Position numbers and translations under genes: made by a program. Below are positions 1 to 64,000 of a stretch of 64,000 nucleotides of DNA, piece after piece. Source of the DNA: Rhizobium sp. 16-488-2b (GTDB taxonomy: Bacteria > Pseudomonadota > Alphaproteobacteria > Rhizobiales > Rhizobiaceae); assembly GCF_017741815.1 (NCBI RefSeq), contig NZ_JAGHMF010000036.1, positions 124,001 through 188,000 on the forward strand, given 5' to 3'. Each line of letters begins with the position of its first letter. Positions within the stretch are counted from its first letter, which is position 1. The notes beneath the pieces were generated by a model, which did no database searches, was not told the DNA's origin, and saw only the letters and a list, made by a program, of their open reading frames with translations.

Positions 1-251
1 AAATGCACAAAAGCGCACCATCGATGACACATGGCGTCATATCGGCCGGAGGCTCAAGCCTCTCAAGGCCTCACATCCTATGAGTTTATTTTCAAGGCAT
101 GGGCTTCACAGCCCGAACGCTTCACCCTTAATCCGCTCCATCAAATGCCAGAACTAGACATCTGGGCACAACGCACCGCATTGATCACCAAAAACAAAAA
201 AGCCGCCGCCAATGTGGCGACGGCTTTCGGGGGGCAGGGAAGCCCAAGGCG
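1..251. other. Intergenic start of window
   Basis: No convincing gene is visible. A 74-codon open frame from position 31 runs into the terminator of the leftward small gene, has no ribosome binding site and shows no recognisable domain. The only clear element is the leftward terminator at 189-225. Confidence 0.6.
189..225 (-). terminator. Rho-independent terminator of the 69-aa gene
   Basis: Read on the minus strand, a stem of AGCCGTCGCCA against TGGCGGCGGCT (one mismatch) with a very short loop is followed by a T-rich tract TTTTTTGTTTTTGG. It lies about 27 bases after the stop of the small leftward gene, so it most likely ends that transcript. Confidence 0.8.
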
Positions 252-461
252 TTAGCAATAGCTGCAGACAGCAGCCGGATTGCCTTTGATCACATCGATG
301 AATTTCTTGACCGGGTTGGTACGCTGTTCGCGCTTCACAGCCGCAGTCTCCAGGAGCCGCTTGAAATCTTCAAGCTTCACGCCGTCGGCGCGCATCACCA
401 TGGCGATCAGGGGGTCGCGAAGGGCTTCGGATATCGTCAGGTCGTCTCTGGTCTTTCTCAT
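252..461 (-). CDS. Small hypothetical protein with C-terminal CSYC
   Basis: This encodes 69 residues with an ATG start preceded by a very strong Shine-Dalgarno AAAGGAGG. A rho-independent terminator follows, so the gene is probably real. The protein is helical and charged (MRKTRDDLTISEALRDPLIA), with no signal peptide or membrane segment. It ends in NPAAVCSYC, whose last three residues hold two cysteines that could bind a metal or form a disulfide. It is divergent from the TetR gene, and the space between them holds a dyad that looks like a TetR operator, so it may be the TetR target. I do not recognise a characterised family. Confidence 0.7.
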   Translation of the reverse strand: MRKTRDDLTISEALRDPLIAMVMRADGVKLEDFKRLLETAAVKREQRTNPVKKFIDVIKGNPAAVCSYC

Positions 462-550
462 GGCTCAGTCCTCCTTTCGTGGGCGGTCGCCCGTGTTCCA
501 CTTCGGCCGCGCTGCCCTCTCGGCAATTGACTTCCGCGAAAAGTGGTGTT

Positions 551-585
551 ACCGGTAAGTAACAATGCATTTGTTACCGATCGGT
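551..585. promoter_or_regulatory. Putative TetR operator dyad
   Basis: The core is a perfect inverted repeat GTAACAA-N5-TTGTTAC at 559-577. Outer half-sites ACCG (551-554) and CGGT (582-585) extend the dyad. It lies directly before the TetR start at 593 and upstream of the divergent small gene. This is where a self-regulating TetR repressor usually binds. Binding itself is inferred. Confidence 0.6.
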
Positions 586-592
586 CACATGG

Positions 593-1216
593 ATGTCAAG
601 GACATTGTCCGCAGAAAAATCAAAAACTTCGACAGCTCTTCTGCCTGCAGGAACCGATGAAAAGATCCCTCCCCGGGAACGTATCGTCTCGACCGCGGCA
701 GAGCTTTTCCGTGAGCACGGAATCCGCGGCATCGGCGTCGATGCCATCGCCGAAGGCGCTCTCACCAACAAGATGACGCTCTACCGCCACTTCGGATCGA
801 AGGATGAGTTGGTGTGCGAAACACTGCGCCGTGCCTCCGAAAAGGCCGAAGCGATCTGGCGAGAGCTGGAAGCCACGCATCCCGACGATGCCCGCGCCCA
901 GCTGCTTGCCTGGATCGAGCTCAGGACGCAGAGCCTTTGCGGCGATCAGGTCGGCTGCGATCTGGCAAACGCCGCGATCGAGCTGAAGGGTGAGGGGCAC
1001 CCCGCCTATAGCGTCATCGAACGCCATAAGGCGGAGCAACGCGACAGGCTTGAGGCGCTCTGTCTCGCCGCCGGCGCGCGCGAACCGCAGCTGCTGGCAG
1101 ACACACTGACCCTGCTTCTGGAAGGCGCCCGCGTCACCCGTCAATCGATGGGCAAGGACAACTGTTGCGGCCACTTTTCCAAGGCGTGCAACGCCGCTGT
1201 CGCGGCGTTTGCCTGA
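593..1216 (+). CDS. TetR/AcrR family transcriptional regulator
   Basis: This 207-residue protein has an N-terminal TetR helix-turn-helix at about residues 28-75: RERIVSTAAELFREHGIRGI, then a recognition segment containing TNKMTLYRHFGSKDEL. The remaining residues form the ligand-binding and dimerisation part, with Cys-containing segments (SLCGDQVGCDLAN and DNCCGHF). Such proteins repress neighbouring genes until a small ligand binds. The upstream dyad at 551-585 suggests autoregulation and control of the divergent 69-residue gene. The ligand cannot be read from the sequence; an electrophile or metal response is only a thought prompted by the cysteines. Confidence 0.9.
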   Translation: MSRTLSAEKSKTSTALLPAGTDEKIPPRERIVSTAAELFREHGIRGIGVDAIAEGALTNKMTLYRHFGSKDELVCETLRRASEKAEAIWRELEATHPDDARAQLLAWIELRTQSLCGDQVGCDLANAAIELKGEGHPAYSVIERHKAEQRDRLEALCLAAGAREPQLLADTLTLLLEGARVTRQSMGKDNCCGHFSKACNAAVAAFA

Positions 1217-1294
1217 GCGCTGGTCTCTACGCTTGGAACTTTCGTGAGGGCAACTCGTTTTCAACCAGATGTGGAAACACGGTTGAGCGAGAAG

Positions 1295-1483
1295 ATGAAC
1301 TACATTTATCTCCATCGCCTGTATGCCAAACGGGCGGAGCTTGAGGCCAGGCTAGAACTCTATGAAGCGCGCGATTGCTTCGGTGACGAGGATGTCAACG
1401 ACGGCACTGATCGTGAGTTGCGTGCTCGGATCGAGGAAATCTCGGCGGAGATCGATACGCTCGAACATTCCCGCGTCGGATAA
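1295..1483 (+). CDS. Small hypothetical coiled-coil-like protein
   Basis: This frame encodes 62 residues beginning MNYIYLHRLYAKRAELEARL. A longer version from 1244 is possible, but the internal ATG at 1295 with a GAG-rich stretch before it looks better. The product is strongly charged and heptad-like (RELRARIEEISAEIDTLEH), suggesting a short helical hairpin or coiled coil. It lies downstream of the TetR gene on the same strand and converges on a DUF1810 gene, six bases away. No function is recognised and no conserved domain is obvious. Confidence 0.5.
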   Translation: MNYIYLHRLYAKRAELEARLELYEARDCFGDEDVNDGTDRELRARIEEISAEIDTLEHSRVG

Positions 1484-1489
1484 CGCCCA

Positions 1490-1927
1490 CTAGCGGGCGG
1501 CATCAAGCAGTTCGATCGTGCGATGGTCGAACGCTCCATCGTAGAAATGATCTATCACTTGATGGAAAGGTGATCCGTGGTCGCTGACCGCCGCGAACAG
1601 CGTCATCGACGATCGCAGCTTGTGGTCATCGGGAGATCCGAAGACCTCATGCGCGGATTTTCCATCGATCGATAATACGGCGTCGACACAGCGCAAAAGG
1701 CGGGCGCCGAGAATGGGATCGGCCAGATAGGTCGAGGCTTCGCCGGCCGAGCGGATGGCATATTTCTCGGCCATTGACGACGTGCCGAGACCTGCCATCT
1801 GCGGAAAGATGAACCACATCCAATGCGAGCGCTTGCGGCCATTCCTGAGCTCCGCAAGCGCGCGATCGTAGACACCGTTTTGAGCGTCGATGAAGCGATC
1901 GAGATCGTAGTCGATATTACCGGACAT
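1490..1927 (-). CDS. DUF1810 family protein
   Basis: The protein is 145 residues, the full length for the DUF1810 (YcfJ/calpastatin-like) family. Diagnostic segments are DLDRFIDAQNGVYDRALAEL near the N-terminus, the SHWMWFIFPQMAGLG core at about residues 34-48, and the C-terminal QVIDHFYDGAFDHRTIELLD. The ATG at 1927 follows a GGGGAGGG ribosome binding site. The family is widespread in proteobacteria and has no established biochemical role. It is a soluble, presumably cytoplasmic single-gene unit with no operon partner visible here. Confidence 0.88.
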   Translation of the reverse strand: MSGNIDYDLDRFIDAQNGVYDRALAELRNGRKRSHWMWFIFPQMAGLGTSSMAEKYAIRSAGEASTYLADPILGARLLRCVDAVLSIDGKSAHEVFGSPDDHKLRSSMTLFAAVSDHGSPFHQVIDHFYDGAFDHRTIELLDAAR

Positions 1928-1989
1928 GATGCCCTCCCCCGACTAGAACTAAGTCACGATCACCGTTTCTCCAGTCTAGCTGGAAGTCC

Positions 1990-2301
1990 TCAGCAGGACT
2001 TGTCTGGATACGGGCTATGCTCTCGGCAATAATCCAGCGACGGGCCGGAATCCGAGATCGCTCCTACAGGGGCGAGATCGACAGCCGATGCCGTCGAGGT
2101 GTTCATATGCGCGACATACCCCGCCGCGCCAAGAACCAGCAGGGCTCCAACGATCATAAACCGCTCCGACACTGATGGCCGGCTGGTTGCCTTGATGTGT
2201 TCCACGTATTCGCGCTCGCCCATACCGTCCAACTCTTCGTCCGTTGCATGATGATGGACCGTGTCGCCGCGAGGGGCGCTCCAGCTGTCTACATCTCTCA
2301 T
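1990..2301 (-). CDS. Hypothetical single-pass membrane protein
   Basis: This 103-residue protein starts at an ATG preceded by AGGAG. It has a charged, histidine-containing cytoplasmic head (residues 1-47), one hydrophobic segment FMIVGALLVLGAAGYVAHM at about 48-66, and a short tail ending CREHSPYPDKSC with two cysteines that would lie in the periplasm. It is not recognised as a named family. It stands alone between the DUF1810 gene and the divergent amidase operon. Confidence 0.6.
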   Translation of the reverse strand: MRDVDSWSAPRGDTVHHHATDEELDGMGEREYVEHIKATSRPSVSERFMIVGALLVLGAAGYVAHMNTSTASAVDLAPVGAISDSGPSLDYCREHSPYPDKSC

Positions 2302-2524
2302 TGTCTCGCTCCTGAAATCCGCGCGAGGTGCCTACAACATCCCTCGACCCGTGGCGTCTTTCGCGCATTCCCGATATGTGGTGGCAACCGCCACGGTTGA
2401 AGGCCGGATACACAAACTCAGTGTTCATAAAATCGAACCAATCGGTTTGATCTGGCTTCAAGGGCTTGGCACTTCGAGGAATTTCGGCTTAGGTCGCGTA
2501 TTCATCCAGACCACGGACACTGAC

Positions 2525-3898
2525 ATGACGAAATCATTTGGTGCGATGTCGATCGCGCAACTTTCCGTTCTCATCCAGAATGGCGCCGCCGATCCGGTTG
2601 AGGTCACTGAGGCAGTTCTCGAAGGCATCAAGGCGCACCCCGATCAGTCGATCTTCACCGAACTGCTGGCCGAGCGCGCGCTTGAAGAGGCCAAGGCGTC
2701 CTCGGCACGGCTGAAGGCCGGCCGGTCGCGTGGGTTGCTCGAGGGCATCCCCGTTGCCTGGAAGGATCTGTTCGACATCAAGGGGCGCGCGACGACGGCC
2801 GGCTCCAAGGTCCTGCGGGACGCCCCCGTGGCAGAAGACGATGCTGCTGTCGTGACCGCGCTCGCCCAGGCCGGCATGGTCGCCGTTGGCTGCACCAACA
2901 TGAGCGAGTTCGCCTTCTCGGGTCTCGGCATAAACCCGCATTACGGCACGCCGCACAATCCGCGCGGCAAGGATGAGCCACGTATTCCCGGCGGCTCCTC
3001 CTCGGGCGCCGGTGCCGCGGTGGCCGCAGGCCTCGTTCCGGTCGCGATCGGCACTGACACAGGCGGATCGGTTCGCATCCCCGCCGCCTTCAATGGCCTC
3101 GTCGGCTACAAAGCAACGCGCGGACGCTACCCGATGGGCGGTGTCTTTCCGCTGGCGCGAAGCCTGGATTCACTCGGCCCCCTTTGCCGCACCGTTCAGG
3201 ACACGGTCTGGGTGGACGCAGCCATGCGCGGCCTCACCGCCGCGCCCACCATCACCCCGAGCTCGCTTCGGGAGTTGGATCTGGTCATTCCAGATAATGT
3301 CGTGTTCGATGGCGCGGAGGCCGGCGTCGTCGCTGCCTTCGAGCAAAGCGTGGAGTGGCTGATCGCGGAAGGTGCTTCGGTCACCCGCGTCACTATCCCG
3401 GCCTTCGACGAGATCCTCGCCCTCATGGGCAAATACGGCAGCTTGGTTACGGCAGAAGCGTTCGCGCTTCATCGCGAACGTCTCGCCGGGCCGGAAGCGG
3501 ATCAAATGGACCACCGCGTCGTGCAGCGCACCCGCCTTGGCCAGACGATCACCATGCCTGACTACATCGCCATTATCGAAGCCCGCGAGCGGTTGATCGC
3601 GGAGGTCAACCGGATGGTCGGCGATAGCATTATTGCCTACCCGTCCGTCGCCCATGTCGCGCCACCGATCGCCGCGCTGGAGGCAAACGACGATCTTTTC
3701 TTCGCGACCAATGGCAAGACCTTGCGCAACACCATGCTCGGCAACTTCCTCGATTGGTGTGGTGTGTCGATCCCCTGCGGGACGGGCGACGCGGATATGC
3801 CGGTCGGCCTGCTGCTTTCGGCAACCGCCGGCCGCGACGAGGCGCTGCTTGCCGCCAGCCTTTCGGCGGAAGCTGTGATCACGGGAGATTCCGTTTGA
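2525..3898 (+). CDS. Amidase (amidase-signature family)
   Basis: This 457-residue enzyme belongs to the amidase-signature (GatA/AtzF-type) hydrolases that cut amide bonds. The Ser-cisSer-Lys triad is visible: Lys80 in AWKDLFDIKG, the serine run 158-160 in GGSSSGAGAAVAAG, and Ser182 in GTDTGGSVRIPAAF. The frame is open upstream to 2261, but family similarity starts just after the ATG at 2525, so I chose that start; its ribosome binding site is weak. It appears to head an operon with a TIM-barrel isomerase-like protein (52 bases downstream) and an HpcH/HpaI aldolase, which suggests hydrolysis of an amide-containing carbon source. The substrate is unknown. Confidence 0.9.
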   Translation: MTKSFGAMSIAQLSVLIQNGAADPVEVTEAVLEGIKAHPDQSIFTELLAERALEEAKASSARLKAGRSRGLLEGIPVAWKDLFDIKGRATTAGSKVLRDAPVAEDDAAVVTALAQAGMVAVGCTNMSEFAFSGLGINPHYGTPHNPRGKDEPRIPGGSSSGAGAAVAAGLVPVAIGTDTGGSVRIPAAFNGLVGYKATRGRYPMGGVFPLARSLDSLGPLCRTVQDTVWVDAAMRGLTAAPTITPSSLRELDLVIPDNVVFDGAEAGVVAAFEQSVEWLIAEGASVTRVTIPAFDEILALMGKYGSLVTAEAFALHRERLAGPEADQMDHRVVQRTRLGQTITMPDYIAIIEARERLIAEVNRMVGDSIIAYPSVAHVAPPIAALEANDDLFFATNGKTLRNTMLGNFLDWCGVSIPCGTGDADMPVGLLLSATAGRDEALLAASLSAEAVITGDSV

Positions 3899-3950
3899 AA
3901 CTCCAAGGCGTAGCTGCCTAGATAGGGCGGGAACGAGGAGGAGGAATGGA

Positions 3951-4811
3951 ATGATCGAGGATATCGAGAACGGACGGTTCGCCGTCTCCACGTGGTCGCT
4001 GCATCGGGCGCTGGGGGCCGTCTATCCCTATAGCCCCGATCCGGCCAAAAGCGCGGCGCCGCAGGAGCCTTACGGCCCCGGCAGCGTCGAGCTGATCGAC
4101 GTTCCGCGCCAGCTTGCCGATCGCGGCATCCACAGGCTGGAGATCTGCTCCTTCCATCTGCCGAGCCTCGACGCGGACTATCTGCGGCGGCTGCGCGCAG
4201 CCCTCGATCAGTCCGGCGTCATGCTTCAGACCTTGCTGGTCGAGGACGGCGACCCGAGCAACCCCGCGACGGCCGGGCGCGACATCCGCTGGATCGCCGG
4301 CTGGATCGAGATCGCAACGGCGCTTGGCGCGAAGAACATGCGCGTCATCGCGGGAAAGCAGCAGCCGAGCGACGCGAACCTCGCCCGCTCATCGGGTCAC
4401 CTCTCATGGCTCGTGGAGCAGGCCGAGGAGAGTGACATCCGTGTCGTTACCGAAAACTGGTTTGATCTCCTGCCGTCGCCGCGAGAAATGAACTGGCTGC
4501 TTGACGATCTCGCCGGCAAGGTCGGCCTCAACGGCGATCTCGGCAATTGGTCAGCGCCGGACAAATATACCGGCCTTTCGGACATCATGCGCCGCGCCGA
4601 GATCTGCCACGCGAAGGCCAACTATACCGCATCGGGCATGGACACCGTGGACTACGGCAAGTGCCTGGAGGCCTGCCGACAGGCCGGATATGCCGGTCCT
4701 TACACGCTGATCTACGATTCGCCGTTCTTCGCCGACGAATGGGACGGCATCCTTCTTCAGAAGGGCTTTATCGAACAATTCCATCAAGATGAGCAGCGCG
4801 CCACGGGCTGA
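3951..4811 (+). CDS. Sugar phosphate isomerase/epimerase-like TIM-barrel protein
   Basis: This 286-residue protein is of the xylose-isomerase-like AP-endonuclease-2 barrel type. Visible strand-end motifs are RFAVSTWSLHRAL at the N-terminus, RLEICSFHLPS, AKNMRVIAGKQQP, VVTENWFDL with the usual metal-ligand Glu, LNGDLGNWSAPD, EICHAKANYT, and a final YDSPFFADEWD. The start ATG has an excellent GAGGAGGAGG site. Members isomerise or epimerise ketoses and related polyols using a divalent metal. It lies between the amidase and the aldolase, so it may act on the product released by the amidase. The precise substrate is not deducible. Confidence 0.85.
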   Translation: MIEDIENGRFAVSTWSLHRALGAVYPYSPDPAKSAAPQEPYGPGSVELIDVPRQLADRGIHRLEICSFHLPSLDADYLRRLRAALDQSGVMLQTLLVEDGDPSNPATAGRDIRWIAGWIEIATALGAKNMRVIAGKQQPSDANLARSSGHLSWLVEQAEESDIRVVTENWFDLLPSPREMNWLLDDLAGKVGLNGDLGNWSAPDKYTGLSDIMRRAEICHAKANYTASGMDTVDYGKCLEACRQAGYAGPYTLIYDSPFFADEWDGILLQKGFIEQFHQDEQRATG

Positions 4812-4830
4812 GCTGCGGAAGGAGACTGGC

Positions 4831-5628
4831 ATGCCTGGTTCAACTGCGATCAACGACTTTTCGAAACGCCTTCGGTCGGGTGAAAGCGGTGGTCTGATTT
4901 CGGCCTGGATCGGCATTCCCGATCCGCTCTTCGTCAATCACCTCTCGCAGGAAGCCTTCGATGCCGTCGTGCTCGATATGCAGCACGGCGTCTGGGACAT
5001 GGTGTCGGCCGCAAACGGCATTGGCCAGGGCAGGCTGGCCGGAAAGCCGGTGATGGCACGTATTCCCGTCGGCGACTTCTCGACGGCCTCGCGGCTGCTC
5101 GATGGCGGCGCGTCTGGGATCATCGCGCCGATGATCAATTCGGTTGCGGATGCGCATGCCCTGGTCAAGGCGACGAAATACCCGCCGCTCGGCGAGCGCA
5201 GCTGGGGACCGACGCTGGCGATGAACCATACCGGCCTCGCCGCCGCGACCTATCTGGCAACGGCGAATACGGAGACCGTCGCGATCGCCATGATCGAGAC
5301 CCGGGAAGCACTCGATGCCGCTGACGGCATTCTCGGCGTTGACGGCATCGACGGTATCTTCATCGGCCCATCGGACCTTTCCATCGCGCTCTCGAACGGC
5401 GCGCAGCTGGCGCCCGATACGGCGGAGATGGATGTTGTGCTGAAACAGCTGCTTGACCGCTGCCGCGCGCATGGCAAGTTCGCCTGTATCTTCGGCAGCA
5501 ATGGCGAGCGCGCCGGGCAACTGCTGAAGATGGGCTTCGATCTCGTTATCGCGGGCGCGGACACGCAACAGCTTCGCGCTGGCGCCGCAAGTGCCATCGC
5601 CGCAGCGCGCAAAGGCCAGGCCGGCTGA
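4831..5628 (+). CDS. HpcH/HpaI aldolase/citrate lyase family protein
   Basis: This 265-residue class II aldolase-like protein uses a metal ion to cleave or form pyruvate-derived aldols. Family signatures are LDMQHGVWDMVSA, KPVMARIPVGDF, DGGASGIIAPMINSVADA, AIAMIETREALDA and the C-terminal GIDGIFIGPSDLSIAL. The frame opens at 4789, but the ATG at 4831 follows GGAAGGAG at ideal spacing and matches the family N-terminus. It starts 19 bases after the isomerase-like gene, so the three genes are probably one operon ending in a retro-aldol step that yields pyruvate or a related keto acid. Confidence 0.88.
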   Translation: MPGSTAINDFSKRLRSGESGGLISAWIGIPDPLFVNHLSQEAFDAVVLDMQHGVWDMVSAANGIGQGRLAGKPVMARIPVGDFSTASRLLDGGASGIIAPMINSVADAHALVKATKYPPLGERSWGPTLAMNHTGLAAATYLATANTETVAIAMIETREALDAADGILGVDGIDGIFIGPSDLSIALSNGAQLAPDTAEMDVVLKQLLDRCRAHGKFACIFGSNGERAGQLLKMGFDLVIAGADTQQLRAGAASAIAAARKGQAG

Positions 5629-5629
5629 G

Positions 5630-6304
5630 CTACTTCTTCTGCGCCAGCCAGATGACGTGGCGCGCGCCGCCACGTTTTCCATTGGCGCGCGAATTGACGG
5701 CCTCGACCGCAAAGCCACTGTCGCGCACCCGGCGCGTGAAGCTGGCGTCGGGGCCGGATGACCAGACGGCGAGCACGCCACCGGGACGCAGGGCCTCGCG
5801 TGCGGCCTTCAGCCCGGCGAAGTCGTAAAGCCCATCGTTCGATTGGCGGGTCAGCCCATCCGGCCCGTTATCGACATCAAGCAGAATGGCGTCGAATTTT
5901 GCCCGGCTCGAACGAATAAGTTCGGACACATCCCCCTGATGAATGCCGACGCGGGGATCATCGAGGCATCCCTTGAAGACTTCCGCCATTGGCCCCCTCG
6001 CCCAGCTGACGACAGCAGGCACCAGTTCGGCGACGACAACGATCGCGTCCTTGGGCACGACGGCCAAGGCCGCGCGCAATGTGAAGCCCATGCCGAGGCC
6101 GCCGATCAGGATGCTCGGGCGCGGCCGGCCCTTGAGCTTGTCGTAGGACAGCGTCGCGAGCGCCTCTTCGGAGCCGGAGAGGCGGCTGTTCATCAGCTCG
6201 TTCGATCCGAGCATGATGGAGAATTCGCTGCCGCGCTGCTTCAGGCGCAGCTCGCCGGCCTCGCCGGGAATTTGAGCGGAATCGAGCTGGATCCAGGGCA
6301 GCAT
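5630..6304 (-). CDS. SAM-dependent methyltransferase-like protein (spermidine-synthase fold)
   Basis: The protein has 224 residues with a Rossmann methyltransferase core resembling spermidine synthases: ILIGGLGMGFTLRAAL (AdoMet/dcSAM-binding loop) at about residues 65-80, VVVAELVPAVVSWAR (acidic residue at the end of strand 2), and FDAILLDVDNGPDGL at about 139-153 where the catalytic Asp region of spermidine synthases falls. It is a short form and the polyamine-binding residues are unclear, so calling it a true spermidine synthase would be unsafe. It converges on the aldolase gene with only one base between the two stops. Confidence 0.75.
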   Translation of the reverse strand: MLPWIQLDSAQIPGEAGELRLKQRGSEFSIMLGSNELMNSRLSGSEEALATLSYDKLKGRPRPSILIGGLGMGFTLRAALAVVPKDAIVVVAELVPAVVSWARGPMAEVFKGCLDDPRVGIHQGDVSELIRSSRAKFDAILLDVDNGPDGLTRQSNDGLYDFAGLKAAREALRPGGVLAVWSSGPDASFTRRVRDSGFAVEAVNSRANGKRGGARHVIWLAQKK

Positions 6305-6396
6305 GTCTTAGGCCTCGCGTTGAGCCGCCCCACTAGCACAAAAGATCGCGCCGATGAAACGCAAACACGAGGCTGCAGACCAAGCATCCGATCGGA

Positions 6397-6684
6397 TCAC
6401 TGTCCGTTGATGCAGGCCGGATTGGTGGACTTGCGGTTGGTCGCATTGCGCTGATTGGGCGGGCAGCGTGTCCACTGGACTGGGGCGGTGCCTGCCGTGC
6501 TTCCAGTCTCGAAGGAATCGAGAGGAATGGAAAGGCCGCTCGATTGTTCGTCCTGCGGGCCGGTTCCGAGTGGAGGCGAGCCATCAAACCGACCGCTGCT
6601 GTCCATGCCCATGTTCATCTGCGCCAATGCGCCGCCGGCAAAGCCCATGATGACGATCGAGGTAACTGCGAGAAGCTTGCGCAT
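6397..6684 (-). CDS. Hypothetical secreted protein
   Basis: The protein is 95 residues with a typical Sec signal peptide, MRKLLAVTSIVIMGFAGGAL followed by an Ala-Gln cleavage site around residues 20-22. The mature part is low-complexity, rich in Gly, Ser, Pro and Met (MNMGMDSSGR), and ends with two cysteines (RCPPNQR and PACINGQ) that may form a disulfide. AAGGAG precedes the start. No family is recognised. It stands alone between the methyltransferase-like gene and the ThuA gene. Confidence 0.6.
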   Translation of the reverse strand: MRKLLAVTSIVIMGFAGGALAQMNMGMDSSGRFDGSPPLGTGPQDEQSSGLSIPLDSFETGSTAGTAPVQWTRCPPNQRNATNRKSTNPACINGQ

Positions 6685-6774
6685 GCTGGAAACTCCTTCA
6701 CGTTGAACACCATGAAGAAATAGCGCGCGGCCGGTAATGTTCCAACCGCGTGCTAATACCTATTTTGCGCGAGT

Positions 6775-7416
6775 TCAGCGCGCCGCCCAGTTGGCGCCCC
6801 GGCGGAAGATGGTGCGCATTTCCGGCACGGAAAACTCCTTGGCCTGATGGCCGAGCGAGGAGTAAAAGACGCGTCCCTTTCCGTATTTCCGCTTCCAGGC
6901 GACCGGCATCACCACGCCATCGATCCAATAGGCGTGGTCGCCGGTAAAGGTCGTCGTCGCCAGCACCTCGTTGGAGGGGTCGACATGCATGTAATATTGC
7001 TCCGACGTGTAGTCGAAATCGGCAATGCCTTCCATGACAGGGTCATCGGGCCGGGCAATATTGACCCTGTAGTCGATGATGTTGCCGGGATGCGCGACCC
7101 ACTGGCCGCCGACAATGAACTGGTATTCCACGCATTCGCGGAAACTGTCACCGGCCCCGCCATGATAGCCGGCCAGACCGACACCGCCTTCGATCGCGGC
7201 AGCAAGGTTCTTGATCTCTTCCTTCTCGATCTTCGACATGGTCACGATCGGCACGACCAGCGAAAGGTCGTGAACGGAAGGGTCGGCGAAAGCCTCGGTG
7301 GTATGCTCGACATAGACCTTGAAGCCGTCTTCCTCGAGTATGTCCTTGACGATGGCGGCGCATTCCTGCGGCTCATGGCCGCTCCATCCGCCCCAAACGA
7401 TCAGTGCTTCACGCAT
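6775..7416 (-). CDS. ThuA domain-containing protein
   Basis: This 213-residue protein has the ThuA (trehalose-utilisation, glutamine-amidotransferase-like) fold. Visible features are VWGGWSGHEPQECAAIVKDI at the N-terminus, the glycine-rich VGLAGYHGGAGDSFRECVEY turn, and the C-terminal PVAWKRKYGKGRVFYSSLGH. GGAGGAAATTTA precedes the ATG. It is the last gene of a leftward set ROK regulator - Gfo/Idh dehydrogenase - ThuA. In Sinorhizobium, thuA/thuB act together in disaccharide catabolism, and a ThuA beside a Gfo/Idh oxidoreductase repeats that pairing. The sugar used here is not known. Confidence 0.9.
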   Translation of the reverse strand: MREALIVWGGWSGHEPQECAAIVKDILEEDGFKVYVEHTTEAFADPSVHDLSLVVPIVTMSKIEKEEIKNLAAAIEGGVGLAGYHGGAGDSFRECVEYQFIVGGQWVAHPGNIIDYRVNIARPDDPVMEGIADFDYTSEQYYMHVDPSNEVLATTTFTGDHAYWIDGVVMPVAWKRKYGKGRVFYSSLGHQAKEFSVPEMRTIFRRGANWAAR

Positions 7417-7435
7417 TAAATTTCCTCCTCAATAA

Positions 7436-8536
7436 TTACTTGCCCAGACGTCCGTCGACGAGGGATTCCGAGATCGGCGCCGGTCTTTCCGTCTGCGTTG
7501 ATATCGCCACGGTGCGGCCGGTGTCCGATGCGGTCTGGAACGCTTCCATGACCTCCAGCACGTGCAGCGCCAGGCTGCCATTTGCGCGATGCGGCCGGTT
7601 TTCACGGATCGCATAGGCGAGATCGGCGACACCGATCGATCGGTAATTTCCATCCGCGTAAGGTGCGGTCAGCGCCTGGCTCTCGAACGAGCCGCCCTTT
7701 CTGAGAAGCTCGACCTCACCGCCGAAGTGATTGGGATCGGGCACGATCAGCGTTCCCTCGGTCCCGTAGACCTCAAGCGGCACGTGCTTGTGGCCGGCGA
7801 CATCGAAGCTCATGCCGATCTGCACCACGGCACCGTTGGCAAAGGCCATCAGGCCGGACACATGGGTCGGCACATGCACGGGGATATGCTCGCCGTTTCG
7901 TGGCTCGCTGGTGATCACGCGCTCCTTGCGCGGCGTAACCGCGAAGCCTGCCACCTGCGCCACCGGCCCGAACAGATTGACGAGATCGGTGATGTAATAC
8001 GGCCCCATATCCAGCATCGGCCCGCCGCCGACTTCGTAGTAGAAGGCTGGATTGGGGTGCCAGCGCTCGTGGCCGGGGCACATGAAGGTGGCCGTGCCGC
8101 CCACGGGCTGGCCGATCACGCCCTGATCGATCAACGCCCGCGCCGTCTGGTGGCCGCCGCCGAGGAAGGTGTCGGGTGCGGCACCGATGCGCAGGCCCTT
8201 CGCCTTGGCGGCTTCGGCGAGCTGCTTGCCTTCGGCGAAATTGATGCCGAGCGGCTTTTCCGAATAAGTGTGCTTGCCGGCGGCGAGCGCCTGCAGGCCG
8301 ACGGCCACGTGCGCCTTCGGAATGGTCAGATTGACGATGATCTCGATCGAGCGATCGGCGAAGAGTTCGTCGACGCTTCTGGCCGGCACGTTGAACTCGG
8401 CCGCCTTTGCCTGCGCGAGCTCACTATTCAAATCCGCCACGCCCCTGATGTCGAGAATGGGGAAAGACGCCATGGCCTTCAGGTACGCGCCCGATATGTT
8501 GCCGCATCCGATGATGCCTATGCCGACTTTATCCAT
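7436..8536 (-). CDS. Gfo/Idh/MocA family oxidoreductase
   Basis: This 366-residue NAD(P)-dependent dehydrogenase has the dinucleotide-binding start VGIGIIGCGNISGAYLKAM. The EKPLGINFAEGKQLAEAAKA segment follows at about residues 93-112 and carries the conserved EKP catalytic lysine. The C-terminal beta domain contains YYITDLVNLFGPVAQVAGFA. Such enzymes oxidise sugars, inositols or amino-sugars. It starts behind GGGAGGAAATC, 33 bases after the ROK gene, and is followed 19 bases later by ThuA. With the divergent sugar ABC importer this forms a sugar-uptake and oxidation locus, probably cytoplasmic 3-keto-sugar chemistry by analogy with ThuB. Confidence 0.9.
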   Translation of the reverse strand: MDKVGIGIIGCGNISGAYLKAMASFPILDIRGVADLNSELAQAKAAEFNVPARSVDELFADRSIEIIVNLTIPKAHVAVGLQALAAGKHTYSEKPLGINFAEGKQLAEAAKAKGLRIGAAPDTFLGGGHQTARALIDQGVIGQPVGGTATFMCPGHERWHPNPAFYYEVGGGPMLDMGPYYITDLVNLFGPVAQVAGFAVTPRKERVITSEPRNGEHIPVHVPTHVSGLMAFANGAVVQIGMSFDVAGHKHVPLEVYGTEGTLIVPDPNHFGGEVELLRKGGSFESQALTAPYADGNYRSIGVADLAYAIRENRPHRANGSLALHVLEVMEAFQTASDTGRTVAISTQTERPAPISESLVDGRLGK

Positions 8537-8569
8537 GATTTCCTCCCATAGATTTTGGTTCTGAAAGCG

Positions 8570-9769
8570 TCAGAGCGCCGGGCCCGTGGTGTTCCACGGC
8601 GACTCGTAAAGTTCGTAGAGGGCGACGGCCGCAGCCCCCTGTGCCCAGAAGTCGTCGCTGGAATCGTCGAAGACGAGTTCCGCGACGCCCTTGAGCGAGG
8701 GTGGAATGGCCAGCGCGTAGGCATTGCGCAGGCTCTCCAGAAACGGTTCGCCAAGCGCTAGGCTGGAGCCCACGAGGATCACGCGCGGCGGCGCGAAGAT
8801 GGTCACGATATTGGCAACCGCAACACCGACGGCCTCCCCCGCCCGGATCGCCGCGCTGATCAGCGCGTTGTCTTCAGCCTTAATCAGCGCCTGCGCATGC
8901 GCCATGCCGCGCCCGAGCCGTATCGCCTCGGCAAAGCGCCCGCCCGCCGGCTGCTCACCCAGAATTTCGCTTTCGCCAGCCTGGCTGGACAACCGCACGA
9001 TGCCGCGCGGGCCCATGCCAAGCACGAGATCACCAAGATTGTGGCTGAGGCCGCCGGCGCCGCGAAACAGCTGGTTGCCGTGTAGCACGCCAAGCCCGAG
9101 CGTCTGCTCAAGCGATATCAGCACCATGTCTTCCAGATCACGCGCCTTGCCGAACCAGTGATGCGCCAGCGTGATGGCATGTGCATCACTTTCGACGATC
9201 GTCGAGGTGTTCAGCCGCGCGGTCATCTCGGCGGCGAAATCGACATTGACGTCCCGAAAGATCGGGCTGCTGCGGATGTGGCCTGTCCGATGCTCGATGA
9301 CACCCGGCAGACTGAGGCAGACGGTATCGACATCTTCAAGCGACAGGCCAGCATCGACGACGCAGCGCCGCACGCCATCTTCGACGAGATCAGCGATGAC
9401 CGCGATCGGCTGGCGATCGATCCGGATCGGCAGGGTGAGATTCGAGAGCACATCGCCGCGAAAATCGGTGACGACGAAGACCATGCGACTGGCCGCGATC
9501 TTGGCGCCCACGACACGCGCCGCATCCGGATTGAGCTCCAGCATGACGCGTGGGCGACCGCGCGCCGCTTCGTTGCGGATATCGCCTTCGTGGCGCGGCA
9601 GGATCAGCCCATCATCCAGCAGCGAGGCGGTGATGGCCGATACCGTGGTGGTCGACAGCTGCGTGCGCTCGCTGATCTCGACACGCGCGATCGGCCCATG
9701 GCGACGAACCGTGTCGAGCACGTTCAGGCGATTGATCGCGCGCATCAATTCCGGGTCTGCGGTCTTCAT
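8570..9769 (-). CDS. ROK family transcriptional regulator
   Basis: This 399-residue NagC/XylR-type protein has an N-terminal winged helix-turn-helix (residues about 10-60, NVLDTVRRHGPIARVEISER then LSTTTVSAITASLLDDGLIL). A ROK kinase-like domain follows, seen as RVVGAKIAASRMVFVVTDFR and a later GLGVLHGNQLFRGAGGLSHN. The CxCGxxGC zinc motif found in many ROK proteins is not apparent. It is divergent from the sugar-binding-protein gene and leads the Gfo/Idh and ThuA genes, so it most likely represses both directions from the 9770-9979 region and is released by a sugar or sugar phosphate. Confidence 0.9.
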   Translation of the reverse strand: MKTADPELMRAINRLNVLDTVRRHGPIARVEISERTQLSTTTVSAITASLLDDGLILPRHEGDIRNEAARGRPRVMLELNPDAARVVGAKIAASRMVFVVTDFRGDVLSNLTLPIRIDRQPIAVIADLVEDGVRRCVVDAGLSLEDVDTVCLSLPGVIEHRTGHIRSSPIFRDVNVDFAAEMTARLNTSTIVESDAHAITLAHHWFGKARDLEDMVLISLEQTLGLGVLHGNQLFRGAGGLSHNLGDLVLGMGPRGIVRLSSQAGESEILGEQPAGGRFAEAIRLGRGMAHAQALIKAEDNALISAAIRAGEAVGVAVANIVTIFAPPRVILVGSSLALGEPFLESLRNAYALAIPPSLKGVAELVFDDSSDDFWAQGAAAVALYELYESPWNTTGPAL

Positions 9770-9831
9770 CTATTCTTGCACGGCTCTTCTGGCGACCGCC
9801 GAAGCAGGTCGCTATTTTTGTCGGAATACGA

Positions 9832-9926
9832 ATTAAATAACGTGGAGATTCAGCCCTCTGTCAAGGCTAATCTGCCAAAATCAACCTAGGGAGTTGACAT
9901 TCCGGCAAAGCTGCCGATCATTTAAT
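9832..9926. promoter_or_regulatory. Divergent promoter region, ROK operon / sugar ABC operon
   Basis: Leftward, TTGACA (plus positions 9859-9864) and TTATTT (9835-9840) are spaced 18 bases apart and would drive the ROK gene. Rightward, TTGACA at 9894-9899 is followed by AT-rich sequence (ATCATTTAAT, 9917-9926) and would drive the binding-protein gene. The AT-rich CGAATTAAATAACG around the leftward -10 is a reasonable place for the ROK protein to bind. Promoter calls are by eye only. Confidence 0.4.
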
Positions 9927-9979
9927 CCGCATAAGGGACAAAATTGTAGAGGACGATTTTCCCTTGAGGAGGAGACCTT

Positions 9980-11290
9980 ATGTTCAATCATCAAAGGGCG
10001 AAAGCCCTGTTCAATAGTCGTGCCTTTGTCCGCTCGACCGCGACCGCTCTGGCGCTTCTGATCGCCGCCGGCACTGCCGCTGCCGACACGACCATCAAGT
10101 GGATGCATCTCGAAATCGACCCGACCTATCTCGGCGTCTGGCAGCAGATCGTCAAGAATTACGAGGCCGAGCATCCGGGCACGAAGGTGGAGATGCAGTT
10201 CCTCGAAAACGAGGCCTTCAAGGCGAAGCTGCCGACGCTTCTGCAGTCCAGCGATGCGCCTGATCTTTTCTACAGCTGGGGCGGCGGCGTTTTGAAACAA
10301 CAGCTGGCGACAGGCGCCCTGCTCGATCTCAGCGAAGCGATGAACGCCAAGGATGGCGCGTGGGTGAAGACCTACAACCCGGCCTCCGTCAAGGGCCTGA
10401 GCTATGACGGCAAGATCGGCGCTGTCCCCTATGCCGTCGGCACCGTATCCTTCTTCTACAACAAGGAATTGTTCGCCAAGGCCGGCGTCGATGCGACCAC
10501 GATCAAGACCTGGGACGACTATCTGGCCGCGGTCAAGAAGATCAAGGACGCAGGCATCGTGCCGATCGCCGGCGGTGGCGGCGAGAAGTGGCCGATCCAC
10601 TTCTACTGGAGCTATCTGGTTATGCGCAACGGCGGCCAGAAGGTTTTCGATGCCGCCAAGAATGGCCAAGGCGAAGGCTTCAACGACCCGGCGATGATCA
10701 AGGCTGGCGAACAACTCGCCGAACTCGGCAAGCTTGAGCCATTCCAGCCCGGCTACCTCGGGGCCACATGGCCGCAGACACTCGGCGTCTTTGGCGACGG
10801 CAAGGCGGCGATGATCCTCGGCTTCCAGAACACCGAGGCCAACCAGCGCACCAATGCCGGTGACAAGAAGGGTCTGAACCCCGACAATATCGGCCGCTTC
10901 GCCTTCCCGGCTGTTACAGGCGGCGCCGGTGCCGTTACCGACACGCTGGGCGGCCTGAACGGTTGGGCCGTCACCAAGAAGGCGCCGCCGGAAACGCTGG
11001 ACTTCCTCGCCTATCTCACCAATGCCGAGAACGAGCGGACCATGGCCAAGGCCGGCATGATCATCCCGGTAGCGGTCGGCGCCGAGGATGGCGTGACCAA
11101 CCCGCTGCTGCATGAATCGGCCGAACAGCTGGCGCATTCCACATGGCACCAGAACTTCTTCGACCAAGATCTCGGCCCCTCGGTCGGCCGCGTCGTCAAC
11201 GACGTGTCGGTCGCCATCGTCTCCGGACAGATGACGCCTGCCGATGGCGCACAGCAGATCCAGGATGCCTTCGAGCAGGATCAGTTCTGA
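9980..11290 (+). CDS. Sugar ABC transporter substrate-binding protein
   Basis: This 436-residue extracellular solute-binding protein (family 1) starts with a signal peptide to about residue 35 (STATALALLIAAGTAAADTT). Typical blocks are VWQQIVKNYEAEHPGTKVEM, LPTLLQSSDAPDLFYSWGGG, GAVPYAVGTVSFFYNKELFA and a late FPAVTGGAGAVTDTLGGLNG. GAGGAGGAG precedes the ATG. It is the first gene of binding protein - permease - permease, and lies divergently from the ROK regulator. It delivers a sugar or oligosaccharide in the periplasm to the two membrane subunits that follow. Confidence 0.93.
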   Translation: MFNHQRAKALFNSRAFVRSTATALALLIAAGTAAADTTIKWMHLEIDPTYLGVWQQIVKNYEAEHPGTKVEMQFLENEAFKAKLPTLLQSSDAPDLFYSWGGGVLKQQLATGALLDLSEAMNAKDGAWVKTYNPASVKGLSYDGKIGAVPYAVGTVSFFYNKELFAKAGVDATTIKTWDDYLAAVKKIKDAGIVPIAGGGGEKWPIHFYWSYLVMRNGGQKVFDAAKNGQGEGFNDPAMIKAGEQLAELGKLEPFQPGYLGATWPQTLGVFGDGKAAMILGFQNTEANQRTNAGDKKGLNPDNIGRFAFPAVTGGAGAVTDTLGGLNGWAVTKKAPPETLDFLAYLTNAENERTMAKAGMIIPVAVGAEDGVTNPLLHESAEQLAHSTWHQNFFDQDLGPSVGRVVNDVSVAIVSGQMTPADGAQQIQDAFEQDQF

Positions 11291-11301
11291 TCAAGACCAT
11301 T

Positions 11302-11328
11302 GCGGCGCGGGACATACTCTCGCGCCGC
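11302..11328 (+). other. Stem-loop between binding-protein and permease genes
   Basis: A perfect 8-base stem GCGGCGCG / CGCGCCGC encloses an 11-base loop, beginning 12 bases after the stop. No T-tract follows, so it looks more like an mRNA-stabilising or partial attenuating hairpin than a full terminator. This is usual where a binding protein must be made in excess over its permeases. Confidence 0.55.
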
Positions 11329-11356
11329 CATTTGATGTCTGGAATGTGAGGTCCCC

Positions 11357-12298
11357 ATGGCCAATGTCAGCGCCGCCGCCGCAATCAGACCCGCGCGCAT
11401 ACCGGCCACCCAGTCCGCCCGGCGCAAACATCCGGCCGTTGCCGGCCGCCTGCCCGTGCTGCTGCTCTTCCTGCCGCCGGCGCTTCTGCTGTTCTCGATC
11501 TTCGTGATCCTGCCGATGGGCGAGGCCGCCTGGTACAGCCTTTACAAATGGGACGGCTATGGTCTGCCGACGCAATATGTCGGCATGCGCAACTTCGAGC
11601 TCCTGTTCAAGAACGGCGCCTTCCTCACCGCGCTGAAAAACAACGCGATGATCATGGTGATCTCGATCGCGATCCAGATTCCGCTTGCCATCTGGCTGGC
11701 GATGATGCTGGCGCACCGCATCGCCGGCGTGGTTGTCTTCCGGCTGATCTTTTTCCTGCCCTACGTGCTCGCCGATGTCGCGGCCGGCCTGATCTGGCGC
11801 TTCGTCTATGACGGTGACTACGGGCTCTTCGCTTCGATCGCCCACCTGCTTGGCGTCGAGACGCCCTATGTGCTGGCCGACAAGGATCTGGCGATGTACG
11901 CGGTGCTCGGCGTCATCGTCTGGAAATACTTCGGTTTCCACATGATGCTGTTCATCGCCGGGCTGCAATCGCTGGACAAGAGCGTTCTGGAAGCTGCCGA
12001 GATCGATGGCGCCAGCGGCTGGCAGCGGTTCCGCTATATCACCCTGCCGCTACTTGGATCGACCGTTCGTCTCTCCGTCTTCTTCGCTGTCGTCGGCTCG
12101 CTGCAGCTGTTCGACCTCATCATGCCTCTGACGGGCGGCGGTCCGTTCAATGCCACGCAGACGATGGTGACCTTCCTGTTCAATTTCGGCGTTGCCCGCA
12201 TGCAGGTCGGGCTCGGAAGCGCCGTCGGCGTCGTGCTTTTCCTGATCTGCGTCACGCTCGCCTTCAGCTACAAACGGATATTCATGCGCCATGACTGA
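11357..12298 (+). CDS. Sugar ABC transporter permease (MalF type)
   Basis: The protein is 313 residues with six predicted membrane spans, the first at about residues 34-55 (PVLLLFLPPALLLFSIFVIL). The cytoplasmic EAA loop lies near residue 212 (LEAAEIDGASGWQRFRYITL). It pairs with the next gene, which overlaps it by eight bases, to form the membrane channel of a CUT1 carbohydrate importer. No ATPase gene lies in this operon. The pair therefore probably uses a shared MalK/UgpC-type ATPase; two such genes occur elsewhere in the window. Confidence 0.92.
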   Translation: MANVSAAAAIRPARIPATQSARRKHPAVAGRLPVLLLFLPPALLLFSIFVILPMGEAAWYSLYKWDGYGLPTQYVGMRNFELLFKNGAFLTALKNNAMIMVISIAIQIPLAIWLAMMLAHRIAGVVVFRLIFFLPYVLADVAAGLIWRFVYDGDYGLFASIAHLLGVETPYVLADKDLAMYAVLGVIVWKYFGFHMMLFIAGLQSLDKSVLEAAEIDGASGWQRFRYITLPLLGSTVRLSVFFAVVGSLQLFDLIMPLTGGGPFNATQTMVTFLFNFGVARMQVGLGSAVGVVLFLICVTLAFSYKRIFMRHD

Positions 12299-13139
12299 CG
12301 TCGTTTCATCCGATCGGCTCAATGCCGGCACCAAAGCCTATCTCTACACGTCGCTGGTCATCATATCGGCCATCGTCCTGATCCCGCTGGTTACCACAGC
12401 GCTTGGCGGCTTCAAGGATCTGGGCGACCTGCGCACCAATCCGTTCGGCCTGCCGGTCGAATGGCATGCCGAAAATTACACCGATATCCTGTTCGGCGAT
12501 CGCTACTGGCGGCAGATGGTCAACTCGCTGCTCATCGCGGCGCTCACCGTCTTCCTCACCGTATCGGTATCGGCCATGGCGGCCTTCACCTTCGCGCATG
12601 TCCGCTTCTTCGGCGCCGATTTCCTGCTGAACTATTTCCTGATCGGGCTGATGTTCCCCGCCGCGACTGCTATTCTGCCGCTGTTCATCCGCATCCGCGA
12701 TCTAGGGCTGCTCAACACATACTGGGGCGTGGTGCTGCCGCAGGTGGCCTTCGGGCTTGGCATGAGCATACTCTTGTTCCGGAACTATTTTCGCAACCTT
12801 CCGGAAGAATTGTTCCAGGCGGCGGTGGTCGATGGCTGCGGCTACATGCGCTTCTTCTGGCATATCTGCCTGCCGCTCTCGCGACCAATCATCGCCACAG
12901 TCAGCATCATCTCCTTCGTCGGCAGCTGGAACAGCTACATCCTGCCGCTGATTATGCTGAACTCGGAGAAGATGTACCCCTGGCCGCTCGGCATCATGGT
13001 CTACCGCGGCGAATTCGGCACCGCCTGGCAGCTGGTGCTCGCCTTCATCACGCTGACAATCATGCCGACCGTCATCGTCTTCTTCCTGGCGCAGAAGCAC
13101 ATCATCGCCGGCTTGACCGCAGGCGCGGTCAAGTCGTGA
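12291..13139 (+). CDS. Sugar ABC transporter permease (MalG type)
   Basis: This 282-residue MalG-like inner-membrane subunit has about six spans. The first is LVIISAIVLIPLVTTALGGF at residues 17-36. The EAA-type loop is LFQAAVVDGCGYMRFFWHIC, and the protein ends with the family-typical IIAGLTAGAVKS. Its ATG overlaps the end of the preceding permease by eight bases, which implies translational coupling. The gene is the last of this operon and converges on the SDR gene of the thiamine operon. Confidence 0.92.
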   Translation: MTDVVSSDRLNAGTKAYLYTSLVIISAIVLIPLVTTALGGFKDLGDLRTNPFGLPVEWHAENYTDILFGDRYWRQMVNSLLIAALTVFLTVSVSAMAAFTFAHVRFFGADFLLNYFLIGLMFPAATAILPLFIRIRDLGLLNTYWGVVLPQVAFGLGMSILLFRNYFRNLPEELFQAAVVDGCGYMRFFWHICLPLSRPIIATVSIISFVGSWNSYILPLIMLNSEKMYPWPLGIMVYRGEFGTAWQLVLAFITLTIMPTVIVFFLAQKHIIAGLTAGAVKS

Positions 13140-13156
13140 TGATATCACGATGACGT

Positions 13157-13921
13157 TCAGCCAAACACGAGGCCGCCATCGACGATCAGGTTCTGGCCGG
13201 TAACCGCCCGCGCCCATGGGCTGGCAAAAAACAGCACGGCGTCGGCCGCTTCCTCCGGCGTCGTCACGCGGCGCAAAGGCGTGCTACCGGCGATGAGATC
13301 GAACACCGCCTCCGGCGTCCCGGCGCTGGCATCGGTGGTCCGCAACAATCCGCCTGAAACCATGTTCACGGTGATCCCATCAGGCCCGAGTTCGGCGGCG
13401 GCCGTGCGAGTGAGCGACAATAGCGCACCCTTCGCCGCCGTATAGTCGTGATAGGGCACAACGGGATTCTGGAAGAGATTGGTCCCGATCGTCACGATCC
13501 GCCCGAAACCGGCCGCAGCCATGGCCGGGCGCGTTGCCTGGATGAGGTTCAAAGCACCCTTCACCGCCGTATCAAGTTGCGCCGTCATCTCCTCCCAGCT
13601 GAGCTCGCCGAGTTTCGGGCGGGCGTCGCCGTTGAAGCTGAAATCGGCGAGCGCATTGTGCACGACTGTCGTCGGCGATCCGAGCCTGCGGGTAACATCG
13701 GCTACCAATTCGGTCACCGCCACGCCGTCGCGGATATCGGCCTGAAACGCGTGTGCCCTTTCGCCGAGGCTCTTAGCCAGCGCCTCGGCCTGCTCGCGGC
13801 TGTTGCGATAGTTGATCGCCACCTTCGCGCCCTCGCGGGCGAAAGCGCTTGCGATCGCCGCCCCGAGCCCGCGCGCGGCGCCGGTTACGATCACCGTCTG
13901 CTCACTGATCGGCAATGTCAT
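13157..13921 (-). CDS. SDR family oxidoreductase, fourth gene of the thi operon
   Basis: This 254-residue short-chain dehydrogenase has the cofactor motif TGAARGLGAAIASAFAREG near the N-terminus, the NAG-equivalent VHNALADFSF, catalytic Ser/Tyr/Lys in IGTNLF then YHDYTAAKGALL, and a C-terminal AVTGQNLIVDGGLVFG. Related proteins are annotated FabG-like. The ATG at 13921 overlaps the thiD stop as ATGA and has GAAGGAG upstream, so I chose it over the start at 13948. That coupling puts it under the thiM riboswitch and suggests a role with thiazole, pyrimidine or thiamine derivatives, perhaps an alcohol/aldehyde interconversion. The role is inference. Confidence 0.88.
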   Translation of the reverse strand: MTLPISEQTVIVTGAARGLGAAIASAFAREGAKVAINYRNSREQAEALAKSLGERAHAFQADIRDGVAVTELVADVTRRLGSPTTVVHNALADFSFNGDARPKLGELSWEEMTAQLDTAVKGALNLIQATRPAMAAAGFGRIVTIGTNLFQNPVVPYHDYTAAKGALLSLTRTAAAELGPDGITVNMVSGGLLRTTDASAGTPEAVFDLIAGSTPLRRVTTPEEAADAVLFFASPWARAVTGQNLIVDGGLVFG

Positions 13922-14739
13922 TTCGCGTCTCCTTCCTCTGTCGTCCAAAGTTCGTGAAAGTGCTGGACCGGGCCATGTCCCGAGCCGACGTCGAGCGTGT
14001 CGGCCGCAGCCACCGCGCCGGCGAGATAGATCTTTGCGGCGGCTACCGCCTGTGGCAGCGGCGCGCCCTTCGCGAGCTCGGCCGCCAACGCGCTCGATAG
14101 CGTGCAGCCAGTGCCGTGCGTGTTTGCGGTCGGGATCCTGACGGCCTCGAACCAGACGAGGCCGTCTTCCGTTGCCAGCACATCGGGGCTCTGGTCACCC
14201 TCGAGATGGCCGCCTTTGACGAGCACGGCAGCAGGCCCCAAAGCGCGCAGCGCCTCCGCCTGCTCGCCCATTTCCCGGCGGCTCTCGGCCACATCGGTGC
14301 GCAGCAACGCGGCTGCCTCAGGCAGGTTGGGCGTCAGCAGCGTCGCAAGCGGCAGCAGCCGGCGCAGAAGCACGTCGACGGCGTCGGGATCGAGAAGCTT
14401 CGCCCCACCCTTGGCCACCATGACGGGATCGAGCACGATCGGGATGCCGGGATGAAGCTTGAGAACGTCGGCGACCGCATCGGCGATTTCGGCATTGGCG
14501 ATCATGCCGATCTTGACGGCATCGACGCGGACATCCGCGAACACGGCCTTGATCTGATCGGCGACGAAACCTGCTGGGACGAGGTGAACGCCGGATACGC
14601 CCTGCGTGTTCTGCGCGGTCAACGCGGTGAGCGCCGCCATGCCATAGACGCCACGCGCGGCAAACGCCTTGAGGTCCGCCTGGATGCCGGCGCCGCCCGA
14701 TGGGTCGGATCCGGCGATGGAGAGAACGTTGCGGATCAT
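13918..14739 (-). CDS. thiD: Bifunctional HMP kinase / HMP-phosphate kinase
   Basis: This 273-residue ribokinase-fold enzyme phosphorylates 4-amino-5-hydroxymethyl-2-methylpyrimidine twice to HMP-PP for thiamine assembly. It shows the start SIAGSDPSGGAGIQADLKAF, the GVYGMAALTALTAQNTQGVS block, DPVMVAKGGAKLL, and the ATP/anion-hole segment ANTHGTGCTLSSALAAELAK with catalytic Asp/Cys surroundings. The ATG at 14739 overlaps the thiE stop as ATGA, and its own stop overlaps the SDR start in the same way. With thiM and thiE it forms a salvage set; thiC, thiG and thiO are not in the window. Confidence 0.95.
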   Translation of the reverse strand: MIRNVLSIAGSDPSGGAGIQADLKAFAARGVYGMAALTALTAQNTQGVSGVHLVPAGFVADQIKAVFADVRVDAVKIGMIANAEIADAVADVLKLHPGIPIVLDPVMVAKGGAKLLDPDAVDVLLRRLLPLATLLTPNLPEAAALLRTDVAESRREMGEQAEALRALGPAAVLVKGGHLEGDQSPDVLATEDGLVWFEAVRIPTANTHGTGCTLSSALAAELAKGAPLPQAVAAAKIYLAGAVAAADTLDVGSGHGPVQHFHELWTTEEGDAK

Positions 14740-15371
14740 CGGGATCTCCCTTGAATAGCCTCTGAAAGCTCGCGGGCGGCAGCGCGAGGATCGGCCGTGC
14801 CGCAAATTGCCGAGACGACAGCGATGCCATCGGCGCCGGCGGCAAAAACACCGCTGACATGCGCCAGCTTCAGCCCGCCGATGGCAACGGAGGGAACCGG
14901 GCAGGCGGCGACGAAACGTGCGAGGCCGTCGAGCCCGATCGGCTGCTTGTGGTCCGACTTGGTCGGCGTCGCGAAGACCGGCCCGATACCGGCATAGTCG
15001 ACCAACGCTGGATCGACCGCAGCCGCCAGCGCCTCTGTCTCCACCGACAGGCCGAGGATCATGTCGCGTCCGATCCGCCCGCGCGCGGCACGCACGACCA
15101 TATCGTCCTGGCCGACATGCAGCCCATCGGCGCCGATCGCGATTGCCGCCTCGACATCATCGTTGATGACAAGCAGCGCGCCCGTCCCGGCAAGCGCTTC
15201 CTTCAGGGCAAGGCCGGTGTCTATCATGCGCGCCGTGGAGGCATGCTTGTCGCGGAGTTGCACGACGGTGGCGCCACCGGCAACGGCGCGCCGTGCTGTT
15301 TCGACCATGCCGATGCCAGCACAGAGCTCGGGGTCGAGGACGAGATAGAGCGAGAGATCGATCTTCGTCAT
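14736..15371 (-). CDS. thiE: Thiamine phosphate synthase
   Basis: This 211-residue TIM-barrel enzyme joins HMP-PP and thiazole phosphate to make thiamine monophosphate. Family motifs are LYLVLDPELCAG, GGATVVQLRDKHA with the pyrophosphate-binding Arg/Lys, LLVINDDVEAAIAIGADGLH then VGQDDM, and the phosphate loop VPSVAIGGLKLAHV. The frame is open far upstream, but the ATG at 15371 overlaps the thiM stop (ATGA) and fits the family start. It is the second gene of the riboswitch-controlled operon. Confidence 0.95.
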   Translation of the reverse strand: MTKIDLSLYLVLDPELCAGIGMVETARRAVAGGATVVQLRDKHASTARMIDTGLALKEALAGTGALLVINDDVEAAIAIGADGLHVGQDDMVVRAARGRIGRDMILGLSVETEALAAAVDPALVDYAGIGPVFATPTKSDHKQPIGLDGLARFVAACPVPSVAIGGLKLAHVSGVFAAGADGIAVVSAICGTADPRAAARELSEAIQGRSR

Positions 15372-16174
15372 AGCATCCGCACCCGCGCCTTGTTGTTGAT
15401 CGCGGCACCGTCCATCGCCGCGAGGGCGTCGAGGAACCGCCAGGAAAATGACCCCGGCCCCTCCGCCCCGCGCGCCGCGTCTTCGCCGGCGACGGCGAAC
15501 ATGGCGAGTGCCGATATCGTCGCTTCGAACGGCGCATCGGGCCTTGTGGCGGCGAAGGTGCCGACGAGGCATGTCAGCGAGCAGCCGAGCGCCGTCACCT
15601 GTGGCATCAGCGAGGAGCCGCCCTCGATGCGGCAGGCGCGCGCGCCGTCGGTGACGAAATCGACCTCGCCGGTCACCGCCACCACGGCTTGGTGCGTGTT
15701 TGCGATATGGCAGGCGGCAGCCTCCGCCTGCCCCACGGGGTCACGGCTGTCGACGCCCTGCCCCCGGCTTTCGCCGCCGGCGAGCGCGATGATCTCGGAC
15801 GCGTTGCCGCGAATGATGGTCGGGCGAAGCGCCAGCAGCCCCGCGACGGCCTGTCTGCGAAAGGCGGTCGCATAATGGGCGACTGGGTCGAGGACCCATG
15901 GCCTGGCGTTTTCGCCCGCCGATCGTGCGGCGGCGCGCATGCCGTTCATCCAACTCGGCGAGAGCGTGCCGATGTTAACAGTCAGCGCACCGGAGATAGC
16001 CGCGAACTCGCCGGCCTCTTCCTCGGCATGCACCATGGCAGGCGAAGCGCCGGCCGCGAGCAGCACGTTTGCGGCGATGTTCATCGCAACGAAATTGGTG
16101 ATGCACTGAACGAGCGGCTTTTGTGCGCGTATGGCATCAAGCATCGAACCGGGAGATCTGTCGTCTTTCATCAT
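15368..16174 (-). CDS. thiM: Hydroxyethylthiazole kinase
   Basis: This 268-residue kinase phosphorylates the thiazole moiety for reuse. Diagnostic stretches are LVQCITNFVAMNIAANVLLA, GASPAMVHAEEEAGEF, LVLDPVAHYATAFR-like VLDPVAHYATAFRRQAVAGL, and the ATP-binding ALGCSLTCLVGTFAA with the conserved cysteine. Two adjacent ATG codons (16174 and 16171) follow the site GAAAGGGG; the upstream frame to 16216 lies in the leader. It is the first gene of thiM-thiE-thiD-SDR and is preceded by a TPP riboswitch. The presence of salvage genes alone suggests dependence on scavenged HMP and thiazole, as described for Rhizobium leguminosarum, unless de novo genes lie elsewhere. Confidence 0.95.
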   Translation of the reverse strand: MMKDDRSPGSMLDAIRAQKPLVQCITNFVAMNIAANVLLAAGASPAMVHAEEEAGEFAAISGALTVNIGTLSPSWMNGMRAAARSAGENARPWVLDPVAHYATAFRRQAVAGLLALRPTIIRGNASEIIALAGGESRGQGVDSRDPVGQAEAAACHIANTHQAVVAVTGEVDFVTDGARACRIEGGSSLMPQVTALGCSLTCLVGTFAATRPDAPFEATISALAMFAVAGEDAARGAEGPGSFSWRFLDALAAMDGAAINNKARVRML

Positions 16175-16192
16175 GCCCCTTTCGGGCGGGGC
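16175..16192 (-). promoter_or_regulatory. Hairpin covering the thiM ribosome binding site
   Basis: On the minus strand GCCCC-GCCCGAAA-GGGGC forms a five-base stem whose 3' arm contains the AAAGGGG ribosome binding site directly before the thiM ATG. This arrangement is consistent with translational control by the upstream riboswitch. Confidence 0.5.
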
Positions 16193-16231
16193 AAGACGCG
16201 GGGACCCAAATAGCAATGCCGGAGGGTCCGA

Positions 16232-16310
16232 GCGACTCCCTCCGCCAGCATTATCTGGTTCAGGTTCAAAGGGTACTTCTCAGTCTGCCGTCGGCAAACG
16301 CCCCTGTCTC
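16232..16310 (-). promoter_or_regulatory. TPP riboswitch (THI element)
   Basis: The minus strand carries the canonical aptamer pieces in order: ACAGGGGCG, a GCCGACGGC stem, GACTGAGAAGTACCC, TTTGAACCTGA, then CCAGATAATGCTGG and GGAGGGAGT. These match the CUGAGA and ACCCUUUGAACCUGA hallmarks that bind the pyrimidine and pyrophosphate of TPP. Downstream, GGAGGG can also pair with CCCTCC (a stem within 16219-16246), which would compete with aptamer helix P1. No T-tract follows, so control of translation is more likely than termination. Confidence 0.93.
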
Positions 16311-16392
16311 TCAATGGGTCTGTTCTGTCAGAGAAGCCGACCGCTGTCACGCGCAAAATAACAGCGGCCCGGAGCTGGCAATCGGCCGCCGA

Positions 16393-16863
16393 TCAGGCGC
16401 CGTTCTCCTTGATCGCTTCCATCGCAACGAAGGTCGACGTGTTGGCGACGAAGGGAAGGCTGGAAATCTTTTCGCCCAGCACGAGGCGATAATTGGCGAT
16501 ATCGGACGTGCGTATCTTTAAGAGATAGTCGAAGGCGCCCGCGATCATGTGGCACTCCTCGACTTCCTGCAGCTTGCGAACCGCGACGTTGAAAGCGTTC
16601 AGCGCGTTCTCCCTGGTGTCGGAGAGTTTCACCTCGGTAAACGCCACATGGTTGCGGCCGAGCTTGTTGACGTCGATGATGGCGCGAAAGCCGAGAATGT
16701 AGCCGTCCTCGATCAGTCGCTTGAGCCTGACCTGGCAGGGCGTGTTGGACAGGCCCACGCGTTTGGCGAGGTCCGTCACCGACATACGGCCATCGGCGAC
16801 GAGCGCGTCGAGTATGCGTTGATCGAATTGGTCGATTTCCCTGTTATTTCCCGCGCCCGCCAC
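16393..16863 (-). CDS. putR: Lrp/AsnC family proline regulator
   Basis: The protein is 156 residues from a GTG at 16863, which has AAGGAA upstream at good spacing; an upstream TTG (16878) would add five residues. The N-terminal helix-turn-helix (IDQFDQRILDALVADGRMSV then LAKRVGLSNTPCQVRLKRLI) is followed by the ligand-sensing RAM/AsnC domain (NHVAFTEVKLSDT and ECHMIAGAFDYLLKIRTSDI). It is divergent from putA. In Agrobacterium and other alphaproteobacteria an Lrp-type PutR in this position activates putA in response to proline. A palindrome at 16875-16890 in the shared intergenic space is a plausible binding site. Confidence 0.9.
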   Translation of the reverse strand: MAGAGNNREIDQFDQRILDALVADGRMSVTDLAKRVGLSNTPCQVRLKRLIEDGYILGFRAIIDVNKLGRNHVAFTEVKLSDTRENALNAFNVAVRKLQEVEECHMIAGAFDYLLKIRTSDIANYRLVLGEKISSLPFVANTSTFVAMEAIKENGA

Positions 16864-16874
16864 AATAATTTCCT

Positions 16875-16890
16875 TCAATATGAATATTGA
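16875..16890. promoter_or_regulatory. Putative PutR binding palindrome
   Basis: The sequence TCAATAT-GA-ATATTGA is a perfect 7-base inverted repeat, 12 bases upstream of the putR GTG and about 94 bases upstream of the putA ATG. It is AT-rich in a GC-rich surrounding, as is typical of Lrp/AsnC sites. The function is inferred from position and symmetry. Confidence 0.5.
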
Positions 16891-16983
16891 TTAGCGAACT
16901 AAAGACTAGAACGCTCGAAATCAAGTGAAATTGACCTTTTGAAATCTGCTAGCTTTCCGACATCAGCGGATCAGGAGCCCAGC

Positions 16984-19900
16984 ATGGCAATCACCACCGA
17001 CGCGGCAGCAGTCGAAGTCACAGTAGAGCAGGCCAACGGCTCTGCAAATCCCTTTGACGGATTTGCCCCTCCGATCCGAGAACAGAGCGATCTGCGCCGC
17101 GCCATCACGGCTGCCTACCGCACGCCGGAGACGATCTGCGTGCCACGCCTGGTTGAAGCAGCCGCCCTCCCCGATCACGTCAGGAAAGCCGCCGCCGATA
17201 CCGCCCGCAAGCTGATCGAAGCGCTGCGCGCCAAGCACAAGGGAACCGGCGTCGAGGGGCTGGTGCACGAATACTCGCTCTCCAGCCAGGAGGGCATCGC
17301 GCTGATGTGTCTGGCCGAGGCGCTGCTGCGCATTCCCGATACGGCCACGCGAGACGCTCTTATCCGCGACAAGATTTCCGAGGGCGACTGGAAGGCACAT
17401 CTCGGCGGCGGTCGCTCGCTCTTCGTCAACGCCGCGACCTGGGGTCTCGTCGTCACCGGCAAGCTGACGTCGACGGTCGCCGACCGCAGCCTTTCGGCTG
17501 CTCTGACCCGTCTGATCGCCCGCTGCGGCGAGCCGGTGATCCGCCGCGGTGTCGACATGGCGATGCGAATGATGGGCGAGCAGTTCGTCACCGGCGAGAC
17601 CATCGACGAAGCGCTGCAGCGCGCAAAGCCGCTGGAGCAGCGCGGCTTTCGCTATTCCTACGACATGCTGGGCGAAGCCGCGACCACGGGCGCAGACGCG
17701 AAGCGCTATTACAAGGATTACGAGACCGCGATCCACGCGATCGGAAAGGCGTCTGATCGGCGCGGCATCTACGAAGGCCCGGGTATCTCGATCAAGCTTT
17801 CGGCGCTGCATCCGCGCTACGCCCGCGCGCAGAGCGCCCGCGTCATGGACGAACTGCTGCCGAAGGTGAAGGCGCTGGCGCTGATCGCCAAGTCCTACGA
17901 CATCGGCCTCAACATCGACGCTGAAGAGGCCGACCGCCTCGAACTGTCGCTCGACCTTCTGGAAGCGCTCTGCCTCGATCCCGATCTGGAGGGCTGGAAC
18001 GGCATGGGCTTCGTCGTCCAGGCATACGGCAAGCGCTGCCCCTTCGTGCTCGATTTCATCATCGACCTGGCGCGCCGCGCCGGCCGCCGCATCATGGTGC
18101 GCCTCGTCAAGGGCGCTTACTGGGATGCGGAGATCAAGCGCGCACAGGTCGATGGCCTCGCGGACTTCCCCGTTTTCACCCGCAAGATCTACACCGACGT
18201 TTCCTATATCGCCTGCGCCAGGAAGCTTCTGGCGGCGACCGATGCCGTCTTCCCGCAGTTCGCGACCCACAACGCCCAGACGCTGGCGACCATCTACCAG
18301 ATGGCGGGCTCGGACTATTATGTCGGCAAGTACGAGTTCCAGTGCCTCCATGGCATGGGCGAGCCGCTTTACGACGAGGTGGTCGGCCGACAGAACCTGA
18401 ACCGCCCCTGCCGCATCTACGCCCCCGTCGGCACGCACGAAACGCTGCTTGCCTATCTCGTGCGCCGCCTGCTGGAGAACGGCGCCAACTCCTCCTTCGT
18501 CAACCGGATCGCGGATCCAAACGTCTCCATCGACGAACTGATCGCCGACCCGGCCGAGATCGTCTCGAAGATGCCGATCATCGGCCAGAAGCACGACAAG
18601 ATCTCGCTCCCCGGCGAGCTCTACGGAAGCCGCGTCAACTCCGCCGGCCTCGATCTCTCCAGCGAAACGGTGCTCAACCACCTGTCGCATCTGCTGGGCG
18701 AAAGCGCCACGAAGGGCTGGCGCGCCCTGCCCAGCCAGGCGACCGACATCAACGGCGCCCGCGACGTGCTCAACCCCGCCGACCACCGAGACGCCGTAGG
18801 CCAGGTTCGTGAGGCAACGCCATCCGACGTCGCGGCCGCAATGCAGGCGGCGCAAGCGGCAGCAGCGTCCTGGGCCGGCGTCTCGCCCGCCGATCGTGCC
18901 GCATTGCTCGACACCGCCGCCGACATCATGCAGACCCGCATGGAAACGCTGCTCGGCCTCATCATTCGCGAAGCCGGCAAGTCGGTGCAGAACGCCATTG
19001 CCGAAGTGCGCGAGGCGATCGACTTCCTGCGCTACTACGCCGAACAGGCGCGCCGCACGCTGGGGCCGTCACACGCGCCTCTGGGCCCTGTCGTCTGCAT
19101 CAGCCCGTGGAACTTCCCGCTGGCGATCTTCAGCGGTCAGGTCGCGGCCGCACTCGTCGCCGGCAACCCGGTTCTGGCAAAGCCCGCCGAGGAAACGCCG
19201 CTGATTGCCGCCGAGGCAGTCAGGATCCTGCATGAGGCGGGCATTCCGAAGGATGTCATGCAGCTCGTTCCGGGCGAAGGTAGCGTTGGTGCGGCCCTTG
19301 TCGCGGCGCCGGAGACGGCGGCCGTGATGTTCACCGGCTCGACCGAGGTTGCCCGGCTGATCCAGGCCGAACTCGCCAAGCGGCTCTCCGCCGACGGCAA
19401 GCCGATCCCGCTCATCGCCGAAACCGGCGGCCAGAATGCGATGATCGTCGATTCCTCGGCGCTTGCAGAACAGGTCGTGGGCGATGTCATCGCATCCGCC
19501 TTCGACAGCGCGGGCCAGCGCTGCTCGGCGCTGCGTATTCTCTGCCTGCAGGACGATGTCGCCGACCGCACGCTGACGATGCTGAAGGGCGCACTGCGCG
19601 AACTGACGATCGCCAACACCAATCGCCTCTCCGCCGATATCGGCCCCGTCATCACGGCCGACGCGAAGGAGATCATCGAGACCCACGTGAAGTCGATGCA
19701 GGCGCTTGGCCGCCAGGTCGAGCGCATCGAGCTGCCCACGGAGACACAGCATGGCACATTCGTCGCTCCGACGATCGTGGAACTCAACAACATCGCCGAA
19801 CTGAAGCGCGAAGTGTTCGGCCCGGTGCTGCATGTCATCCGCTGGCGCAGGCAGGATCTGGACCGCCTGGTCGATGAGATCAACGCCACTGGCTATGGCC

Positions 19901-20694
19901 TGACCTTCGGCCTGCACACGCGCCTCGACGAGACGATCGCCCGCGTGACCTCGCGCATCGAGGTGGGCAACGTCTACGTCAACCGCAACGTCATCGGCGC
20001 CGTGGTCGGCGTTCAGCCTTTCGGCGGGCGCGGGCTATCCGGCACCGGCCCCAAGGCCGGCGGACCGCTCTATCTCGGCCGCCTGGTGAAGACGCCGCCG
20101 ATCCCGCCGCAGCACAGCTCGGTCTATAGCGATCCGGCGCTTTCGGATTTCGCCAAGTGGCTCGACGAGCGAGAACTGCATGACGAGGCCGAGATGGCCC
20201 GCAACCTCGGCAGCCAATCCGCGCTTGGTCTGGAAAGCGAGCTCACTGGCCCCGTCGGCGAACGCAACATCTACGCGCTGCACGCACGCGGCACCATCTT
20301 CTGCGCACCAGTCTCGGAAGTCGGCCTGCATCGCCAGATCTCGTCGGTTCTGGCAACCGGCAACAAGGCATTCGTCGAATGCAGCGACAGCCTTCGCAGC
20401 AGCCTGAAGGATCTTCCCGTCAGCGTTTCCCAGCGTATCCACTTTGGCAACGGCAGGAGCACGAGCGAGATCCTCTCGGGCGCTCTCATCGAAGGCGACA
20501 GCGCGCGCATCGCCTCAATGCAGCAGGAGATCGCCGCCATGTCCGGCCCGCTGCTCCTGACGCAGGCTGCCTCGACGGCGGAGCTGGAGCGCAATCCAGA
20601 AGCCTATTGCCTCAACTGGTTGCTGGAAGAGGTATCCACCTCCATCAACACCGCCGCCGCCGGCGGCAATGCGAGCCTCATGTCGATCGGCTGA
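16984..20694 (+). CDS. putA: Bifunctional proline dehydrogenase / P5C dehydrogenase
   Basis: This 1236-residue PutA oxidises proline to glutamate. The N-terminal FAD-dependent proline dehydrogenase barrel includes RLVKGAYWDAEIKRAQ, YEFQCLHGMGEPLYDEV and RIYAPVGTHETLLAYLVRRL. The NAD-dependent aldehyde dehydrogenase half includes VCISPWNFPLAIFSGQ, Glu813 in AETGGQNAMIV and catalytic Cys847 in SAGQRCSALR. About 150 further residues form the extra C-terminal domain seen in long PutAs. There is no N-terminal ribbon-helix-helix domain, so it is not self-regulating; the divergent putR supplies control. The ATG at 16984 with AGGAG is preferred over the upstream ATG at 16939. Confidence 0.96.
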   Translation: MAITTDAAAVEVTVEQANGSANPFDGFAPPIREQSDLRRAITAAYRTPETICVPRLVEAAALPDHVRKAAADTARKLIEALRAKHKGTGVEGLVHEYSLSSQEGIALMCLAEALLRIPDTATRDALIRDKISEGDWKAHLGGGRSLFVNAATWGLVVTGKLTSTVADRSLSAALTRLIARCGEPVIRRGVDMAMRMMGEQFVTGETIDEALQRAKPLEQRGFRYSYDMLGEAATTGADAKRYYKDYETAIHAIGKASDRRGIYEGPGISIKLSALHPRYARAQSARVMDELLPKVKALALIAKSYDIGLNIDAEEADRLELSLDLLEALCLDPDLEGWNGMGFVVQAYGKRCPFVLDFIIDLARRAGRRIMVRLVKGAYWDAEIKRAQVDGLADFPVFTRKIYTDVSYIACARKLLAATDAVFPQFATHNAQTLATIYQMAGSDYYVGKYEFQCLHGMGEPLYDEVVGRQNLNRPCRIYAPVGTHETLLAYLVRRLLENGANSSFVNRIADPNVSIDELIADPAEIVSKMPIIGQKHDKISLPGELYGSRVNSAGLDLSSETVLNHLSHLLGESATKGWRALPSQATDINGARDVLNPADHRDAVGQVREATPSDVAAAMQAAQAAAASWAGVSPADRAALLDTAADIMQTRMETLLGLIIREAGKSVQNAIAEVREAIDFLRYYAEQARRTLGPSHAPLGPVVCISPWNFPLAIFSGQVAAALVAGNPVLAKPAEETPLIAAEAVRILHEAGIPKDVMQLVPGEGSVGAALVAAPETAAVMFTGSTEVARLIQAELAKRLSADGKPIPLIAETGGQNAMIVDSSALAEQVVGDVIASAFDSAGQRCSALRILCLQDDVADRTLTMLKGALRELTIANTNRLSADIGPVITADAKEIIETHVKSMQALGRQVERIELPTETQHGTFVAPTIVELNNIAELKREVFGPVLHVIRWRRQDLDRLVDEINATGYGLTFGLHTRLDETIARVTSRIEVGNVYVNRNVIGAVVGVQPFGGRGLSGTGPKAGGPLYLGRLVKTPPIPPQHSSVYSDPALSDFAKWLDERELHDEAEMARNLGSQSALGLESELTGPVGERNIYALHARGTIFCAPVSEVGLHRQISSVLATGNKAFVECSDSLRSSLKDLPVSVSQRIHFGNGRSTSEILSGALIEGDSARIASMQQEIAAMSGPLLLTQAASTAELERNPEAYCLNWLLEEVSTSINTAAAGGNASLMSIG

Positions 20695-20721
20695 TCGCCT
20701 GGGCGCTCTGCCCAAATGGGT

Positions 20722-21240
20722 TCAGGTCACCGCAGACGTCTCTATGGACAGTCTGCGGTAGCCGCCGCGCCAATAGAGCAGCGGCTCCACGTCCTCGCGC
20801 GTCTCGATCGCGCGCACGCGGCCGATCAGGATGGCGTGCGAATGGTGGTTGAGAACCGTGTCCAGCTCGCAGTCGAGCACCGTGAGCGCATTGGCGAGTG
20901 CCGGCGTGCTAGTTGCAAGCTCATACCATTGCGCGCCCTCATACCGCTCGGCGCCACGACGACCATCGAAGCCGGCGAAAGATTGCGCGCCGTGCTGTTG
21001 GTCGGCGGCGAGAACATTGACGCAGAAGCGGCGATATTTATCGACAGTGGGCCACGAGGACGACGACCGGTTGACGCTGACGATCACCGAGGGCACGTCG
21101 GCGGAGAGCGAGGACACCGATGTCGCGGTAAAGCCCGTCCGCTCGTCTCCTTCTCCGACCGTGATCACGCTGACGGCGCCGGCTAGGTGCCGCATCGAGA
21201 GCTTGAACGCGGCTTGATCGACGACAGGTTTGTCCAGCAT
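20722..21240 (-). CDS. Flavin reductase family protein
   Basis: This 172-residue FMN-binding reductase-domain protein (HpaC/NtaB-like) shows FKLSMRHLAGAVSVITVGEG, TGFTATSVSSLSADVPSVIV, the CVNVLAADQQHGAQSFAG helix and a late LDCELDTVLNHHSHAILIGR. Such proteins use NAD(P)H to make free reduced FMN for a partner monooxygenase. The gene follows the LLM monooxygenase gene by only 16 bases on the same strand, so the two most likely form a two-component monooxygenase system. It converges on putA. Confidence 0.9.
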   Translation of the reverse strand: MLDKPVVDQAAFKLSMRHLAGAVSVITVGEGDERTGFTATSVSSLSADVPSVIVSVNRSSSSWPTVDKYRRFCVNVLAADQQHGAQSFAGFDGRRGAERYEGAQWYELATSTPALANALTVLDCELDTVLNHHSHAILIGRVRAIETREDVEPLLYWRGGYRRLSIETSAVT

Positions 21241-21256
21241 CGCCCACTCCTCTCTC

Positions 21257-22597
21257 TCAGCTCTTCGCGAAACGATTGGCGGGCATAGAGAGGCCGAGAT
21301 TTTCGCGCAGCGTCGCGCCCTCGTACTCCTCGCGGAACAGGCCGCGGCGACGCAATTCCGGAAGCACGAGCTTGACGAAGTCGTCGAGGCTCGCCGGCAG
21401 CGTCGGGAACATCAGGATGAAGCCATCCGCCGCGCGGGTCTCGAACCACTCTTCCATGAAATCGGCTATCTGCTTCGGCGTGCCGGTGATGCCGTTTCCG
21501 GTGTGCTTTTCGGCATAATGCCGTACCAGTTCACCGACCGTGCGGCCGCTCTTGACGAAATCGACGAGCTCGTCGAACAGGGCGCGCGAGCCCTTTGGTG
21601 CTTCAGGCAGCCGGTCCATGGGGAACGGCTTGTCGAGCGGTACGCCGGTCAAATCAGCCTCCAGGAATTCCGACAGCATCAAGCGACCAACATCCGGGTG
21701 CATCTTGTCGATCAGATAATCGACCTTCGCTTTCGCCTCGGCTTCCGTCTCGCCGACATTCAGGACGACGCCGGGCATGATCTTCAGATCATCGGGGTTG
21801 CGGCCATAGGCCGGCATCCGCGCCTTGACGTTCTGGTAGAAGGCGCGGTTGCGGTCGATGTTGGACGCCAAGCTGAAGACGATCTCGGCTGTGCGCGCCG
21901 CCATGTCCATGCCCGGTTCGGAACCACCCGCCTGTGCAATCACAGGCCGGCCCTGCGGGGAGCGGGCGATATTGAGCGGACCGCGCACCTGGAAATGCTT
22001 GCCTTTGTGATTGAGCGTGTGGTGCTTGGTCTTGTCGTAATAGACGCCGCTTTCGCGATCGAGCAACAGCGCGCCTTCCTCGAAGCTGTCCCACAGGCCG
22101 AACACGACATCCACGAATTCGTTGCCACGCTCGTAGCGCAGCGCATGCGGATCGAGACCTTCGCGGTTAAAGTTATAGCCGGTCTCGTCGTGGTCCGAAG
22201 TCACGACATTCCAGCAGGCACGACCGCCGCTGAGGTGATCGATCGAGGCGAACAGGCGCGCGACGTTGAACGGCTCATAGTAGCTGGTCGATACCGTGGC
22301 CACCAGCCCGAGCTTCTCCGTCGAAACCGCCAGCGCCGATAGCAGCGACAACGGCTCGAAGCGGTTCATCTTGGTCGGAATGCGCGAGAGGGCGTTTGGA
22401 TCGCCAACGGCGGCGGCCGGGGAATCCGCCAGGAACATGAAATCGAGCTTTGCCGCTTCCGATCGCTTGGCGACGTCGAGAAGATGGCTGAAGTCGTTGG
22501 CGCCGTTGACGTTGCTATCAGGATGCAGCCACGCGGCCGGATGAAAGCCGAACGTGTAGACAAACGTGCCCAGTTTCATCTTGTCGCTGCGCGCCAT
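21257..22597 (-). CDS. LLM class flavin-dependent monooxygenase (NtaA/SnaA/DszA type)
   Basis: This 446-residue luciferase-like monooxygenase belongs to the NtaA/SnaA/DszA branch. Visible segments are KLGTFVYTFGFHPAAWLHPD, LDFMFLADSPAAA, RFEPLSLLSALAVSTEKLGL, LSGGRACWNVVTSDHDETGY and AQAGGSEPGMDMAARTAEIV. These enzymes use FMNH2 and oxygen to cleave N- or S-containing compounds such as nitrilotriacetate or sulfones. The ATG at 22597 has GGGGAGACG before it; an extra ten residues are possible from 22627. The flavin reductase follows, and a polar amino-acid-type importer lies nearby, so the substrate may be a small amine or amino-acid-like molecule. Confidence 0.9.
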   Translation of the reverse strand: MARSDKMKLGTFVYTFGFHPAAWLHPDSNVNGANDFSHLLDVAKRSEAAKLDFMFLADSPAAAVGDPNALSRIPTKMNRFEPLSLLSALAVSTEKLGLVATVSTSYYEPFNVARLFASIDHLSGGRACWNVVTSDHDETGYNFNREGLDPHALRYERGNEFVDVVFGLWDSFEEGALLLDRESGVYYDKTKHHTLNHKGKHFQVRGPLNIARSPQGRPVIAQAGGSEPGMDMAARTAEIVFSLASNIDRNRAFYQNVKARMPAYGRNPDDLKIMPGVVLNVGETEAEAKAKVDYLIDKMHPDVGRLMLSEFLEADLTGVPLDKPFPMDRLPEAPKGSRALFDELVDFVKSGRTVGELVRHYAEKHTGNGITGTPKQIADFMEEWFETRAADGFILMFPTLPASLDDFVKLVLPELRRRGLFREEYEGATLRENLGLSMPANRFAKS

Positions 22598-22694
22598 CGT
22601 CGTCTCCCCAAAGTTGACAGCTATCAATTGCGCAAGCTAACGCCACGCGACTTTTTTCATCAATATCGCGCAGCTATCTTCCGTTTTAGTTTTT

Positions 22695-23633
22695 CTAAAG
22701 AGTGGGCTGTGCCGAGACTTGCCCCTGCTGCCGTGAGATCGCAACCACCCAATCGCGGAACTCCGGCCCGTAGGCTTTCTGTAGGGCCGATCGATCCCAG
22801 GCCAGAAAATAGCTCTCGCGCAAAGGGATCCTGATATCGACGGGAATGACCAGCGTCTGCGCCTCGAGTTCGTCTGATATCATCGACATCTGCGCGAGCA
22901 CCACGCCGCGCTTGTTGACCGCGGCATCGATGGCGCTGCTCGACAGCGTGAAGGACAATCCCGGCGCCGTCTCCTTGAGATCGACGCCGACCTTTGCGGC
23001 GAATTCCGACCAGCGCGGATAGGGCGTGAAATGCCGCTCCCATTCGACATGGAGCAGCGGATAGCGCAACAACTCCGCCGCCGTCGGTTTGCCTGCCGCG
23101 ATCAAAGCCGGCGAGCAGGCGGGAACGACCCAGTCGCGGAAGAGCTCGGCATAATGATCGTGCTGCAGCACGTCTGAGCCATAGCTGACGCGGAAATCGA
23201 CCTCGTCGAAGCCCATGCGCGGCTCCCGGTCGCGGCCGATGACGCGGATGTGGGCAGCGGGATGCAACGCTTGCCAGTCGAAGATGCGCCGGCCGATCCA
23301 CTTGTTCACCACCGAGGACAGGGCGCTCAGGACCAGTGCATTCTCGTTGCGCGCACGCTCCAGCACCTGCTGCGCGATCGCGAACTGCTCGAAGCCCTTG
23401 GTGATCTCGCGGTGATAAAGCCGGCCCCAGACCGTCAGCTCCGCGGTTCGCCCACTGCGCTCCAGAAGCGTGACGCCGAGAAAGCTCTCAATCTTCCTGA
23501 TCTGCTGGCTGATGGCGCCCGGCGACACATTGAGCTCGATCGCTGCCGCCGTGACGCTGCCGCAACGCCCGGCCGCCTCGAAAGCCTGCAGCGCCTTCAG
23601 CGGGAGCGCCCTCAACTGTTGCTCGTCGGTCAA
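22695..23633 (-). CDS. LysR family transcriptional regulator (GcvA-like)
   Basis: This 312-residue LysR regulator has its winged helix-turn-helix at residues 10-70 (ALPLKALQAFEAAGRCGSVT then AAAIELNVSPGAISQQIRKI). The effector-binding domain includes FDEVDFRVSYGSDVLQHDHY. The TTG at 23633 with GAGG seven bases upstream is the likely start, 11 bases after the GntR stop. It lies between GntR and the monooxygenase on the same strand and probably regulates the latter. The inducer is unknown. Confidence 0.87.
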   Translation of the reverse strand: MTDEQQLRALPLKALQAFEAAGRCGSVTAAAIELNVSPGAISQQIRKIESFLGVTLLERSGRTAELTVWGRLYHREITKGFEQFAIAQQVLERARNENALVLSALSSVVNKWIGRRIFDWQALHPAAHIRVIGRDREPRMGFDEVDFRVSYGSDVLQHDHYAELFRDWVVPACSPALIAAGKPTAAELLRYPLLHVEWERHFTPYPRWSEFAAKVGVDLKETAPGLSFTLSSSAIDAAVNKRGVVLAQMSMISDELEAQTLVIPVDIRIPLRESYFLAWDRSALQKAYGPEFRDWVVAISRQQGQVSAQPTL

Positions 23634-23644
23634 GTCGGGCCTCG

Positions 23645-24370
23645 TCAGGGTTGGCGCCGCGAGCGCTTTTCAGCCGGCTGGAAGACGCTCGCGAACTGGA
23701 ATCGATCGCCGGGATGCATGATCTCGACATGGGTCACCATACGCTCGTTCTGCCACGTCTGGCGAATGAGATTGAGACAGGGCTCGCCGCGCTCCATCAG
23801 GAGCACCCGCGCTGTCGAGGCGTCGGCCGAGACCGCCCGGATGACATGCCTCGCCTTCGACCACGGCACCTGCGACAGCAGCCACTTCGCCGGCGGGGCG
23901 CCAGCAAAGCTCTCCTCTCTTGCAAGCGGCACCGTGTCGAGCAGGATCAGCCGGCGCTCTATCGCGATCGGTTTCCCATCGACGATGTGCAGGCATTGAA
24001 GCCTCAGAACCTCCGACCCCTCGGGCGCCTGTAGCTGCGCGGCCTCGGCCGTATGTAGCCTTTCGATCTTGCGCGACAGGATCTCGTGCCGGTGCTCGTA
24101 GCCCGCAAGCGCCGCCTCGGTGCTAATGTCCTGGATATCCATCACCGTGCGATCTATCTGCGGCGAGGCCACGAACGAGCCAGCCTTGCGCCGGCGCACG
24201 ATCAACCCACGCTCTACGAGGATGGAGAGCGCCTTGCTGACAGTCATCCGCGAGCACTGATATTGCTCCACGAGATCGTGCTCGATGGGGATGCGATCTC
24301 CTGGCCGCCATTCGCCGCTCAGGATCCTCGTCTCGATGTCCTTGAAAATTCTTTGATGAATCGGGTCCAA
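23645..24370 (-). CDS. GntR family regulator, HutC subfamily (UTRA domain)
   Basis: This 241-residue protein has a GntR winged helix (IHQRIFKDIETRILSGEWRP, then YQCSRMTVSKALSILVERGL) and a C-terminal UTRA ligand domain (AAQLQAPEGSEVLRLQCLHI, VDGKPIAIERRLILLDTVPL, and THVEIMHPGDRFQFAS). The frame starts at a TTG with AAAGGTG before it; no in-frame ATG precedes it. It resembles the histidine-utilisation repressor HutC, but no hut genes lie here. It is divergent from an amino-acid-type ABC importer and probably represses it; a TTTG-N6-CAAA dyad overlaps that promoter. Confidence 0.87.
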   Translation of the reverse strand: MDPIHQRIFKDIETRILSGEWRPGDRIPIEHDLVEQYQCSRMTVSKALSILVERGLIVRRRKAGSFVASPQIDRTVMDIQDISTEAALAGYEHRHEILSRKIERLHTAEAAQLQAPEGSEVLRLQCLHIVDGKPIAIERRLILLDTVPLAREESFAGAPPAKWLLSQVPWSKARHVIRAVSADASTARVLLMERGEPCLNLIRQTWQNERMVTHVEIMHPGDRFQFASVFQPAEKRSRRQP

Positions 24371-24473
24371 TACGTCACCTTTTCTCCGGCGCGAGACGGA
24401 AATCGCTAACGCCGATCCGGGGTTGCTTCAAAGCTGACGCACCTGCCCGGCACAAAAATTGCTTTCCTGGAGT

Positions 24474-24520
24474 TTGACATTGACACACTAGGCCAGCCTA
24501 TATCTATTTGTATAGTCAAA
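24474..24520 (+). promoter_or_regulatory. Promoter and putative GntR operator of the polar amino-acid ABC operon
   Basis: Two tandem TTGACA hexamers (24474-24479 and 24480-24485) precede an AT-rich block CCTATATCTATTTG. The dyad TTTGTATAGTCAAA at 24507-24520 overlaps the probable -10 to +1 region and resembles the GTATA-type half-sites of GntR/HutC repressors. Its position fits repression of the binding-protein gene. The assignment is by eye. Confidence 0.45.
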
Positions 24521-24611
24521 AGCGGACCAGAGAAGTTCGCTTAAGGGACTAAAAAGTTCGGGAACTCGTGCTCCTCCAACAGGGGAGCAGACACTGGAGA
24601 GATTGAAGATC

Positions 24612-25439
24612 ATGATCGCAAACTCATTGCTCAAGGGCCTGGTCGGCGCCGCATTCCTGTTCGGCGCGACGCTTTCCGCGCACGCCGCTGACACGCTTGC
24701 CGCCGTCAAGGCAGCCGGCACGCTGAAGGTCGGCACCGAGACCGCCTTCGCGCCGTTCGACTTTATCGATGCCGGCGAGCACGCGGGCCTCAACGTTGAT
24801 CTCTTCGCCGAAATCGGCAAGGAACTCGGCGTCAAGATCGAGTGGGTCGCCCTTCCCTGGGACGGCGTCTTCCCGGCGCTCGAAGCCGGCAAGTTCGACG
24901 TGGTTGCCGGCCCGGCAACCATCACCAAGAAGCGTATGGAACGCTACCGCTTCACGCCGCCGATCGCCGAAGCGACGATCGCGATCCTGAAGAAGGCCGG
25001 CGACAGCTCGATCAGCAAGCCAGAAGACATTTCCGGCAAGAAGATCGGCGTCGGCAAGGCAACTTCGCAGCTCGATCAGCTGAAGGAGTTCTCCGATACG
25101 CTGGCGACCAAGGCCGATATCCGCGAATATCCTGCCTTCACCGAATCCTACGCCGACCTCGCAGCCGGCCGTATCGCCGGCGTTGCAAACTCGCTGCCGA
25201 ACATCGCTTTCGTCGCCAAGCAGCGCGAGGGAACCTTCGAAGTCGTGCAGCCGCCTTTCGGCAAGAAGTCCTACTTCGGCTTCATCGGCCTGAAGGATGC
25301 CGATCATGCGCCGCTTATGGACGCGATCGACGGCGCGCTCCTGAAGATCAAGGCTGACGGCCGCATGGCGGAGCTGCAGAAGAAGTGGTTCGGCGCCACT
25401 TTCGATACCCCTGACGCGGTCAAGGACCCGGCGTTCTGA
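24612..25439 (+). CDS. Amino-acid-type ABC transporter substrate-binding protein
   Basis: This 275-residue periplasmic binding protein (family 3) carries a signal peptide to about residue 25 (LLKGLVGAAFLFGATLSAHA). Family marks are LKVGTETAFAPFDFIDAGEH, the central WDGVFPALEAGKFDVVAGPA, and SGKKIGVGKATSQLDQLKEF. The ATG at 24612, ten bases after GGAGAG, is better placed than the TTG at 24603. It is the first gene of a four-gene importer. The ligand is probably a polar amino acid or a similar small zwitterion. Confidence 0.92.
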   Translation: MIANSLLKGLVGAAFLFGATLSAHAADTLAAVKAAGTLKVGTETAFAPFDFIDAGEHAGLNVDLFAEIGKELGVKIEWVALPWDGVFPALEAGKFDVVAGPATITKKRMERYRFTPPIAEATIAILKKAGDSSISKPEDISGKKIGVGKATSQLDQLKEFSDTLATKADIREYPAFTESYADLAAGRIAGVANSLPNIAFVAKQREGTFEVVQPPFGKKSYFGFIGLKDADHAPLMDAIDGALLKIKADGRMAELQKKWFGATFDTPDAVKDPAF

Positions 25440-25459
25440 TTTCATGAATCAGTGATCGG

Positions 25460-25486
25460 TCGCGCTCCGGCGATACCGGAGCGCGA
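25460..25486 (+). other. Stem-loop after the binding-protein gene
   Basis: A perfect 11-base stem TCGCGCTCCGG / CCGGAGCGCGA with loop CGATA lies 20 bases after the binding-protein stop and 37 bases before the permease start. Only GGTTTTG follows, so it may partly terminate or protect the upstream message, giving more binding protein than permease. Confidence 0.6.
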
Positions 25487-25523
25487 TCAGGTTTTGTGAG
25501 CGCCAGACAGGCTAAAGCCGCAT

Positions 25524-26165
25524 ATGTCCCTAAAACTCTTCGAATTGCTTCTGCAGGCGTCGATCTACACGGTGACGATCAGCGTCGTTTCGATCCTGAT
25601 CGGCTTCGCGATCGCCATCGGCCTATCGGGCATGCTTCTGTCGAAGAAGACGCTTTTCGTTCTTCCTGCCCAAGTTTTCATCAGCTTCTTCCGCGGCGTG
25701 CCTCTGCTCGTCCAGCTGCTGTTGATCTACAATCTGCTTCCCGCGATCGGGCTCAACGTTCCGAGCATCGTCGCGGCGATCGCCGGCATGTCGCTCTGCA
25801 CCGCCGCCTACCAGGCCGAAAACCTTCGCGGCGGTTTCGCCAGCGTGCCCGTCGGCCTGATTGAATCGGCCGAGATGGTGGGCATGACACCGGGCCAGAT
25901 CTTCCGCCGCATCAAGGCGCCAATCGCGCTGCGCCTGACATTCCCAGCCCTCGTCAACGAAGCGATCCTCATTCTCAAGGCATCGTCTCTCGTCTCGGTC
26001 GTCGGCATCATCGAACTGACCCGCATGGCGCAGGACCTCGCCGGCAGCACGTTTCTGCCGCTGCAGATCTTTGCGGCCGCCGGCCTCATCTATCTCGTCA
26101 TCAACTGGATCGTGGCGCTTGCGGGCGGCGTGATCGAGCGCTCCCTACCGGGAGTTCCAAGATGA
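25524..26165 (+). CDS. Polar amino-acid ABC transporter permease 1
   Basis: This 213-residue HisM/HisQ-type membrane subunit begins LKLFELLLQASIYTVTISVV. It carries the family stretch FISFFRGVPLLVQLLLIYNL and an EAA-type loop ESAEMVGMTPGQIFRRIKAP near residue 115. About five membrane spans are apparent. Its stop overlaps the start of the second permease by four bases (ATGA), implying coupled translation in the operon. Confidence 0.92.
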   Translation: MSLKLFELLLQASIYTVTISVVSILIGFAIAIGLSGMLLSKKTLFVLPAQVFISFFRGVPLLVQLLLIYNLLPAIGLNVPSIVAAIAGMSLCTAAYQAENLRGGFASVPVGLIESAEMVGMTPGQIFRRIKAPIALRLTFPALVNEAILILKASSLVSVVGIIELTRMAQDLAGSTFLPLQIFAAAGLIYLVINWIVALAGGVIERSLPGVPR

Positions 26166-26830
26166 CATTCGATATCAACGTCATTCTCGACCAGATGCCG
26201 GCCATTGTGAGCGGCGCCGGCGTCACGCTTATGACCTGGATTGTCGGTACCATCGCCGCCGCCGTCCTCGGCTTCTTCGTCGCCGTCGGCCGGCGCTTCG
26301 GCGGCATGCTGCTCGACAAGGTGCTCGGCCTTGCTGTCGCCGTGCTGCGCGGCACGCCGTTCCTCATCCAGATCTTCCTTGTCTATTACGGCGGCCCCTT
26401 CATCGGCCTCTCGCTCGATCCGATCCCCGCAGGCCTGATCGGCATCTCGATATACGGCGCGGCCTATTACAGCGAGATCTTCCGCTCCGGTTTTCTCGCC
26501 GTTCCGAAGGGCCATATCGAGGCCGGCGAATGCGTGGGCATGACGCAGGGGCAGATCATTCGACGCATCCTTCTACCCGAAATGACGATGCTGGTGCTGC
26601 CGCCGTCGCTCAACATGGCGGTTCTCCTGATGAAGGAGACGGCGGTTCTTTCGATCATCACCGTGCCCGAGCTGACGGCCACGCTCAGCGCCATTGGCGC
26701 ACAGCAATATGCGTTCGTTGAAGCGCTATCGGTGCTGGCACTGTTTTATTGGGTCCTTGTCGAGATCACCGGCAGGCTTGGCCATCTCGTCGAAACGAAA
26801 CTCACACGATTCAGGTTTTTCAACGCATGA
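26162..26830 (+). CDS. Polar amino-acid ABC transporter permease 2
   Basis: This 222-residue partner permease has VSGAGVTLMTWIVGTIAAAV, then VLRGTPFLIQIFLVYYGGPF and an EAA-type loop EAGECVGMTQGQIIRRILLP. The ATG overlaps the preceding stop (ATGA) and its stop overlaps the ATPase start in the same way. With the first permease it would form a heterodimeric channel in the inner membrane. Confidence 0.92.
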   Translation: MTFDINVILDQMPAIVSGAGVTLMTWIVGTIAAAVLGFFVAVGRRFGGMLLDKVLGLAVAVLRGTPFLIQIFLVYYGGPFIGLSLDPIPAGLIGISIYGAAYYSEIFRSGFLAVPKGHIEAGECVGMTQGQIIRRILLPEMTMLVLPPSLNMAVLLMKETAVLSIITVPELTATLSAIGAQQYAFVEALSVLALFYWVLVEITGRLGHLVETKLTRFRFFNA

Positions 26831-27618
26831 GCCTACCCGCGATCGCAGTCAAAAGTCTCGTCAAGACATTCGGCGACACCACCGTTCTTCACGGCATCGA
26901 CCTCGAGATCCCGCAGGGACAGGTGTCTTGCCTGATCGGCCCGTCGGGCTCCGGCAAGAGCACGCTGTTGCGCTGCATGGCCTTTCTCGAGGAGGCAACA
27001 TCGGGAACGATCGCCATCAACGGCGAAACGCTCGGATTCACGGAAAATGTGCGTGGCGTGCGGGAGCGCGTTCCCGCCGCCGCGAACCGCGCGATCCGCG
27101 CGCAGATCGGCATGGTATTCCAGCAGTTCAACCTGTGGCCCCATATGACCGCACTCGGCAATGTCAGCGAGGCGCTGAAGCTGGTGCAGAAGATGAACAG
27201 GAAGGAAGCCGAGGAACTGGCGATGGCGCAACTCGTCAAGGTCGGCCTCGAAAGCCGGGCCGGGCACTATCCATCACAGCTGTCCGGCGGACAACAGCAG
27301 CGCGTAGCGATCGCCCGGGCGTTGGCGCTGAAGCCGAAGATCATGCTCTTCGACGAGCCGACCTCGTCGCTCGATCCCGAACTGACCGGCGAAGTGTTGA
27401 ACGTCATGCGCGATCTGGCCGCCGAGGGGATGACCATGGTGGTCGTCTCCCACGAGATCGGCTTTGCGGCCACCGTCGGCCAGCAGATCACCTTCCTCGA
27501 CCATGGCAAGGTGCAGTTTTCCGGTCCGCCGCAAGAAGTGTTCAAGAAACCGCGCAATCCACGTCTCGAGCAGTTCCTCGATACGTATCTCGACCGCGGC
27601 GCATCGATGCTGATGTAG
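26827..27618 (+). CDS. Amino-acid ABC transporter ATP-binding protein
   Basis: This 263-residue ATPase of the HisP/GlnQ class shows Walker A GPSGSGKSTLLRCM, Q-loop IGMVFQQFNLWPHMT, signature LSGGQQQRVAIARALAL, Walker B IMLFDEPTSSLDPE and the switch His in VVVSHEIGFA. The ATG at 26827 overlaps the permease stop as ATGA. An insertion NVRGVRERVPAAANRA of about 15 residues before the Q-loop is longer than in HisP-type standards. It powers the importer encoded by this operon. Confidence 0.93.
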   Translation: MSLPAIAVKSLVKTFGDTTVLHGIDLEIPQGQVSCLIGPSGSGKSTLLRCMAFLEEATSGTIAINGETLGFTENVRGVRERVPAAANRAIRAQIGMVFQQFNLWPHMTALGNVSEALKLVQKMNRKEAEELAMAQLVKVGLESRAGHYPSQLSGGQQQRVAIARALALKPKIMLFDEPTSSLDPELTGEVLNVMRDLAAEGMTMVVVSHEIGFAATVGQQITFLDHGKVQFSGPPQEVFKKPRNPRLEQFLDTYLDRGASMLM

Positions 27619-27842
27619 GGCTGTTCCTGTCGGCTACGTGCTTCTTTCACGTGCCGGCAAACGCTGCCGTTGAGGGCCGAAATGGGCGTTCGCCACCTTC
27701 AGTAGCACGGTACCGTCGTTGGAATGACTTCTTTGTGAAATGAGCCAAGCCGAGGCAATTCGTTAACACCCCATTAACGATCTCGGCGCTAGCTGATGCG
27801 CACTAACAATACGTATGCGCGCTATCGAGCAAGCTGGATCCG
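27619..27842. other. Intergenic region before the PBP gene
   Basis: The 224 bases between the ABC operon and the penicillin-binding protein gene contain no credible frame. The only clear signal is the CtrA-type box at 27763-27778, followed by AT-richer sequence toward the start codon. Confidence 0.5.
27763..27778. promoter_or_regulatory. CtrA-type box TTAA-N7-TTAAC
   Basis: TTAA-CACCCCA-TTAAC matches the full CtrA consensus of alphaproteobacteria and is also a short inverted repeat (CGTTAA/TTAACG). It lies 65 bases upstream of the start of a cell-wall transpeptidase gene. That position fits direct cell-cycle control by CtrA. Occupancy is inferred. Confidence 0.6.
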
Positions 27843-29570
27843 ATGTCCATTCTCCAAACACTAGCATCCAGAAGCGGGCGTCTCGTCAGCCTGGAATTCG
27901 GCTCTCGCGACAGCAGCAAGCGCTTGGTCAAACCACGCCGCAAGTCGCCCACGCCAAGATCGCGTCTGGCGATATTAGGCACCGTGCTTGTGCTTGCCTA
28001 CGGCGTCATCGGCGGCAAGCTCATCTATTATGGTTTGCACGGCGACCCCTCCACCTCCGCCATCCTGCCCAAGCCTTCGTCGGTCGCATCGCGCCCCGAT
28101 ATCGTCGATCGCAACGGCGAGTTGCTCGCGACCGACATCCGCACAGTGTCGATGTTCGCCGAGCCGATCAAGATCGTCGATGTCGATGACGCGGTCGAGA
28201 AGCTCGCCACCGTATTTCCCGATCTCGACAAGCGTTCGACCTACCAGAAGCTTTCCAACCGTCGTTCACACTTCGCCTGGCTGAAGCGCCAGCTGAGCCC
28301 GAAGCAGCAGAGCGAAGTACTGAAGCTCGGGATTCCTGCCATCGGCTTCCGCCCCGAAGTAAAGCGCTTCTACCCCGGCGGCCGCACTGCCGCGCATATC
28401 CTCGGATATGTCGACATCGACAATCACGGTGTAAGCGGCATGGAGAAATATCTCGACGAGCAAGGCCTCTCCGCGCTTGCCTCGACCGGCCTGACCGTCG
28501 CCGGCAGCCTGGAGCCCGTGAAGCTGTCCGTGGACCTTCGCGCCCAGAACGTCGTGCACGACGTGGTCGTCGACGCTCTCAGTCGATACGACAGCAAGGC
28601 CGCCGGCGCGGTCATTCTCGACATTCACACCGGCGAAGTGCTTGCCATGGCGTCGGCGCCGGATTTCGACCCGAATGACCCTAACGCAGGCGGTAGCGAT
28701 GGCTGGCTGAACCGGATGTCCAACGGCACCTTCGAGATGGGATCGACCTTCAAGACCTTCTCCATGGCGATGGCGCTGGACACTGGCATGGTCAAGCTGA
28801 CCGACACCTTCGATGCCACACAACCGATCCATATGGGCGGCTTCACCATTCACGACGATGCCTATGTGCCGCGCCGCTGGCTAACGGTGCCGGAGATTTT
28901 CCGCTATTCCTCGAATATCGGCACTGCCCGCATGGTCGATATCATCGGCATGGATAAGCAGCGCGAGTATCTCCAGCGCTTCGGTCTTCTCACCAGAATG
29001 CATACCGAGTTGCCGGAAGTGAAGACGCCGAGCCAGCCGAGGGTCTGGAAGAAGATTAACTCCATCACCGTGTCCTTCGGTCACGGCGTCGCCACGACCC
29101 CGCTTCAAACAGCGGTCGCCGGCGCGGCCTTGGTCGACGGCGGAACACTGATCGAGCCCACTTTCCTGCCGCGAACGGCCGAGCAGGCCAATATGGATGC
29201 CGAGGTCGTGGTCAAGCCAAGCACCAGCGATACGATCCGTGCGCTGTTCAAGCTCAACGGCGAGGAAGGCTCCGGACGCAGCGCCGACGTGCCTGGCTTC
29301 CATGTCGGCGGAAAGACGGGAACGGCGAACAAGGTGATCAACGGTCGATATTCACACGTTCTGAGCTTCAACGCCTATCTGGCGGCATTCCCAATCCAGG
29401 CGCCGAAATACGTCGTGCTTTCGTTCTGCGACGAGCCGAAGAAAGGCGACCGCGGCATGACCTTCGCAACCAACAATGCAGCGCCGATGGTGGCCGATAT
29501 CGTCAAGCGGGTCGCGCCAATGCTCGGCGTTCAGCCCGATTTCGGACAGAACCTGTTGGTCGGCTACTGA
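27843..29570 (+). CDS. Penicillin-binding protein, FtsI/PBP3 type
   Basis: This 575-residue class B transpeptidase has a short cytoplasmic tail and a membrane anchor at about residues 43-65 (LAILGTVLVLAYGVIGGKLI). The dimerisation domain begins RPDIVDRNGELLATDIRT, with the FtsI-like RFYPGGRTAAHILGYVD. The active site comprises Ser301-x-x-Lys304 (STFK), Ser356-Ser-Asn358 (SSN) and Lys491-Thr-Gly (KTG). It crosslinks septal peptidoglycan. The gene is not in a mra/dcw cluster, so it is probably a second FtsI paralogue, like the PBP3a/PBP3b pair of Agrobacterium. A CtrA-type box precedes it. Confidence 0.92.
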   Translation: MSILQTLASRSGRLVSLEFGSRDSSKRLVKPRRKSPTPRSRLAILGTVLVLAYGVIGGKLIYYGLHGDPSTSAILPKPSSVASRPDIVDRNGELLATDIRTVSMFAEPIKIVDVDDAVEKLATVFPDLDKRSTYQKLSNRRSHFAWLKRQLSPKQQSEVLKLGIPAIGFRPEVKRFYPGGRTAAHILGYVDIDNHGVSGMEKYLDEQGLSALASTGLTVAGSLEPVKLSVDLRAQNVVHDVVVDALSRYDSKAAGAVILDIHTGEVLAMASAPDFDPNDPNAGGSDGWLNRMSNGTFEMGSTFKTFSMAMALDTGMVKLTDTFDATQPIHMGGFTIHDDAYVPRRWLTVPEIFRYSSNIGTARMVDIIGMDKQREYLQRFGLLTRMHTELPEVKTPSQPRVWKKINSITVSFGHGVATTPLQTAVAGAALVDGGTLIEPTFLPRTAEQANMDAEVVVKPSTSDTIRALFKLNGEEGSGRSADVPGFHVGGKTGTANKVINGRYSHVLSFNAYLAAFPIQAPKYVVLSFCDEPKKGDRGMTFATNNAAPMVADIVKRVAPMLGVQPDFGQNLLVGY

Positions 29571-29629
29571 TCCGCGGTTCAAGGCTCCCAACGGCCAGCA
29601 TGTGCGGTTGGAGGCCTCGCCGGCAGCAC

Positions 29630-30517
29630 CTAGAGCAGGTATTTCTTGAACCAGGCCACAGTCCGCTCCCACGCAAGCTTGGCGGCAGCTTCGTCGTAGC
29701 GCGGCGTCGAGTCGTTGTGAAAGCCGTGGTTCACGCCCGGATAGACGTAGGCTTCATAGACCTTCTTGTCCGCCTTGAGCGCCGCCTCATAGGCCGGCCA
29801 GCCGTCAGTGATGCCCTTGTCGAGTTCGGCGTAGTGCAGAAGCAGCGGCGCCTTGATGCGCGCGACCCTGTCGGCAGTTGGCTGACGCCCGTAAAACGGC
29901 ACGGCGGCGCCAAGTTCCGGATAGGCGACGGCCGCGGCATTGGCAACACCGCCGCCGTAGCAGAAGCCGGTAATACCGACCTTGCCCGTAGTGAGGTCGC
30001 TCTTCATCAGAAATTCGATCGCGGCGAAGAAGTCGTTCATCAGCTTCTGCGGATCGACCTTCTGCTGCAACTCGCGGCCCTTCTCGTCATTCCCGGGATA
30101 GCCGCCGACGGACGTCAGGCCATCGGGCGCCAGCGCGATGAAGCCGGCCTTGGCAACGCGCCGCGCGACGTCTTCGATATAAGGGTTGAGCCCCCGGTTC
30201 TCATGAACGACAACCACGCCCGGCACCTTCCCCTCGGCCTTCGCCGGGCGAACGAGGTAGCCGCGCACCTCCCCATTTCCCTCAGGCGAGGGATAGGTGA
30301 TGTATTCGGCGATGATATCGGGGTCGGTGAACTCCACCTGCGTCGCCAGCGCATAGTTCGGGCTCATCGAGGATAGAATTGCAACGGCGGTCAGACCGCC
30401 GACGGCGAACTTGCTCGCCCGGTCGAGGAATTCACGCTTGGTGATCCTGCCGTGCGCGTAATAATCGTAGAGTTCAAGCAGTTCCTGGGGGAAGTCCTTC
30501 GCGGTCAGCCGATTCAT
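29630..30517 (-). CDS. Dienelactone hydrolase family protein
   Basis: This 295-residue alpha/beta hydrolase has its nucleophile Cys in [14 protein letters not shown] and the His in [20 protein letters not shown]. The N-terminus reads [20 protein letters not shown] and then runs to [10 protein letters not shown], which looks like an export signal, possibly of the Tat type but with KR instead of RR. GGAGGATC precedes the ATG at 30517, so I chose that start. Members hydrolyse lactones or esters, classically dienelactone in chloroaromatic degradation. The substrate here is unknown. It lies 85 bases downstream of the MFS gene on the same strand. Confidence 0.88.
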
Positions 30518-30602
30518 GATTGATCCTCCATCCATCCGTTTCGGCGGCAATACTACACGACCGTTTCCGCTCGTCAGTTCAACATTGCGCTACCAGCGGG
30601 GC

Positions 30603-31802
30603 TCAGCGACGCCCCAGCCGATCGAAATACAAGAGCATCGCCAGCCCGATCACGCCGGCAAGCGCGCCGATGAAGGCCGTGCCGGAGTAGCTGCTGACTG
30701 CGGTGCCGATGGCAAAGAGCAATGCGCTGAGGCCGGCGCTGATGAAGATGTTGACGGAGATGAGCGCGCTGCCCAATCCCGGACGCTCGGCGATCAGGTC
30801 CTGCAGATAGGTGATCGGGATGCTGATCAGCGCAGCCGCGCCAATGCCGCTGATCAAGGTGAGCGCGTAGACATGCCAGGGTGCGGACGCGAAGCCGAGC
30901 AGCGTGAGATAGACGATATAGATGCTCGCGCCGATCGCGAGCGCCGTCACATGGCTCACGATCCTTTGCGCCCGCCCCCAGACGATGATGAAGACGACTT
31001 CCAGGAAGGCGACGATGCCGATGAGGATGCCGAGATCGGCGACCGTCCCATGCGCGGCGCCGGTGACGATCAGCGGCAGGATGGCGCCGTTTATATGCAG
31101 CGTAGAGCTGATGAGCGCGATGGCGATGACCCGGACAAGCACCGGCGGCGAAACGACCTCGCCGAGCGCCGCGAGATAAGAGAGATGGCGGCTTGCGGCC
31201 TTGTCGGTCCCCGTCTGGCGCGGCAGGAAGATGGCGATGAGGCCAAAACAGGCGGCGCAGGCGATGCCGGCAAACAGATAGGCCGGCAGCATGCTTGGCG
31301 ACCGGGCGAGCAACACGCCGGTCAGGCCGGGCACCAGAACCCAGGAGAGCGACATCATCGCGCGGACACCGGAATTGACCCTGGCGACGTCATCGCGCGA
31401 CATGCCGGTTGTCCTTCGGCGGACATTGCCGAAGAGCAGCGAATTCAGCGAGCCATAGACCGGCAGGAGCAGCAGTGCGCTGACCACGAAGGTCGCCTGA
31501 TGCGGCAGAATGTAGATCGCACCATAGCCGAGCACGCCGAAAAGCGCGGTCGCCAGCATCATGGTGCGATATTCGCCAAGCCGGTCCGCCAGATTGCCGA
31601 GCAGGATGCTGACGGTAACGTTGACGGCAGCGGCGGAAAAAATCAGCGCGGAGTAGAGCCCGTTGCTCAAGCCCAGTTCGCGGATGCCGACGACGGATTG
31701 ATAGGGAGAGGTGGCGGCGCTTGCGACACCGAACATAAAGAGGGCAAGCATGCTCACCCGGATGGTCGGGTCGCGGAAGACGGCGGGAAGGAAGCGGGTC
31801 AT
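30603..31802 (-). CDS. MFS transporter, sugar efflux (Set-like) type
   Basis: This 399-residue protein has 12 predicted membrane helices, starting LALFMFGVASAATSPYQSVV. It has the MFS A-motif equivalent GNLADRLGEYRTMMLATALF between helices 2 and 3 and a long middle loop RQTGTDKAASRHLSYL. It resembles the SetA/SetB sugar-efflux group. The start at 31802 is the first ATG giving a family-like N-terminus; the ribosome binding site is weak and the frame stays open to 31868. It is the last member of the leftward RidA-RpiR-SDR-GH20-M81-MFS set and may move a product of that pathway out of the cell. Confidence 0.85.
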   Translation of the reverse strand: MTRFLPAVFRDPTIRVSMLALFMFGVASAATSPYQSVVGIRELGLSNGLYSALIFSAAAVNVTVSILLGNLADRLGEYRTMMLATALFGVLGYGAIYILPHQATFVVSALLLLPVYGSLNSLLFGNVRRRTTGMSRDDVARVNSGVRAMMSLSWVLVPGLTGVLLARSPSMLPAYLFAGIACAACFGLIAIFLPRQTGTDKAASRHLSYLAALGEVVSPPVLVRVIAIALISSTLHINGAILPLIVTGAAHGTVADLGILIGIVAFLEVVFIIVWGRAQRIVSHVTALAIGASIYIVYLTLLGFASAPWHVYALTLISGIGAAALISIPITYLQDLIAERPGLGSALISVNIFISAGLSALLFAIGTAVSSYSGTAFIGALAGVIGLAMLLYFDRLGRR

Positions 31803-31850
31803 GTTCGAATTCGTGGCGGTGGCGGCGGACGCCCGTCCTGGGCGAGCGCA

Positions 31851-31887
31851 GCCTGGCGGGTTTGGCATAAAACCTAAACCGCCAGGC
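31851..31887. other. Long stem-loop between M81 and MFS genes
   Basis: GCCTGGCGG-(G)-TTT pairs with AAACCGCCAGGC, giving a 12-base stem with one bulged base around a loop GGCATAAAACCT. There is no T-tract on the minus strand, so on the leftward transcript it is an intercistronic hairpin that may separate MFS from M81 expression, not a strong terminator. Confidence 0.45.
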
Positions 31888-31903
31888 TGTCAGTTATTTT
31901 CTA

Positions 31904-33340
31904 TCAGTCGGTCCAGCGCGCAGAGAAGCGCGCTTGCGGGATGTAACTGAAATCGCGATCGAAGGGGAATGCAGGCCGCGCGCGGCGGTTGCTGGTAAGC
32001 CCCTCGATATCCTGGTTCACCACGCCCTGTGTCAGCGCCATCAGGTTCGGATTGGCGATCGGCGCGAGTTCCGGCGAGAGGTAGCCGGATTTGACGACCA
32101 GGAGGCGGACGGCCTTCGGATCAAGCCCGAGCAGGGTGAAATCGGCGATGTTGTGATACGGCCGGCGGCGCGCGGCGAGCACGACGGTGATCCCGCCAAT
32201 GCGCACGACCGCCTGACGTTCGGCGGGCACGCCGGTGTCGGACAGCAGCACGACCTCCGCCTCCACCTTGGCCGGCGTGCTCGATCCATCGAGGCTGCCA
32301 CCGATGGTCAGCGCCAGCGTAGCGCCCTTGCCGACAGCAAAGCAGGCCTCGACGGCGGGACGATCGGTAATCCCAGCAATCAGCGCGCCGTCAAAGCCAC
32401 GCGCGATCAGCGCGTTCAGTACGTCGGCGCGATCGCCGACGCCGCCGCCCGTCGGGTTGTCGGCGGAATCGGCGAGGATGACGGGCGACGTCTCGGCCTT
32501 CTCGGCGATGTCGAGCATCTCCGACAGCGGCCCGGTGACAGGACCGAAGCGGAATTCCTCGCGTGCGTTCCAATAAGAGAGCGCGATCTCTTCAGCAGCC
32601 TTGGCCGCCGCACCTTTGCTGGTCGCGGTGATGACCGCACAGGCGGTCGCGCGCGGCTCGTCGGCCCAGACATAGCCGACCATCAGGTTGGCATCGAGAA
32701 CGCCGGCGCGCTGGTCGAAGACCGGCAGTGCCTCATAGAGCGCCTTCGCGGGCTGATCTTCCGTCGATGTGCGCTCGCCGGGCCAGAGAACCGGCACCGG
32801 AGCCCAGACAACGCCGGGGCGTGTGCCGCTCTTCAGGGCATCGACCAGCATCGACCACGCCCGCACCATGGTTTCACGCACATCGATATGCGGCGCGGTC
32901 CTGTAGCCGGCGAAGATGTCGAGTTGATCGATGATCTTCTGGCTGACATTGCCATGCAGGTCGTAGCTCGCCGCAACGACGACATCGGGCCCGACAACCG
33001 CGCGAGCGGCCGAGATCCAATCGCCCTCGGCGTCGTCCATACCCTCGACATTCATCGCGCCATGCATGGCGAGATAGAGCCCGTCGAGCGGCAAGGCCGC
33101 CTTCAGGAGGGCGAGGAACTCGGTTTTGAAGGTCTCGTAGGCAATGCGGGAGACCGGGCCTCCAGGCACGGCGCGGGCATGCAGCAGCGGCAGATGCTCG
33201 ATGCCATCGGCCTTCAGAAAGTTGAAATACTCGGCCCCCAGAAGGTCCGCACCCTTGAGCACGCGAAAATCCTCGACGGCCATCAGCACCGGCGAATAGG
33301 TACTGCACTCCGTGTGAATTCCGCCAACAGCGATCCGCAT
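31904..33340 (-). CDS. M81 family metallopeptidase (MlrC-like), copy 1
   Basis: This 478-residue protein is of the MlrC family (N-terminal M81 domain and C-terminal MlrC domain). Marks are MRIAVGGIHTECSTYSPVLM, YLAMHGAMNVEGMDDAEGDW, ASYDLHGNVSQKIID with metal-ligand Asp and His, YRTAPHIDVRETM, and ADSADNPTGGGVGDRADVLN. In Sphingomonas, MlrC cleaves linearised microcystin and other small peptides. GGAGCTGACG precedes the ATG, ten bases after the GH20 stop. A second, distinct M81 gene lies in the divergent operon at 37996-39471. The natural substrate in rhizobia is unknown. Confidence 0.9.
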   Translation of the reverse strand: MRIAVGGIHTECSTYSPVLMAVEDFRVLKGADLLGAEYFNFLKADGIEHLPLLHARAVPGGPVSRIAYETFKTEFLALLKAALPLDGLYLAMHGAMNVEGMDDAEGDWISAARAVVGPDVVVAASYDLHGNVSQKIIDQLDIFAGYRTAPHIDVRETMVRAWSMLVDALKSGTRPGVVWAPVPVLWPGERTSTEDQPAKALYEALPVFDQRAGVLDANLMVGYVWADEPRATACAVITATSKGAAAKAAEEIALSYWNAREEFRFGPVTGPLSEMLDIAEKAETSPVILADSADNPTGGGVGDRADVLNALIARGFDGALIAGITDRPAVEACFAVGKGATLALTIGGSLDGSSTPAKVEAEVVLLSDTGVPAERQAVVRIGGITVVLAARRRPYHNIADFTLLGLDPKAVRLLVVKSGYLSPELAPIANPNLMALTQGVVNQDIEGLTSNRRARPAFPFDRDFSYIPQARFSARWTD

Positions 33341-33350
33341 CGTCAGCTCC

Positions 33351-35270
33351 TTAAAGTTTCGGGCTCAGCGGCACGATGGCCGAGAACCGATCCCAGTTCT
33401 TCTTCGCCTTCGGTGTCCACGCAGCCTCGGCGATAGCCGGCAGGCGCGGGAAGACGAGACGATTGAAATAGCCGCGCGACAGGAAGTGCTCCGACCAGAT
33501 GCAGGCCTGCACGCCCTTCATCCTGTCCTTCAGCTCTTCAGGGAAGTCCCCTTCGGCCTCATAGCCATAGGTGTGGGCCGGCGGTACCGTGCCCGCCCAG
33601 CTGGCGCCGGGCTCCTGGAAGGCCTCGGCCTGCACCATGTCGAGATAATAGGCCTGGCCGGGGGTCATGACCACCTCGTAGCCTTCCCTGGCGAGCTCGA
33701 TGCCGACCTGCGGGTTTTCCCAGGCCATCAGCAGCGTATCCTTGGCCGCGACGCCGCCGCCGTGGGCGACCTCGTTCCAGCCGGCGAGCTTGCGCCCACG
33801 CGCCGTCAACATGTCCTTGATGCGCTTCAGGAAGTAGGACTGCAGCGCGAAGGTGCCCTCGATGCCTTCCTGCTCCATCAGCTTCTTGGCGAGCGGCGAC
33901 GCCAGCCAGGAACCGTTCGCCACCTCGTCGCCACCGATATGCAGATACTTCGACGGGAAGAGCTCGACCATTTCATCGAGCACCTTCTCGAGGAAGGTGT
34001 AGGTCAGCGGAATGGCCGGGTTCAGCGCATTGTTCGGATAGCCCTGGACAGAATGATAGCTGTCTGGTGCTTCCTGGCCATCGGTCAGCTCCGGCAGCGC
34101 CACGAGCGTCGCCGTGCTGTGGCCGGGGATGTCGATCTCGGGAACGACCTCGACGCTCAGCGTCAGTGCATGCGCGACGATCTCGCGGACATCGTCTTGC
34201 GAATAGAAACCGCCGACCGGCTCCGCGCCATTGCCGAGCTGCGGCAGAAGCGGTGCGTCCGGTCCGCGCAGCACGCCAGTGGTCGTGAGCTCCGGATAGC
34301 CCTTGATCTCCAGCCGCCAGGCTTCGTCGTCGGTCAGGTGCCAATGGAAGATATTGAGCTTCAGCCAGGCCTGAATGTCGACCAGCCGCTTGATATCGGC
34401 CGCCGGGTAGAACTGACGCGAGACATCGAGATGGCAGCCGCGCCAGCCGTAGCGTGGCTTGTCGGAAATGGTGCCGGAGATCGGGAAACGGAAGGTGCCG
34501 GGGCGGCTGCGCGCGCCCTCGAGCAGCTGCGCCAGCGACGTCAGGCCATACTGGCGACCGGCGGCATCGGCATAGGCGAGCCTGATTTCATCGGCCGAGA
34601 AGGTGAGCTTGTAGCCCTCGGCCGAAATCGCGGCATCGGCGATGAAACGCAGCGCGCGGCCCTGCGGCGACGGCTGCAGATTGAACGGCGCATGCGCGCT
34701 TTCGAACAGGCGACGCACCAGCGAGGTGACCGTCGACATGGCGCGCAGATCGTCCGACGAGGCACCGGCCGCAGGATAGAGCACCACTGGAAAGCCATCG
34801 CCCGGCTTGGCGTCGATTTCGGCCGGCCAAGGCTGCAGGGCGAAGGGCAGGTCGAGCTTTCCCTCCGGCAACAGCACCGGCGGCGGCTCGCTGACGCGGC
34901 CCTCGAGCAGGAGATCGGAAACAGCGACCGCGACGTGACTGCCATCGGCAAGCGTCACATAGGCCGACTTGGCGCCATCGGTGCAGTGCTTGGCCGGGCG
35001 ATGCAGACCGCTGACGGTAAAGGTCCAGCCTTCACCCGGCGCGATGGAAAGGCCCGTTAGTGGCGCGAACTCGTGAAAATTGGCGTTGCGGCGCAGGAAG
35101 GTCGCGTTCTCGCAAGCCTTCTTGTCGATCACCCGTGTCAGCGACGTATAAACGATCTTGAAATCCGCAAGCGGCGCATCCGACAGGTTGAAAAGAGTAA
35201 AGGTGAAGCGACCATTCGGGCCGCCGTCCGGCTGCCAGGAGCTCTCCAGACGATAAGGGGCCGTGTCCAT
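33351..35270 (-). CDS. Beta-N-acetylhexosaminidase, GH20
   Basis: This 639-residue glycoside hydrolase family 20 enzyme removes terminal GlcNAc or GalNAc. The N-terminal beta-sandwich (YRLESSWQPDGGPNGRFTFT) leads into GWRGCHLDVSRQFYPAADIK and FHWHLTDDEAWRLEIKGYPE. The catalytic pair Asp448-Glu449 lies in YLHIGGDEVANGSW, and WNEVAHGGG then ACIWSEH complete the site. There is no signal peptide, so it acts in the cytoplasm on an imported substrate. GAGAGGAAC precedes the ATG. It stands between an SDR and an M81 gene and is probably controlled by the RpiR gene upstream. Confidence 0.94.
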   Translation of the reverse strand: MDTAPYRLESSWQPDGGPNGRFTFTLFNLSDAPLADFKIVYTSLTRVIDKKACENATFLRRNANFHEFAPLTGLSIAPGEGWTFTVSGLHRPAKHCTDGAKSAYVTLADGSHVAVAVSDLLLEGRVSEPPPVLLPEGKLDLPFALQPWPAEIDAKPGDGFPVVLYPAAGASSDDLRAMSTVTSLVRRLFESAHAPFNLQPSPQGRALRFIADAAISAEGYKLTFSADEIRLAYADAAGRQYGLTSLAQLLEGARSRPGTFRFPISGTISDKPRYGWRGCHLDVSRQFYPAADIKRLVDIQAWLKLNIFHWHLTDDEAWRLEIKGYPELTTTGVLRGPDAPLLPQLGNGAEPVGGFYSQDDVREIVAHALTLSVEVVPEIDIPGHSTATLVALPELTDGQEAPDSYHSVQGYPNNALNPAIPLTYTFLEKVLDEMVELFPSKYLHIGGDEVANGSWLASPLAKKLMEQEGIEGTFALQSYFLKRIKDMLTARGRKLAGWNEVAHGGGVAAKDTLLMAWENPQVGIELAREGYEVVMTPGQAYYLDMVQAEAFQEPGASWAGTVPPAHTYGYEAEGDFPEELKDRMKGVQACIWSEHFLSRGYFNRLVFPRLPAIAEAAWTPKAKKNWDRFSAIVPLSPKL

Positions 35271-35299
35271 AACTGTTCCTCTCAGTATTCTTTTTTTGA

Positions 35300-36076
35300 T
35301 CAGTAATCAGCGGATTGGGAGAAGGTGCGGGCGAGTTCCGCTTGGCCCGCGGTAAGGCCGCAATCGACGGGAAGGCAGACGCCGGTAATGCCATTGGCCT
35401 GCGCGCTTGCCAGGAAGCCGACCGCATTGGCGACGTCCTTCGGATCGACGACGCGCTGCAGCGGATACCAGCGGCGAGCTTCCTCGAAGACATTGGGATT
35501 GGCGGCGGCGCGGGCTTCCCAGGCCTGCGTGCGCACCGTGCCCGGCGCAATCGCGTTCGAGCGGATACCGAACTTGCCGCATTCGACGGCGACCAGCTTG
35601 GTGAAATGCAGGAGGCCAGCCTTGGCAGCGCTGTAGGCCGGATGACCGAAGACCTGCATGCCGTTGACCGACGCGATGTTGACCACCGAGCCCTGCGTCG
35701 CCTTCAGGAGATCCGCGACAGCGCTGAAGCAGAGGAACGGCGCTTCTAGGTTGAGCGCATTGTCGGCGCGCCAATCCTCGGGGTTCGTCGACTGCAGGCT
35801 GACGGCGCGCGCGGCACCCGCATTGTTGACCAGCGTCTTCAGCGCGCCGAGCGACGCGGCGGTCTTCGCCATTTCGGCAACGCTGTACTCGCTCGTGACG
35901 TCGCAGCTGACGGCGACGAAGCGCTCAGCCGAACCCAGCGCACGCGCGGCCTTTTCGGCGGCAACGCCGTCGATATCGACAAGCAGGACGACGTCGTGGT
36001 CATCCGCGAGCCGGCTGGCGATGGCACGGCCGATATCGCCCGCAGCGCCGGTCACGATCGCTACCGATTTTGTCAT
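35300..36076 (-). CDS. SDR family oxidoreductase
   Basis: This 258-residue NAD(P)-dependent short-chain dehydrogenase shows VTGAAGDIGRAIASRLADDH, the DVTSEYSVAEMA adenine pocket, LVNNAGAARAVSL, catalytic Ser in VVNIASVNGM, YSAAKAGLLHFTKL with Tyr/Lys, and the final ITGVCLPVDCGLTAGQAEL. GGAAAGGAC precedes the ATG. It lies 27 bases after the RpiR gene and 29 bases before GH20, so it is part of the same transcript, probably oxidising or reducing a sugar-derived alcohol. Confidence 0.88.
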   Translation of the reverse strand: MTKSVAIVTGAAGDIGRAIASRLADDHDVVLLVDIDGVAAEKAARALGSAERFVAVSCDVTSEYSVAEMAKTAASLGALKTLVNNAGAARAVSLQSTNPEDWRADNALNLEAPFLCFSAVADLLKATQGSVVNIASVNGMQVFGHPAYSAAKAGLLHFTKLVAVECGKFGIRSNAIAPGTVRTQAWEARAAANPNVFEEARRWYPLQRVVDPKDVANAVGFLASAQANGITGVCLPVDCGLTAGQAELARTFSQSADY

Positions 36077-36103
36077 TCTCAGTCCTTTCCTGACATGAAA
36101 TCC

Positions 36104-36964
36104 TTAGTCCCCGAGCAGCTGACGGTCATCGCCGTCACGGTGGGCAACGAGTTGTTGTTTGATGCGTCGAAGAGTGACTGCCGCCTGCGGGATGTTATAG
36201 GCGACGAGGCTGGCCAGGATGTCGACAGCGGCCAGATAGGCGATGCGCGTCGAGGTCGGCCGGAAGATGTTGTTGCCTTCGGCAAGATCGATCGGGATGA
36301 CGATGTCTGCGGCCTTGGCGACGAGGCTGTCGGCCTGCGTCAGCGCGATGGTCGTGACGCCGGTCTCGCGGGCGAGCGTGAAGGAACGGACGAGCTCGGT
36401 GTTGCGGCCCGAAAACGACGAGCCGACGATGACATGCGTCGACTTCGCCGCCGCCGCCAGCATCAGCTGCATGCCGTGATCGGAACTCGCGGTCACATGC
36501 AGGCCGAAGCGGAAGAGCCGGTTCTGCAGCTCGCTGGCGATCATCGAGGAATTGCCACCCGAGCCGAAGGCATAGATCATCTCCGCCTTGGCGATCTTCT
36601 CGGCGGCCTGCTCGATGGCGGCAAGGTCAAGCGAGCGGTGCAGCAGGAACAGCGCGTTCTGCGCCTTGGTGATGATGTCCTGGGCGACATCACCGGGATC
36701 GCGGCTCTTCGGCTCAGGCCTGAGATAGCGCATGCCGACATAGGCCGTGCGGGCGAGCTGAACCTTGAAATCGGAAAAGCTCTCGCAGCCGACACGGCGA
36801 CAGAAGCGGGTGACCGTCGGCGGCGAGACGTCGGCCTTCTCCGCCAGCTCGATGATCGAGGCATTGACGGCGAATTCGAAATCGTTGAGCAGAATATCCG
36901 CGATACGGGTTTCCGACGGCGAAAGCCGGGCCTTCTCTTCCTGCAATGTCGAGAAAATATCCAC
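36104..36964 (-). CDS. MurR/RpiR family transcriptional regulator
   Basis: This 286-residue regulator has the RpiR N-terminal helix-turn-helix (LSPSETRIADILLNDFEFAV then ASIIELAEKADVSPPTVTRF, CRRVGCESFSDFKVQLAR). It also has a C-terminal SIS sugar-phosphate-binding domain (AEMIYAFGSGGNSSMIASEL, VIVGSSFSGRNTELVRSFTL). The frame starts with GTG preceded by AAGGGGAG. MurR/RpiR proteins usually sense phosphosugars or MurNAc-6-phosphate. It follows RidA by 25 bases. Sites at 37391, 46448 and 46521 resemble its likely operator and point to a wider regulon. Confidence 0.9.
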   Translation of the reverse strand: MDIFSTLQEEKARLSPSETRIADILLNDFEFAVNASIIELAEKADVSPPTVTRFCRRVGCESFSDFKVQLARTAYVGMRYLRPEPKSRDPGDVAQDIITKAQNALFLLHRSLDLAAIEQAAEKIAKAEMIYAFGSGGNSSMIASELQNRLFRFGLHVTASSDHGMQLMLAAAAKSTHVIVGSSFSGRNTELVRSFTLARETGVTTIALTQADSLVAKAADIVIPIDLAEGNNIFRPTSTRIAYLAAVDILASLVAYNIPQAAVTLRRIKQQLVAHRDGDDRQLLGD

Positions 36965-36989
36965 GCCCGGCTCCCCTTGGTCTATCGCG

Positions 36990-37379
36990 CTATTTGTCTT
37001 TCGCTTTATACGCGACGCAATCGATTTCGACCTTGCAATCGACCATCATCGACGATTGCACACAGGCGCGTGCCGGCGGATGCTCGCCGAAATACTGCTG
37101 ATAGATGCCGTTGAAGGTCCAGAAATCGCGGGGATCGTCGAGCCACACGCCGCAGCGCACGACATGCTCGAGGCCATAGCCGGCCTCTTCAAGAATCGCG
37201 ATCACGTTCTGGATCGTCTTGTGCGTCTGCGCGACGATATTGCCGTCGATGATCTCGCCATTTTCCATGGCGACCTGACCCGACACATAGAGCCAGCCGT
37301 CGGCTTCGACCGCACGGGCAAACGGCAGCGGCTTTCCGCCTGCGCCGGTCTGAACGGTGCCATAACGCTTGATGGACAT
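36990..37379 (-). CDS. RidA (YjgF/UK114) family protein
   Basis: This 129-residue Rid-family protein shows RYGTVQTGAGGKPLPFARAV, GWLYVSGQVAMENGEIIDGN, the RCGVWLDDPRDFWTFNGIYQ stretch and the family arginine in HPPARACVQSSMM. RidA proteins hydrolyse reactive enamine/imine intermediates released by PLP enzymes. That fits the D-threonine-aldolase-like gene in the divergent operon. The ATG at 37379 follows AAGGAT. It is the first gene of the leftward operon. The palindrome-like element at 37391-37408 lies 12 bases upstream. Confidence 0.9.
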   Translation of the reverse strand: MSIKRYGTVQTGAGGKPLPFARAVEADGWLYVSGQVAMENGEIIDGNIVAQTHKTIQNVIAILEEAGYGLEHVVRCGVWLDDPRDFWTFNGIYQQYFGEHPPARACVQSSMMVDCKVEIDCVAYKAKDK

Positions 37380-37390
37380 TGACCGATCCT

Positions 37391-37408
37391 TGCAAATTAT
37401 TTTCGTGA
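37391..37408. promoter_or_regulatory. Putative RpiR operator, site A
   Basis: TGCAAATTATTTTCGTGA is AT-rich and roughly symmetric, and lies 12 bases before the ridA ATG in the divergent ridA/SnoaL-like intergenic region. By eye it matches sites B (46448-46465) and C (46521-46538) at 14 of 18 positions each. It is followed by AAGTTGACA, as is site B by AAGTTGAGACA. The regulator assignment is inferred from neighbourhood. Confidence 0.5.
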
Positions 37409-37489
37409 TAAGTTGACAAGTGACCATATTAAGCGGAATTTGACCAGAGAAAAACGTCATTCATGAAAAGAATTTCAATCGGGAACACC

Positions 37490-37975
37490 ATGCGCGATCC
37501 TTTCAAGAACCCCTTCCCCGCCTCAGACGCTGCCCGGCATTCGATCTGGGAGATGCTCGTTCACCGCGATATCGACGCCTTCCTGGCCGCCGATTGGTCG
37601 ATGGTTGAGCACGATTTCGTCGAGGACGGTTTCATCGGTATCGACGGGCGCAAGGAAGTGAGCCCCGACAAGTGGCGGCTGGCCTTCCCGACGCTTGCTG
37701 CTTATCGCGATGAGTGGGTTCGCCAGGCCAAGGATTTCGCGACGCAGTCCTTTGCCGAAGACACGCGCAAGGCCATTTTCACCACGACCACACTTGAGGA
37801 TATCGAGATCGAAGGCGACATGGCGCTGGTGCGCAAGAAGTTCGATGGCGGCATCGCCAAGGCCGATGGCAGCCGCGACATCATGCAGTGGCAGACCCTT
37901 TATTATTGCCGCCTGCACGAGGGGCGTTGGAAGATCTCCGGTTTCACCGGCTATCTTCCGAACCCGATGGGTTGA
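37490..37975 (+). CDS. SnoaL-like (nuclear-transport-factor-2-fold) protein
   Basis: This 161-residue protein looks like a cone-shaped alpha+beta barrel of the SnoaL/NTF2 type: ARHSIWEMLVHRDIDAFLAA, WSMVEHDFVEDGFIGIDGRK, and terminal beta strands MQWQTLYYCRLHEGRWKISG. The ATG at 37490 has GGGAA at suitable distance; the ATG at 37463 is an alternative. It leads a rightward operon with a second M81 peptidase and a PLP enzyme, divergent from RidA. It could be a small isomerase, hydrolase or binding protein; no catalytic set is evident. Confidence 0.65.
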   Translation: MRDPFKNPFPASDAARHSIWEMLVHRDIDAFLAADWSMVEHDFVEDGFIGIDGRKEVSPDKWRLAFPTLAAYRDEWVRQAKDFATQSFAEDTRKAIFTTTTLEDIEIEGDMALVRKKFDGGIAKADGSRDIMQWQTLYYCRLHEGRWKISGFTGYLPNPMG

Positions 37976-37995
37976 TCAACACAAAGGCCGAGACA

Positions 37996-39471
37996 TTGCG
38001 GATTTTCACGGCGGCTCTCGCAACCGAGACCAATACCTTCTCCCCCATCTGCGTCGATCGGCGCGCTTTCGAGGCGTCGCTCTATGCGCCGCCTGGCGAA
38101 CATCCCGAAACGCCGACGCTCTGCTCCGCGCCGATCACCGTCGGCCGGCGCGTCTGCGCGGAGAAGGGCTGGACACTGATCGAGGGCACCGCGACCTGGG
38201 CGGACCCGGCCGGCCTCGTCAATCGCGCGACCTATGAAGGCCTGCGCGACGAGATCCTCGGACAGCTTCGCTCGGCGATGCCCGTCGACGCCGTCGTGCT
38301 CGGCCTGCATGGCGCCATGGTCGCCGCCGGCTATGAGGACACCGAAGGCGATACGCTGGCGCGCATTCGCGAGCTCGTCGGCCCCGATGTTCCCGTTTTC
38401 GCCGAGCTCGATCCGCATAGCCATCTGACGGCCAAGCGTTTCGCCGCCGCCAATGGTTTCGTCTACTTCAAGGAGGTCCCGCACACGGACTTCGTTGATC
38501 GCGCCGAGGACCTGTGGCGTATCGCCGTCGACACGCTGGAGGGCCGTGTAAAACCGGTCATGTCCGTCTTCGACTGCCGGATGATCGACGTGTTTCCGAC
38601 CTCGCGCGATCCCATGCGCTCCTTCGTCGACAAGATCATGCAGATCGAGAAGGACGATCCGGATGTTCTATCCATCTCCGTGGTCCACGGCTTCATGGCC
38701 GGCGACGTGCCGGAGATGGGCACCAAGCTTCTCGTCGTCACCAACGACCGCAAGGACAAGGGTGATGTGCTGGCGCAGGAACTCGGCATGGAGCTCTTTT
38801 CGAAACGCGGCACCTTCATGATGCCGCAGATCGACGAGAAAGAAGCGGTGTCGCAGGCGCTGGCGGCAACGGCGTGGCCTGTCGTGATTGCCGATATGTG
38901 GGACAACCCCGGCGGTGGAACGGCTGGTGACGCGACCGTGGTTCTAGGCGAACTCCTGGCGCGCGGCGTCACCGATGCGGCGATCGGCACGATCTGGGAC
39001 CCCATGGCGGTGCAGATCTGCATGGCGGCCGGCGAAGGCGCTGAAATCCCTCTGCGCTTCGGCGCCAAGTCCGCGCCCGGCACGGGCAACCCGATCGACG
39101 GCCTGGTCAAGGTCATCAAGATCGTGCCGAATGCCGAGATGCGCTTCGGCGAAAGCTTCGCGCCCTTCGGCGATGCGGCGCATATCGTGCTCGATGGCAT
39201 CGACATTATCTTGAACTCGACGCGTGCCCAGAGCTTCGACCCGAGCCTATTCTCGGTCATGGGCATCGATCCGACGCAGAAGAAGATCCTGGTCATCAAG
39301 TCCACGAACCACTTCTACGCCTCGTTCTCGAAGATTGCGTCCGAAATCATCTATTGCGCGGCCGGCACGCCTTATCCTAACAATCCGGCGAAGACGCCGT
39401 ATCGGCGGGCGCGCAAGGATATCTGGCCCATGATCGCCGATCCCCACGGCGCCTCACATGGAGTAGCCTGA
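37996..39471 (+). CDS. M81 family metallopeptidase (MlrC-like), copy 2
   Basis: This 491-residue second MlrC-type protein starts LRIFTAALATETNTFSPICV. Further marks are LGLHGAMVAAGYEDTEGDTL, AELDPHSHLTAKRFAAANG with the Asp and His metal ligands, KEVPHTDFVDRAE and IADMWDNPGGGTAGDATVVL. The family N-terminus (MRIFTA) places the start at a TTG, 37996, with AAAGGCCGAG before it; the frame extends to 37888 inside the previous gene. It differs widely from copy 1 at 31904-33340, so the two are not a recent duplication. Its TGA lies two bases before the start of the PLP gene, implying coupled translation. Confidence 0.88.
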   Translation: MRIFTAALATETNTFSPICVDRRAFEASLYAPPGEHPETPTLCSAPITVGRRVCAEKGWTLIEGTATWADPAGLVNRATYEGLRDEILGQLRSAMPVDAVVLGLHGAMVAAGYEDTEGDTLARIRELVGPDVPVFAELDPHSHLTAKRFAAANGFVYFKEVPHTDFVDRAEDLWRIAVDTLEGRVKPVMSVFDCRMIDVFPTSRDPMRSFVDKIMQIEKDDPDVLSISVVHGFMAGDVPEMGTKLLVVTNDRKDKGDVLAQELGMELFSKRGTFMMPQIDEKEAVSQALAATAWPVVIADMWDNPGGGTAGDATVVLGELLARGVTDAAIGTIWDPMAVQICMAAGEGAEIPLRFGAKSAPGTGNPIDGLVKVIKIVPNAEMRFGESFAPFGDAAHIVLDGIDIILNSTRAQSFDPSLFSVMGIDPTQKKILVIKSTNHFYASFSKIASEIIYCAAGTPYPNNPAKTPYRRARKDIWPMIADPHGASHGVA

Positions 39472-39473
39472 AG

Positions 39474-40574
39474 ATGCACAACAGCCCATTTGCCGTCGTC
39501 GCCAAGCCCGGCGACAAGGTCGCGGACCTTTCGACACCTCGGCCGATCATCGACGAAGACCGGATGGCGGCCAATATCGCCCGCACGCAGGCCTACATGG
39601 ACGCGCACGGCATCGACTTCCGTCCGCACATCAAGACGCACAAGATCCCGGCTCTGGCCGCCCAGCAGGTAGCGGCGGGCGCCAAGGGCATCAATTGCCA
39701 GAAGGTCACCGAGGCCGAAGTTTTCGCCGACGCGGGCTTCGAGGACATCCTCATCACCTTCAACATCATCGGCACCGCGAAGCTCGAACGCCTGGCGGCG
39801 CTGAACGAGCGCATATCCGGGCTCAAGGTGGTCGCGGACAGCGCCTACACCGTCGACGGGCTGTCTAACTATTTCGCTGCGCGCAAGCCGCTTGTGGTTC
39901 TGGTCGAGTGCGATACCGGTGCCGGACGCTGCGGCGTGCAGAAGCCCGCGCAAGCCGTGACGCTCGCCAAGCACATTGACGCTGCCGCAGGCCTGAGCTT
40001 TGGCGGACTGCTGAACTATCCGAAGCCGGGCGCAGCCACCGAGGTTCAGGCGTTTCTCGCGCAAACGCTGGCCTTGCTCGACGCCGAAGGCATCGCCTGC
40101 CCTATCGTCAGCAACGGCGGATCGCCGAGCCTGTTCGATGCCCATCTGGTTCCCGCCGCCACCGAACACCGGGCCGGCACCTATATCTATAATGACCGTT
40201 CTATGGTCCGCGCCGGACATTGCACAGTGGACGACTGCGCCATGCATATTCTCGTCACTGTCGTTTCCCGCCCGACCGGGGACCGCGCCGTAATCGATGC
40301 TGGCTCGAAAGCGCTGACATCCGACCTGCTCGGCTTCACGGATTATGGCCAGGTGGTCGGCTATCCGCAGGCTTCGATCACCGGCCTGTCCGAAGAGCAC
40401 GGCGTGATCGACCTCTCGAAATGCGAGGGCGCGCGGCCGCAGATCGGCGACAAGCTCCTGATCATCCCGAACCATACCTGCGTGGTCTCGAACCTCTTCG
40501 ACACCATGGTTTTCCATCGCGATGGCGTCGTCACCCGCGTCGAGGACGTGGCCGCCCGCGGGCTCGTCTGGTAG
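39474..40574 (+). CDS. D-threonine aldolase-like PLP enzyme (alanine racemase fold)
   Basis: This 366-residue fold-type III PLP protein has RPHIKTHKIPALAAQQVAAG with the Schiff-base lysine near residue 59. EVFADAGFEDILITFNIIGT and VLVECDTGAGRCGVQKPAQ follow, and a C-terminal metal-binding NHTCVVSNLFDTM with the His/Cys pair of D-threonine aldolase and D-serine dehydratase. It would cleave or dehydrate beta-hydroxy D-amino acids. The gene follows the M81 copy 2 stop by two bases, and the M81 product may supply its D-amino acid. RidA in the opposite operon could quench its imine by-products. Confidence 0.88.
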   Translation: MHNSPFAVVAKPGDKVADLSTPRPIIDEDRMAANIARTQAYMDAHGIDFRPHIKTHKIPALAAQQVAAGAKGINCQKVTEAEVFADAGFEDILITFNIIGTAKLERLAALNERISGLKVVADSAYTVDGLSNYFAARKPLVVLVECDTGAGRCGVQKPAQAVTLAKHIDAAAGLSFGGLLNYPKPGAATEVQAFLAQTLALLDAEGIACPIVSNGGSPSLFDAHLVPAATEHRAGTYIYNDRSMVRAGHCTVDDCAMHILVTVVSRPTGDRAVIDAGSKALTSDLLGFTDYGQVVGYPQASITGLSEEHGVIDLSKCEGARPQIGDKLLIIPNHTCVVSNLFDTMVFHRDGVVTRVEDVAARGLVW

Positions 40575-40701
40575 CCACAGCATCGGATCGGCGGCCGTTC
40601 ACCGGCTGCTAACGCCATTGGATAGTCCTCCTTGAAGTTTGCCGTATCCGGCGCATCTTATTGATGCGCCAATATTCCGGCGACGTCACGGGAGATCATT
40701 C

Positions 40702-41004
40702 ATGAGAGCGTTGATTGCATTGGGAATTGCGGGAAGCCTTGCGTGCATTTCAGCCGCGCAGGCACCGTCGCAATGGCAGACCTATTCCGGTGTCCGCGTC
40801 GATTCCGACCCGACCATTCTGGCCCGCTTCGACCACACCTATCCCTATTGCGAGCAGGAAGCGTTTCGCCGCGGCTCGACCGACGTCAACAGCCTGTGGC
40901 ACGTGACGGCACTGCGCAATTGCATGTACCGCCACGGTATCGTCGACCGGGGCTCCTATTCGTACCCGGCCAACACCTTGTTCTATCACTTCCTCAATCG
41001 CTGA
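40702..41004 (+). CDS. Small secreted hypothetical protein
   Basis: This 100-residue protein carries a signal peptide (MRALIALGIAGSLACISAAQ, cleavage near residue 19-20). Cysteines at CEQEAF and NCMYRHGI lie in an aromatic-rich mature part that ends with YPANTLFYHFLNR. The ATG at 40702 has GGGAGA upstream; the frame opens at 40639. It does not resemble a family I know. It is 127 bases downstream of the PLP gene and converges on an ABC ATPase gene. Confidence 0.55.
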   Translation: MRALIALGIAGSLACISAAQAPSQWQTYSGVRVDSDPTILARFDHTYPYCEQEAFRRGSTDVNSLWHVTALRNCMYRHGIVDRGSYSYPANTLFYHFLNR

Positions 41005-41025
41005 TAGCGCGACCGGCGCTCGCGA

Positions 41026-42162
<1,137 letters not shown>

Positions 42163-42211
42163 AACCTGTCTCCGGTCACCGCCACGCGCGGCGCTTACTC
42201 TCGATAGCGAA

Positions 42212-42242
42212 GGGATCGCGGGTGTTGCGCGCCCGCGATCCC
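42212..42242 (-). other. Stem-loop after the binding-protein gene
   Basis: A perfect 11-base stem GGGATCGCGGG / CCCGCGATCCC lies between the binding-protein stop and the ATPase start on the leftward transcript. TTCGC follows, so it is not a full terminator. It matches the hairpins found after the other two binding-protein genes of the window in position but not in sequence. Confidence 0.6.
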
Positions 42243-42252
42243 CAACAAAGGC

Positions 42253-43485
42253 TTACTTGAACGCTTCGATCTCGCCAGCGGCCTTCTTGATGGCGTCAGC
42301 CGGCTCGGCCTTGCCTGTCACGACGGACTGGACCATTTCGATCATAGAGTTCTGGAAACCCTTGTAATCGGTAAAGAGCGGCTCGGGACCACCATAGGCG
42401 ATACCGTCGATGAACGGCTTCCAGGAAGCATCGGCTTTGATGAATTCATCGACCTTTGCCGACGGACGCAGAGGTGTCAGGCCAGCGCCGCCCTGGAGTT
42501 CGTATTCGCCCTGCGGCTCGGGAGAGGTGATGTACTTGGCGAACTCGATCGCCTTGTCCTCGACACCAGAACCCTTGAAGATCGCCAGGCTGTCGGTGAT
42601 GAGCAGCGTGCCCGGGCCCTTGGCATCCGGTCCGAGCGGCAGCGTCGTCACACCCCAGTTGATCTTGGTGTCCTTGAGGCGGGCGGCAGCGCCGGAGCCG
42701 GCCTGGATCATGCCCACCTTGCCGTCGAGGAAGATCGCACGAACTTCGTTCTGCTCGTAAGCGGTCGGGCCTTCTTCGGAGTAAGGCGTGATGTCCTTGT
42801 AGGCCTGCAGAGCGGCGAGAACACCGGGGCTATCCAGCGTGACCTTGCCATCGGCGTCGATGACTGTCGCGTTGTTGGTGTAAACCCAATGCATGAACTG
42901 GTGCATGGTGTTGTCGAAGGTCTTGGCGGACAGGCCGTAGCCCGGGATGCCCGTCTTTTCCTTGATGGTCTTGGCGGCAGCGATTTCTTCAGCCCAGGTT
43001 GTCGGCGGCTTCTCGGGGTCGAGGCCGGCCTGCTTGAACAGATCCTTGTTCCAGTAGAGCGCCTTGGTGGAGAACGCGATCGGCACGCCCCACTGGTTGC
43101 CCTCGAAGGTGACCGTGTCGACGATGTGAGGATAGTAGGCCTTCTTCTCGTCATCGGTCATCGGAACAGGAACGATCAGGTCGTTCTGAGCGAATTCCTT
43201 GAGCGTGCGCGAGCCGACGTAAGCCATCGCGACGGGCGTGCCGGCGGCGGCGAGCGTAGTTGCCTTGTCCTGGCACTGTGCCCAGCCAACGACTTCAGGC
43301 GCAACCTTCCAGCCCGGATTCTTGCCTTCCCATTCCTTGATGTACTTCTCGTGGATCGGGTCGATCTTGTCGCCGCAATAGATCCAGCTGATTTCCTTGT
43401 CGGCAGCTTCGGCCGTCATGGCGCCAAGCGCCGTCGAGCCGAGCAAGGCCAGTGCCATAAGGCTAGTTTTGAAAGCGATGCTCAC
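42253..43485 (-). CDS. Sugar ABC transporter substrate-binding protein
   Basis: This 410-residue family-1 extracellular binding protein has its signal peptide at residues 1-28 (MALALLGSTALGAMTAEAAD). Ligand-binding-protein marks include KEISWIYCGDKIDPIHEKYI, QWGVPIAFSTKALYWNKDLF, a mid segment YGLSAKTFDNTMHQFMHWVY and the C-terminal ELQGGAGLTPLRPSAKVDEF. The GTG start follows GGGAG. It lies between the permeases and the ATPase, an order less usual than binding protein first. Substrates are probably sugars or amino-sugars; context suggests the GH20/RpiR pathway. Confidence 0.92.
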   Translation of the reverse strand: MSIAFKTSLMALALLGSTALGAMTAEAADKEISWIYCGDKIDPIHEKYIKEWEGKNPGWKVAPEVVGWAQCQDKATTLAAAGTPVAMAYVGSRTLKEFAQNDLIVPVPMTDDEKKAYYPHIVDTVTFEGNQWGVPIAFSTKALYWNKDLFKQAGLDPEKPPTTWAEEIAAAKTIKEKTGIPGYGLSAKTFDNTMHQFMHWVYTNNATVIDADGKVTLDSPGVLAALQAYKDITPYSEEGPTAYEQNEVRAIFLDGKVGMIQAGSGAAARLKDTKINWGVTTLPLGPDAKGPGTLLITDSLAIFKGSGVEDKAIEFAKYITSPEPQGEYELQGGAGLTPLRPSAKVDEFIKADASWKPFIDGIAYGGPEPLFTDYKGFQNSMIEMVQSVVTGKAEPADAIKKAAGEIEAFK

Positions 43486-43517
43486 GTCAATACTCCCGTT
43501 AGTTAGCTGTTCACTTG

Positions 43518-44375
43518 TTATTGTTTTACCGCACCGGCAGTCAGACCGCCGACGAGATATCGTTGCAGGAAGAAGATGATGACCATCGCGGGCAAGATGC
43601 CGACGAAGGAGGCTGCCATCAGCTCATTCCAGATAACCTCCTGCTTACCGAAGTAAGCAAAGAGCCCCACCGGCAACGGCATGTATTCGGTCTTCGAGTT
43701 GAAAGTCAGCGCGAAGATGAATTGCTGCGCGTAGGCGCCGATGAAAGTGGTGATGGCGACGACGATGATCCCCGGCATGGCAATCGGCAGAATCACGCGG
43801 CGCAACGTGTAGAAGTGGCTGGCTCCATCCATGTAGGCGGCCTCGTTCAGCTCCTGCGGGATGCGGATCATGTAGGTCCGCAGCAGCCAGATCGCCGAAG
43901 GAATGAGGAATGCCACGCCAGGCACGATCATCGCGAAATAGGTGTTGAGCACGCCGAGCGTGCGCATCAGCCGGAACAGCGGAATAAGCAGCACGGCGCC
44001 CGAGAACATGTTGACGGTCAAAAACGCGCCAAGCAGCAGGCCCATGCCGCGAAACTCGAACTTCGCGAAGGCATAGGAAGCCGGGATGACGAGCGCCAGC
44101 ACGATTACTGTGACGATGATCGAGATGAAGAAGGAGTTGAAGATATAGCGCCCGAAGCCTGGAACGCTGATCCACATGGTGCGATAGGCCTCGAACGAGC
44201 CGTTTTCCGGCCAGAAGCGGTAGGGCGACGAAAACAGCTGGCTCAACGGCTTCAGCGACACCAGGAAGCCTTCGACGAACGGCGCCAGCACGAAGGTGAG
44301 GAACACCAGGACGCCAAGGTAGATCAGCAGGATTTCCCACCAGCTGTAGCGATCGATCATGGCCGCGTTCTTCAT
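43518..44375 (-). CDS. Sugar ABC transporter permease (MalG type)
   Basis: This 285-residue inner-membrane subunit begins SWWEILLIYLGVLVFLTFVL. It has the periplasmic stretch SSPYRFWPENGSFEAYRTMW, an EAA loop ELNEAAYMDGASHFYTLRRV and the C-terminal YLVGGLTAGAVKQ. Its ATG overlaps the stop of the previous permease as ATGA. It forms the channel with the next upstream gene. Confidence 0.92.
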   Translation of the reverse strand: MKNAAMIDRYSWWEILLIYLGVLVFLTFVLAPFVEGFLVSLKPLSQLFSSPYRFWPENGSFEAYRTMWISVPGFGRYIFNSFFISIIVTVIVLALVIPASYAFAKFEFRGMGLLLGAFLTVNMFSGAVLLIPLFRLMRTLGVLNTYFAMIVPGVAFLIPSAIWLLRTYMIRIPQELNEAAYMDGASHFYTLRRVILPIAMPGIIVVAITTFIGAYAQQFIFALTFNSKTEYMPLPVGLFAYFGKQEVIWNELMAASFVGILPAMVIIFFLQRYLVGGLTAGAVKQ

Positions 44376-45256
44376 GCGCGCTTCTCCGGGTTGAGCCGAC
44401 GGGTGACACGGAAATAGGCAAAGCAGAATGCCGATAGGAAGATGCAGATCAGCACCGCGCGGGCCGCACCCTCACCATATTTCTTCGAGCCGATGGCCGT
44501 CTGGTAGGTATCGATGATCATCGTCGTGGTCTGTCCGCTGGGGCCGCCTTGCGTCAAGATCCAGATGATATCGAAGGAGTTGAACGTGGCAATGAGGGAT
44601 AGCATCGACATGGTGATGATCGACGGCACCATCAGCGGCAGGGTGATGCGGCGGAAGCGATAGAAACGCCCCGCGCCATCCGTCCAGGCCGCCTCGTATA
44701 GATCCTTCGGGATCGACTGGATCGCCGCCAGGAAATAGATGGTGACCATCGGCACGCCAATCCACACGTCGGTGATGATCGTTGCCCAGAAAGCCGTGTT
44801 GCCATAGGCGAGGAAGGCCACCGGGCCATCCACGAAGCCGATGCGCTGCAGCATGCCCGAGATCATCCCGAACTGGCCGTTATACATCCAGCCCCACATG
44901 AAGATTCCGATCGCCATCGGCACCACCCATGGCGGCATGGTCAGCAGACGAAACAGCGAGCGACCGGGGACCGCGCTGTTCAGCAGCGACGCGCCGAAGG
45001 TACCGATGATCATCTTCAGCGAGACCGAGAAGAAGGTCCAGATGAAGGTGCGGACGATGACGTCGGCGAAGGTCGCGTTGAAGATCTTCTCATAGTTCGC
45101 CCAGCCCACCCAATTGGTCACTTTTCTGAGCGACGCATCGGTGAAGGACAGAATGAACGTATCGACGAGCGGGTAAGCGACGATTACCGCGACATAGAGG
45201 ACTGCCGGAAGGAGAAGGATCCAGGCGAAGATGAGGTTGCTTCTTTGAACGTTCAT
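44372..45256 (-). CDS. Sugar ABC transporter permease (MalF type)
   Basis: This 294-residue membrane subunit begins NVQRSNLIFAWILLLPAVLY. It has PWVVPMAIGIFMWGWMYNGQ in the middle and an EAA loop LYEAAWTDGAGRFYRFRRIT. GGAGGGCGGCAGG precedes the ATG at 45256, which I prefer to the upstream open frame. It lies 13 bases after the Gfo/Idh gene and overlaps the next permease by four bases. Confidence 0.92.
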   Translation of the reverse strand: MNVQRSNLIFAWILLLPAVLYVAVIVAYPLVDTFILSFTDASLRKVTNWVGWANYEKIFNATFADVIVRTFIWTFFSVSLKMIIGTFGASLLNSAVPGRSLFRLLTMPPWVVPMAIGIFMWGWMYNGQFGMISGMLQRIGFVDGPVAFLAYGNTAFWATIITDVWIGVPMVTIYFLAAIQSIPKDLYEAAWTDGAGRFYRFRRITLPLMVPSIITMSMLSLIATFNSFDIIWILTQGGPSGQTTTMIIDTYQTAIGSKKYGEGAARAVLICIFLSAFCFAYFRVTRRLNPEKRA

Positions 45257-45269
45257 CCTGCCGCCCTCC

Positions 45270-46427
45270 TCAAGCCGCTCTGGCGTGGAGCGCCTCGTCG
45301 AACTTGTCCCATACGGGACGCAGGTCGACAACCGTCTTCTTCATGCGGGCCTCGTCCATGGAGAGTGCCAGAATGCCGGCTTCAAGGGCATTCAGGGTCG
45401 AGACGGGCAGCACCGTGCCAGTGCGGACGCTGTCGAGGATGTCGGCCGCCATCTGCTCGTCGGCACCATAGTGCTGTGAGAGTTCGGTGGCCGCATACTT
45501 GTTCTCGACGACCTTCTTGCCGGTCAGCTGCTCATGCACATCGAGATAGCCGCGCACGAAATCGCCCTCGGCCATCCCGCGCGAGCCCATGATCGCAAAG
45601 CGACGGAACTGGTCGGGAACGTTGAGGTTGGTGTGGAAATTCATGCCCACGCCATTAGCGTATTCGACGATCGCGACCTGATAGTCGATAATGTCGGCAT
45701 CGCTGTCGAACACCTTGTCGGTGCCCTTCCAGCCGCTCGGCTTGCGATGGAACAGCTCAAGATCATTGATGCCTTCGCGAGCGGGATCGTTTGCCGGCGT
45801 AAAGCTCTTGCGACCGCCGAAACTTGCGACCCGCTCGGGCCGCGCGCCGGCGATGCCATTATAGAGGTCGAGATCGTGGCAGCACTTCTCCAGCATGAAG
45901 CTGCCGGAATAACGCTCGTAGCGGCGCCAGTCGCGCATGAAGAATGCGCCGTGATAGGGTTCGATATGCTCGGATGCCTCGATCGAGACGATCTGGCCGA
46001 GATTGCCGGCGGCCTGAACCGCCTGCAGGTCGCGATAAAGCGGCGAATACCGCAGCACCAGACCGACCATCAGCCGCTCATGACCGAACTTGGCCATGAG
46101 ACGCGCGAGCTCGATGCTTTCGGCGATCGTGGTGACGATCGGCTTTTCGCAGAAGACCTTCAGACCGGCTTCGAGACCGATGCGGATATGCTCGAGATGG
46201 AAGAGATTGGGCGAGCCGATCATGAGGAGATCGAGCTTTTCGTTGGCGATCAGCTCCTGCGGCGTGGCATAGGATTTGCCAACGGAAACGCCCTTTTCGA
46301 CGAGACCCGGCAGACCAGCGGGCTCGGGATCGACATAGCCGACGATCTCGAAGCTTTCATCAATCGACTTGAAGACGTAGCCCAGATAGCCGAGCCGGAA
46401 ACCTAGCCCGATAATTCCCACTTTCAT
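45270..46427 (-). CDS. Gfo/Idh/MocA family oxidoreductase
   Basis: This 385-residue NAD(P)-dependent oxidoreductase begins MKVGIIGLGFRLGYLGYVFK. It shows IGSPNLFHLEHIRIGLEAGL, the FCEKPIVTTIAESIELARLM active-site lysine motif, and an extra stretch SGSFMLEKCCHDLDLYNGIA with the family His and Asp. The ATG at 46427 follows GAGAGCAG. It leads the five-gene ABC operon; site B lies 21 bases before its ATG. It probably oxidises the imported sugar or amino-sugar. Confidence 0.9.
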   Translation of the reverse strand: MKVGIIGLGFRLGYLGYVFKSIDESFEIVGYVDPEPAGLPGLVEKGVSVGKSYATPQELIANEKLDLLMIGSPNLFHLEHIRIGLEAGLKVFCEKPIVTTIAESIELARLMAKFGHERLMVGLVLRYSPLYRDLQAVQAAGNLGQIVSIEASEHIEPYHGAFFMRDWRRYERYSGSFMLEKCCHDLDLYNGIAGARPERVASFGGRKSFTPANDPAREGINDLELFHRKPSGWKGTDKVFDSDADIIDYQVAIVEYANGVGMNFHTNLNVPDQFRRFAIMGSRGMAEGDFVRGYLDVHEQLTGKKVVENKYAATELSQHYGADEQMAADILDSVRTGTVLPVSTLNALEAGILALSMDEARMKKTVVDLRPVWDKFDEALHARAA

Positions 46428-46447
46428 GCTGCTCTCGTTCCCATTTA

Positions 46448-46465
46448 CGTAATTTATTTTCGTCA
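46448..46465. promoter_or_regulatory. Putative RpiR operator, site B
   Basis: CGTAATTTATTTTCGTCA lies 21 bases before the Gfo/Idh ATG and matches site A (upstream of ridA) at 14 of 18 positions, in the same orientation to its gene. Both are followed on the plus strand by AAGTTGA and then GACA or CA. This is consistent with co-regulation of the two operons. Confidence 0.45.
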
Positions 46466-46520
46466 AGTTGAGACAAAAATTCGATCTCGTCAACACGAAA
46501 CACGGAAAAAGTTGGAACTG

Positions 46521-46538
46521 TGAAATTAATTTTCATGA
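46521..46538. promoter_or_regulatory. Putative RpiR operator, site C
   Basis: TGAAATTAATTTTCATGA includes the symmetric core TGAAA-TTAAT-TTTCA and matches site A at 14 of 18 positions. It is the most palindromic of the three elements, about 94 bases upstream of the Gfo/Idh start. Confidence 0.45.
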
Positions 46539-46618
46539 CGCTTGTTTGACAGGCATTTTGATTTTCATCACGGATGCGCCTGCCGTCAGCCACAAGGCGG
46601 GACGATAGGATCGCCTGT

Positions 46619-46638
46619 ACCCACATCATCATGTGGGT
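46619..46638. promoter_or_regulatory. Perfect inverted repeat upstream of the Lrp gene
   Basis: ACCCACAT-CATC-ATGTGGGT is a perfect 8-base palindrome with a 4-base centre, 118 bases before the Lrp ATG. It could be the site of that regulator or a short transcript hairpin. The function is unassigned. Confidence 0.45.
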
Positions 46639-46756
46639 AAGTGGCAAGATGCGCATGCCCATCTCGATCGAGCGCGGCGTGAGCATTGACACAAATCGCG
46701 TCGCCTCACACTATTTCGCGGAAACCATACCAACACTGATTGCCGGACCGTGTCAA

Positions 46757-47239
46757 ATGAACGATTCTACCGCAAAAATCGATGCGTTTGACATGAAGAT
46801 CCTCAGCGCCATGCAGAATGATGCGACCCTGTCGCAGCGCGATCTGGCCGAAAAGATCGGCTTGTCGCAGAACGCCTGCTGGCGCCGACTGCAACGGCTG
46901 CATTCCCTCGGCCTGATCCGGGGATCGCACAGCGACATCGACCTCAAGGCCCTTGGTTTCGATCTGACGGTCTTCGTCATGATCCGCACGCGCCATCATT
47001 CGAAAGAATGGAGCGAGGGATTTCGGGCGCATGTCGAGCGGTTGCCCGAGGTGATCGACTTCTATCGCATCGGCGGCGACTGGGATTATCTCATCAAGGT
47101 CGTGACCAAAGGCATGTCCGGTTACGATGCGTTCTACCAGAAGCTCATCACGAATTTCGATCTCGCCACGGTGACGGGCTTTTTCTCGATGGAGGCGATC
47201 ATCAATAATCGTCCGGTGGATCTGACGCGGTTGCGCTGA
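46757..47239 (+). CDS. Lrp/AsnC family transcriptional regulator
   Basis: This 160-residue regulator has the DNA-binding part KIDAFDMKILSAMQNDATLS then LAEKIGLSQNACWRRLQRLH and the RAM sensor domain (VFVMIRTRHHSKEWSEGFRA, FYRIGGDWDYLIKVVTKGMS). The ATG at 46757 matches the family start; the frame opens at 46574 inside the regulatory region. It is divergent from the Gfo/Idh-ABC operon. Its ligand is probably an amino acid, so it may link amino-acid status to that operon. Confidence 0.88.
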   Translation: MNDSTAKIDAFDMKILSAMQNDATLSQRDLAEKIGLSQNACWRRLQRLHSLGLIRGSHSDIDLKALGFDLTVFVMIRTRHHSKEWSEGFRAHVERLPEVIDFYRIGGDWDYLIKVVTKGMSGYDAFYQKLITNFDLATVTGFFSMEAIINNRPVDLTRLR

Positions 47240-47277
47240 CGAAAGACGTGAGGAAGACCCCAGCTGTTATGACAAAT

Positions 47278-47301
47278 GAAGGGGACCTCGCAGCCCCCTT
47301 C
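47278..47301. terminator. Probable terminator between Lrp and MFS genes
   Basis: GAAGGGG / CCCCTTC with a 10-base loop lies between the convergent stops of the Lrp gene and the MFS gene. On the minus strand ATTTGTC follows, a weak T-rich tract. It could serve either transcript. Confidence 0.45.
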
Positions 47302-47314
47302 TATGTCCCGATTT

Positions 47315-48913
47315 TCAGGCCTTGCCTGGGCGGTTGATCGTCAGGAAGTGCCGGACGACAGGCTTTTCCGGGCCCGAGTGGTAGGCAAGCACCTTGCCCT
47401 GCAGGTCGGCATCGGCATTCGACACCCGCTTGTGCTGCCGAAGATGCTCCGCCCAACTTTCCACCATGAACCACTCGACGATCTTCTCAGGGTCAGCGGA
47501 GTCTTCCGTCACGCCCCAGCCATAGGCACCATCGCGGCGGCGTTCCTGCGACATGTCGTTCAGGGCACGAAGGAAGGCCGAACGGTTGCGCTTTTCGACA
47601 TTATACTCGATCAGGATCAGAACCGGTCCACGATCATGGGCGACGGGCTCGGCGACAAGCGGCTCCGGCCAGTGGCTGGACGGGACCAGATCGGCATCGC
47701 CGGCAGGCAGCTTCACACGGTGCATGATAAGACCGGCGACGAGCAGACCGGCGGCACCGATCAAGAGAGCGCCAGGGACGCCGACCGCTTCGCCAACAGC
47801 ACCCCAGCCGAGGCTGCCGGCCGTCATCGCGCCGTTGAAGACGGTGAGGTAGACGGCAAGACCGCGACCACGCACCCAGTTCGGAAGGACAGCCTGGGCC
47901 GCGCCATTCAGCGTCGTCAGAGCGGTGATCCATGCGCCGCCGAGGAAGAGCAGAGCGACGATCGCAACAGCCTTCGGCGGAGCAAGCGACAGGATAGCCA
48001 TGACGACAGCGGTGGTGATCGCTGCGCCAAGCATGAGGCCATCGGCGCTCAGACGTTCACGCAGCTTCGGCATGACGAGCGCTCCGCCGATCGCACCAGC
48101 GCCAACCGCGCCGAGCAGGATGCCGTAGAAGCTTGCATCGCCGCCGAGAAGCTGGCGGGCGACGAGCGGCAGCAGGGCCCAGACGGCGCTGGCGAAGGCG
48201 AAGAAGATCGCGGCACGCAGCAACACGACATGCAGCGGGCGGCTGGCACGAGTGTAGCGAAGGCCGGCCCGGAAGGCGCCGAAAAAATTCTCCTGCAGGG
48301 CATCGTTGGCGCTCTTGGCGCGCGGCCACCAGATCAGCGCGGCGATGACGACCAGATAGCTGGCAACGTCAGCCCCGTAGGTAAGCCCCGCCCCGAACGC
48401 GGCAAGCAGGATACCCCCCGCTGCCGGGCCGATGGAACGGGCGATATTGATGCCGAGCGAATTCAGCGCGACCGCGCTTTTCACATCCTCGCGCTTGACG
48501 AGCTCAGGCACGATCGCCTGCCAGGTCGGCCCCATCAGTGCCGCGCCGATGCCACCGAGGAAGGTGAGACCGATCAGGGCGCTGACCGAGAGCATGCCCG
48601 TCTGCGCAAGAACCATCAGGCTGATGCTGACGGAGGCGAGCAGCAGCTGGACGGCAATCAGGAACTTGCGGCGGTCGAGAATATCGGTGAGCACGCCCGC
48701 CGGAATCGCGAGAAGGAAGATCGGCAGCGTGCCCGCCGCCTGAACCATGGCGACAGCAGCCGGCGAGGCCGAGAGGTCTGTCATCAACCAGGAGCTCGCG
48801 ACATCGCGCATGAAGCTGCCGGTATTGCCGAGAACGGTGGCCGCCCAGAGAACGGCGAAGACGGGTTGGGCGAGTGGAGCGAAGCTGCCCCCGGAGGATT
48901 TTGCGGTGCTCAT
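47315..48913 (-). CDS. MFS transporter with C-terminal monooxygenase-like domain
   Basis: This 532-residue protein is a major-facilitator carrier of the MFS_3/EntS-like group with 12 spans (FAVLWAATVLGNTGSFMRDV at the start, SLGWGAVGEAVGVPGALLIG near the end of the carrier). About 100 residues follow that are not membrane: PVLILIEYNVEKRNRSAFLR, then AYGWGVTEDSADPEKIVEWF, which looks like a ferredoxin-like antibiotic-biosynthesis-monooxygenase (ABM) domain. Such fusions are known but unassigned. It overlaps the DoxX gene stop by four bases (ATGA), so the two are co-expressed. The transported molecule is unknown. Confidence 0.85.
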   Translation of the reverse strand: MSTAKSSGGSFAPLAQPVFAVLWAATVLGNTGSFMRDVASSWLMTDLSASPAAVAMVQAAGTLPIFLLAIPAGVLTDILDRRKFLIAVQLLLASVSISLMVLAQTGMLSVSALIGLTFLGGIGAALMGPTWQAIVPELVKREDVKSAVALNSLGINIARSIGPAAGGILLAAFGAGLTYGADVASYLVVIAALIWWPRAKSANDALQENFFGAFRAGLRYTRASRPLHVVLLRAAIFFAFASAVWALLPLVARQLLGGDASFYGILLGAVGAGAIGGALVMPKLRERLSADGLMLGAAITTAVVMAILSLAPPKAVAIVALLFLGGAWITALTTLNGAAQAVLPNWVRGRGLAVYLTVFNGAMTAGSLGWGAVGEAVGVPGALLIGAAGLLVAGLIMHRVKLPAGDADLVPSSHWPEPLVAEPVAHDRGPVLILIEYNVEKRNRSAFLRALNDMSQERRRDGAYGWGVTEDSADPEKIVEWFMVESWAEHLRQHKRVSNADADLQGKVLAYHSGPEKPVVRHFLTINRPGKA

Positions 48914-49347
48914 TGTTCAGCTCCCTTGGTGATGTCGAAGATGGTGACGAGAATGAAGGCGCCTGCGAGGCCGAGATGTTCGAAGAAGGCGTTGGTTGCC
49001 ATCATCCGTTCCATGCCGGCGGGCAGTTCCCAGAAACGAAGCGCGATGAAGGTCGCGAGAATAGTGAAGCCGGCGAGCGCGAGAGCACCCATCCACCGGA
49101 GCTTGCCCGACACCACCATCGCCGATGCGCTCAGCTCGAATGCGATGACGACGACGGCGAAGACGGGGGCCGGGTGGAGACCGAAATGCTCCATCTCGGC
49201 GACTGCGCCGCCGAAATCGAAAATCTTGGTGAGCGGGCCTTGGATATAGGCGGCGCACAGCGCGAGCAGCGCGGCGGTTCGCACGGCAGGCGCCGAAGCG
49301 ACGTCGGCCAGAAGCCTGCGCGGTATTGAAGGTGAGTGGCCGGTCAT
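48910..49347 (-). CDS. DoxX family membrane protein
   Basis: This 145-residue protein has four predicted membrane helices typical of DoxX: RTAALLALCAAYIQGPLTKI at the first, PVFAVVVIAFELSASAMVVS, a central ALALAGFTILATFIALRFWE and the last AFFEHLGLAGAFILVTIFDI. DoxX proteins are linked to thiosulfate or electrophile/oxidative stress but are often unassigned. GCAGGAGCAACG precedes the ATG. It is followed by the overlapping MFS gene, which suggests a small membrane module. Confidence 0.88.
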   Translation of the reverse strand: MTGHSPSIPRRLLADVASAPAVRTAALLALCAAYIQGPLTKIFDFGGAVAEMEHFGLHPAPVFAVVVIAFELSASAMVVSGKLRWMGALALAGFTILATFIALRFWELPAGMERMMATNAFFEHLGLAGAFILVTIFDITKGAEQ

Positions 49348-49500
49348 CGTTGCTCCTGCGATCTTGCCGGTCGGTTCGAGCGGCGCTGTGTTCGTCTGAT
49401 GGAGCCATATTGACGGGACCCATTGCCGCCAACAATTGCATCAATAGTTTCGATTTAAGTGCATTATCCGCAATTATCCATGAGAGCTTTTTTACGCTTG

Positions 49501-49537
49501 CAAAACAGGCTTGGGCAGCGGTTTCCCGCTGCCCAAG
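49501..49537 (-). terminator. Rho-independent terminator of the amidohydrolase gene
   Basis: A perfect 12-base stem CTTGGGCAGCGG / CCGCTGCCCAAG (49510-49521 and 49526-49537) with a 4-base loop is followed on the minus strand by CCTGTTTTGC. It lies about 30 bases after the amidohydrolase stop. Confidence 0.75.
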
Positions 49538-49567
49538 ATGATACGTCGTTCGGTTATCTCGTCAGCC

Positions 49568-51445
49568 TCAAACGGCCCAGCAGGAGCAACCGAGTGCACC
49601 GAAGAAGCCCTTGAGATCCGCGATCGGAAGCTTCGAGGTCCAGGCGCCGGCGTGGTCGTGGCCATGGACACTGCAGTCGCTGGCGCAGCCGCAGGTGGAG
49701 ATGGCCGTGCGGCGCAGTGAGCGTGCGCCGGCGCCGTCGGGCTCGCCCCAGGCAGCGTAGCCACCGAACTTGCGCACCGGAGACCAGTCCGGCATGGCGG
49801 GCGGGATGTTGCTTTCGTCGTACTTGGCGAAGTCACCCGAGCCATAGACGATCTTGCCGCCAACCATCGTCAGATCGGAGGTGAGGAACGAGATCTCGTC
49901 CTCGGCGCAGGCAAAGAAGTCCTTGCTCGGCACCACGAGATCGGCGAACTGGCCCTTCTCGATGCGGCCCTTCTTGCCCTCTTCGTTGGAGAACCAGGTG
50001 ACCTTCTCCGTCCACATCCTGAGCGCCGTCTCGCGGTCGAGGCAGTTTGCGCGCGGATAGAGCTGCATGCCGCCGACCGTCTTGCCCGTGACCATCCAGG
50101 AGAGTGACACCCATGGATTATAGGAGGCAACGCGGGTGGCGTCGGTGCCGGCCGAGACGTTGACGCCCTTGTCGATCATGCGCTTGATCGGCGGCGTGGC
50201 TTCGGCGACGCCGTGGCCATAGCGCTCGACGAAATATTCGCCCTGGTAGGCCATGCGGTGCTGGGTGGCGATGCCGCCGCCGAGTGCCGCGATACGGTCG
50301 ATCGAACGCTCCGAGATTGTCTCGGCATGGTCGAAGAACCAGTTGAGGCCTTCCAGCGGAATGTCCTTGTTGACCTTCTCGAAGACGTCGAGCGAACGCG
50401 AGATGGTTTCGTCATAGGTGGCGTGCATGCGCCAGGGCCAGCGGTTTTCGGCGAGAATCCGCACGACTTCCTCGAGCTCGCCTTCCATCTCCGGCGCCAT
50501 TTCCGGGCGCGGCTGGCGGAAGTCCTCGAAGTCGGCAGCGGAGAAGACCAGCATTTCGCCGGCGCCGTTGTGGCGGAAGTAGTCGTTGCCCTGCTTGTAT
50601 TTGACCGAAGACGTCCAGTTGAGGAAATCCTCTTTCTCGGCCTTCGGCCTCTGCGTGAAGAGGTTATAGGCGAGACGAACGGTCAGCTGGTTCTCGTCGG
50701 AGAGCTTCTGGATGACCTCGTAGTCATCGGGATAGTTCTGATTGCCGCCGCCTGCATCGATCACGCCTGTCACGCCAAGACGATTGAGCTCGCGCATGAA
50801 GTGGCGGGTGGAGTTAACCTGGTAGTCGAAGGGCAGCTTCGGGCCCTTGGCGAGCGTCGAATAGAGAATGCCGGCGTTCGGCTTGGCAAGCAGCATGCCG
50901 GTCGGGTTGCCGTTGGCGTCGCGGGTGATCTCGCCGCCGGGCGGGTTGGGCGTGTCGCGGGTGTAGCCGACGGCGCGGAGCGCAGCACCGTTCAAAAGCG
51001 CGCGGTCATAGAGATGGAGCAGGAAGACGGGGGTATCCGGCGCGACCGCATTGATCTCCTCGATCGTCGGCAGGCGCTTTTCGGCGAACTGGTGTTCGGT
51101 GAAGCCGCCGACGACGCGAACCCATTGCGGGGCCGGCGTGATCGCCACCTGGCGCTTCAGCATGTCCATGGCATCCGCCAACGAACGGACGCCATCCCAG
51201 CGCAGTTCCATGTTGTAGTTCAGGCCGCCGCGCACGACGTGGGTGTGGTTGTCGATCAAGCCGGGCAGGACGCGTTTGCCCTTGAGGTCGACGATCTTGG
51301 TATCCGGGCCGGCGAGCGCCATGATCTCGGCGTCGGTGCCGACTTCAAGAAAGGCACCGTCCTTGATGGCGACGGCGCTGGCGGTTGGATTGGTGCGATC
51401 GAGCGTGGTGATCAAACCGTGGTGGAGGATGAGGTCGGCGAACAT
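49568..51445 (-). CDS. Amidohydrolase family protein (YtcJ-like) with Cys-rich tail
   Basis: This 625-residue metal-dependent hydrolase begins MFADLILHHGLITTLDRTNP. It has the metal-binding HxH in LPGLIDNHTHVVRGGLNYNM and the remaining YtcJ-type stretches (WRMHATYDETISRSLDVFEK, FFDHAETISERSIDRIAALG, GVNVSAGTDATRVASYNPWV). GGAGCATTTCCC precedes the ATG at 51445. Its C-terminal tail is unusual: STCGCASDCSVHGHDHAGAW, then GALGCSCWAV, with six cysteines and three histidines. This could hold a further metal or tune redox behaviour. It follows XapX on the same strand. Confidence 0.87.
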   Translation of the reverse strand: MFADLILHHGLITTLDRTNPTASAVAIKDGAFLEVGTDAEIMALAGPDTKIVDLKGKRVLPGLIDNHTHVVRGGLNYNMELRWDGVRSLADAMDMLKRQVAITPAPQWVRVVGGFTEHQFAEKRLPTIEEINAVAPDTPVFLLHLYDRALLNGAALRAVGYTRDTPNPPGGEITRDANGNPTGMLLAKPNAGILYSTLAKGPKLPFDYQVNSTRHFMRELNRLGVTGVIDAGGGNQNYPDDYEVIQKLSDENQLTVRLAYNLFTQRPKAEKEDFLNWTSSVKYKQGNDYFRHNGAGEMLVFSAADFEDFRQPRPEMAPEMEGELEEVVRILAENRWPWRMHATYDETISRSLDVFEKVNKDIPLEGLNWFFDHAETISERSIDRIAALGGGIATQHRMAYQGEYFVERYGHGVAEATPPIKRMIDKGVNVSAGTDATRVASYNPWVSLSWMVTGKTVGGMQLYPRANCLDRETALRMWTEKVTWFSNEEGKKGRIEKGQFADLVVPSKDFFACAEDEISFLTSDLTMVGGKIVYGSGDFAKYDESNIPPAMPDWSPVRKFGGYAAWGEPDGAGARSLRRTAISTCGCASDCSVHGHDHAGAWTSKLPIADLKGFFGALGCSCWAV

Positions 51446-51544
51446 GGGAAATGCTCCAGGCTTCATTATTAATATTGATTTCAACGCTTTGCGCCGGGAT
51501 TGGCCGGGCTGGGCCCCGCCGCAAGCGAATCTCCTCTTGCGGTG

Positions 51545-51832
51545 TCAGCTAGCAGACTTGTGCTGATCCTGGCGAGACACGACGACGTCATTGCGGCTCT
51601 CGCCCTTCGGCATATGGCCGAACATGTGCGGCTTGATCTGGTTGATCCAGGAGACGGCCGCCGGCTCCTTGGCGATTAGCGTCTTGGCGAAAGGAATGAG
51701 CTGCTCGCCAACCAGAATGCCGAGCAGCCCGACAAGGGCCACGATCGGCGGCGCGGGAGAGCGAACATTGAGCAAACTATAGACGATACCGACCAGAAGA
51801 CCGGCGCCGATGGAAAGAAGGTAGATTTTCAT
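51545..51832 (-). CDS. XapX domain-containing small membrane protein
   Basis: This 95-residue protein has an XapX-like N-terminal part of two membrane helices (YLLSIGAGLLVGIVYSLLNV and IVALVGLLGILVGEQLIPFA) followed by a hydrophilic tail that ends NDVVVSRQDQHKSAS. GAGGATGCCCCC precedes the ATG. XapX genes are often next to isochorismatase-type hydrolases and amidohydrolases, as here. The role is unknown. Confidence 0.85.
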   Translation of the reverse strand: MKIYLLSIGAGLLVGIVYSLLNVRSPAPPIVALVGLLGILVGEQLIPFAKTLIAKEPAAVSWINQIKPHMFGHMPKGESRNDVVVSRQDQHKSAS

Positions 51833-51909
51833 GGGGGCATCCTCGACTGTGAATGAAGCCGCTTCCGCATCTGGACATTCGATCCTGCGGAAACGGCAGT
51901 GACGGGTGA

Positions 51910-52599
51910 TTACTTGGCTGGGTTAGGGCCGATGCGCTTGCCGTGGCTGACGCGCTCGGCACCGCCGTGGACATGCGTGACCGCATAGTCGATGCCCATG
52001 CCATAGGCGCCGGAATGTTCCTTCACCAGCGAGGTGACCGCGTTGTAGGTTTCCTTGCGGGCCCAGTCGCGCTGCCATTCGAGCATGACCTGCTGCCAGG
52101 TAACGGGGATGACGCCTGCCTGTACCATGCGGTCCATCGCATATTTGTGGGCGTCGACCGAGGTGCCGCCGGATGCGTCGGCGACCATGTAGATTTCGTA
52201 GTCGGGAACGTCATGGAGGGCGGAGAGCGCGAAGGTGGTGTTGCACACTTCCGTCCAGAGACCGGAGACGACGATCTTCTTGCGGCCGCCGGCGGCGTTC
52301 TTGGCAAGGGCGTCACGAACGTTCTGGTCGTCCCAGGAGTTCATCGACGTGCGTTCCAGAATGTCGTTCTCAGGGAACACGCCGAGCAGTTCCGGGAAGG
52401 TGTTGCCGGAGAAGCTTTCCGTCTCGACCGTGGTGATCGTGGTCGGGATGTTGAAGATCTTGGCCGCCTTGGCGAGACCGACGACATTGTTCTTCAGGGT
52501 CTGGCGATCGATCGACTGGACACCGAAAGCCATCTGCGGCTGCTGGTCGATGAAGATGAGCTGGCTGTTTGCGGGGGTCAGGACTTCGAGCTTGGACAT
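51910..52599 (-). CDS. Cysteine hydrolase (isochorismatase-like, YcaC type)
   Basis: This 229-residue isochorismatase-fold hydrolase has the Asp in QLIFIDQQPQMAFGVQSI, the middle block TSMNSWDDQNVRDALAKNAA and nucleophile Cys in VVSGLWTEVCNTTFALSALH. It has an extra C-terminal stretch (EWQRDWARKETYNAVTSLVK) of the YcaC group. GGAGAAATCAA precedes the ATG. It clusters with XapX, the amidohydrolase and a ring-cleaving dioxygenase on the same strand and may be part of one stress-responsive unit. The substrate is unknown. Confidence 0.88.
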   Translation of the reverse strand: MSKLEVLTPANSQLIFIDQQPQMAFGVQSIDRQTLKNNVVGLAKAAKIFNIPTTITTVETESFSGNTFPELLGVFPENDILERTSMNSWDDQNVRDALAKNAAGGRKKIVVSGLWTEVCNTTFALSALHDVPDYEIYMVADASGGTSVDAHKYAMDRMVQAGVIPVTWQQVMLEWQRDWARKETYNAVTSLVKEHSGAYGMGIDYAVTHVHGGAERVSHGKRIGPNPAK

Positions 52600-52740
52600 T
52601 TGATTTCTCCGTTTAGGTTTTGGTTGCCGATCTGGCGCTTAAGGATTGGGATGCCTCCGGCGGTCGGCTGCCTGCCTCAGGCAGCCGTTCGAAGGCGGAA
52701 ATTGTTGGTGTTAGAGGTGCGCGGCAGTTTGCCGGGCGGG

Positions 52741-53673
52741 TTACGCTGCGAGCGGAACGAGGTTCTCTTCGATCTGGCCGCGATAGGCTTCATACCGGGT
52801 CGGCAGCTTCAAGGCTTCGCCGAGGTGGGCGGTATCTTCGTCGCGGTCGAAACCAGGCTCGTTGGTTGCGATTTCGAACAGGATGCCACCAGGCGTTCTA
52901 AAGTAGATCGCCCAGAAGTAATCGCGGTCGATAACCGGCGTCACCTGGTAGCCCGTGTCCATCAGGGCCTTGCGCACTTCGAGCTGCTTTTCGCGGTTCT
53001 CGACGGCAAAGGCGATGTGGTGGACAGAACCGGCGCCTTGACGGGCAAACGGCGTTTTCGGCAGCGATGCAATGTCGATGGTATCGGCACCATTGCCACC
53101 GGGAATGATGAACCGCGTGACATCGCCTTCGACCTCGGCGCGCTCATAGCCCATGAACTGCAGCAGTTCCGATGTGGCGGCGGTGTCGTGCAGGTCGAAG
53201 CGCGCGCCGGAGAAGCCGCGGATCGCATTGTCTTCCGAGATGCCGTCAGCCAACCATGGGGCGCGGGCGTCTTCGGCGGTTTCGATCAGCGCCAGTCCGT
53301 CGCCATCAGGGCCGGCGAAGCGCAGGCGGTTGGCGCCGAAGACCGTGTCGGCCTTCAGACCGACGACACCCTGGGCCGTCAGGCGGTCTTTCCAGAACGC
53401 CAGCGATCCCTTCGGGATGGAGAACTGCGTCTCGCTGACTTCACCGACGCCGGGGCGGCCGGTCATCATGTGCGGGAAAGGGAAGTAGGTCATGACCGTG
53501 CCGGGCGTGCCGTTTTCATCACCGTAGTAGAGGTGGTAGACGCTCGGGTCGTCGAAGTTGACGGTCTTCTTGACGCGGCGCAGGCCGAGTGCGTTGGTGA
53601 AGAACCGGTTGTTCTCTCGGGCATCCGACGCCATCGAAGTGACGTGGTGCAGTCCCTTGATATCCTTGATCAT
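52741..53673 (-). CDS. Ring-cleaving dioxygenase (VOC superfamily, MhqO-like)
   Basis: This 310-residue glyoxalase/dioxygenase-fold protein has two VOC modules. The first begins IKDIKGLHHVTSMASDAREN with a metal-ligand His, and the second has GAGSVHHIAFAVENREKQLE and IYFRTPGGILFEIATNEPGF with the later His and Glu. The ATG at 53673 has GAAAGGC before it. Related proteins (B. subtilis MhqO type) open hydroquinone rings and are induced by quinones. It is divergent from a LysR gene, which likely controls it. Confidence 0.88.
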   Translation of the reverse strand: MIKDIKGLHHVTSMASDARENNRFFTNALGLRRVKKTVNFDDPSVYHLYYGDENGTPGTVMTYFPFPHMMTGRPGVGEVSETQFSIPKGSLAFWKDRLTAQGVVGLKADTVFGANRLRFAGPDGDGLALIETAEDARAPWLADGISEDNAIRGFSGARFDLHDTAATSELLQFMGYERAEVEGDVTRFIIPGGNGADTIDIASLPKTPFARQGAGSVHHIAFAVENREKQLEVRKALMDTGYQVTPVIDRDYFWAIYFRTPGGILFEIATNEPGFDRDEDTAHLGEALKLPTRYEAYRGQIEENLVPLAA

Positions 53674-53732
53674 GGCCGTTGCCTTTCTCTGTGGGCGTTG
53701 CCGTTTCGATGACCAGAGATGTAACCGGGTTG

Positions 53733-53753
53733 ATTGCATTGCGGAATTGCAAT
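53733..53753. promoter_or_regulatory. Putative LysR box
   Basis: ATTGCA-N9-TGCAAT lies in the 119-base space between the divergent dioxygenase and LysR genes. It has the symmetric inverted-repeat form of LysR sites, with a further ATTGC nearby. The binding role is inferred. Confidence 0.5.
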
Positions 53754-53792
53754 ATTCCTGTCGAATGAATTGCGATTTTTGAAATAATTGAG

Positions 53793-54692
53793 ATGAACGA
53801 CTATAAAGCCCTGAAAACCTTCCTGCTCGCCGCCGAAAAGCGCAACTTCGCCCAGGTCGCCCGCGAGCTCGACATGACACCCGCCGCCGTCACCCGCGCG
53901 ATCGCGGCACTCGAGGACGATCTCGGCGTCCAGCTCTTCGTACGCACCACGCGCCAGGTATCGCTGACCACTGACGGCGCCGTCTTCGCGGCGCAGATCC
54001 AGCCGGCGGTCGAAGCGCTCGAAAATGCCCGCAAGGATGTCAAGAACGCGCACAAGTCCGACCAGGGGCGCCTACGGATCAGCGCGCCGACCTGGCTTGG
54101 CAAGACGATCCTCACGCCAATTCTCTCCGGCTTCCGCGAGCTTTATCCGAAGATGAGCTTTGAGGTTTCGCTTTCGGACGGCTTGGTCAACATCATCGAC
54201 GACGACTACGATCTCGCGATCCGCATTTCATCCGCCCCCTCGGACAAGTTCACCATCTGGCGCAAGATCAGGGCGGTCCCGAGGATTCTGGTGGCAGCGC
54301 CCGGCAGCCGCTTCACGGAGATGCAGCATCCGAACGAACTGACGCCCGACGATTGCCTAGCCTATAGCGGCGAGAGCCGTCGCGAGAACTGGGCCCTGTC
54401 GGACGGCGGATCGAGTATCTCGATCGCGGCCGGACGCGCATTCAGCGCCAATAATGGCGAAGTGCTCGCTGACATGGCCGCGGATGGCGTCGGCGTAGCG
54501 ATGCTTCCGGGCTTTCACATCGCCGAGCATATCCGCACCGGCCGGCTGGTTCACGTGCTGCCGGGCTGGGCGCCGCCGGAACTTTGGCTGACGCTCTACT
54601 ACCCGCCCTATCAGACGCTTCCGCCGCGTATCGCGACATTCTCGAAGTTTTTCGAGGAGCAGCTTCCGGCCCATATGGTCATGCTCGACTAG
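53793..54692 (+). CDS. LysR family transcriptional regulator
   Basis: This 299-residue LysR regulator has its helix-turn-helix at residues 2-60 (NDYKALKTFLLAAEKRNFAQ, VARELDMTPAAVTRAIAALE). The effector domain includes ILSGFRELYPKMSFEVSLSD and a long run to PPRIATFSKFFEEQLPAHM. It is divergent from the ring-cleaving dioxygenase and converges on the quinone-reductase gene. It probably responds to a quinone or aromatic compound; the effector cannot be read. Confidence 0.9.
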   Translation: MNDYKALKTFLLAAEKRNFAQVARELDMTPAAVTRAIAALEDDLGVQLFVRTTRQVSLTTDGAVFAAQIQPAVEALENARKDVKNAHKSDQGRLRISAPTWLGKTILTPILSGFRELYPKMSFEVSLSDGLVNIIDDDYDLAIRISSAPSDKFTIWRKIRAVPRILVAAPGSRFTEMQHPNELTPDDCLAYSGESRRENWALSDGGSSISIAAGRAFSANNGEVLADMAADGVGVAMLPGFHIAEHIRTGRLVHVLPGWAPPELWLTLYYPPYQTLPPRIATFSKFFEEQLPAHMVMLD

Positions 54693-54793
54693 CAGGCTCC
54701 CGAAGCGGGACCGCAGTCAAGACCATCGACAACAATACGCCTCGCCGACCGTAGCGGGCGCGGCGCCTTGAATTGCGCTGCTTCCGCGAGGCT

Positions 54794-55750
54794 TTAGGCC
54801 GTCATGAGCACCCGGCCGATTCGGCCCCGCACTTCGGCGCGGCGGTGTGCGGCAGCAGCGTCGGACAAGCAAAAGGTTGCATCGATCGGCACGCGCAGAT
54901 CGCCGTTCTTGGCCATCTCGAACAAATCCGTGATCAGGCGGCGGGGTATCTCCTTGCCCATGTCCGGGCCGAGAAGGCAGCCGATCACGGTCTTGCGATG
55001 CTTCAGCAAGTCGCCGGCGTTGATCATCGTGCTGCGTCCACCGAACACGCCGATCAGCACGGCGTTGCCACCATCCTTCAGGACTGAGAGGGCATCGACC
55101 AGCGCCGGGCCGCCGATCGTGTCGATAATCACATCGACTTCGTTGCCACCGAGAAGAGCACGAACCTGTTCGCTGACCGGTTGCTCGCCGACGACGATGC
55201 CATCATCGAGACCGTATTCACGGATGCGGTCGAGCGACTCTTGCTTCGTGCCGGTGCCGATCACGCGGGCGCCCATCCTGGCGGCAAGTTGTACGGTCGC
55301 GAGACCAACGCCGCCGGCCGCACCAAGCACCAGGACTGTCTGGCCGGGCTGCAGATTGGCCAGATGCAGAGCCCAGGCGGCCGTGCCGGGACCGACAGGA
55401 ATGGTCGAGGCGACGCCGATATCCAGGCCATCGGGGATTGCGAAGCAGTTCGATGCGGGAGCCGCGCGAAGCTCTGCATGCGAACCCTTCCAGTTGAAGG
55501 TCGTGACCTTCTGGCCGACAGCAAAACCCTTAACGTTCTTGCCGAGTTGAACAATCTCGCCCGCAGCGGCGTAGCCCGGCACTTCGTTCTCGCCCGGCGT
55601 GAGATCTCGGCGGCCAACAAGGTCTCCGCCTTCGATGCTGATCGCTTCAACGCGAATGAGGATCTCGTCATCGGTCGGGACCGGGTCCGCCACATCCTCG
55701 TATCGAAACACATCCGGGTCACCGGCCTGGTGATAGACTGCTGCTTTCAT
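54794..55750 (-). CDS. NADPH:quinone reductase / zinc-independent alcohol-dehydrogenase-like protein
   Basis: This 318-residue medium-chain dehydrogenase-fold protein begins MKAAVYHQAGDPDVFRYEDV. It has the NADPH-binding loop VLVLGAAGGVGLATVQLAAR near residue 145 and the substrate-side PGYAAAGEIVQLGKNVKGFA. It lacks the structural-zinc cysteines of classical alcohol dehydrogenases, as is usual for quinone oxidoreductases. It converges on the LysR gene and lies near the ring-cleaving dioxygenase, DJ-1-like and aldehyde dehydrogenase genes. It would reduce quinones or enones. Confidence 0.88.
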   Translation of the reverse strand: MKAAVYHQAGDPDVFRYEDVADPVPTDDEILIRVEAISIEGGDLVGRRDLTPGENEVPGYAAAGEIVQLGKNVKGFAVGQKVTTFNWKGSHAELRAAPASNCFAIPDGLDIGVASTIPVGPGTAAWALHLANLQPGQTVLVLGAAGGVGLATVQLAARMGARVIGTGTKQESLDRIREYGLDDGIVVGEQPVSEQVRALLGGNEVDVIIDTIGGPALVDALSVLKDGGNAVLIGVFGGRSTMINAGDLLKHRKTVIGCLLGPDMGKEIPRRLITDLFEMAKNGDLRVPIDATFCLSDAAAAHRRAEVRGRIGRVLMTA

Positions 55751-55866
55751 AACCACTTCCTACTCAAACTCTTGAGATCGCCGGATAAAGGCGATCTCAT
55801 CCTTATCAAATTGCGCCCACAGCCCGATCAGGAGAGCGAGCAGCTAGTCAACGAGGGATTGGCGGC

Positions 55867-56553
55867 TTACTTGCCGCCCCTCAATGCGTTGACCAGCAAG
55901 CCCGCGGTGGCCACCGACGAACCAGGATTCTGACCCGTGATTAAAAGGCCATCCTGCACGGTATAAGACTGCCAATCACCGACCTTCGAGTAAATGCCGC
56001 CCTTTTCCTTGAGCATGTCCTCGACGAGGAACGGTACGATATTGGTCAGCTGGACGGCGTCCTCTTCGGTGTTGGTGAAGCCGGTGACCTTCTTGCCGGC
56101 AACCAGCGGCGCGCCATCAGGAGACTTTACGTTGCGCAGCACACCAGGCGCGTGGCAGACGAAGGCAACGTGCTTGCCGGTGGCGTACATGCTTTCGATC
56201 AAGGCGATTGAAGTCCGGTCTTCGGCGAGATCCCACAACGGGCCATGACCACCGGGATAGAAGACCGCATCGAAATCACCCGACGAGACCGAAGAGAGTT
56301 TTACCGTATTGGCGAGCACCTTCTGGGCGGCTTCATCGGCGTTGAACCGGCGCGTCTCGTCGGTCTGGAAATCCGGCTCATCGCTCTTCGGATCGAGCGG
56401 CGGCTGGCCGCCCTTGGGCGAAGCGACCGTGATGTGGGCGCCGGCTTCCAGGAAGGCGTAATAAGGTGCCGCGAATTCTTCCAGCCAGAAGCCGGTCTTC
56501 TTGCCGGTGTTGCCAAGTTTGTCGTGCGACGTCAGTACCATCAGAATTTTCAT
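55867..56553 (-). CDS. DJ-1/PfpI family protein (Hsp31-like)
   Basis: This 228-residue glutamine-amidotransferase-like protein begins MKILMVLTSHDKLGNTGKKT. It has the nucleophile-elbow Cys in HVAFVCHAPGVLRNVKSPDG and the acidic elbow GFWLEEFAAPYYAFLEAGAH. AAGGGAGATTTCC precedes the ATG at 56553. Hsp31-type members act as glyoxalase III or deglycase in carbonyl stress. It lies between the quinone reductase and aldehyde dehydrogenase genes on the same strand. Confidence 0.9.
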   Translation of the reverse strand: MKILMVLTSHDKLGNTGKKTGFWLEEFAAPYYAFLEAGAHITVASPKGGQPPLDPKSDEPDFQTDETRRFNADEAAQKVLANTVKLSSVSSGDFDAVFYPGGHGPLWDLAEDRTSIALIESMYATGKHVAFVCHAPGVLRNVKSPDGAPLVAGKKVTGFTNTEEDAVQLTNIVPFLVEDMLKEKGGIYSKVGDWQSYTVQDGLLITGQNPGSSVATAGLLVNALRGGK

Positions 56554-56631
56554 GGAAATCTCCCTTGGGGCGACAAGCCCCGTTTCGTGAATATGGGTTT
56601 GAGTAAGTGAAGAGGCGAGGCTCAATTGCCG

Positions 56632-58047
56632 CTATTTGGCAAAGAAGCCTTCGAGAGCTTCGAGCTTCTCGGCATAAGGTGCCCTGAGGCGCAGGCCGGA
56701 GGCACCACTTTCGCTCTGAACGACGACGGGCTTTGCATGGCTGAAGCGAAGGAAGCCATGGACACCGTGATAGGCACCCATGCCGGCCGCGCCCACGCCG
56801 CCGAAGGGCAACGTATCGATGGAGGCATGGCTCATGATATCGTTGACGACTAGGGCGCCGGAGGTCGTCTTCTGCGCGAATTGATTGGCACGTTCCATAT
56901 CCTGGCCGAAGTAGTAGGCGGCCAAAGGCCGCGGATGGGCGTTGATGTAGGCGATCGCGTCGTCATCGCTGTTGCGCGTCACAATCGGCAGAAGCGGACC
57001 GAATATTTCTTCCTGCATGATCTTCATGCCGTCATTGGCACCCACCACCGCCACCGGCGCGATCTTGCGTGTCGAGCGGTCGTAAATCGGCTCGTTCTCC
57101 GGTCCGAGCTTGGAGATCGCGGCACCCTTCTGCTGCGCATCATCGAGCAAGCTGACGAGACGTTCGAAATGCCGGTCGGTGACGATCGAAGTGTATTCCG
57201 GATTGGCCTGGATGGAGGGGAAGCTCTCCGCGACAAGCGCCTTGGCCGCGGCGATAAAGGCATCCGTCTTCGACTGCGCGATCAACACGTAATCGGGTGA
57301 GAGGCAGATTTGCCCGGCATTGAAGGTCTTGACGGTCAATGTCCGCTCGGCGGCGACCTTCACGTCCGCATCCGAGGCTACGACAACAGGAGATTTGCCG
57401 CCGAGTTCCAGCGTGACCGGCACCAGATTTTCGGCAGCGGCCCGCATGACATGGCGACCGACGTTGGTGCTGCCCGTGAAGATCAAGTGATCGAATGGCA
57501 GGCCGCTGAAGGCAGCGCCGACATTCGCATCTCCAAGAACCACGCCAAGTTCCATCGGGTCGAAATAGCTGGCAATCAGTTCGGCGACCGTTTCCGACGT
57601 ATGGGGGATCAGTTCCGATGGTTTCAGGAGCGCGGTGTTGCCGGCCGCGAAGATGCCGGCGAGAGGGCTGAAAGCCAGGTTGACCGGGAAATTCCAGGGG
57701 CTGATGATGCCGACCACGCCGAGCGGCTGATGTTCAATCCATGCCTTGACGCCGACGTCGGGATCGTTGACGTGATCCGGCTGCATCCATGTTTCCAGCC
57801 GCTCGATGGAATAGTTGAGGGCCTTCACGGTCGTGGCGATGTCGGCCACCTTCGACTGGTAGATGCTGCGGTTGCCAAAGTCATCACTCATGGCCCGGGC
57901 CAGGCGGTCGTGATTTTCCAGCAGCATGCGAACGGCGCGCTTTAGACGGTCCTTGCGCAAGAACGCATCCGGCGCGCCTGCCTTGAGATGAAACGCCTTC
58001 ATGGCGGCAAGGATGGCATTCAATTCGCCGGCGACATTGGTGCTCAT
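56632..58047 (-). CDS. Aldehyde dehydrogenase (coniferyl-aldehyde type)
   Basis: This 471-residue NAD-dependent aldehyde dehydrogenase has GVVGIISPWNFPVNLAFSPL, the catalytic Glu in VTLELGGKSPVVVA and Cys in TFNAGQICLSPDYVLIAQSK. It ends in the short hydrophobic-bridging style of class 3/coniferyl-aldehyde dehydrogenases, with GAGMGAYHGVHGFLRFSHAK. The ATG at 58047 has GGAGA at suitable distance; the longer frame to 58344 is out of family. It is divergent from a LysR gene and may detoxify aromatic or lipid aldehydes. Confidence 0.9.
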   Translation of the reverse strand: MSTNVAGELNAILAAMKAFHLKAGAPDAFLRKDRLKRAVRMLLENHDRLARAMSDDFGNRSIYQSKVADIATTVKALNYSIERLETWMQPDHVNDPDVGVKAWIEHQPLGVVGIISPWNFPVNLAFSPLAGIFAAGNTALLKPSELIPHTSETVAELIASYFDPMELGVVLGDANVGAAFSGLPFDHLIFTGSTNVGRHVMRAAAENLVPVTLELGGKSPVVVASDADVKVAAERTLTVKTFNAGQICLSPDYVLIAQSKTDAFIAAAKALVAESFPSIQANPEYTSIVTDRHFERLVSLLDDAQQKGAAISKLGPENEPIYDRSTRKIAPVAVVGANDGMKIMQEEIFGPLLPIVTRNSDDDAIAYINAHPRPLAAYYFGQDMERANQFAQKTTSGALVVNDIMSHASIDTLPFGGVGAAGMGAYHGVHGFLRFSHAKPVVVQSESGASGLRLRAPYAEKLEALEGFFAK

Positions 58048-58179
58048 ATAAATCTCCATTCCAGTTTTGTTGGAGGAGCGGTTCGCGCAAGCGACCGGTT
58101 CCAACTGCTTGAAAGGGATGTAGCAACGACTGGCGCGCTCAAAAACAAAGAGAAATTGCCACTGCCCATAAATTATTTT

Positions 58180-59088
58180 ATGTCTAGAGACATGTATCTT
58201 CAGCAATTGCGCACGTTCACCGAGGTTTATCGCCAACGCTCCATCTCCGGCGCGGCCCGCAATCTCGACCTGACACAGCCCGCGGTGTCGCAACAAATCG
58301 CCAGCCTGGAGGCCGCTATCGGGCGCCCTTTGTTCGAACGCCATGCTCGCGGCGTGCTACCGACTGCGACCGCGGACGAACTTGCGGCCGACATCGGAGA
58401 CAAGCTCGACCACGCGGAAACGGCACTTGCGACAGCGCGATCTCGCTCCACCGATATCGCAGGTTCGGTTCAGATCATTGCCCATAGCGACTTTGCAGCC
58501 GAGACGATAGGTCCCGTTCTGAAGACATTGCTTGAGGCCGGCGTTCGCGTGCGGCTTCAGACCGGCGACCGAGAAAAGATCCGGATCATGGTGGCGGAGG
58601 GGCATTGCGATCTTGGGTTTTCGGCGCTCCCTATCACCGATGCCAGACTGCGGACCGAATCCCTGCACACAGAGAGCATCGTTGCGGTTGCCTCTCCGGA
58701 AATCGCGGGAAAGATCATGGCGCAGGGCAGCCTTGTCGACGCACTGAAAGCCGAGCCAGTGCTCGCCTACAACCTGTCCATGCCATTGATCAGGCGGTGG
58801 CTTGACGAGAATCACACAGATATCGACGATGACGTTACACCCGCCGTGGTCAGCCAGGACCTCAGGAGCCTGCGTTCGATCCTGATGAGTGGGTTTGGCT
58901 GGTCGGTGCTACCGGAATATCTTTGCCGTAATGAACTTGCGCGCGGCAATCTTGTCGAGATCAAGCCGCCGGTCGCTCGACCTCACAACACGTATTACGC
59001 GGTGTGGAGCCCCTCCGTGTTGAGAAATCATCGTATCGCTTTCGTTCGCCAGACACTGATCTGGCGGCTCAAGCAGGGCAAGAGTTAG
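58180..59088 (+). CDS. LysR family transcriptional regulator
   Basis: This 302-residue LysR regulator has the helix-turn-helix MYLQQLRTFTEVYRQRSISG then ARNLDLTQPAVSQQIASLEA. The effector domain contains VRLQTGDREKIRIMVAEGHC and LGFSALPITDARLRTESLH. ATG codons at 58180 and 58192 are both possible starts; the earlier is taken. It is divergent from the aldehyde dehydrogenase gene (132 bases between), which it most likely regulates. Confidence 0.88.
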   Translation: MSRDMYLQQLRTFTEVYRQRSISGAARNLDLTQPAVSQQIASLEAAIGRPLFERHARGVLPTATADELAADIGDKLDHAETALATARSRSTDIAGSVQIIAHSDFAAETIGPVLKTLLEAGVRVRLQTGDREKIRIMVAEGHCDLGFSALPITDARLRTESLHTESIVAVASPEIAGKIMAQGSLVDALKAEPVLAYNLSMPLIRRWLDENHTDIDDDVTPAVVSQDLRSLRSILMSGFGWSVLPEYLCRNELARGNLVEIKPPVARPHNTYYAVWSPSVLRNHRIAFVRQTLIWRLKQGKS

Positions 59089-59274
59089 ATCCCCGACACA
59101 GAGAATTGCGCTCGTCGCAAAGCATGTGAATTCCGATGACTTCGCCACACCGCTTGTTGCAATATCGATAAAAGAAGGTCTTGATGCCGTAGGCCAACTC
59201 CCGCTGCGGCATCGTCGCCCGCAAGATCGCATTCCAGTCGTCGTAACCATCCGTTTCCAGCGTTGGAGCCAAGC

Positions 59275-60276
59275 ATGACCGCAATGCCATCGCAAGCTGG
59301 TGAGACGACCGCAGCCCCACGAAAGTGGCTGCCTGTCGTTCCCGCGTCTGCCTTCGGCATTGTGCTCGGCATCGCAGGCCTTGCCAACGCCTGGCGGGCA
59401 GCGGTCGGTCACTTCGGGCTTCCCACCACTGTCGGGGATGGCATTGCACTTCTCGCGCTTGCCGTCTGGCTCGTGCTCGTTTGTCTCTATGGATTGAAGT
59501 GGATCCTCTTCGCGGAGGAAGCGCGCAAGGAGATCGTGCATCCCGTGCAGTGCTGCTTCATCGGCCTCATCGGCGTCGCCACCATGCTTTGCGCAGCGAT
59601 GGTCGCGCCGTTTTCCGGCGCGCTGGCGCTGGCATTCTATTGGATAGGCCTGCTCTGGACGCTCGCCTTCGCGATATGGCGGACCGGTGCCCTGTGGCAG
59701 GGCGGACGCGATCAGACCACGACGACGCCTGTCCTCTATCTCCCGACGGTTGCCGGATGCTATGTCGCGGCAATCGTCGGCGCAGCGCTCGGCTATTCCG
59801 ATCTGGCGCAACTGGCGTTCGGCGCAGGCTTCTTCTCGTGGCTGGCGATGGAATCTGTCATCTTGAACCGGCTCTTGAATGCAACGGAACTGGCAGAACC
59901 CCTGCGGCCGACGATCGGCATCCAGCTCGCACCGCCAGCAGTCGGCGCCGCCGCCTATCTGAGCGTGACGAACGGAGCGCCGGATCTGCTGGCCCATGCC
60001 ATGGTGGGCTACGCCGTGCTGCAGCTGCTTCTGGCGCTTCGCCTTCTTCCATGGGTCATGAAGCAACCATTCGCGGCGTCCTATTGGGCCTTTTCCTTCG
60101 GTCTGACCGCGCTCACCGCCGATCTGATCCGCATGGTCGCCCGAGGCGAACAGGGCATCCTGTCGATGCTCGCCATGCCGTTGCTCTGGCTGGTGACCGC
60201 AGCAATCGCCCTGTTGGCGGCGGGAACGATCTTGCTCCTTTTTCGAGGGAAGCTGTTCCCGCTCGCCCGAGCCTGA
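59275..60276 (+). CDS. TehA/SLAC1 family transporter
   Basis: This 333-residue membrane protein has about ten spans in the TDT/SLAC1 pattern: WLPVVPASAFGIVLGIAGLA at the first, IALLALAVWLVLVCLYGLKW next, and PVQCCFIGLIGVATMLCAAM among the later ones. An aromatic-rich SYWAFSFGLTALTADLIRMV segment fits the C-terminal half of TehA proteins. GGAGCC precedes the ATG. Members are anion or dicarboxylate channels, and in Escherichia coli TehA gives tellurite resistance when overproduced. It follows the LysR gene by 186 bases. Confidence 0.85.
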   Translation: MTAMPSQAGETTAAPRKWLPVVPASAFGIVLGIAGLANAWRAAVGHFGLPTTVGDGIALLALAVWLVLVCLYGLKWILFAEEARKEIVHPVQCCFIGLIGVATMLCAAMVAPFSGALALAFYWIGLLWTLAFAIWRTGALWQGGRDQTTTTPVLYLPTVAGCYVAAIVGAALGYSDLAQLAFGAGFFSWLAMESVILNRLLNATELAEPLRPTIGIQLAPPAVGAAAYLSVTNGAPDLLAHAMVGYAVLQLLLALRLLPWVMKQPFAASYWAFSFGLTALTADLIRMVARGEQGILSMLAMPLLWLVTAAIALLAAGTILLLFRGKLFPLARA

Positions 60277-60283
60277 CGCTCTT

Positions 60284-61369
60284 CTAAGCGCGCATGCGCC
60301 CTCCCTCGGCATCGAAGAACAGCCGCTGGCTGGACGACAGATCGAGCGCGATCACCGCGCCGGGCTCGATGTCGGGCCCTGCCCTCTGCTCGACGACGAG
60401 GTTCTGCCCGTCTTCGAGCGCGCAGTAGATGTATCGCGTGCCGCCAAGATATTCGAAGAACTCGACGCGCGCGGCGATCGACCGATCGCCGGCCTCGCCG
60501 ATCACGATATGCTCCGGCCGAATGCCGATCATGAACTCCGCTCCGCGCTGAAGGCTCGCCGGCAATCCCTGATCCTCGAAGCTCTTAGCCGCGATGTCGA
60601 AGCGACCATTGCCCTGAGCGACCGCCTTCAGGAAGTTCATCCGGGGCGAGCCGATGAAGCCGGCGACGAACATGTTGGACGGGTTTTCGTAGATCTCGCG
60701 TGGCGATCCCGATTGCTCGACCCGTCCGTTTCGAAGCACGACGATCTGGTCGGCCAGCGTCATCGCCTCGGTCTGATCATGCGTCACATAGATCATCGTG
60801 TTGCCGAGCTCGCGATGGAGCCTGGCGATCTCGATACGCATGGAGACGCGCAGCTCCGCGTCGAGGTTCGACAGCGGCTCGTCGAACAGGAAGACATCGG
60901 GCTCGCGAACGATCGCGCGGCCGATGGCCACGCGCTGCCGCTGGCCGCCGGAGAGCTGGCCGGGACGTCGGTCGAGAAGATGGTCGATCTTCAGGATGCC
61001 GGCCGCCTCGTCCACGCGGCGCTTGATTTCCGCCGCGTCTGTCTTTGCCATCTTCAAGCCGAATGCGAGGTTTTCGCGCACCGACATATGCGGATAGAGC
61101 GCGTAGGACTGGAAGACCATGGCAATGCCGCGATCGGAGGGGTCGAGATCGGTGACATCCCGCCCCTTGATGCTGATCTCGCCATCGGTCACCTCCTCCA
61201 GGCCGGCGATCATCCTGAGCAGGGTCGATTTTCCGCAGCCGGAGGGGCCGACGAAAACGACGAAATCCCCCTCCTTGATGTCGAGATCGATGCCGTGCAC
61301 GACAGGCAGGCTGCCGTAGGATTTTCGCACGTCCTTGAGCGAGACGCTCGCTGTTTCCATCGAGACCAT
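60284..61369 (-). CDS. Sugar ABC transporter ATP-binding protein (UgpC/MalK type)
   Basis: This 361-residue CUT1 ATPase has Walker A GPSGCGKSTLLRMIAGLE, MVFQSYALYPHMSVRENLAF, signature LSGGQRQRVAIGRAIV, Walker B VFLFDEPLSNLDAELR and a C-terminal TOBE region. The ATG at 61369, with GGAAG seven bases away, is preferred to the ATG at 61360. It follows the GH127 gene by four bases on the same strand and so belongs to the arabinoside import operon that runs out of the window. Confidence 0.92.
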   Translation of the reverse strand: MVSMETASVSLKDVRKSYGSLPVVHGIDLDIKEGDFVVFVGPSGCGKSTLLRMIAGLEEVTDGEISIKGRDVTDLDPSDRGIAMVFQSYALYPHMSVRENLAFGLKMAKTDAAEIKRRVDEAAGILKIDHLLDRRPGQLSGGQRQRVAIGRAIVREPDVFLFDEPLSNLDAELRVSMRIEIARLHRELGNTMIYVTHDQTEAMTLADQIVVLRNGRVEQSGSPREIYENPSNMFVAGFIGSPRMNFLKAVAQGNGRFDIAAKSFEDQGLPASLQRGAEFMIGIRPEHIVIGEAGDRSIAARVEFFEYLGGTRYIYCALEDGQNLVVEQRAGPDIEPGAVIALDLSSSQRLFFDAEGGRMRA

Positions 61370-61373
61370 CGGC

Positions 61374-63305
61374 CTACTTCCCGGTCTGGAGCCAGACCAG
61401 CATGGCGCCCGGCTCGCGATTGTCCCAGAGATGATAGGGCACGAGCGTGACGGTCGCCGGCACCTGCTCGGCCGGACGGGTGCGATAGAGCGAACCGTTC
61501 CAGCCGCTCGCGTCTTCCCTGGAAACGTCGAGCTCGACGGCTACCGCACCGTTCAGCCCTTCGATCGTCTTCGTCCGGTGACCGGCGAGCTTCTGCGGGA
61601 CGACAAAGGCGTTGAGATCGTGGCCGTTGTCGGTTTCCTCGACGCAGTAGATCAGCGGGCCGCGGGCGAGCGCGACGCGGCCGACGTCCTGGCGGACCTT
61701 CGGCGAGGCGTATTGCGGGCGAAGCTCCAGCGGAAGATCGAGCGCGATGACATCGCCCTTCTTCCAAGCGCGATTGAGCCGCGCATAGCCGTCGATCACC
61801 GACGAGGCCAGATCGACCGTCTCGCCGTTCACCTTCAGCGAGGCGCCCTCGGCCCATTCGGGAATGCGCAGCGCGAGGCCGAACTCGGCCGTGCCCCCGA
61901 CATCAACATCGACATCGACGTCGATGCGGATATCGCCATTCCATGGATAATCGGTGTGCTGCGTCAGCTTGACGTTGGCGCCCTTGAGCTTCGCCTTGAC
62001 GCTGCTCTCACCATAGAGATGAACGGCGATCTCGTTGTCGGCAGCCGCATACATGTAGGAGCCGACGGAGGCAACGAGGCGGGCGATGTTCGGCGGGCAG
62101 CAGGGGCAACGGTGCCAGACCCAGCGGTGGTGCTTGCCGGTACTTTCGAGCGGGTTGTCGTAGAAGAAGGTCTTGCCGTCGAGCGCAAGGCCGGTCAGCG
62201 CGCCGTTATAGAGCGCCTGTTCCATGACGTCAGCGTAGCGGCGGTTCGGGCCTCGGCCAAGCATGCGGCTTGCCCAGAATACAAGGCCGACGGAGGCGCA
62301 TGTTTCGGCATAGGCGGTGTCGTTGGGCAGGTCGTAGTAATCGGTGAAGCCCTCGTTGATCGCCGCCGGGCCGATACCGCCGGTGACATACATCTGCTTG
62401 ACCGTGAGGTCGTCCCACAGCGTCTCCAGCGCATTGGTCAGCGTATCGTCATGGTATTCGGTGGCGATGTCGGCCATGCCGGAATACTGGTACATGGCAC
62501 GCACGGCGTGGCCGACGACCTTCTCCTGCTCGCGCACGGCTTCATGCGCCTGGCTGTATTCGTAGGTCTTGTGCACATAGTCTTTCGGATCGCGGCCGCC
62601 GCGGATGGCTTCGGCGGTGAAGAAGTGGGGCTCTTTGCCGCGCTCGTCGATGAAGAACTTGGAGAGGTCGAGGTATTTCTGCTCGCCCGTGACGCGCGCC
62701 ATCTTCACCAGCGCGAGCTCCACTTCCTGGTGGCCGCAATAGCCGGGTATCTGGCCTTCGCCATGGCCGAAGACCGTGATCATGTGGTCGGCATAGCGGC
62801 ACATGATGTCGAGCAGCTTGCGCTTGCCGGTTGCCTGGTAATAGGCGACGGCGGCTTCCATGAGATGGCCGGCGCAATAGAGCTCGTGATGGTCGCGCAG
62901 GTTTGTCCAGCGCTTGCCGGGCTGCACGCGCTGGAACCAGGCATTCACATAGCCGTCCTCCTGCTGCAGCTTTTCATACATGTCGATGATGGCGTCGGCA
63001 CGCGCCTCAAGCTCGGCATTCGGCTTGCGGTAGAGCGAGTAAGCGATGGTTTCGATCGACTTGCCGAGATCGGAATCCCAGAACATCTGCGTCGAGCCGG
63101 TCCACTTCTCGTCGATCGGGATGACGACGCCGGGGCTCGGCTGGTTCACGTCGATCGCCTGGATCATGCCGGCCTTTTCGCAGCGATCGAGCAGGATCGC
63201 CGCCGTGGAATCGCACACCGCATCCTGCCACTTGCCCCAGAAGCCGTTGAGCTCGACATCGGGAACGGCGACCGGGCGGAACTGGCTCTTGTTTTCGGTA
63301 GTCAT
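61374..63305 (-). CDS. Beta-L-arabinofuranosidase, GH127
   Basis: This 643-residue protein is of GH127 (HypBA1-like). It has LNGFWGKWQDAVCDSTAAIL near the start, RWTNLRDHHELYCAGHLMEA, and the catalytic cysteine cluster HRCPCCPPNIARLVASVGSY with the zinc-binding and nucleophile cysteines. Such enzymes release L-arabinose from beta-arabinofuranosides of plant cell-wall proteins. No signal peptide is seen, so it acts on an imported substrate. GGAGAATTTGAAAC precedes the ATG. It lies 20 bases after the ABC permease and four before the ATPase gene. Confidence 0.93.
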   Translation of the reverse strand: MTTENKSQFRPVAVPDVELNGFWGKWQDAVCDSTAAILLDRCEKAGMIQAIDVNQPSPGVVIPIDEKWTGSTQMFWDSDLGKSIETIAYSLYRKPNAELEARADAIIDMYEKLQQEDGYVNAWFQRVQPGKRWTNLRDHHELYCAGHLMEAAVAYYQATGKRKLLDIMCRYADHMITVFGHGEGQIPGYCGHQEVELALVKMARVTGEQKYLDLSKFFIDERGKEPHFFTAEAIRGGRDPKDYVHKTYEYSQAHEAVREQEKVVGHAVRAMYQYSGMADIATEYHDDTLTNALETLWDDLTVKQMYVTGGIGPAAINEGFTDYYDLPNDTAYAETCASVGLVFWASRMLGRGPNRRYADVMEQALYNGALTGLALDGKTFFYDNPLESTGKHHRWVWHRCPCCPPNIARLVASVGSYMYAAADNEIAVHLYGESSVKAKLKGANVKLTQHTDYPWNGDIRIDVDVDVDVGGTAEFGLALRIPEWAEGASLKVNGETVDLASSVIDGYARLNRAWKKGDVIALDLPLELRPQYASPKVRQDVGRVALARGPLIYCVEETDNGHDLNAFVVPQKLAGHRTKTIEGLNGAVAVELDVSREDASGWNGSLYRTRPAEQVPATVTLVPYHLWDNREPGAMLVWLQTGK

Positions 63306-63325
63306 GTTTCAAATTCTCCTTTGAA

Positions 63326-64000
63326 TTACTTGACGGCGCCGGCCATCAGGCCGCGCATGTAGAAGCGTTGCAAAAGCAGGAAGACGAGCAGGCAGGGGAT
63401 GACCATGACGACGACGCCGGCTTGCACCGCACCCCAATCGATGGCGCCCATTCTGGATGAGCGCACCGCGGTCATCAGCACCGGCAGCGTGAATTTCTCG
63501 TTGCTGGACAAAAGCACGAGTGCCGCGAAGAACTCGTTCCAGGCATTGAGGAAGGCGAAGATCGCGACGGTGACGACACCCGGCAGCACCAGCGGAAACA
63601 GCACGCGGGCGAGAAGACCGAGATCGCGCGCGCCATCGATGCGAGCGGCTTCCTCGATCTCCTTGGGTACCGCGTCGAACGCATTGCGCATCATGAAGAC
63701 GGAAAAGGGTAGCTGCAGCGTGACGTAGACGAGCGTCAGCCCGAACAGCGAATTGTTCAGCCCCAGCCGCGAGAGAATGATGAAAAGCGGCGTCAGGATC
63801 GACTGGAACGGGATCATCAAGGTGGCGATGATCAGGATGAACAGCACGTTCTTGAACGGGAACCGGTAACGCGAGAAGCCGTAGCCCGCGAGCAGGCTGA
63901 TCGCCACCGTGAGCACCACCGTCGCGACCGAGACGATCAGCGAGTTCAGCATATGATGCCAGATGCCGGCGCCAAACGTATCGAGTGTTCGGTAGGCATC
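63326..64000 (-). CDS. Sugar ABC transporter permease (MalG type), partial at window edge
   Basis: The 224 residues present run without a stop to base 64000, so the start lies beyond the window. The internal ATG at 63952 is not the true start: the frame reads WHHMLNSLIVSVATVVLTVA, a MalG-type N-terminal half. An EAA loop follows (EIEEAARIDGARDLGLLARV), and the protein ends YMRGLMAGAVK. It is the downstream part of an importer whose other subunits lie outside the window, and it leads into GH127 and the ATPase gene. Confidence 0.9.
   Translation of the reverse strand, partial: DAYRTLDTFGAGIWHHMLNSLIVSVATVVLTVAISLLAGYGFSRYRFPFKNVLFILIIATLMIPFQSILTPLFIILSRLGLNNSLFGLTLVYVTLQLPFSVFMMRNAFDAVPKEIEEAARIDGARDLGLLARVLFPLVLPGVVTVAIFAFLNAWNEFFAALVLLSSNEKFTLPVLMTAVRSSRMGAIDWGAVQAGVVVMVIPCLLVFLLLQRFYMRGLMAGAVK

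What the first reader, a model, noticed from the sequence alone, without database searches (positions are those of the whole stretch)
27763..29570. CtrA-type box in front of a second FtsI/PBP3-type transpeptidase
TTAA-N7-TTAAC is a full CtrA consensus, 65 bases upstream of an FtsI-like gene that is outside any division cluster. Agrobacterium has two PBP3-type proteins. A CtrA box would tie this copy to the cell cycle and may set when septal or polar wall synthesis is used in this polar-growing group.
Basis: partly seen in the sequence, partly recalled or inferred. Interest (0 to 1): 0.55.

Follow-up and report, generated by a model that had tools for sequence, protein, structure and literature searches.

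The report
CtrA-boxed spare septal transpeptidase in Rhizobium

Summary
TTAACACCCCATTAAC (27763-27778) is the only TTAA-N7-TTAA in the 64 kb and ends 64 nt before a 575-aa class B PBP (FtsI type) outside the dcw cluster. The genome has three FtsI paralogues: this one on a repC-bearing contig, the dcw copy (67%) and another orphan (60%). The window copy has its own Rhizobium clade and is not the orthologue of the Agrobacterium-type PBP3b, so that parallel fails as stated. The box is conserved beyond chance: 17 of 18 promoter-distinct orthologues have it with at most one mismatch within 200 nt (shuffles: mean 1.2, maximum 4; other ORFs: 1 of 93), while neighbours differ. The same kind of box precedes minC, a known CtrA target in S. 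meliloti. Unexpectedly, PBP3b-type orphans of putative Agrobacterium and other genera also carry such boxes, often in tandem, but this genome's own PBP3b-like copy does not. Best reading: a privately CtrA-activated spare septal transpeptidase working with the one SEDS protein found, FtsW. Binding, timing and septal role are inferred. Side finding: the catalytic domain has been exchanged between orthologue lineages.

The parts
27763..27778 (+). CtrA-type box TTAA-N7-TTAAC (near-palindromic, reads as a box on both strands)
   Evidence: present with <=1 mismatch in 17 of 18 promoter-distinct orthologues
27789..27794 (+). possible -10 element CTAGCT, 26 nt after the first base of the box, which would put the box over the -35 region (inferred)
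   Evidence: weakly conserved TA at this offset (T 10 of 15, A 12 of 15) in the aligned promoters; a plain sigma-70 scan finds no promoter here; no start-site data
27843..29570 (+). class B penicillin-binding protein of FtsI/PBP3 type, 575 aa, third FtsI paralogue of the genome (called PBP3c here, a name of my own)
27843..28082 (+). N-terminal tail, presumed membrane segment and linker (aa 1-80): the part that differs most from the genome's own dcw FtsI (22-35% identity)
   Evidence: membrane segment read by eye, not predicted
28083..28415 (+). PBP_dimer domain match (aa 81-191)
28605..29501 (+). transpeptidase domain (aa 255-553); exchanged between orthologue lineages
28743..28754 (+). active-site motif SxxK (STFK, Ser301)
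28908..28916 (+). active-site motif SxN (SSN)
29313..29321 (+). active-site motif KTG

Best explanation
The window holds a self-contained, one-gene unit: a spare septal transpeptidase (FtsI/PBP3 type) with its own CtrA-activated promoter, carried on a repABC replicon. Shown here: the box, its conservation across differing gene neighbourhoods, intact catalytic motifs, purifying selection, a separate dcw ftsI, a CtrA gene, and one SEDS gene found (ftsW). Inferred: phosphorylated CtrA binds the 16-bp box over the -35 region and activates transcription in predivisional cells, adding enzyme to the FtsW-driven septal synthase just before division, while (as in S. meliloti) it holds down minC, which stands behind the same kind of box. 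The N-terminal tail and membrane segment have diverged strongly from the dcw copy, so its recruitment or its grip on FtsW probably differs.
For: Box unique in 64 kb. Conservation: 17 of 18 promoter-distinct orthologues with <=1 mismatch within 200 nt against a shuffle mean of 1.2 (maximum 4), 6 of 18 perfect against 0.06 (maximum 2); among 93 upstream regions of other ORFs from 17 fetched loci, 1 with <=1 mismatch and 0 perfect. For <=1 mismatch, N7 (17 of 18) beats every spacing N3-N12 (next 8 of 18). Half-site columns carry 1.1-2.2 bits; 10 of 12 columns 5' of the box are under 0.3. Neighbourhoods differ between clades while the box stays. Geometry would fit activation: Caulobacter full motifs that activate lie near -35 and peak in predivisional cells (PMC4287350, passages). 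The motif is informative in this genome: a perfect box begins 56 nt before the minC start, and minCD is directly controlled by CtrA in S. meliloti (PMC4433202, passages). CtrA present, 99% over 127 aa. One SEDS gene. Catalytic motifs in 25 of 25 orthologues tested and pN/pS 0.03-0.22 over 9 pairs.
Against: No binding, start-site or expression data. One orthologue (Neorhizobium JUb45, L072) has no box within 600 nt, and three relatives (L040-L042) carry the one-mismatch box at -166 to -170, plus a perfect TTAA-N7-TTAA at -242 to -246, instead of at -75 to -96. Perfect pairs at spacing N6 occur in 4 of 18 promoters against 6 at N7, so part of the signal is TTAA richness. The mraZ (dcw) promoter also shows a one-mismatch box conserved to S. 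[quoted passage not shown] No sigma-70-like promoter is seen at the box. The orphan copy L003 of this genome has no box. Only 17 of 37 genomes of the genus searched hold this orthologue, so it is dispensable.
Confidence: 0.6

Rival explanations
1. The box is real regulatory DNA but its effect is not CtrA activation: CtrA represses from it, or another protein that binds AT-rich TTAA repeats (for example MucR, or another OmpR-type regulator; both candidates recalled) is the main reader.
For: CtrA represses minCD in S. meliloti by direct control, and the minC box of this genome has the same form. No transcription start is mapped, so the position relative to it is unknown. In the Agrobacterium-type PBP3b promoters even the spacer is nearly fixed (TGTATA), which CtrA alone would not ask for. 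In the window clade two spacer columns (1.2 bits) and several columns 3' of the box (0.8-1.35 bits) are held too.
Against: In the window clade the two half-sites are the strongest columns and most spacer columns vary; 8 of 18 promoters carry the second published CtrA form TTAACCAT (both forms named in PMC11527210, passages).
Confidence: 0.18
2. The gene is a conditional spare or beta-lactam-tolerant transpeptidase, spread and remodelled by recombination on megaplasmids, and the cell-cycle timing is incidental.
For: Carried on large plasmids or chromids in six named strains; present in 17 of 37 genomes of the genus; its transpeptidase domain has been exchanged, with a change next to the active-site serine in one type (STFK to SVFK). 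Deleting Agrobacterium pbp3b alone had no effect on viability or cell length in the laboratory (PMC8546619, passages).
Against: A conserved private CtrA-type box over differing neighbourhoods is not expected for a constitutive resistance gene. The window copy itself has the STFK type, like the dcw enzyme. No susceptibility data either way. The two readings are compatible.
Confidence: 0.17
3. The box is only shared ancestry of a promoter, or a chance match without function.
For: 41 distinct perfect sites exist in the genome (my count), and 19 strand-matches are seen for the reversed control. Orthologous promoters are related by descent, so the shuffles overstate the surprise.
Against:: the 5' flank has diverged while the half-sites are held; shuffles and other ORFs do not reach the count.
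Confidence: 0.05

Closest known systems
Agrobacterium tumefaciens PBP3b (orphan, monocistronic FtsI paralogue)
   Same: An FtsI paralogue outside the dcw cluster in a polar grower that lacks PBP2 and RodA (PMC8546619, passages). CtrA-type boxes upstream in the putative Agrobacterium genus: 27 of 27 PBP3b-type loci looked at (one per genome) with <=1 mismatch within 200 nt. PBP3a and PBP3b together are needed for division.
   Different: Not orthologous: the window type branches among Rhizobium dcw ftsI, PBP3b-type copies in another clade; different N-terminus; different box form (tandem, nearly fixed spacer, about -130 to -155). The genus was recognised by its telomere resolvase in 2 genomes, not by a label, and PBP3b of strain C58 itself was not in hand.
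dcw-cluster FtsI (PBP3a)
   Same: Domain order, catalytic motifs, 67% identity.
   Different: The dcw copy follows ORFs read as mraZ, rsmH and ftsL; no perfect box in the 10-kb stretch L127 from its 5' end upward; N-terminal 80 residues 22-35% identical.
CtrA-controlled division genes (ftsQ, ftsK, mipZ in Caulobacter; minCD in S. meliloti)
   Same: Division-related genes with CtrA motifs upstream.
   Different: Those encode scaffold, segregation or placement proteins (roles recalled); this is a transpeptidase, in a duplicated, replicon-borne copy.
Mosaic penA (PBP2) of Neisseria (recalled)
   Same: Catalytic domain exchanged by recombination while the rest of the gene stays.
   Different: No resistance phenotype is known; here the exchange most simply lies in the sister lineage L037-L039/L067/L070, not in the window copy.

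Membership tests
CtrA regulon | TTAA-N7-TTAA box upstream of the start codon | tested here: met
CtrA regulon | box conserved beyond chance in orthologues | tested here: met
   17 of 18 promoter-distinct orthologues, 32 of 33 loci, <=1 mismatch
CtrA regulon | CtrA encoded in the genome | tested here: met
CtrA regulon | box at the -35 region of a mapped transcription start | tested here: inconclusive
   weak -10-like TA at box+27/28; no sigma-70 match; start site unmapped
CtrA regulon | CtrA binds in vivo or in vitro | not testable with these tools
   -
CtrA regulon | expression depends on CtrA and cycles | not testable with these tools
   -
FtsI/PBP3 (septal class B PBP) | PBP_dimer plus transpeptidase domain, SxxK/SxN/KTG | tested here: met
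   best solved relatives are PBP2 (penA type) and FtsI chains
FtsI/PBP3 (septal class B PBP) | groups with dcw-cluster FtsI sequences | tested here: met
   (no MrdA/PBP2 of the elongasome was in the tree); NCBIfam: penA-type PBP2, SpoVD and FtsI models score above MrdA, but no curated cut-off is reached
FtsI/PBP3 (septal class B PBP) | acts with a SEDS partner (FtsW) at the septum | tested here: inconclusive
   one SEDS gene found in the genome, on the dcw contig; interaction not testable
Agrobacterium PBP3b orthologue group | same clade as the PBP3b-type orphan copies | tested here: not met
   the genome's other orphan (L003) is the one in that clade

The most novel reading that the evidence does not exclude
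Rhizobiaceae have at least twice, in separate orphan FtsI lineages, placed a spare septal transpeptidase under direct CtrA control, so that CtrA sets the dose of FtsW's partner before division; in the window lineage the unit rides on a replicon whose own repABC operon stands behind the same kind of box, coupling the replicon to the division programme.
Probability: 0.3. Interest if true: 0.68.

Novelty: new variant of a known kind. Interest (0 to 1): 0.5.

Why it matters
In S. meliloti minC and minD are reported as the only characterised division genes directly under CtrA, and the authors point to unknown genes of the regulon in division control (PMC4433202, passages). In A. tumefaciens CtrA binding sites had not been identified by 2024, only predicted (PMC11527210, passages; PMC10469942, passages). 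A CtrA-timed transpeptidase would be a direct wire from the cell-cycle regulator to septal wall chemistry in polar growers, would give a reason why duplicated PBP3 genes persist, and can be tested with a deletion and a reporter in a tractable Rhizobium such as R. tropici CIAT 899.

Tried and rejected
Rejected: that the window gene is the Agrobacterium PBP3b orthologue. Rejected: that the window copy itself received a foreign transpeptidase domain; first suspected from the identity drop against L067 (and so written in my note), but the domain trees place both halves of the window copy next to or inside the group of L036/L065/L075, so the exchange most simply lies in the sister lineage. Rejected as support: an absence of CtrA control of dcw; its mraZ promoter shows a one-mismatch box. 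Led nowhere: sigma-70 and terminator scan, GANTC sites (within 200 nt in 2 of 5 promoters looked at), the genome-contig search with one protein, which reached 11 close relatives and 3 far ones.

Faulty step replaced: the first upstream scan read the loci whose match is on the minus strand in the wrong orientation; one search replaces it.

Rows dropped before counts: for the window-type promoter test 30 loci were reduced to 18 with upstream similarity under 0.85; L072 was kept as a miss; L178-L180 came later and are only in the count of 33, where the start of L180 was set to within a few bases. In the column profile only 15 of the 18 were used (sites with <=2 mismatches between -110 and -55), and L040 entered at a poor site, since its better box lies further upstream. 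For the PBP3b-type test 41 loci were reduced to 18; L175-L177 (64% or less to the query; L176 and L177 have the dcw-type N-terminus) were left out, and none of the three has a box. L148-L174 were assigned to the PBP3b type by 72-100% identity to L121 and L178-L180 to the window type by 70-75% identity, not by a tree. One locus per genome was taken; further FtsI copies of those genomes were not scanned for boxes, save L118 and L120. The control ORFs are mechanical calls, not curated genes.

Not in print, as far as searched: searches gave no title or abstract linking CtrA to an orphan FtsI in Rhizobiaceae, and of the papers listed I read passages only of some. PMC10469942 (agrobacterial start sites, CtrA predictions) has no 'ftsI' or 'penicillin-binding' in its main text. 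Subscription papers that could hold it were not seen (S. meliloti cell-cycle transcriptome, asked for and not held; CtrA studies in A. tumefaciens and Brucella, known here from reference lists).

Full report
OBSERVATION. The 16-bp sequence TTAACACCCCATTAAC is at 27763-27778 and is the only TTAA-N7-TTAA in the window. It ends 64 nt before the ATG at 27843 of a 575-aa ORF with PBP_dimer and Transpeptidase domains. Its best solved relatives are chains named penicillin-binding protein 2 and FtsI/PBP3. The gene upstream is the ATPase of an amino-acid-type ABC transporter, same strand, ending at 27618, and the gene downstream is a YghX-family hydrolase on the other strand, so the box has one likely customer. 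In the whole genome the pattern TTAA-N7-TTAAC gives 56 strand-matches against 19 for the reversed control.

THREE FTSI COPIES, NOT TWO. The genome (6.5 Mb, 56 contigs) holds three full FtsI-like genes: the window copy on contig C23, one at 67% on C51, one at 60% on C1. The C51 copy follows ORFs that I read as ftsL, rsmH and mraZ, matching the annotated mraZ-rsmH-hypothetical-PBP order in R. leguminosarum and S. meliloti records, and the one SEDS gene found in the genome is on the same contig. C23 also carries repC, so the window lies on a repABC replicon. Genes of the window type sit on plasmids or chromids of 1.07-2.40 Mb in R. tropici CIAT 899, R. lusitanum, Rhizobium sp. AB2/73, 11515TR and WYJ-E13 and Sinorhizobium sp. 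B11. In G016, however, it shares a 4.0-Mb contig with three other FtsI copies.

PHYLOGENY. In a tree of 95 FtsI-like proteins (quick method) the window type is one clade (SH-aLRT 100) with a long stem (0.67), nested among Rhizobium dcw ftsI sequences (SH-aLRT 96; 81 for its join with L108); because of the long stem the exact point of attachment is unsure. The other orphan of this genome (L003) belongs to a second, deeper-branching clade of 14 rows, with copies from the genus that carries a telomere resolvase (2 of 14 genomes tested, both of genus g42; putatively Agrobacterium, a recalled association) and a pAt plasmid copy of A. tumefaciens. The window type occurs in 17 of 37 genomes of the genus searched.

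BOX CONSERVATION. Of 33 window-type loci, 32 carry TTAA-N7-TTAA with at most one mismatch within 200 nt and 17 are perfect; the one without is Neorhizobium sp. JUb45. Reduced to 18 promoter-distinct loci: 17 with at most one mismatch (shuffles 1.2 on average, maximum 4) and 6 perfect (shuffles 0.06, maximum 2); with a C required after the second half, 15 of 18 (shuffles 0.21, maximum 2). Of 93 upstream regions of other ORFs from 17 fetched loci, 1 has a one-mismatch box and 0 a perfect one; that one is the mraZ region. For at most one mismatch no spacing from N3 to N12 comes near N7 (17 of 18; next N5 with 8), but perfect pairs also occur at N6 in 4 of 18 against 6 at N7, so the promoters are TTAA-rich in general. 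Aligned on the box (15 of 18 promoters), the half-sites carry 1.1-2.2 bits per column, the spacer mostly less (two columns reach 1.2), 10 of 12 columns 5' of the box are under 0.3, and several columns 3' of it (0.8-1.35) are held as well. A frequent variant is TTAG-N7-TTAACCAT; TTAACCAT occurs in 8 of 18. In 14 of 18 the box lies at -75 to -96; in three relatives the one-mismatch box lies at -166 to -170, with a perfect TTAA-N7-TTAA at -242 to -246. R. lusitanum (L180) and L047/L073 carry a tandem double box.

THE BOX TRAVELS WITH THE GENE. Among 14 neighbourhoods compared (3.5-6 kb on each side where available, mechanical ORFs, blastp at 1e-20), close relatives share neighbours (window with L067, L065 with L075, L135 with L137); beyond these only matches of 24-39% identity between transporter-like ORFs appear. 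Gene and promoter move, or are kept, as a unit.

IS THE MOTIF READ BY CTRA HERE? I looked at 22 of the 41 distinct perfect sites: 18 are intergenic by mechanical ORF calls. Four downstream proteins were scanned with Pfam: MinC, CpaB/RcpC, a protoglobin-MCP and a Peptidase_C93 protein. In S. meliloti minCD, mcpZ and other mcp genes and pilA1 are direct CtrA targets (PMC4433202, passages). In Caulobacter full motifs near -35 go with activation in predivisional cells (PMC4287350, passages). The window box fits that geometry only if the weak CTAGCT at 27789-27794 is the -10; the plain promoter scan does not find it.

A SECOND ORPHAN LINEAGE WITH BOXES. Among PBP3b-type loci, 15 of 18 promoter-distinct ones have a box with at most one mismatch within 200 nt and 11 a perfect one (shuffle means 1.5, maximum 6, and 0.05, maximum 2). 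In the putative Agrobacterium genus 27 of 27 PBP3b-type loci (one per genome) have one, 26 of them perfect, and 25 have a second box sharing the middle TTAA (TTAA-N7-TTAA-N7-TTAA, <=1 mismatch each). In most of these the first spacer is TGTATA after one free base, which warns that something besides CtrA may be held there. The PBP3b-like copies of this genome's group (L003, L109, L111-L113) and the pAt plasmid copy L143 have none within 400 nt. 27 of 39 genomes of that genus have a copy at 72% identity or more; one more has it in two pieces and one only a remnant. PMC8546619 calls PBP3 duplication restricted to a few plant-associated species (passages); these counts make it look commoner.

PROTEIN. 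STFK, SSN and KTG are intact, and the three motif classes are present in 25 of 25 window-type proteins tested. pN/pS is 0.03-0.22 over nine pairs (0.04-0.11 over four dcw pairs), so the gene is maintained. Against the genome's own dcw FtsI the first 80 residues are 22-35% identical, the rest 55-88% in blocks of 40: divergence is concentrated where FtsI is expected to be recruited and to touch FtsW (that role is recalled from E. coli work).

DOMAIN EXCHANGE. Against the syntenic L067 the window gene is about 90% identical in DNA up to +600, falls to 65-78% from +600 to +1650 and returns to 93-100% behind the stop. Domain trees conflict: N-terminal part of the window copy with L037-L039/L067/L070 (100/98), with L036/L065/L075 as the next group (98/93); transpeptidase part with L036/L065/L075 (98/92), far from L037-L039/L067/L070. 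The simplest reading is that the L037-L039/L067/L070 lineage took a different catalytic domain (SVFK type), while the window copy kept the old one (STFK type).

MECHANISM AND LIMITS. Most likely: CtrA-P activates this copy before division, adding transpeptidase to FtsW-driven septal synthesis while repressing minC. Shown: sequence, conservation, paralogy, intact enzyme motifs. Inferred: binding, sign, timing, location. In A. tumefaciens the orphan PBP3b alone is dispensable, but loss of both PBP3a and PBP3b stops division with mid-cell swelling and lysis (PMC8546619, passages); I expect a similar, backup-like phenotype here, by analogy only.

Noticed in passing
G000 contigs C23 (L181), C18 (L182), C6 (L183); the window's replicon is C23: A perfect TTAA-N7-TTAA begins 70-120 nt before the ORF I read as repA in 3 of the 6 repC-bearing contigs of this genome, including the window's own replicon; the stretches taken from the other three have none. 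One review passage links CtrA to repABC only through CcrM (PMC6090056).
   Followed up: partly
L037-L039, L067, L070 against window 28440-29550: Catalytic domain of the orphan FtsI exchanged between orthologue lineages, with types such as STFK/VSFGHG and SVFK/AAFGHG, as in mosaic PBPs.
   Followed up: partly
PBP3b-type loci L115-L117, L119, L121, L148-L172, about -130 to -155: Tandem TTAA-N7-TTAA-N7-TTAA (<=1 mismatch) with a nearly invariant TGTATA in the first spacer upstream of PBP3b-type genes; the spacer conservation is unexplained.
   Followed up: partly
L127, L144, L145 (mraZ promoters): nTAACCCTTTGTTAAACTTAAC, or close to it, a one-mismatch CtrA-like box, stands before mraZ in this genome, R. 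leguminosarum and S. meliloti.
   Followed up: no
L012 and L035 (own genome): Perfect boxes before a Peptidase_C93 (transglutaminase-like, BTLCP) gene (L035) and before a second protein that looks similar by eye (L012).
   Followed up: no
G220:C1:1026485-1028241 and G245:C2:1129366-1129512: A PBP3b-type gene in two pieces and, in another genome, a short remnant, in the putative Agrobacterium genus: orphan copies are lost.
   Followed up: no
L072 upstream (-2334 to -1785, minus strand): In Neorhizobium JUb45, the one orthologue without a box, an ORF that reads by eye like an FtsI transpeptidase part lies nearby on the other strand.
   Followed up: no
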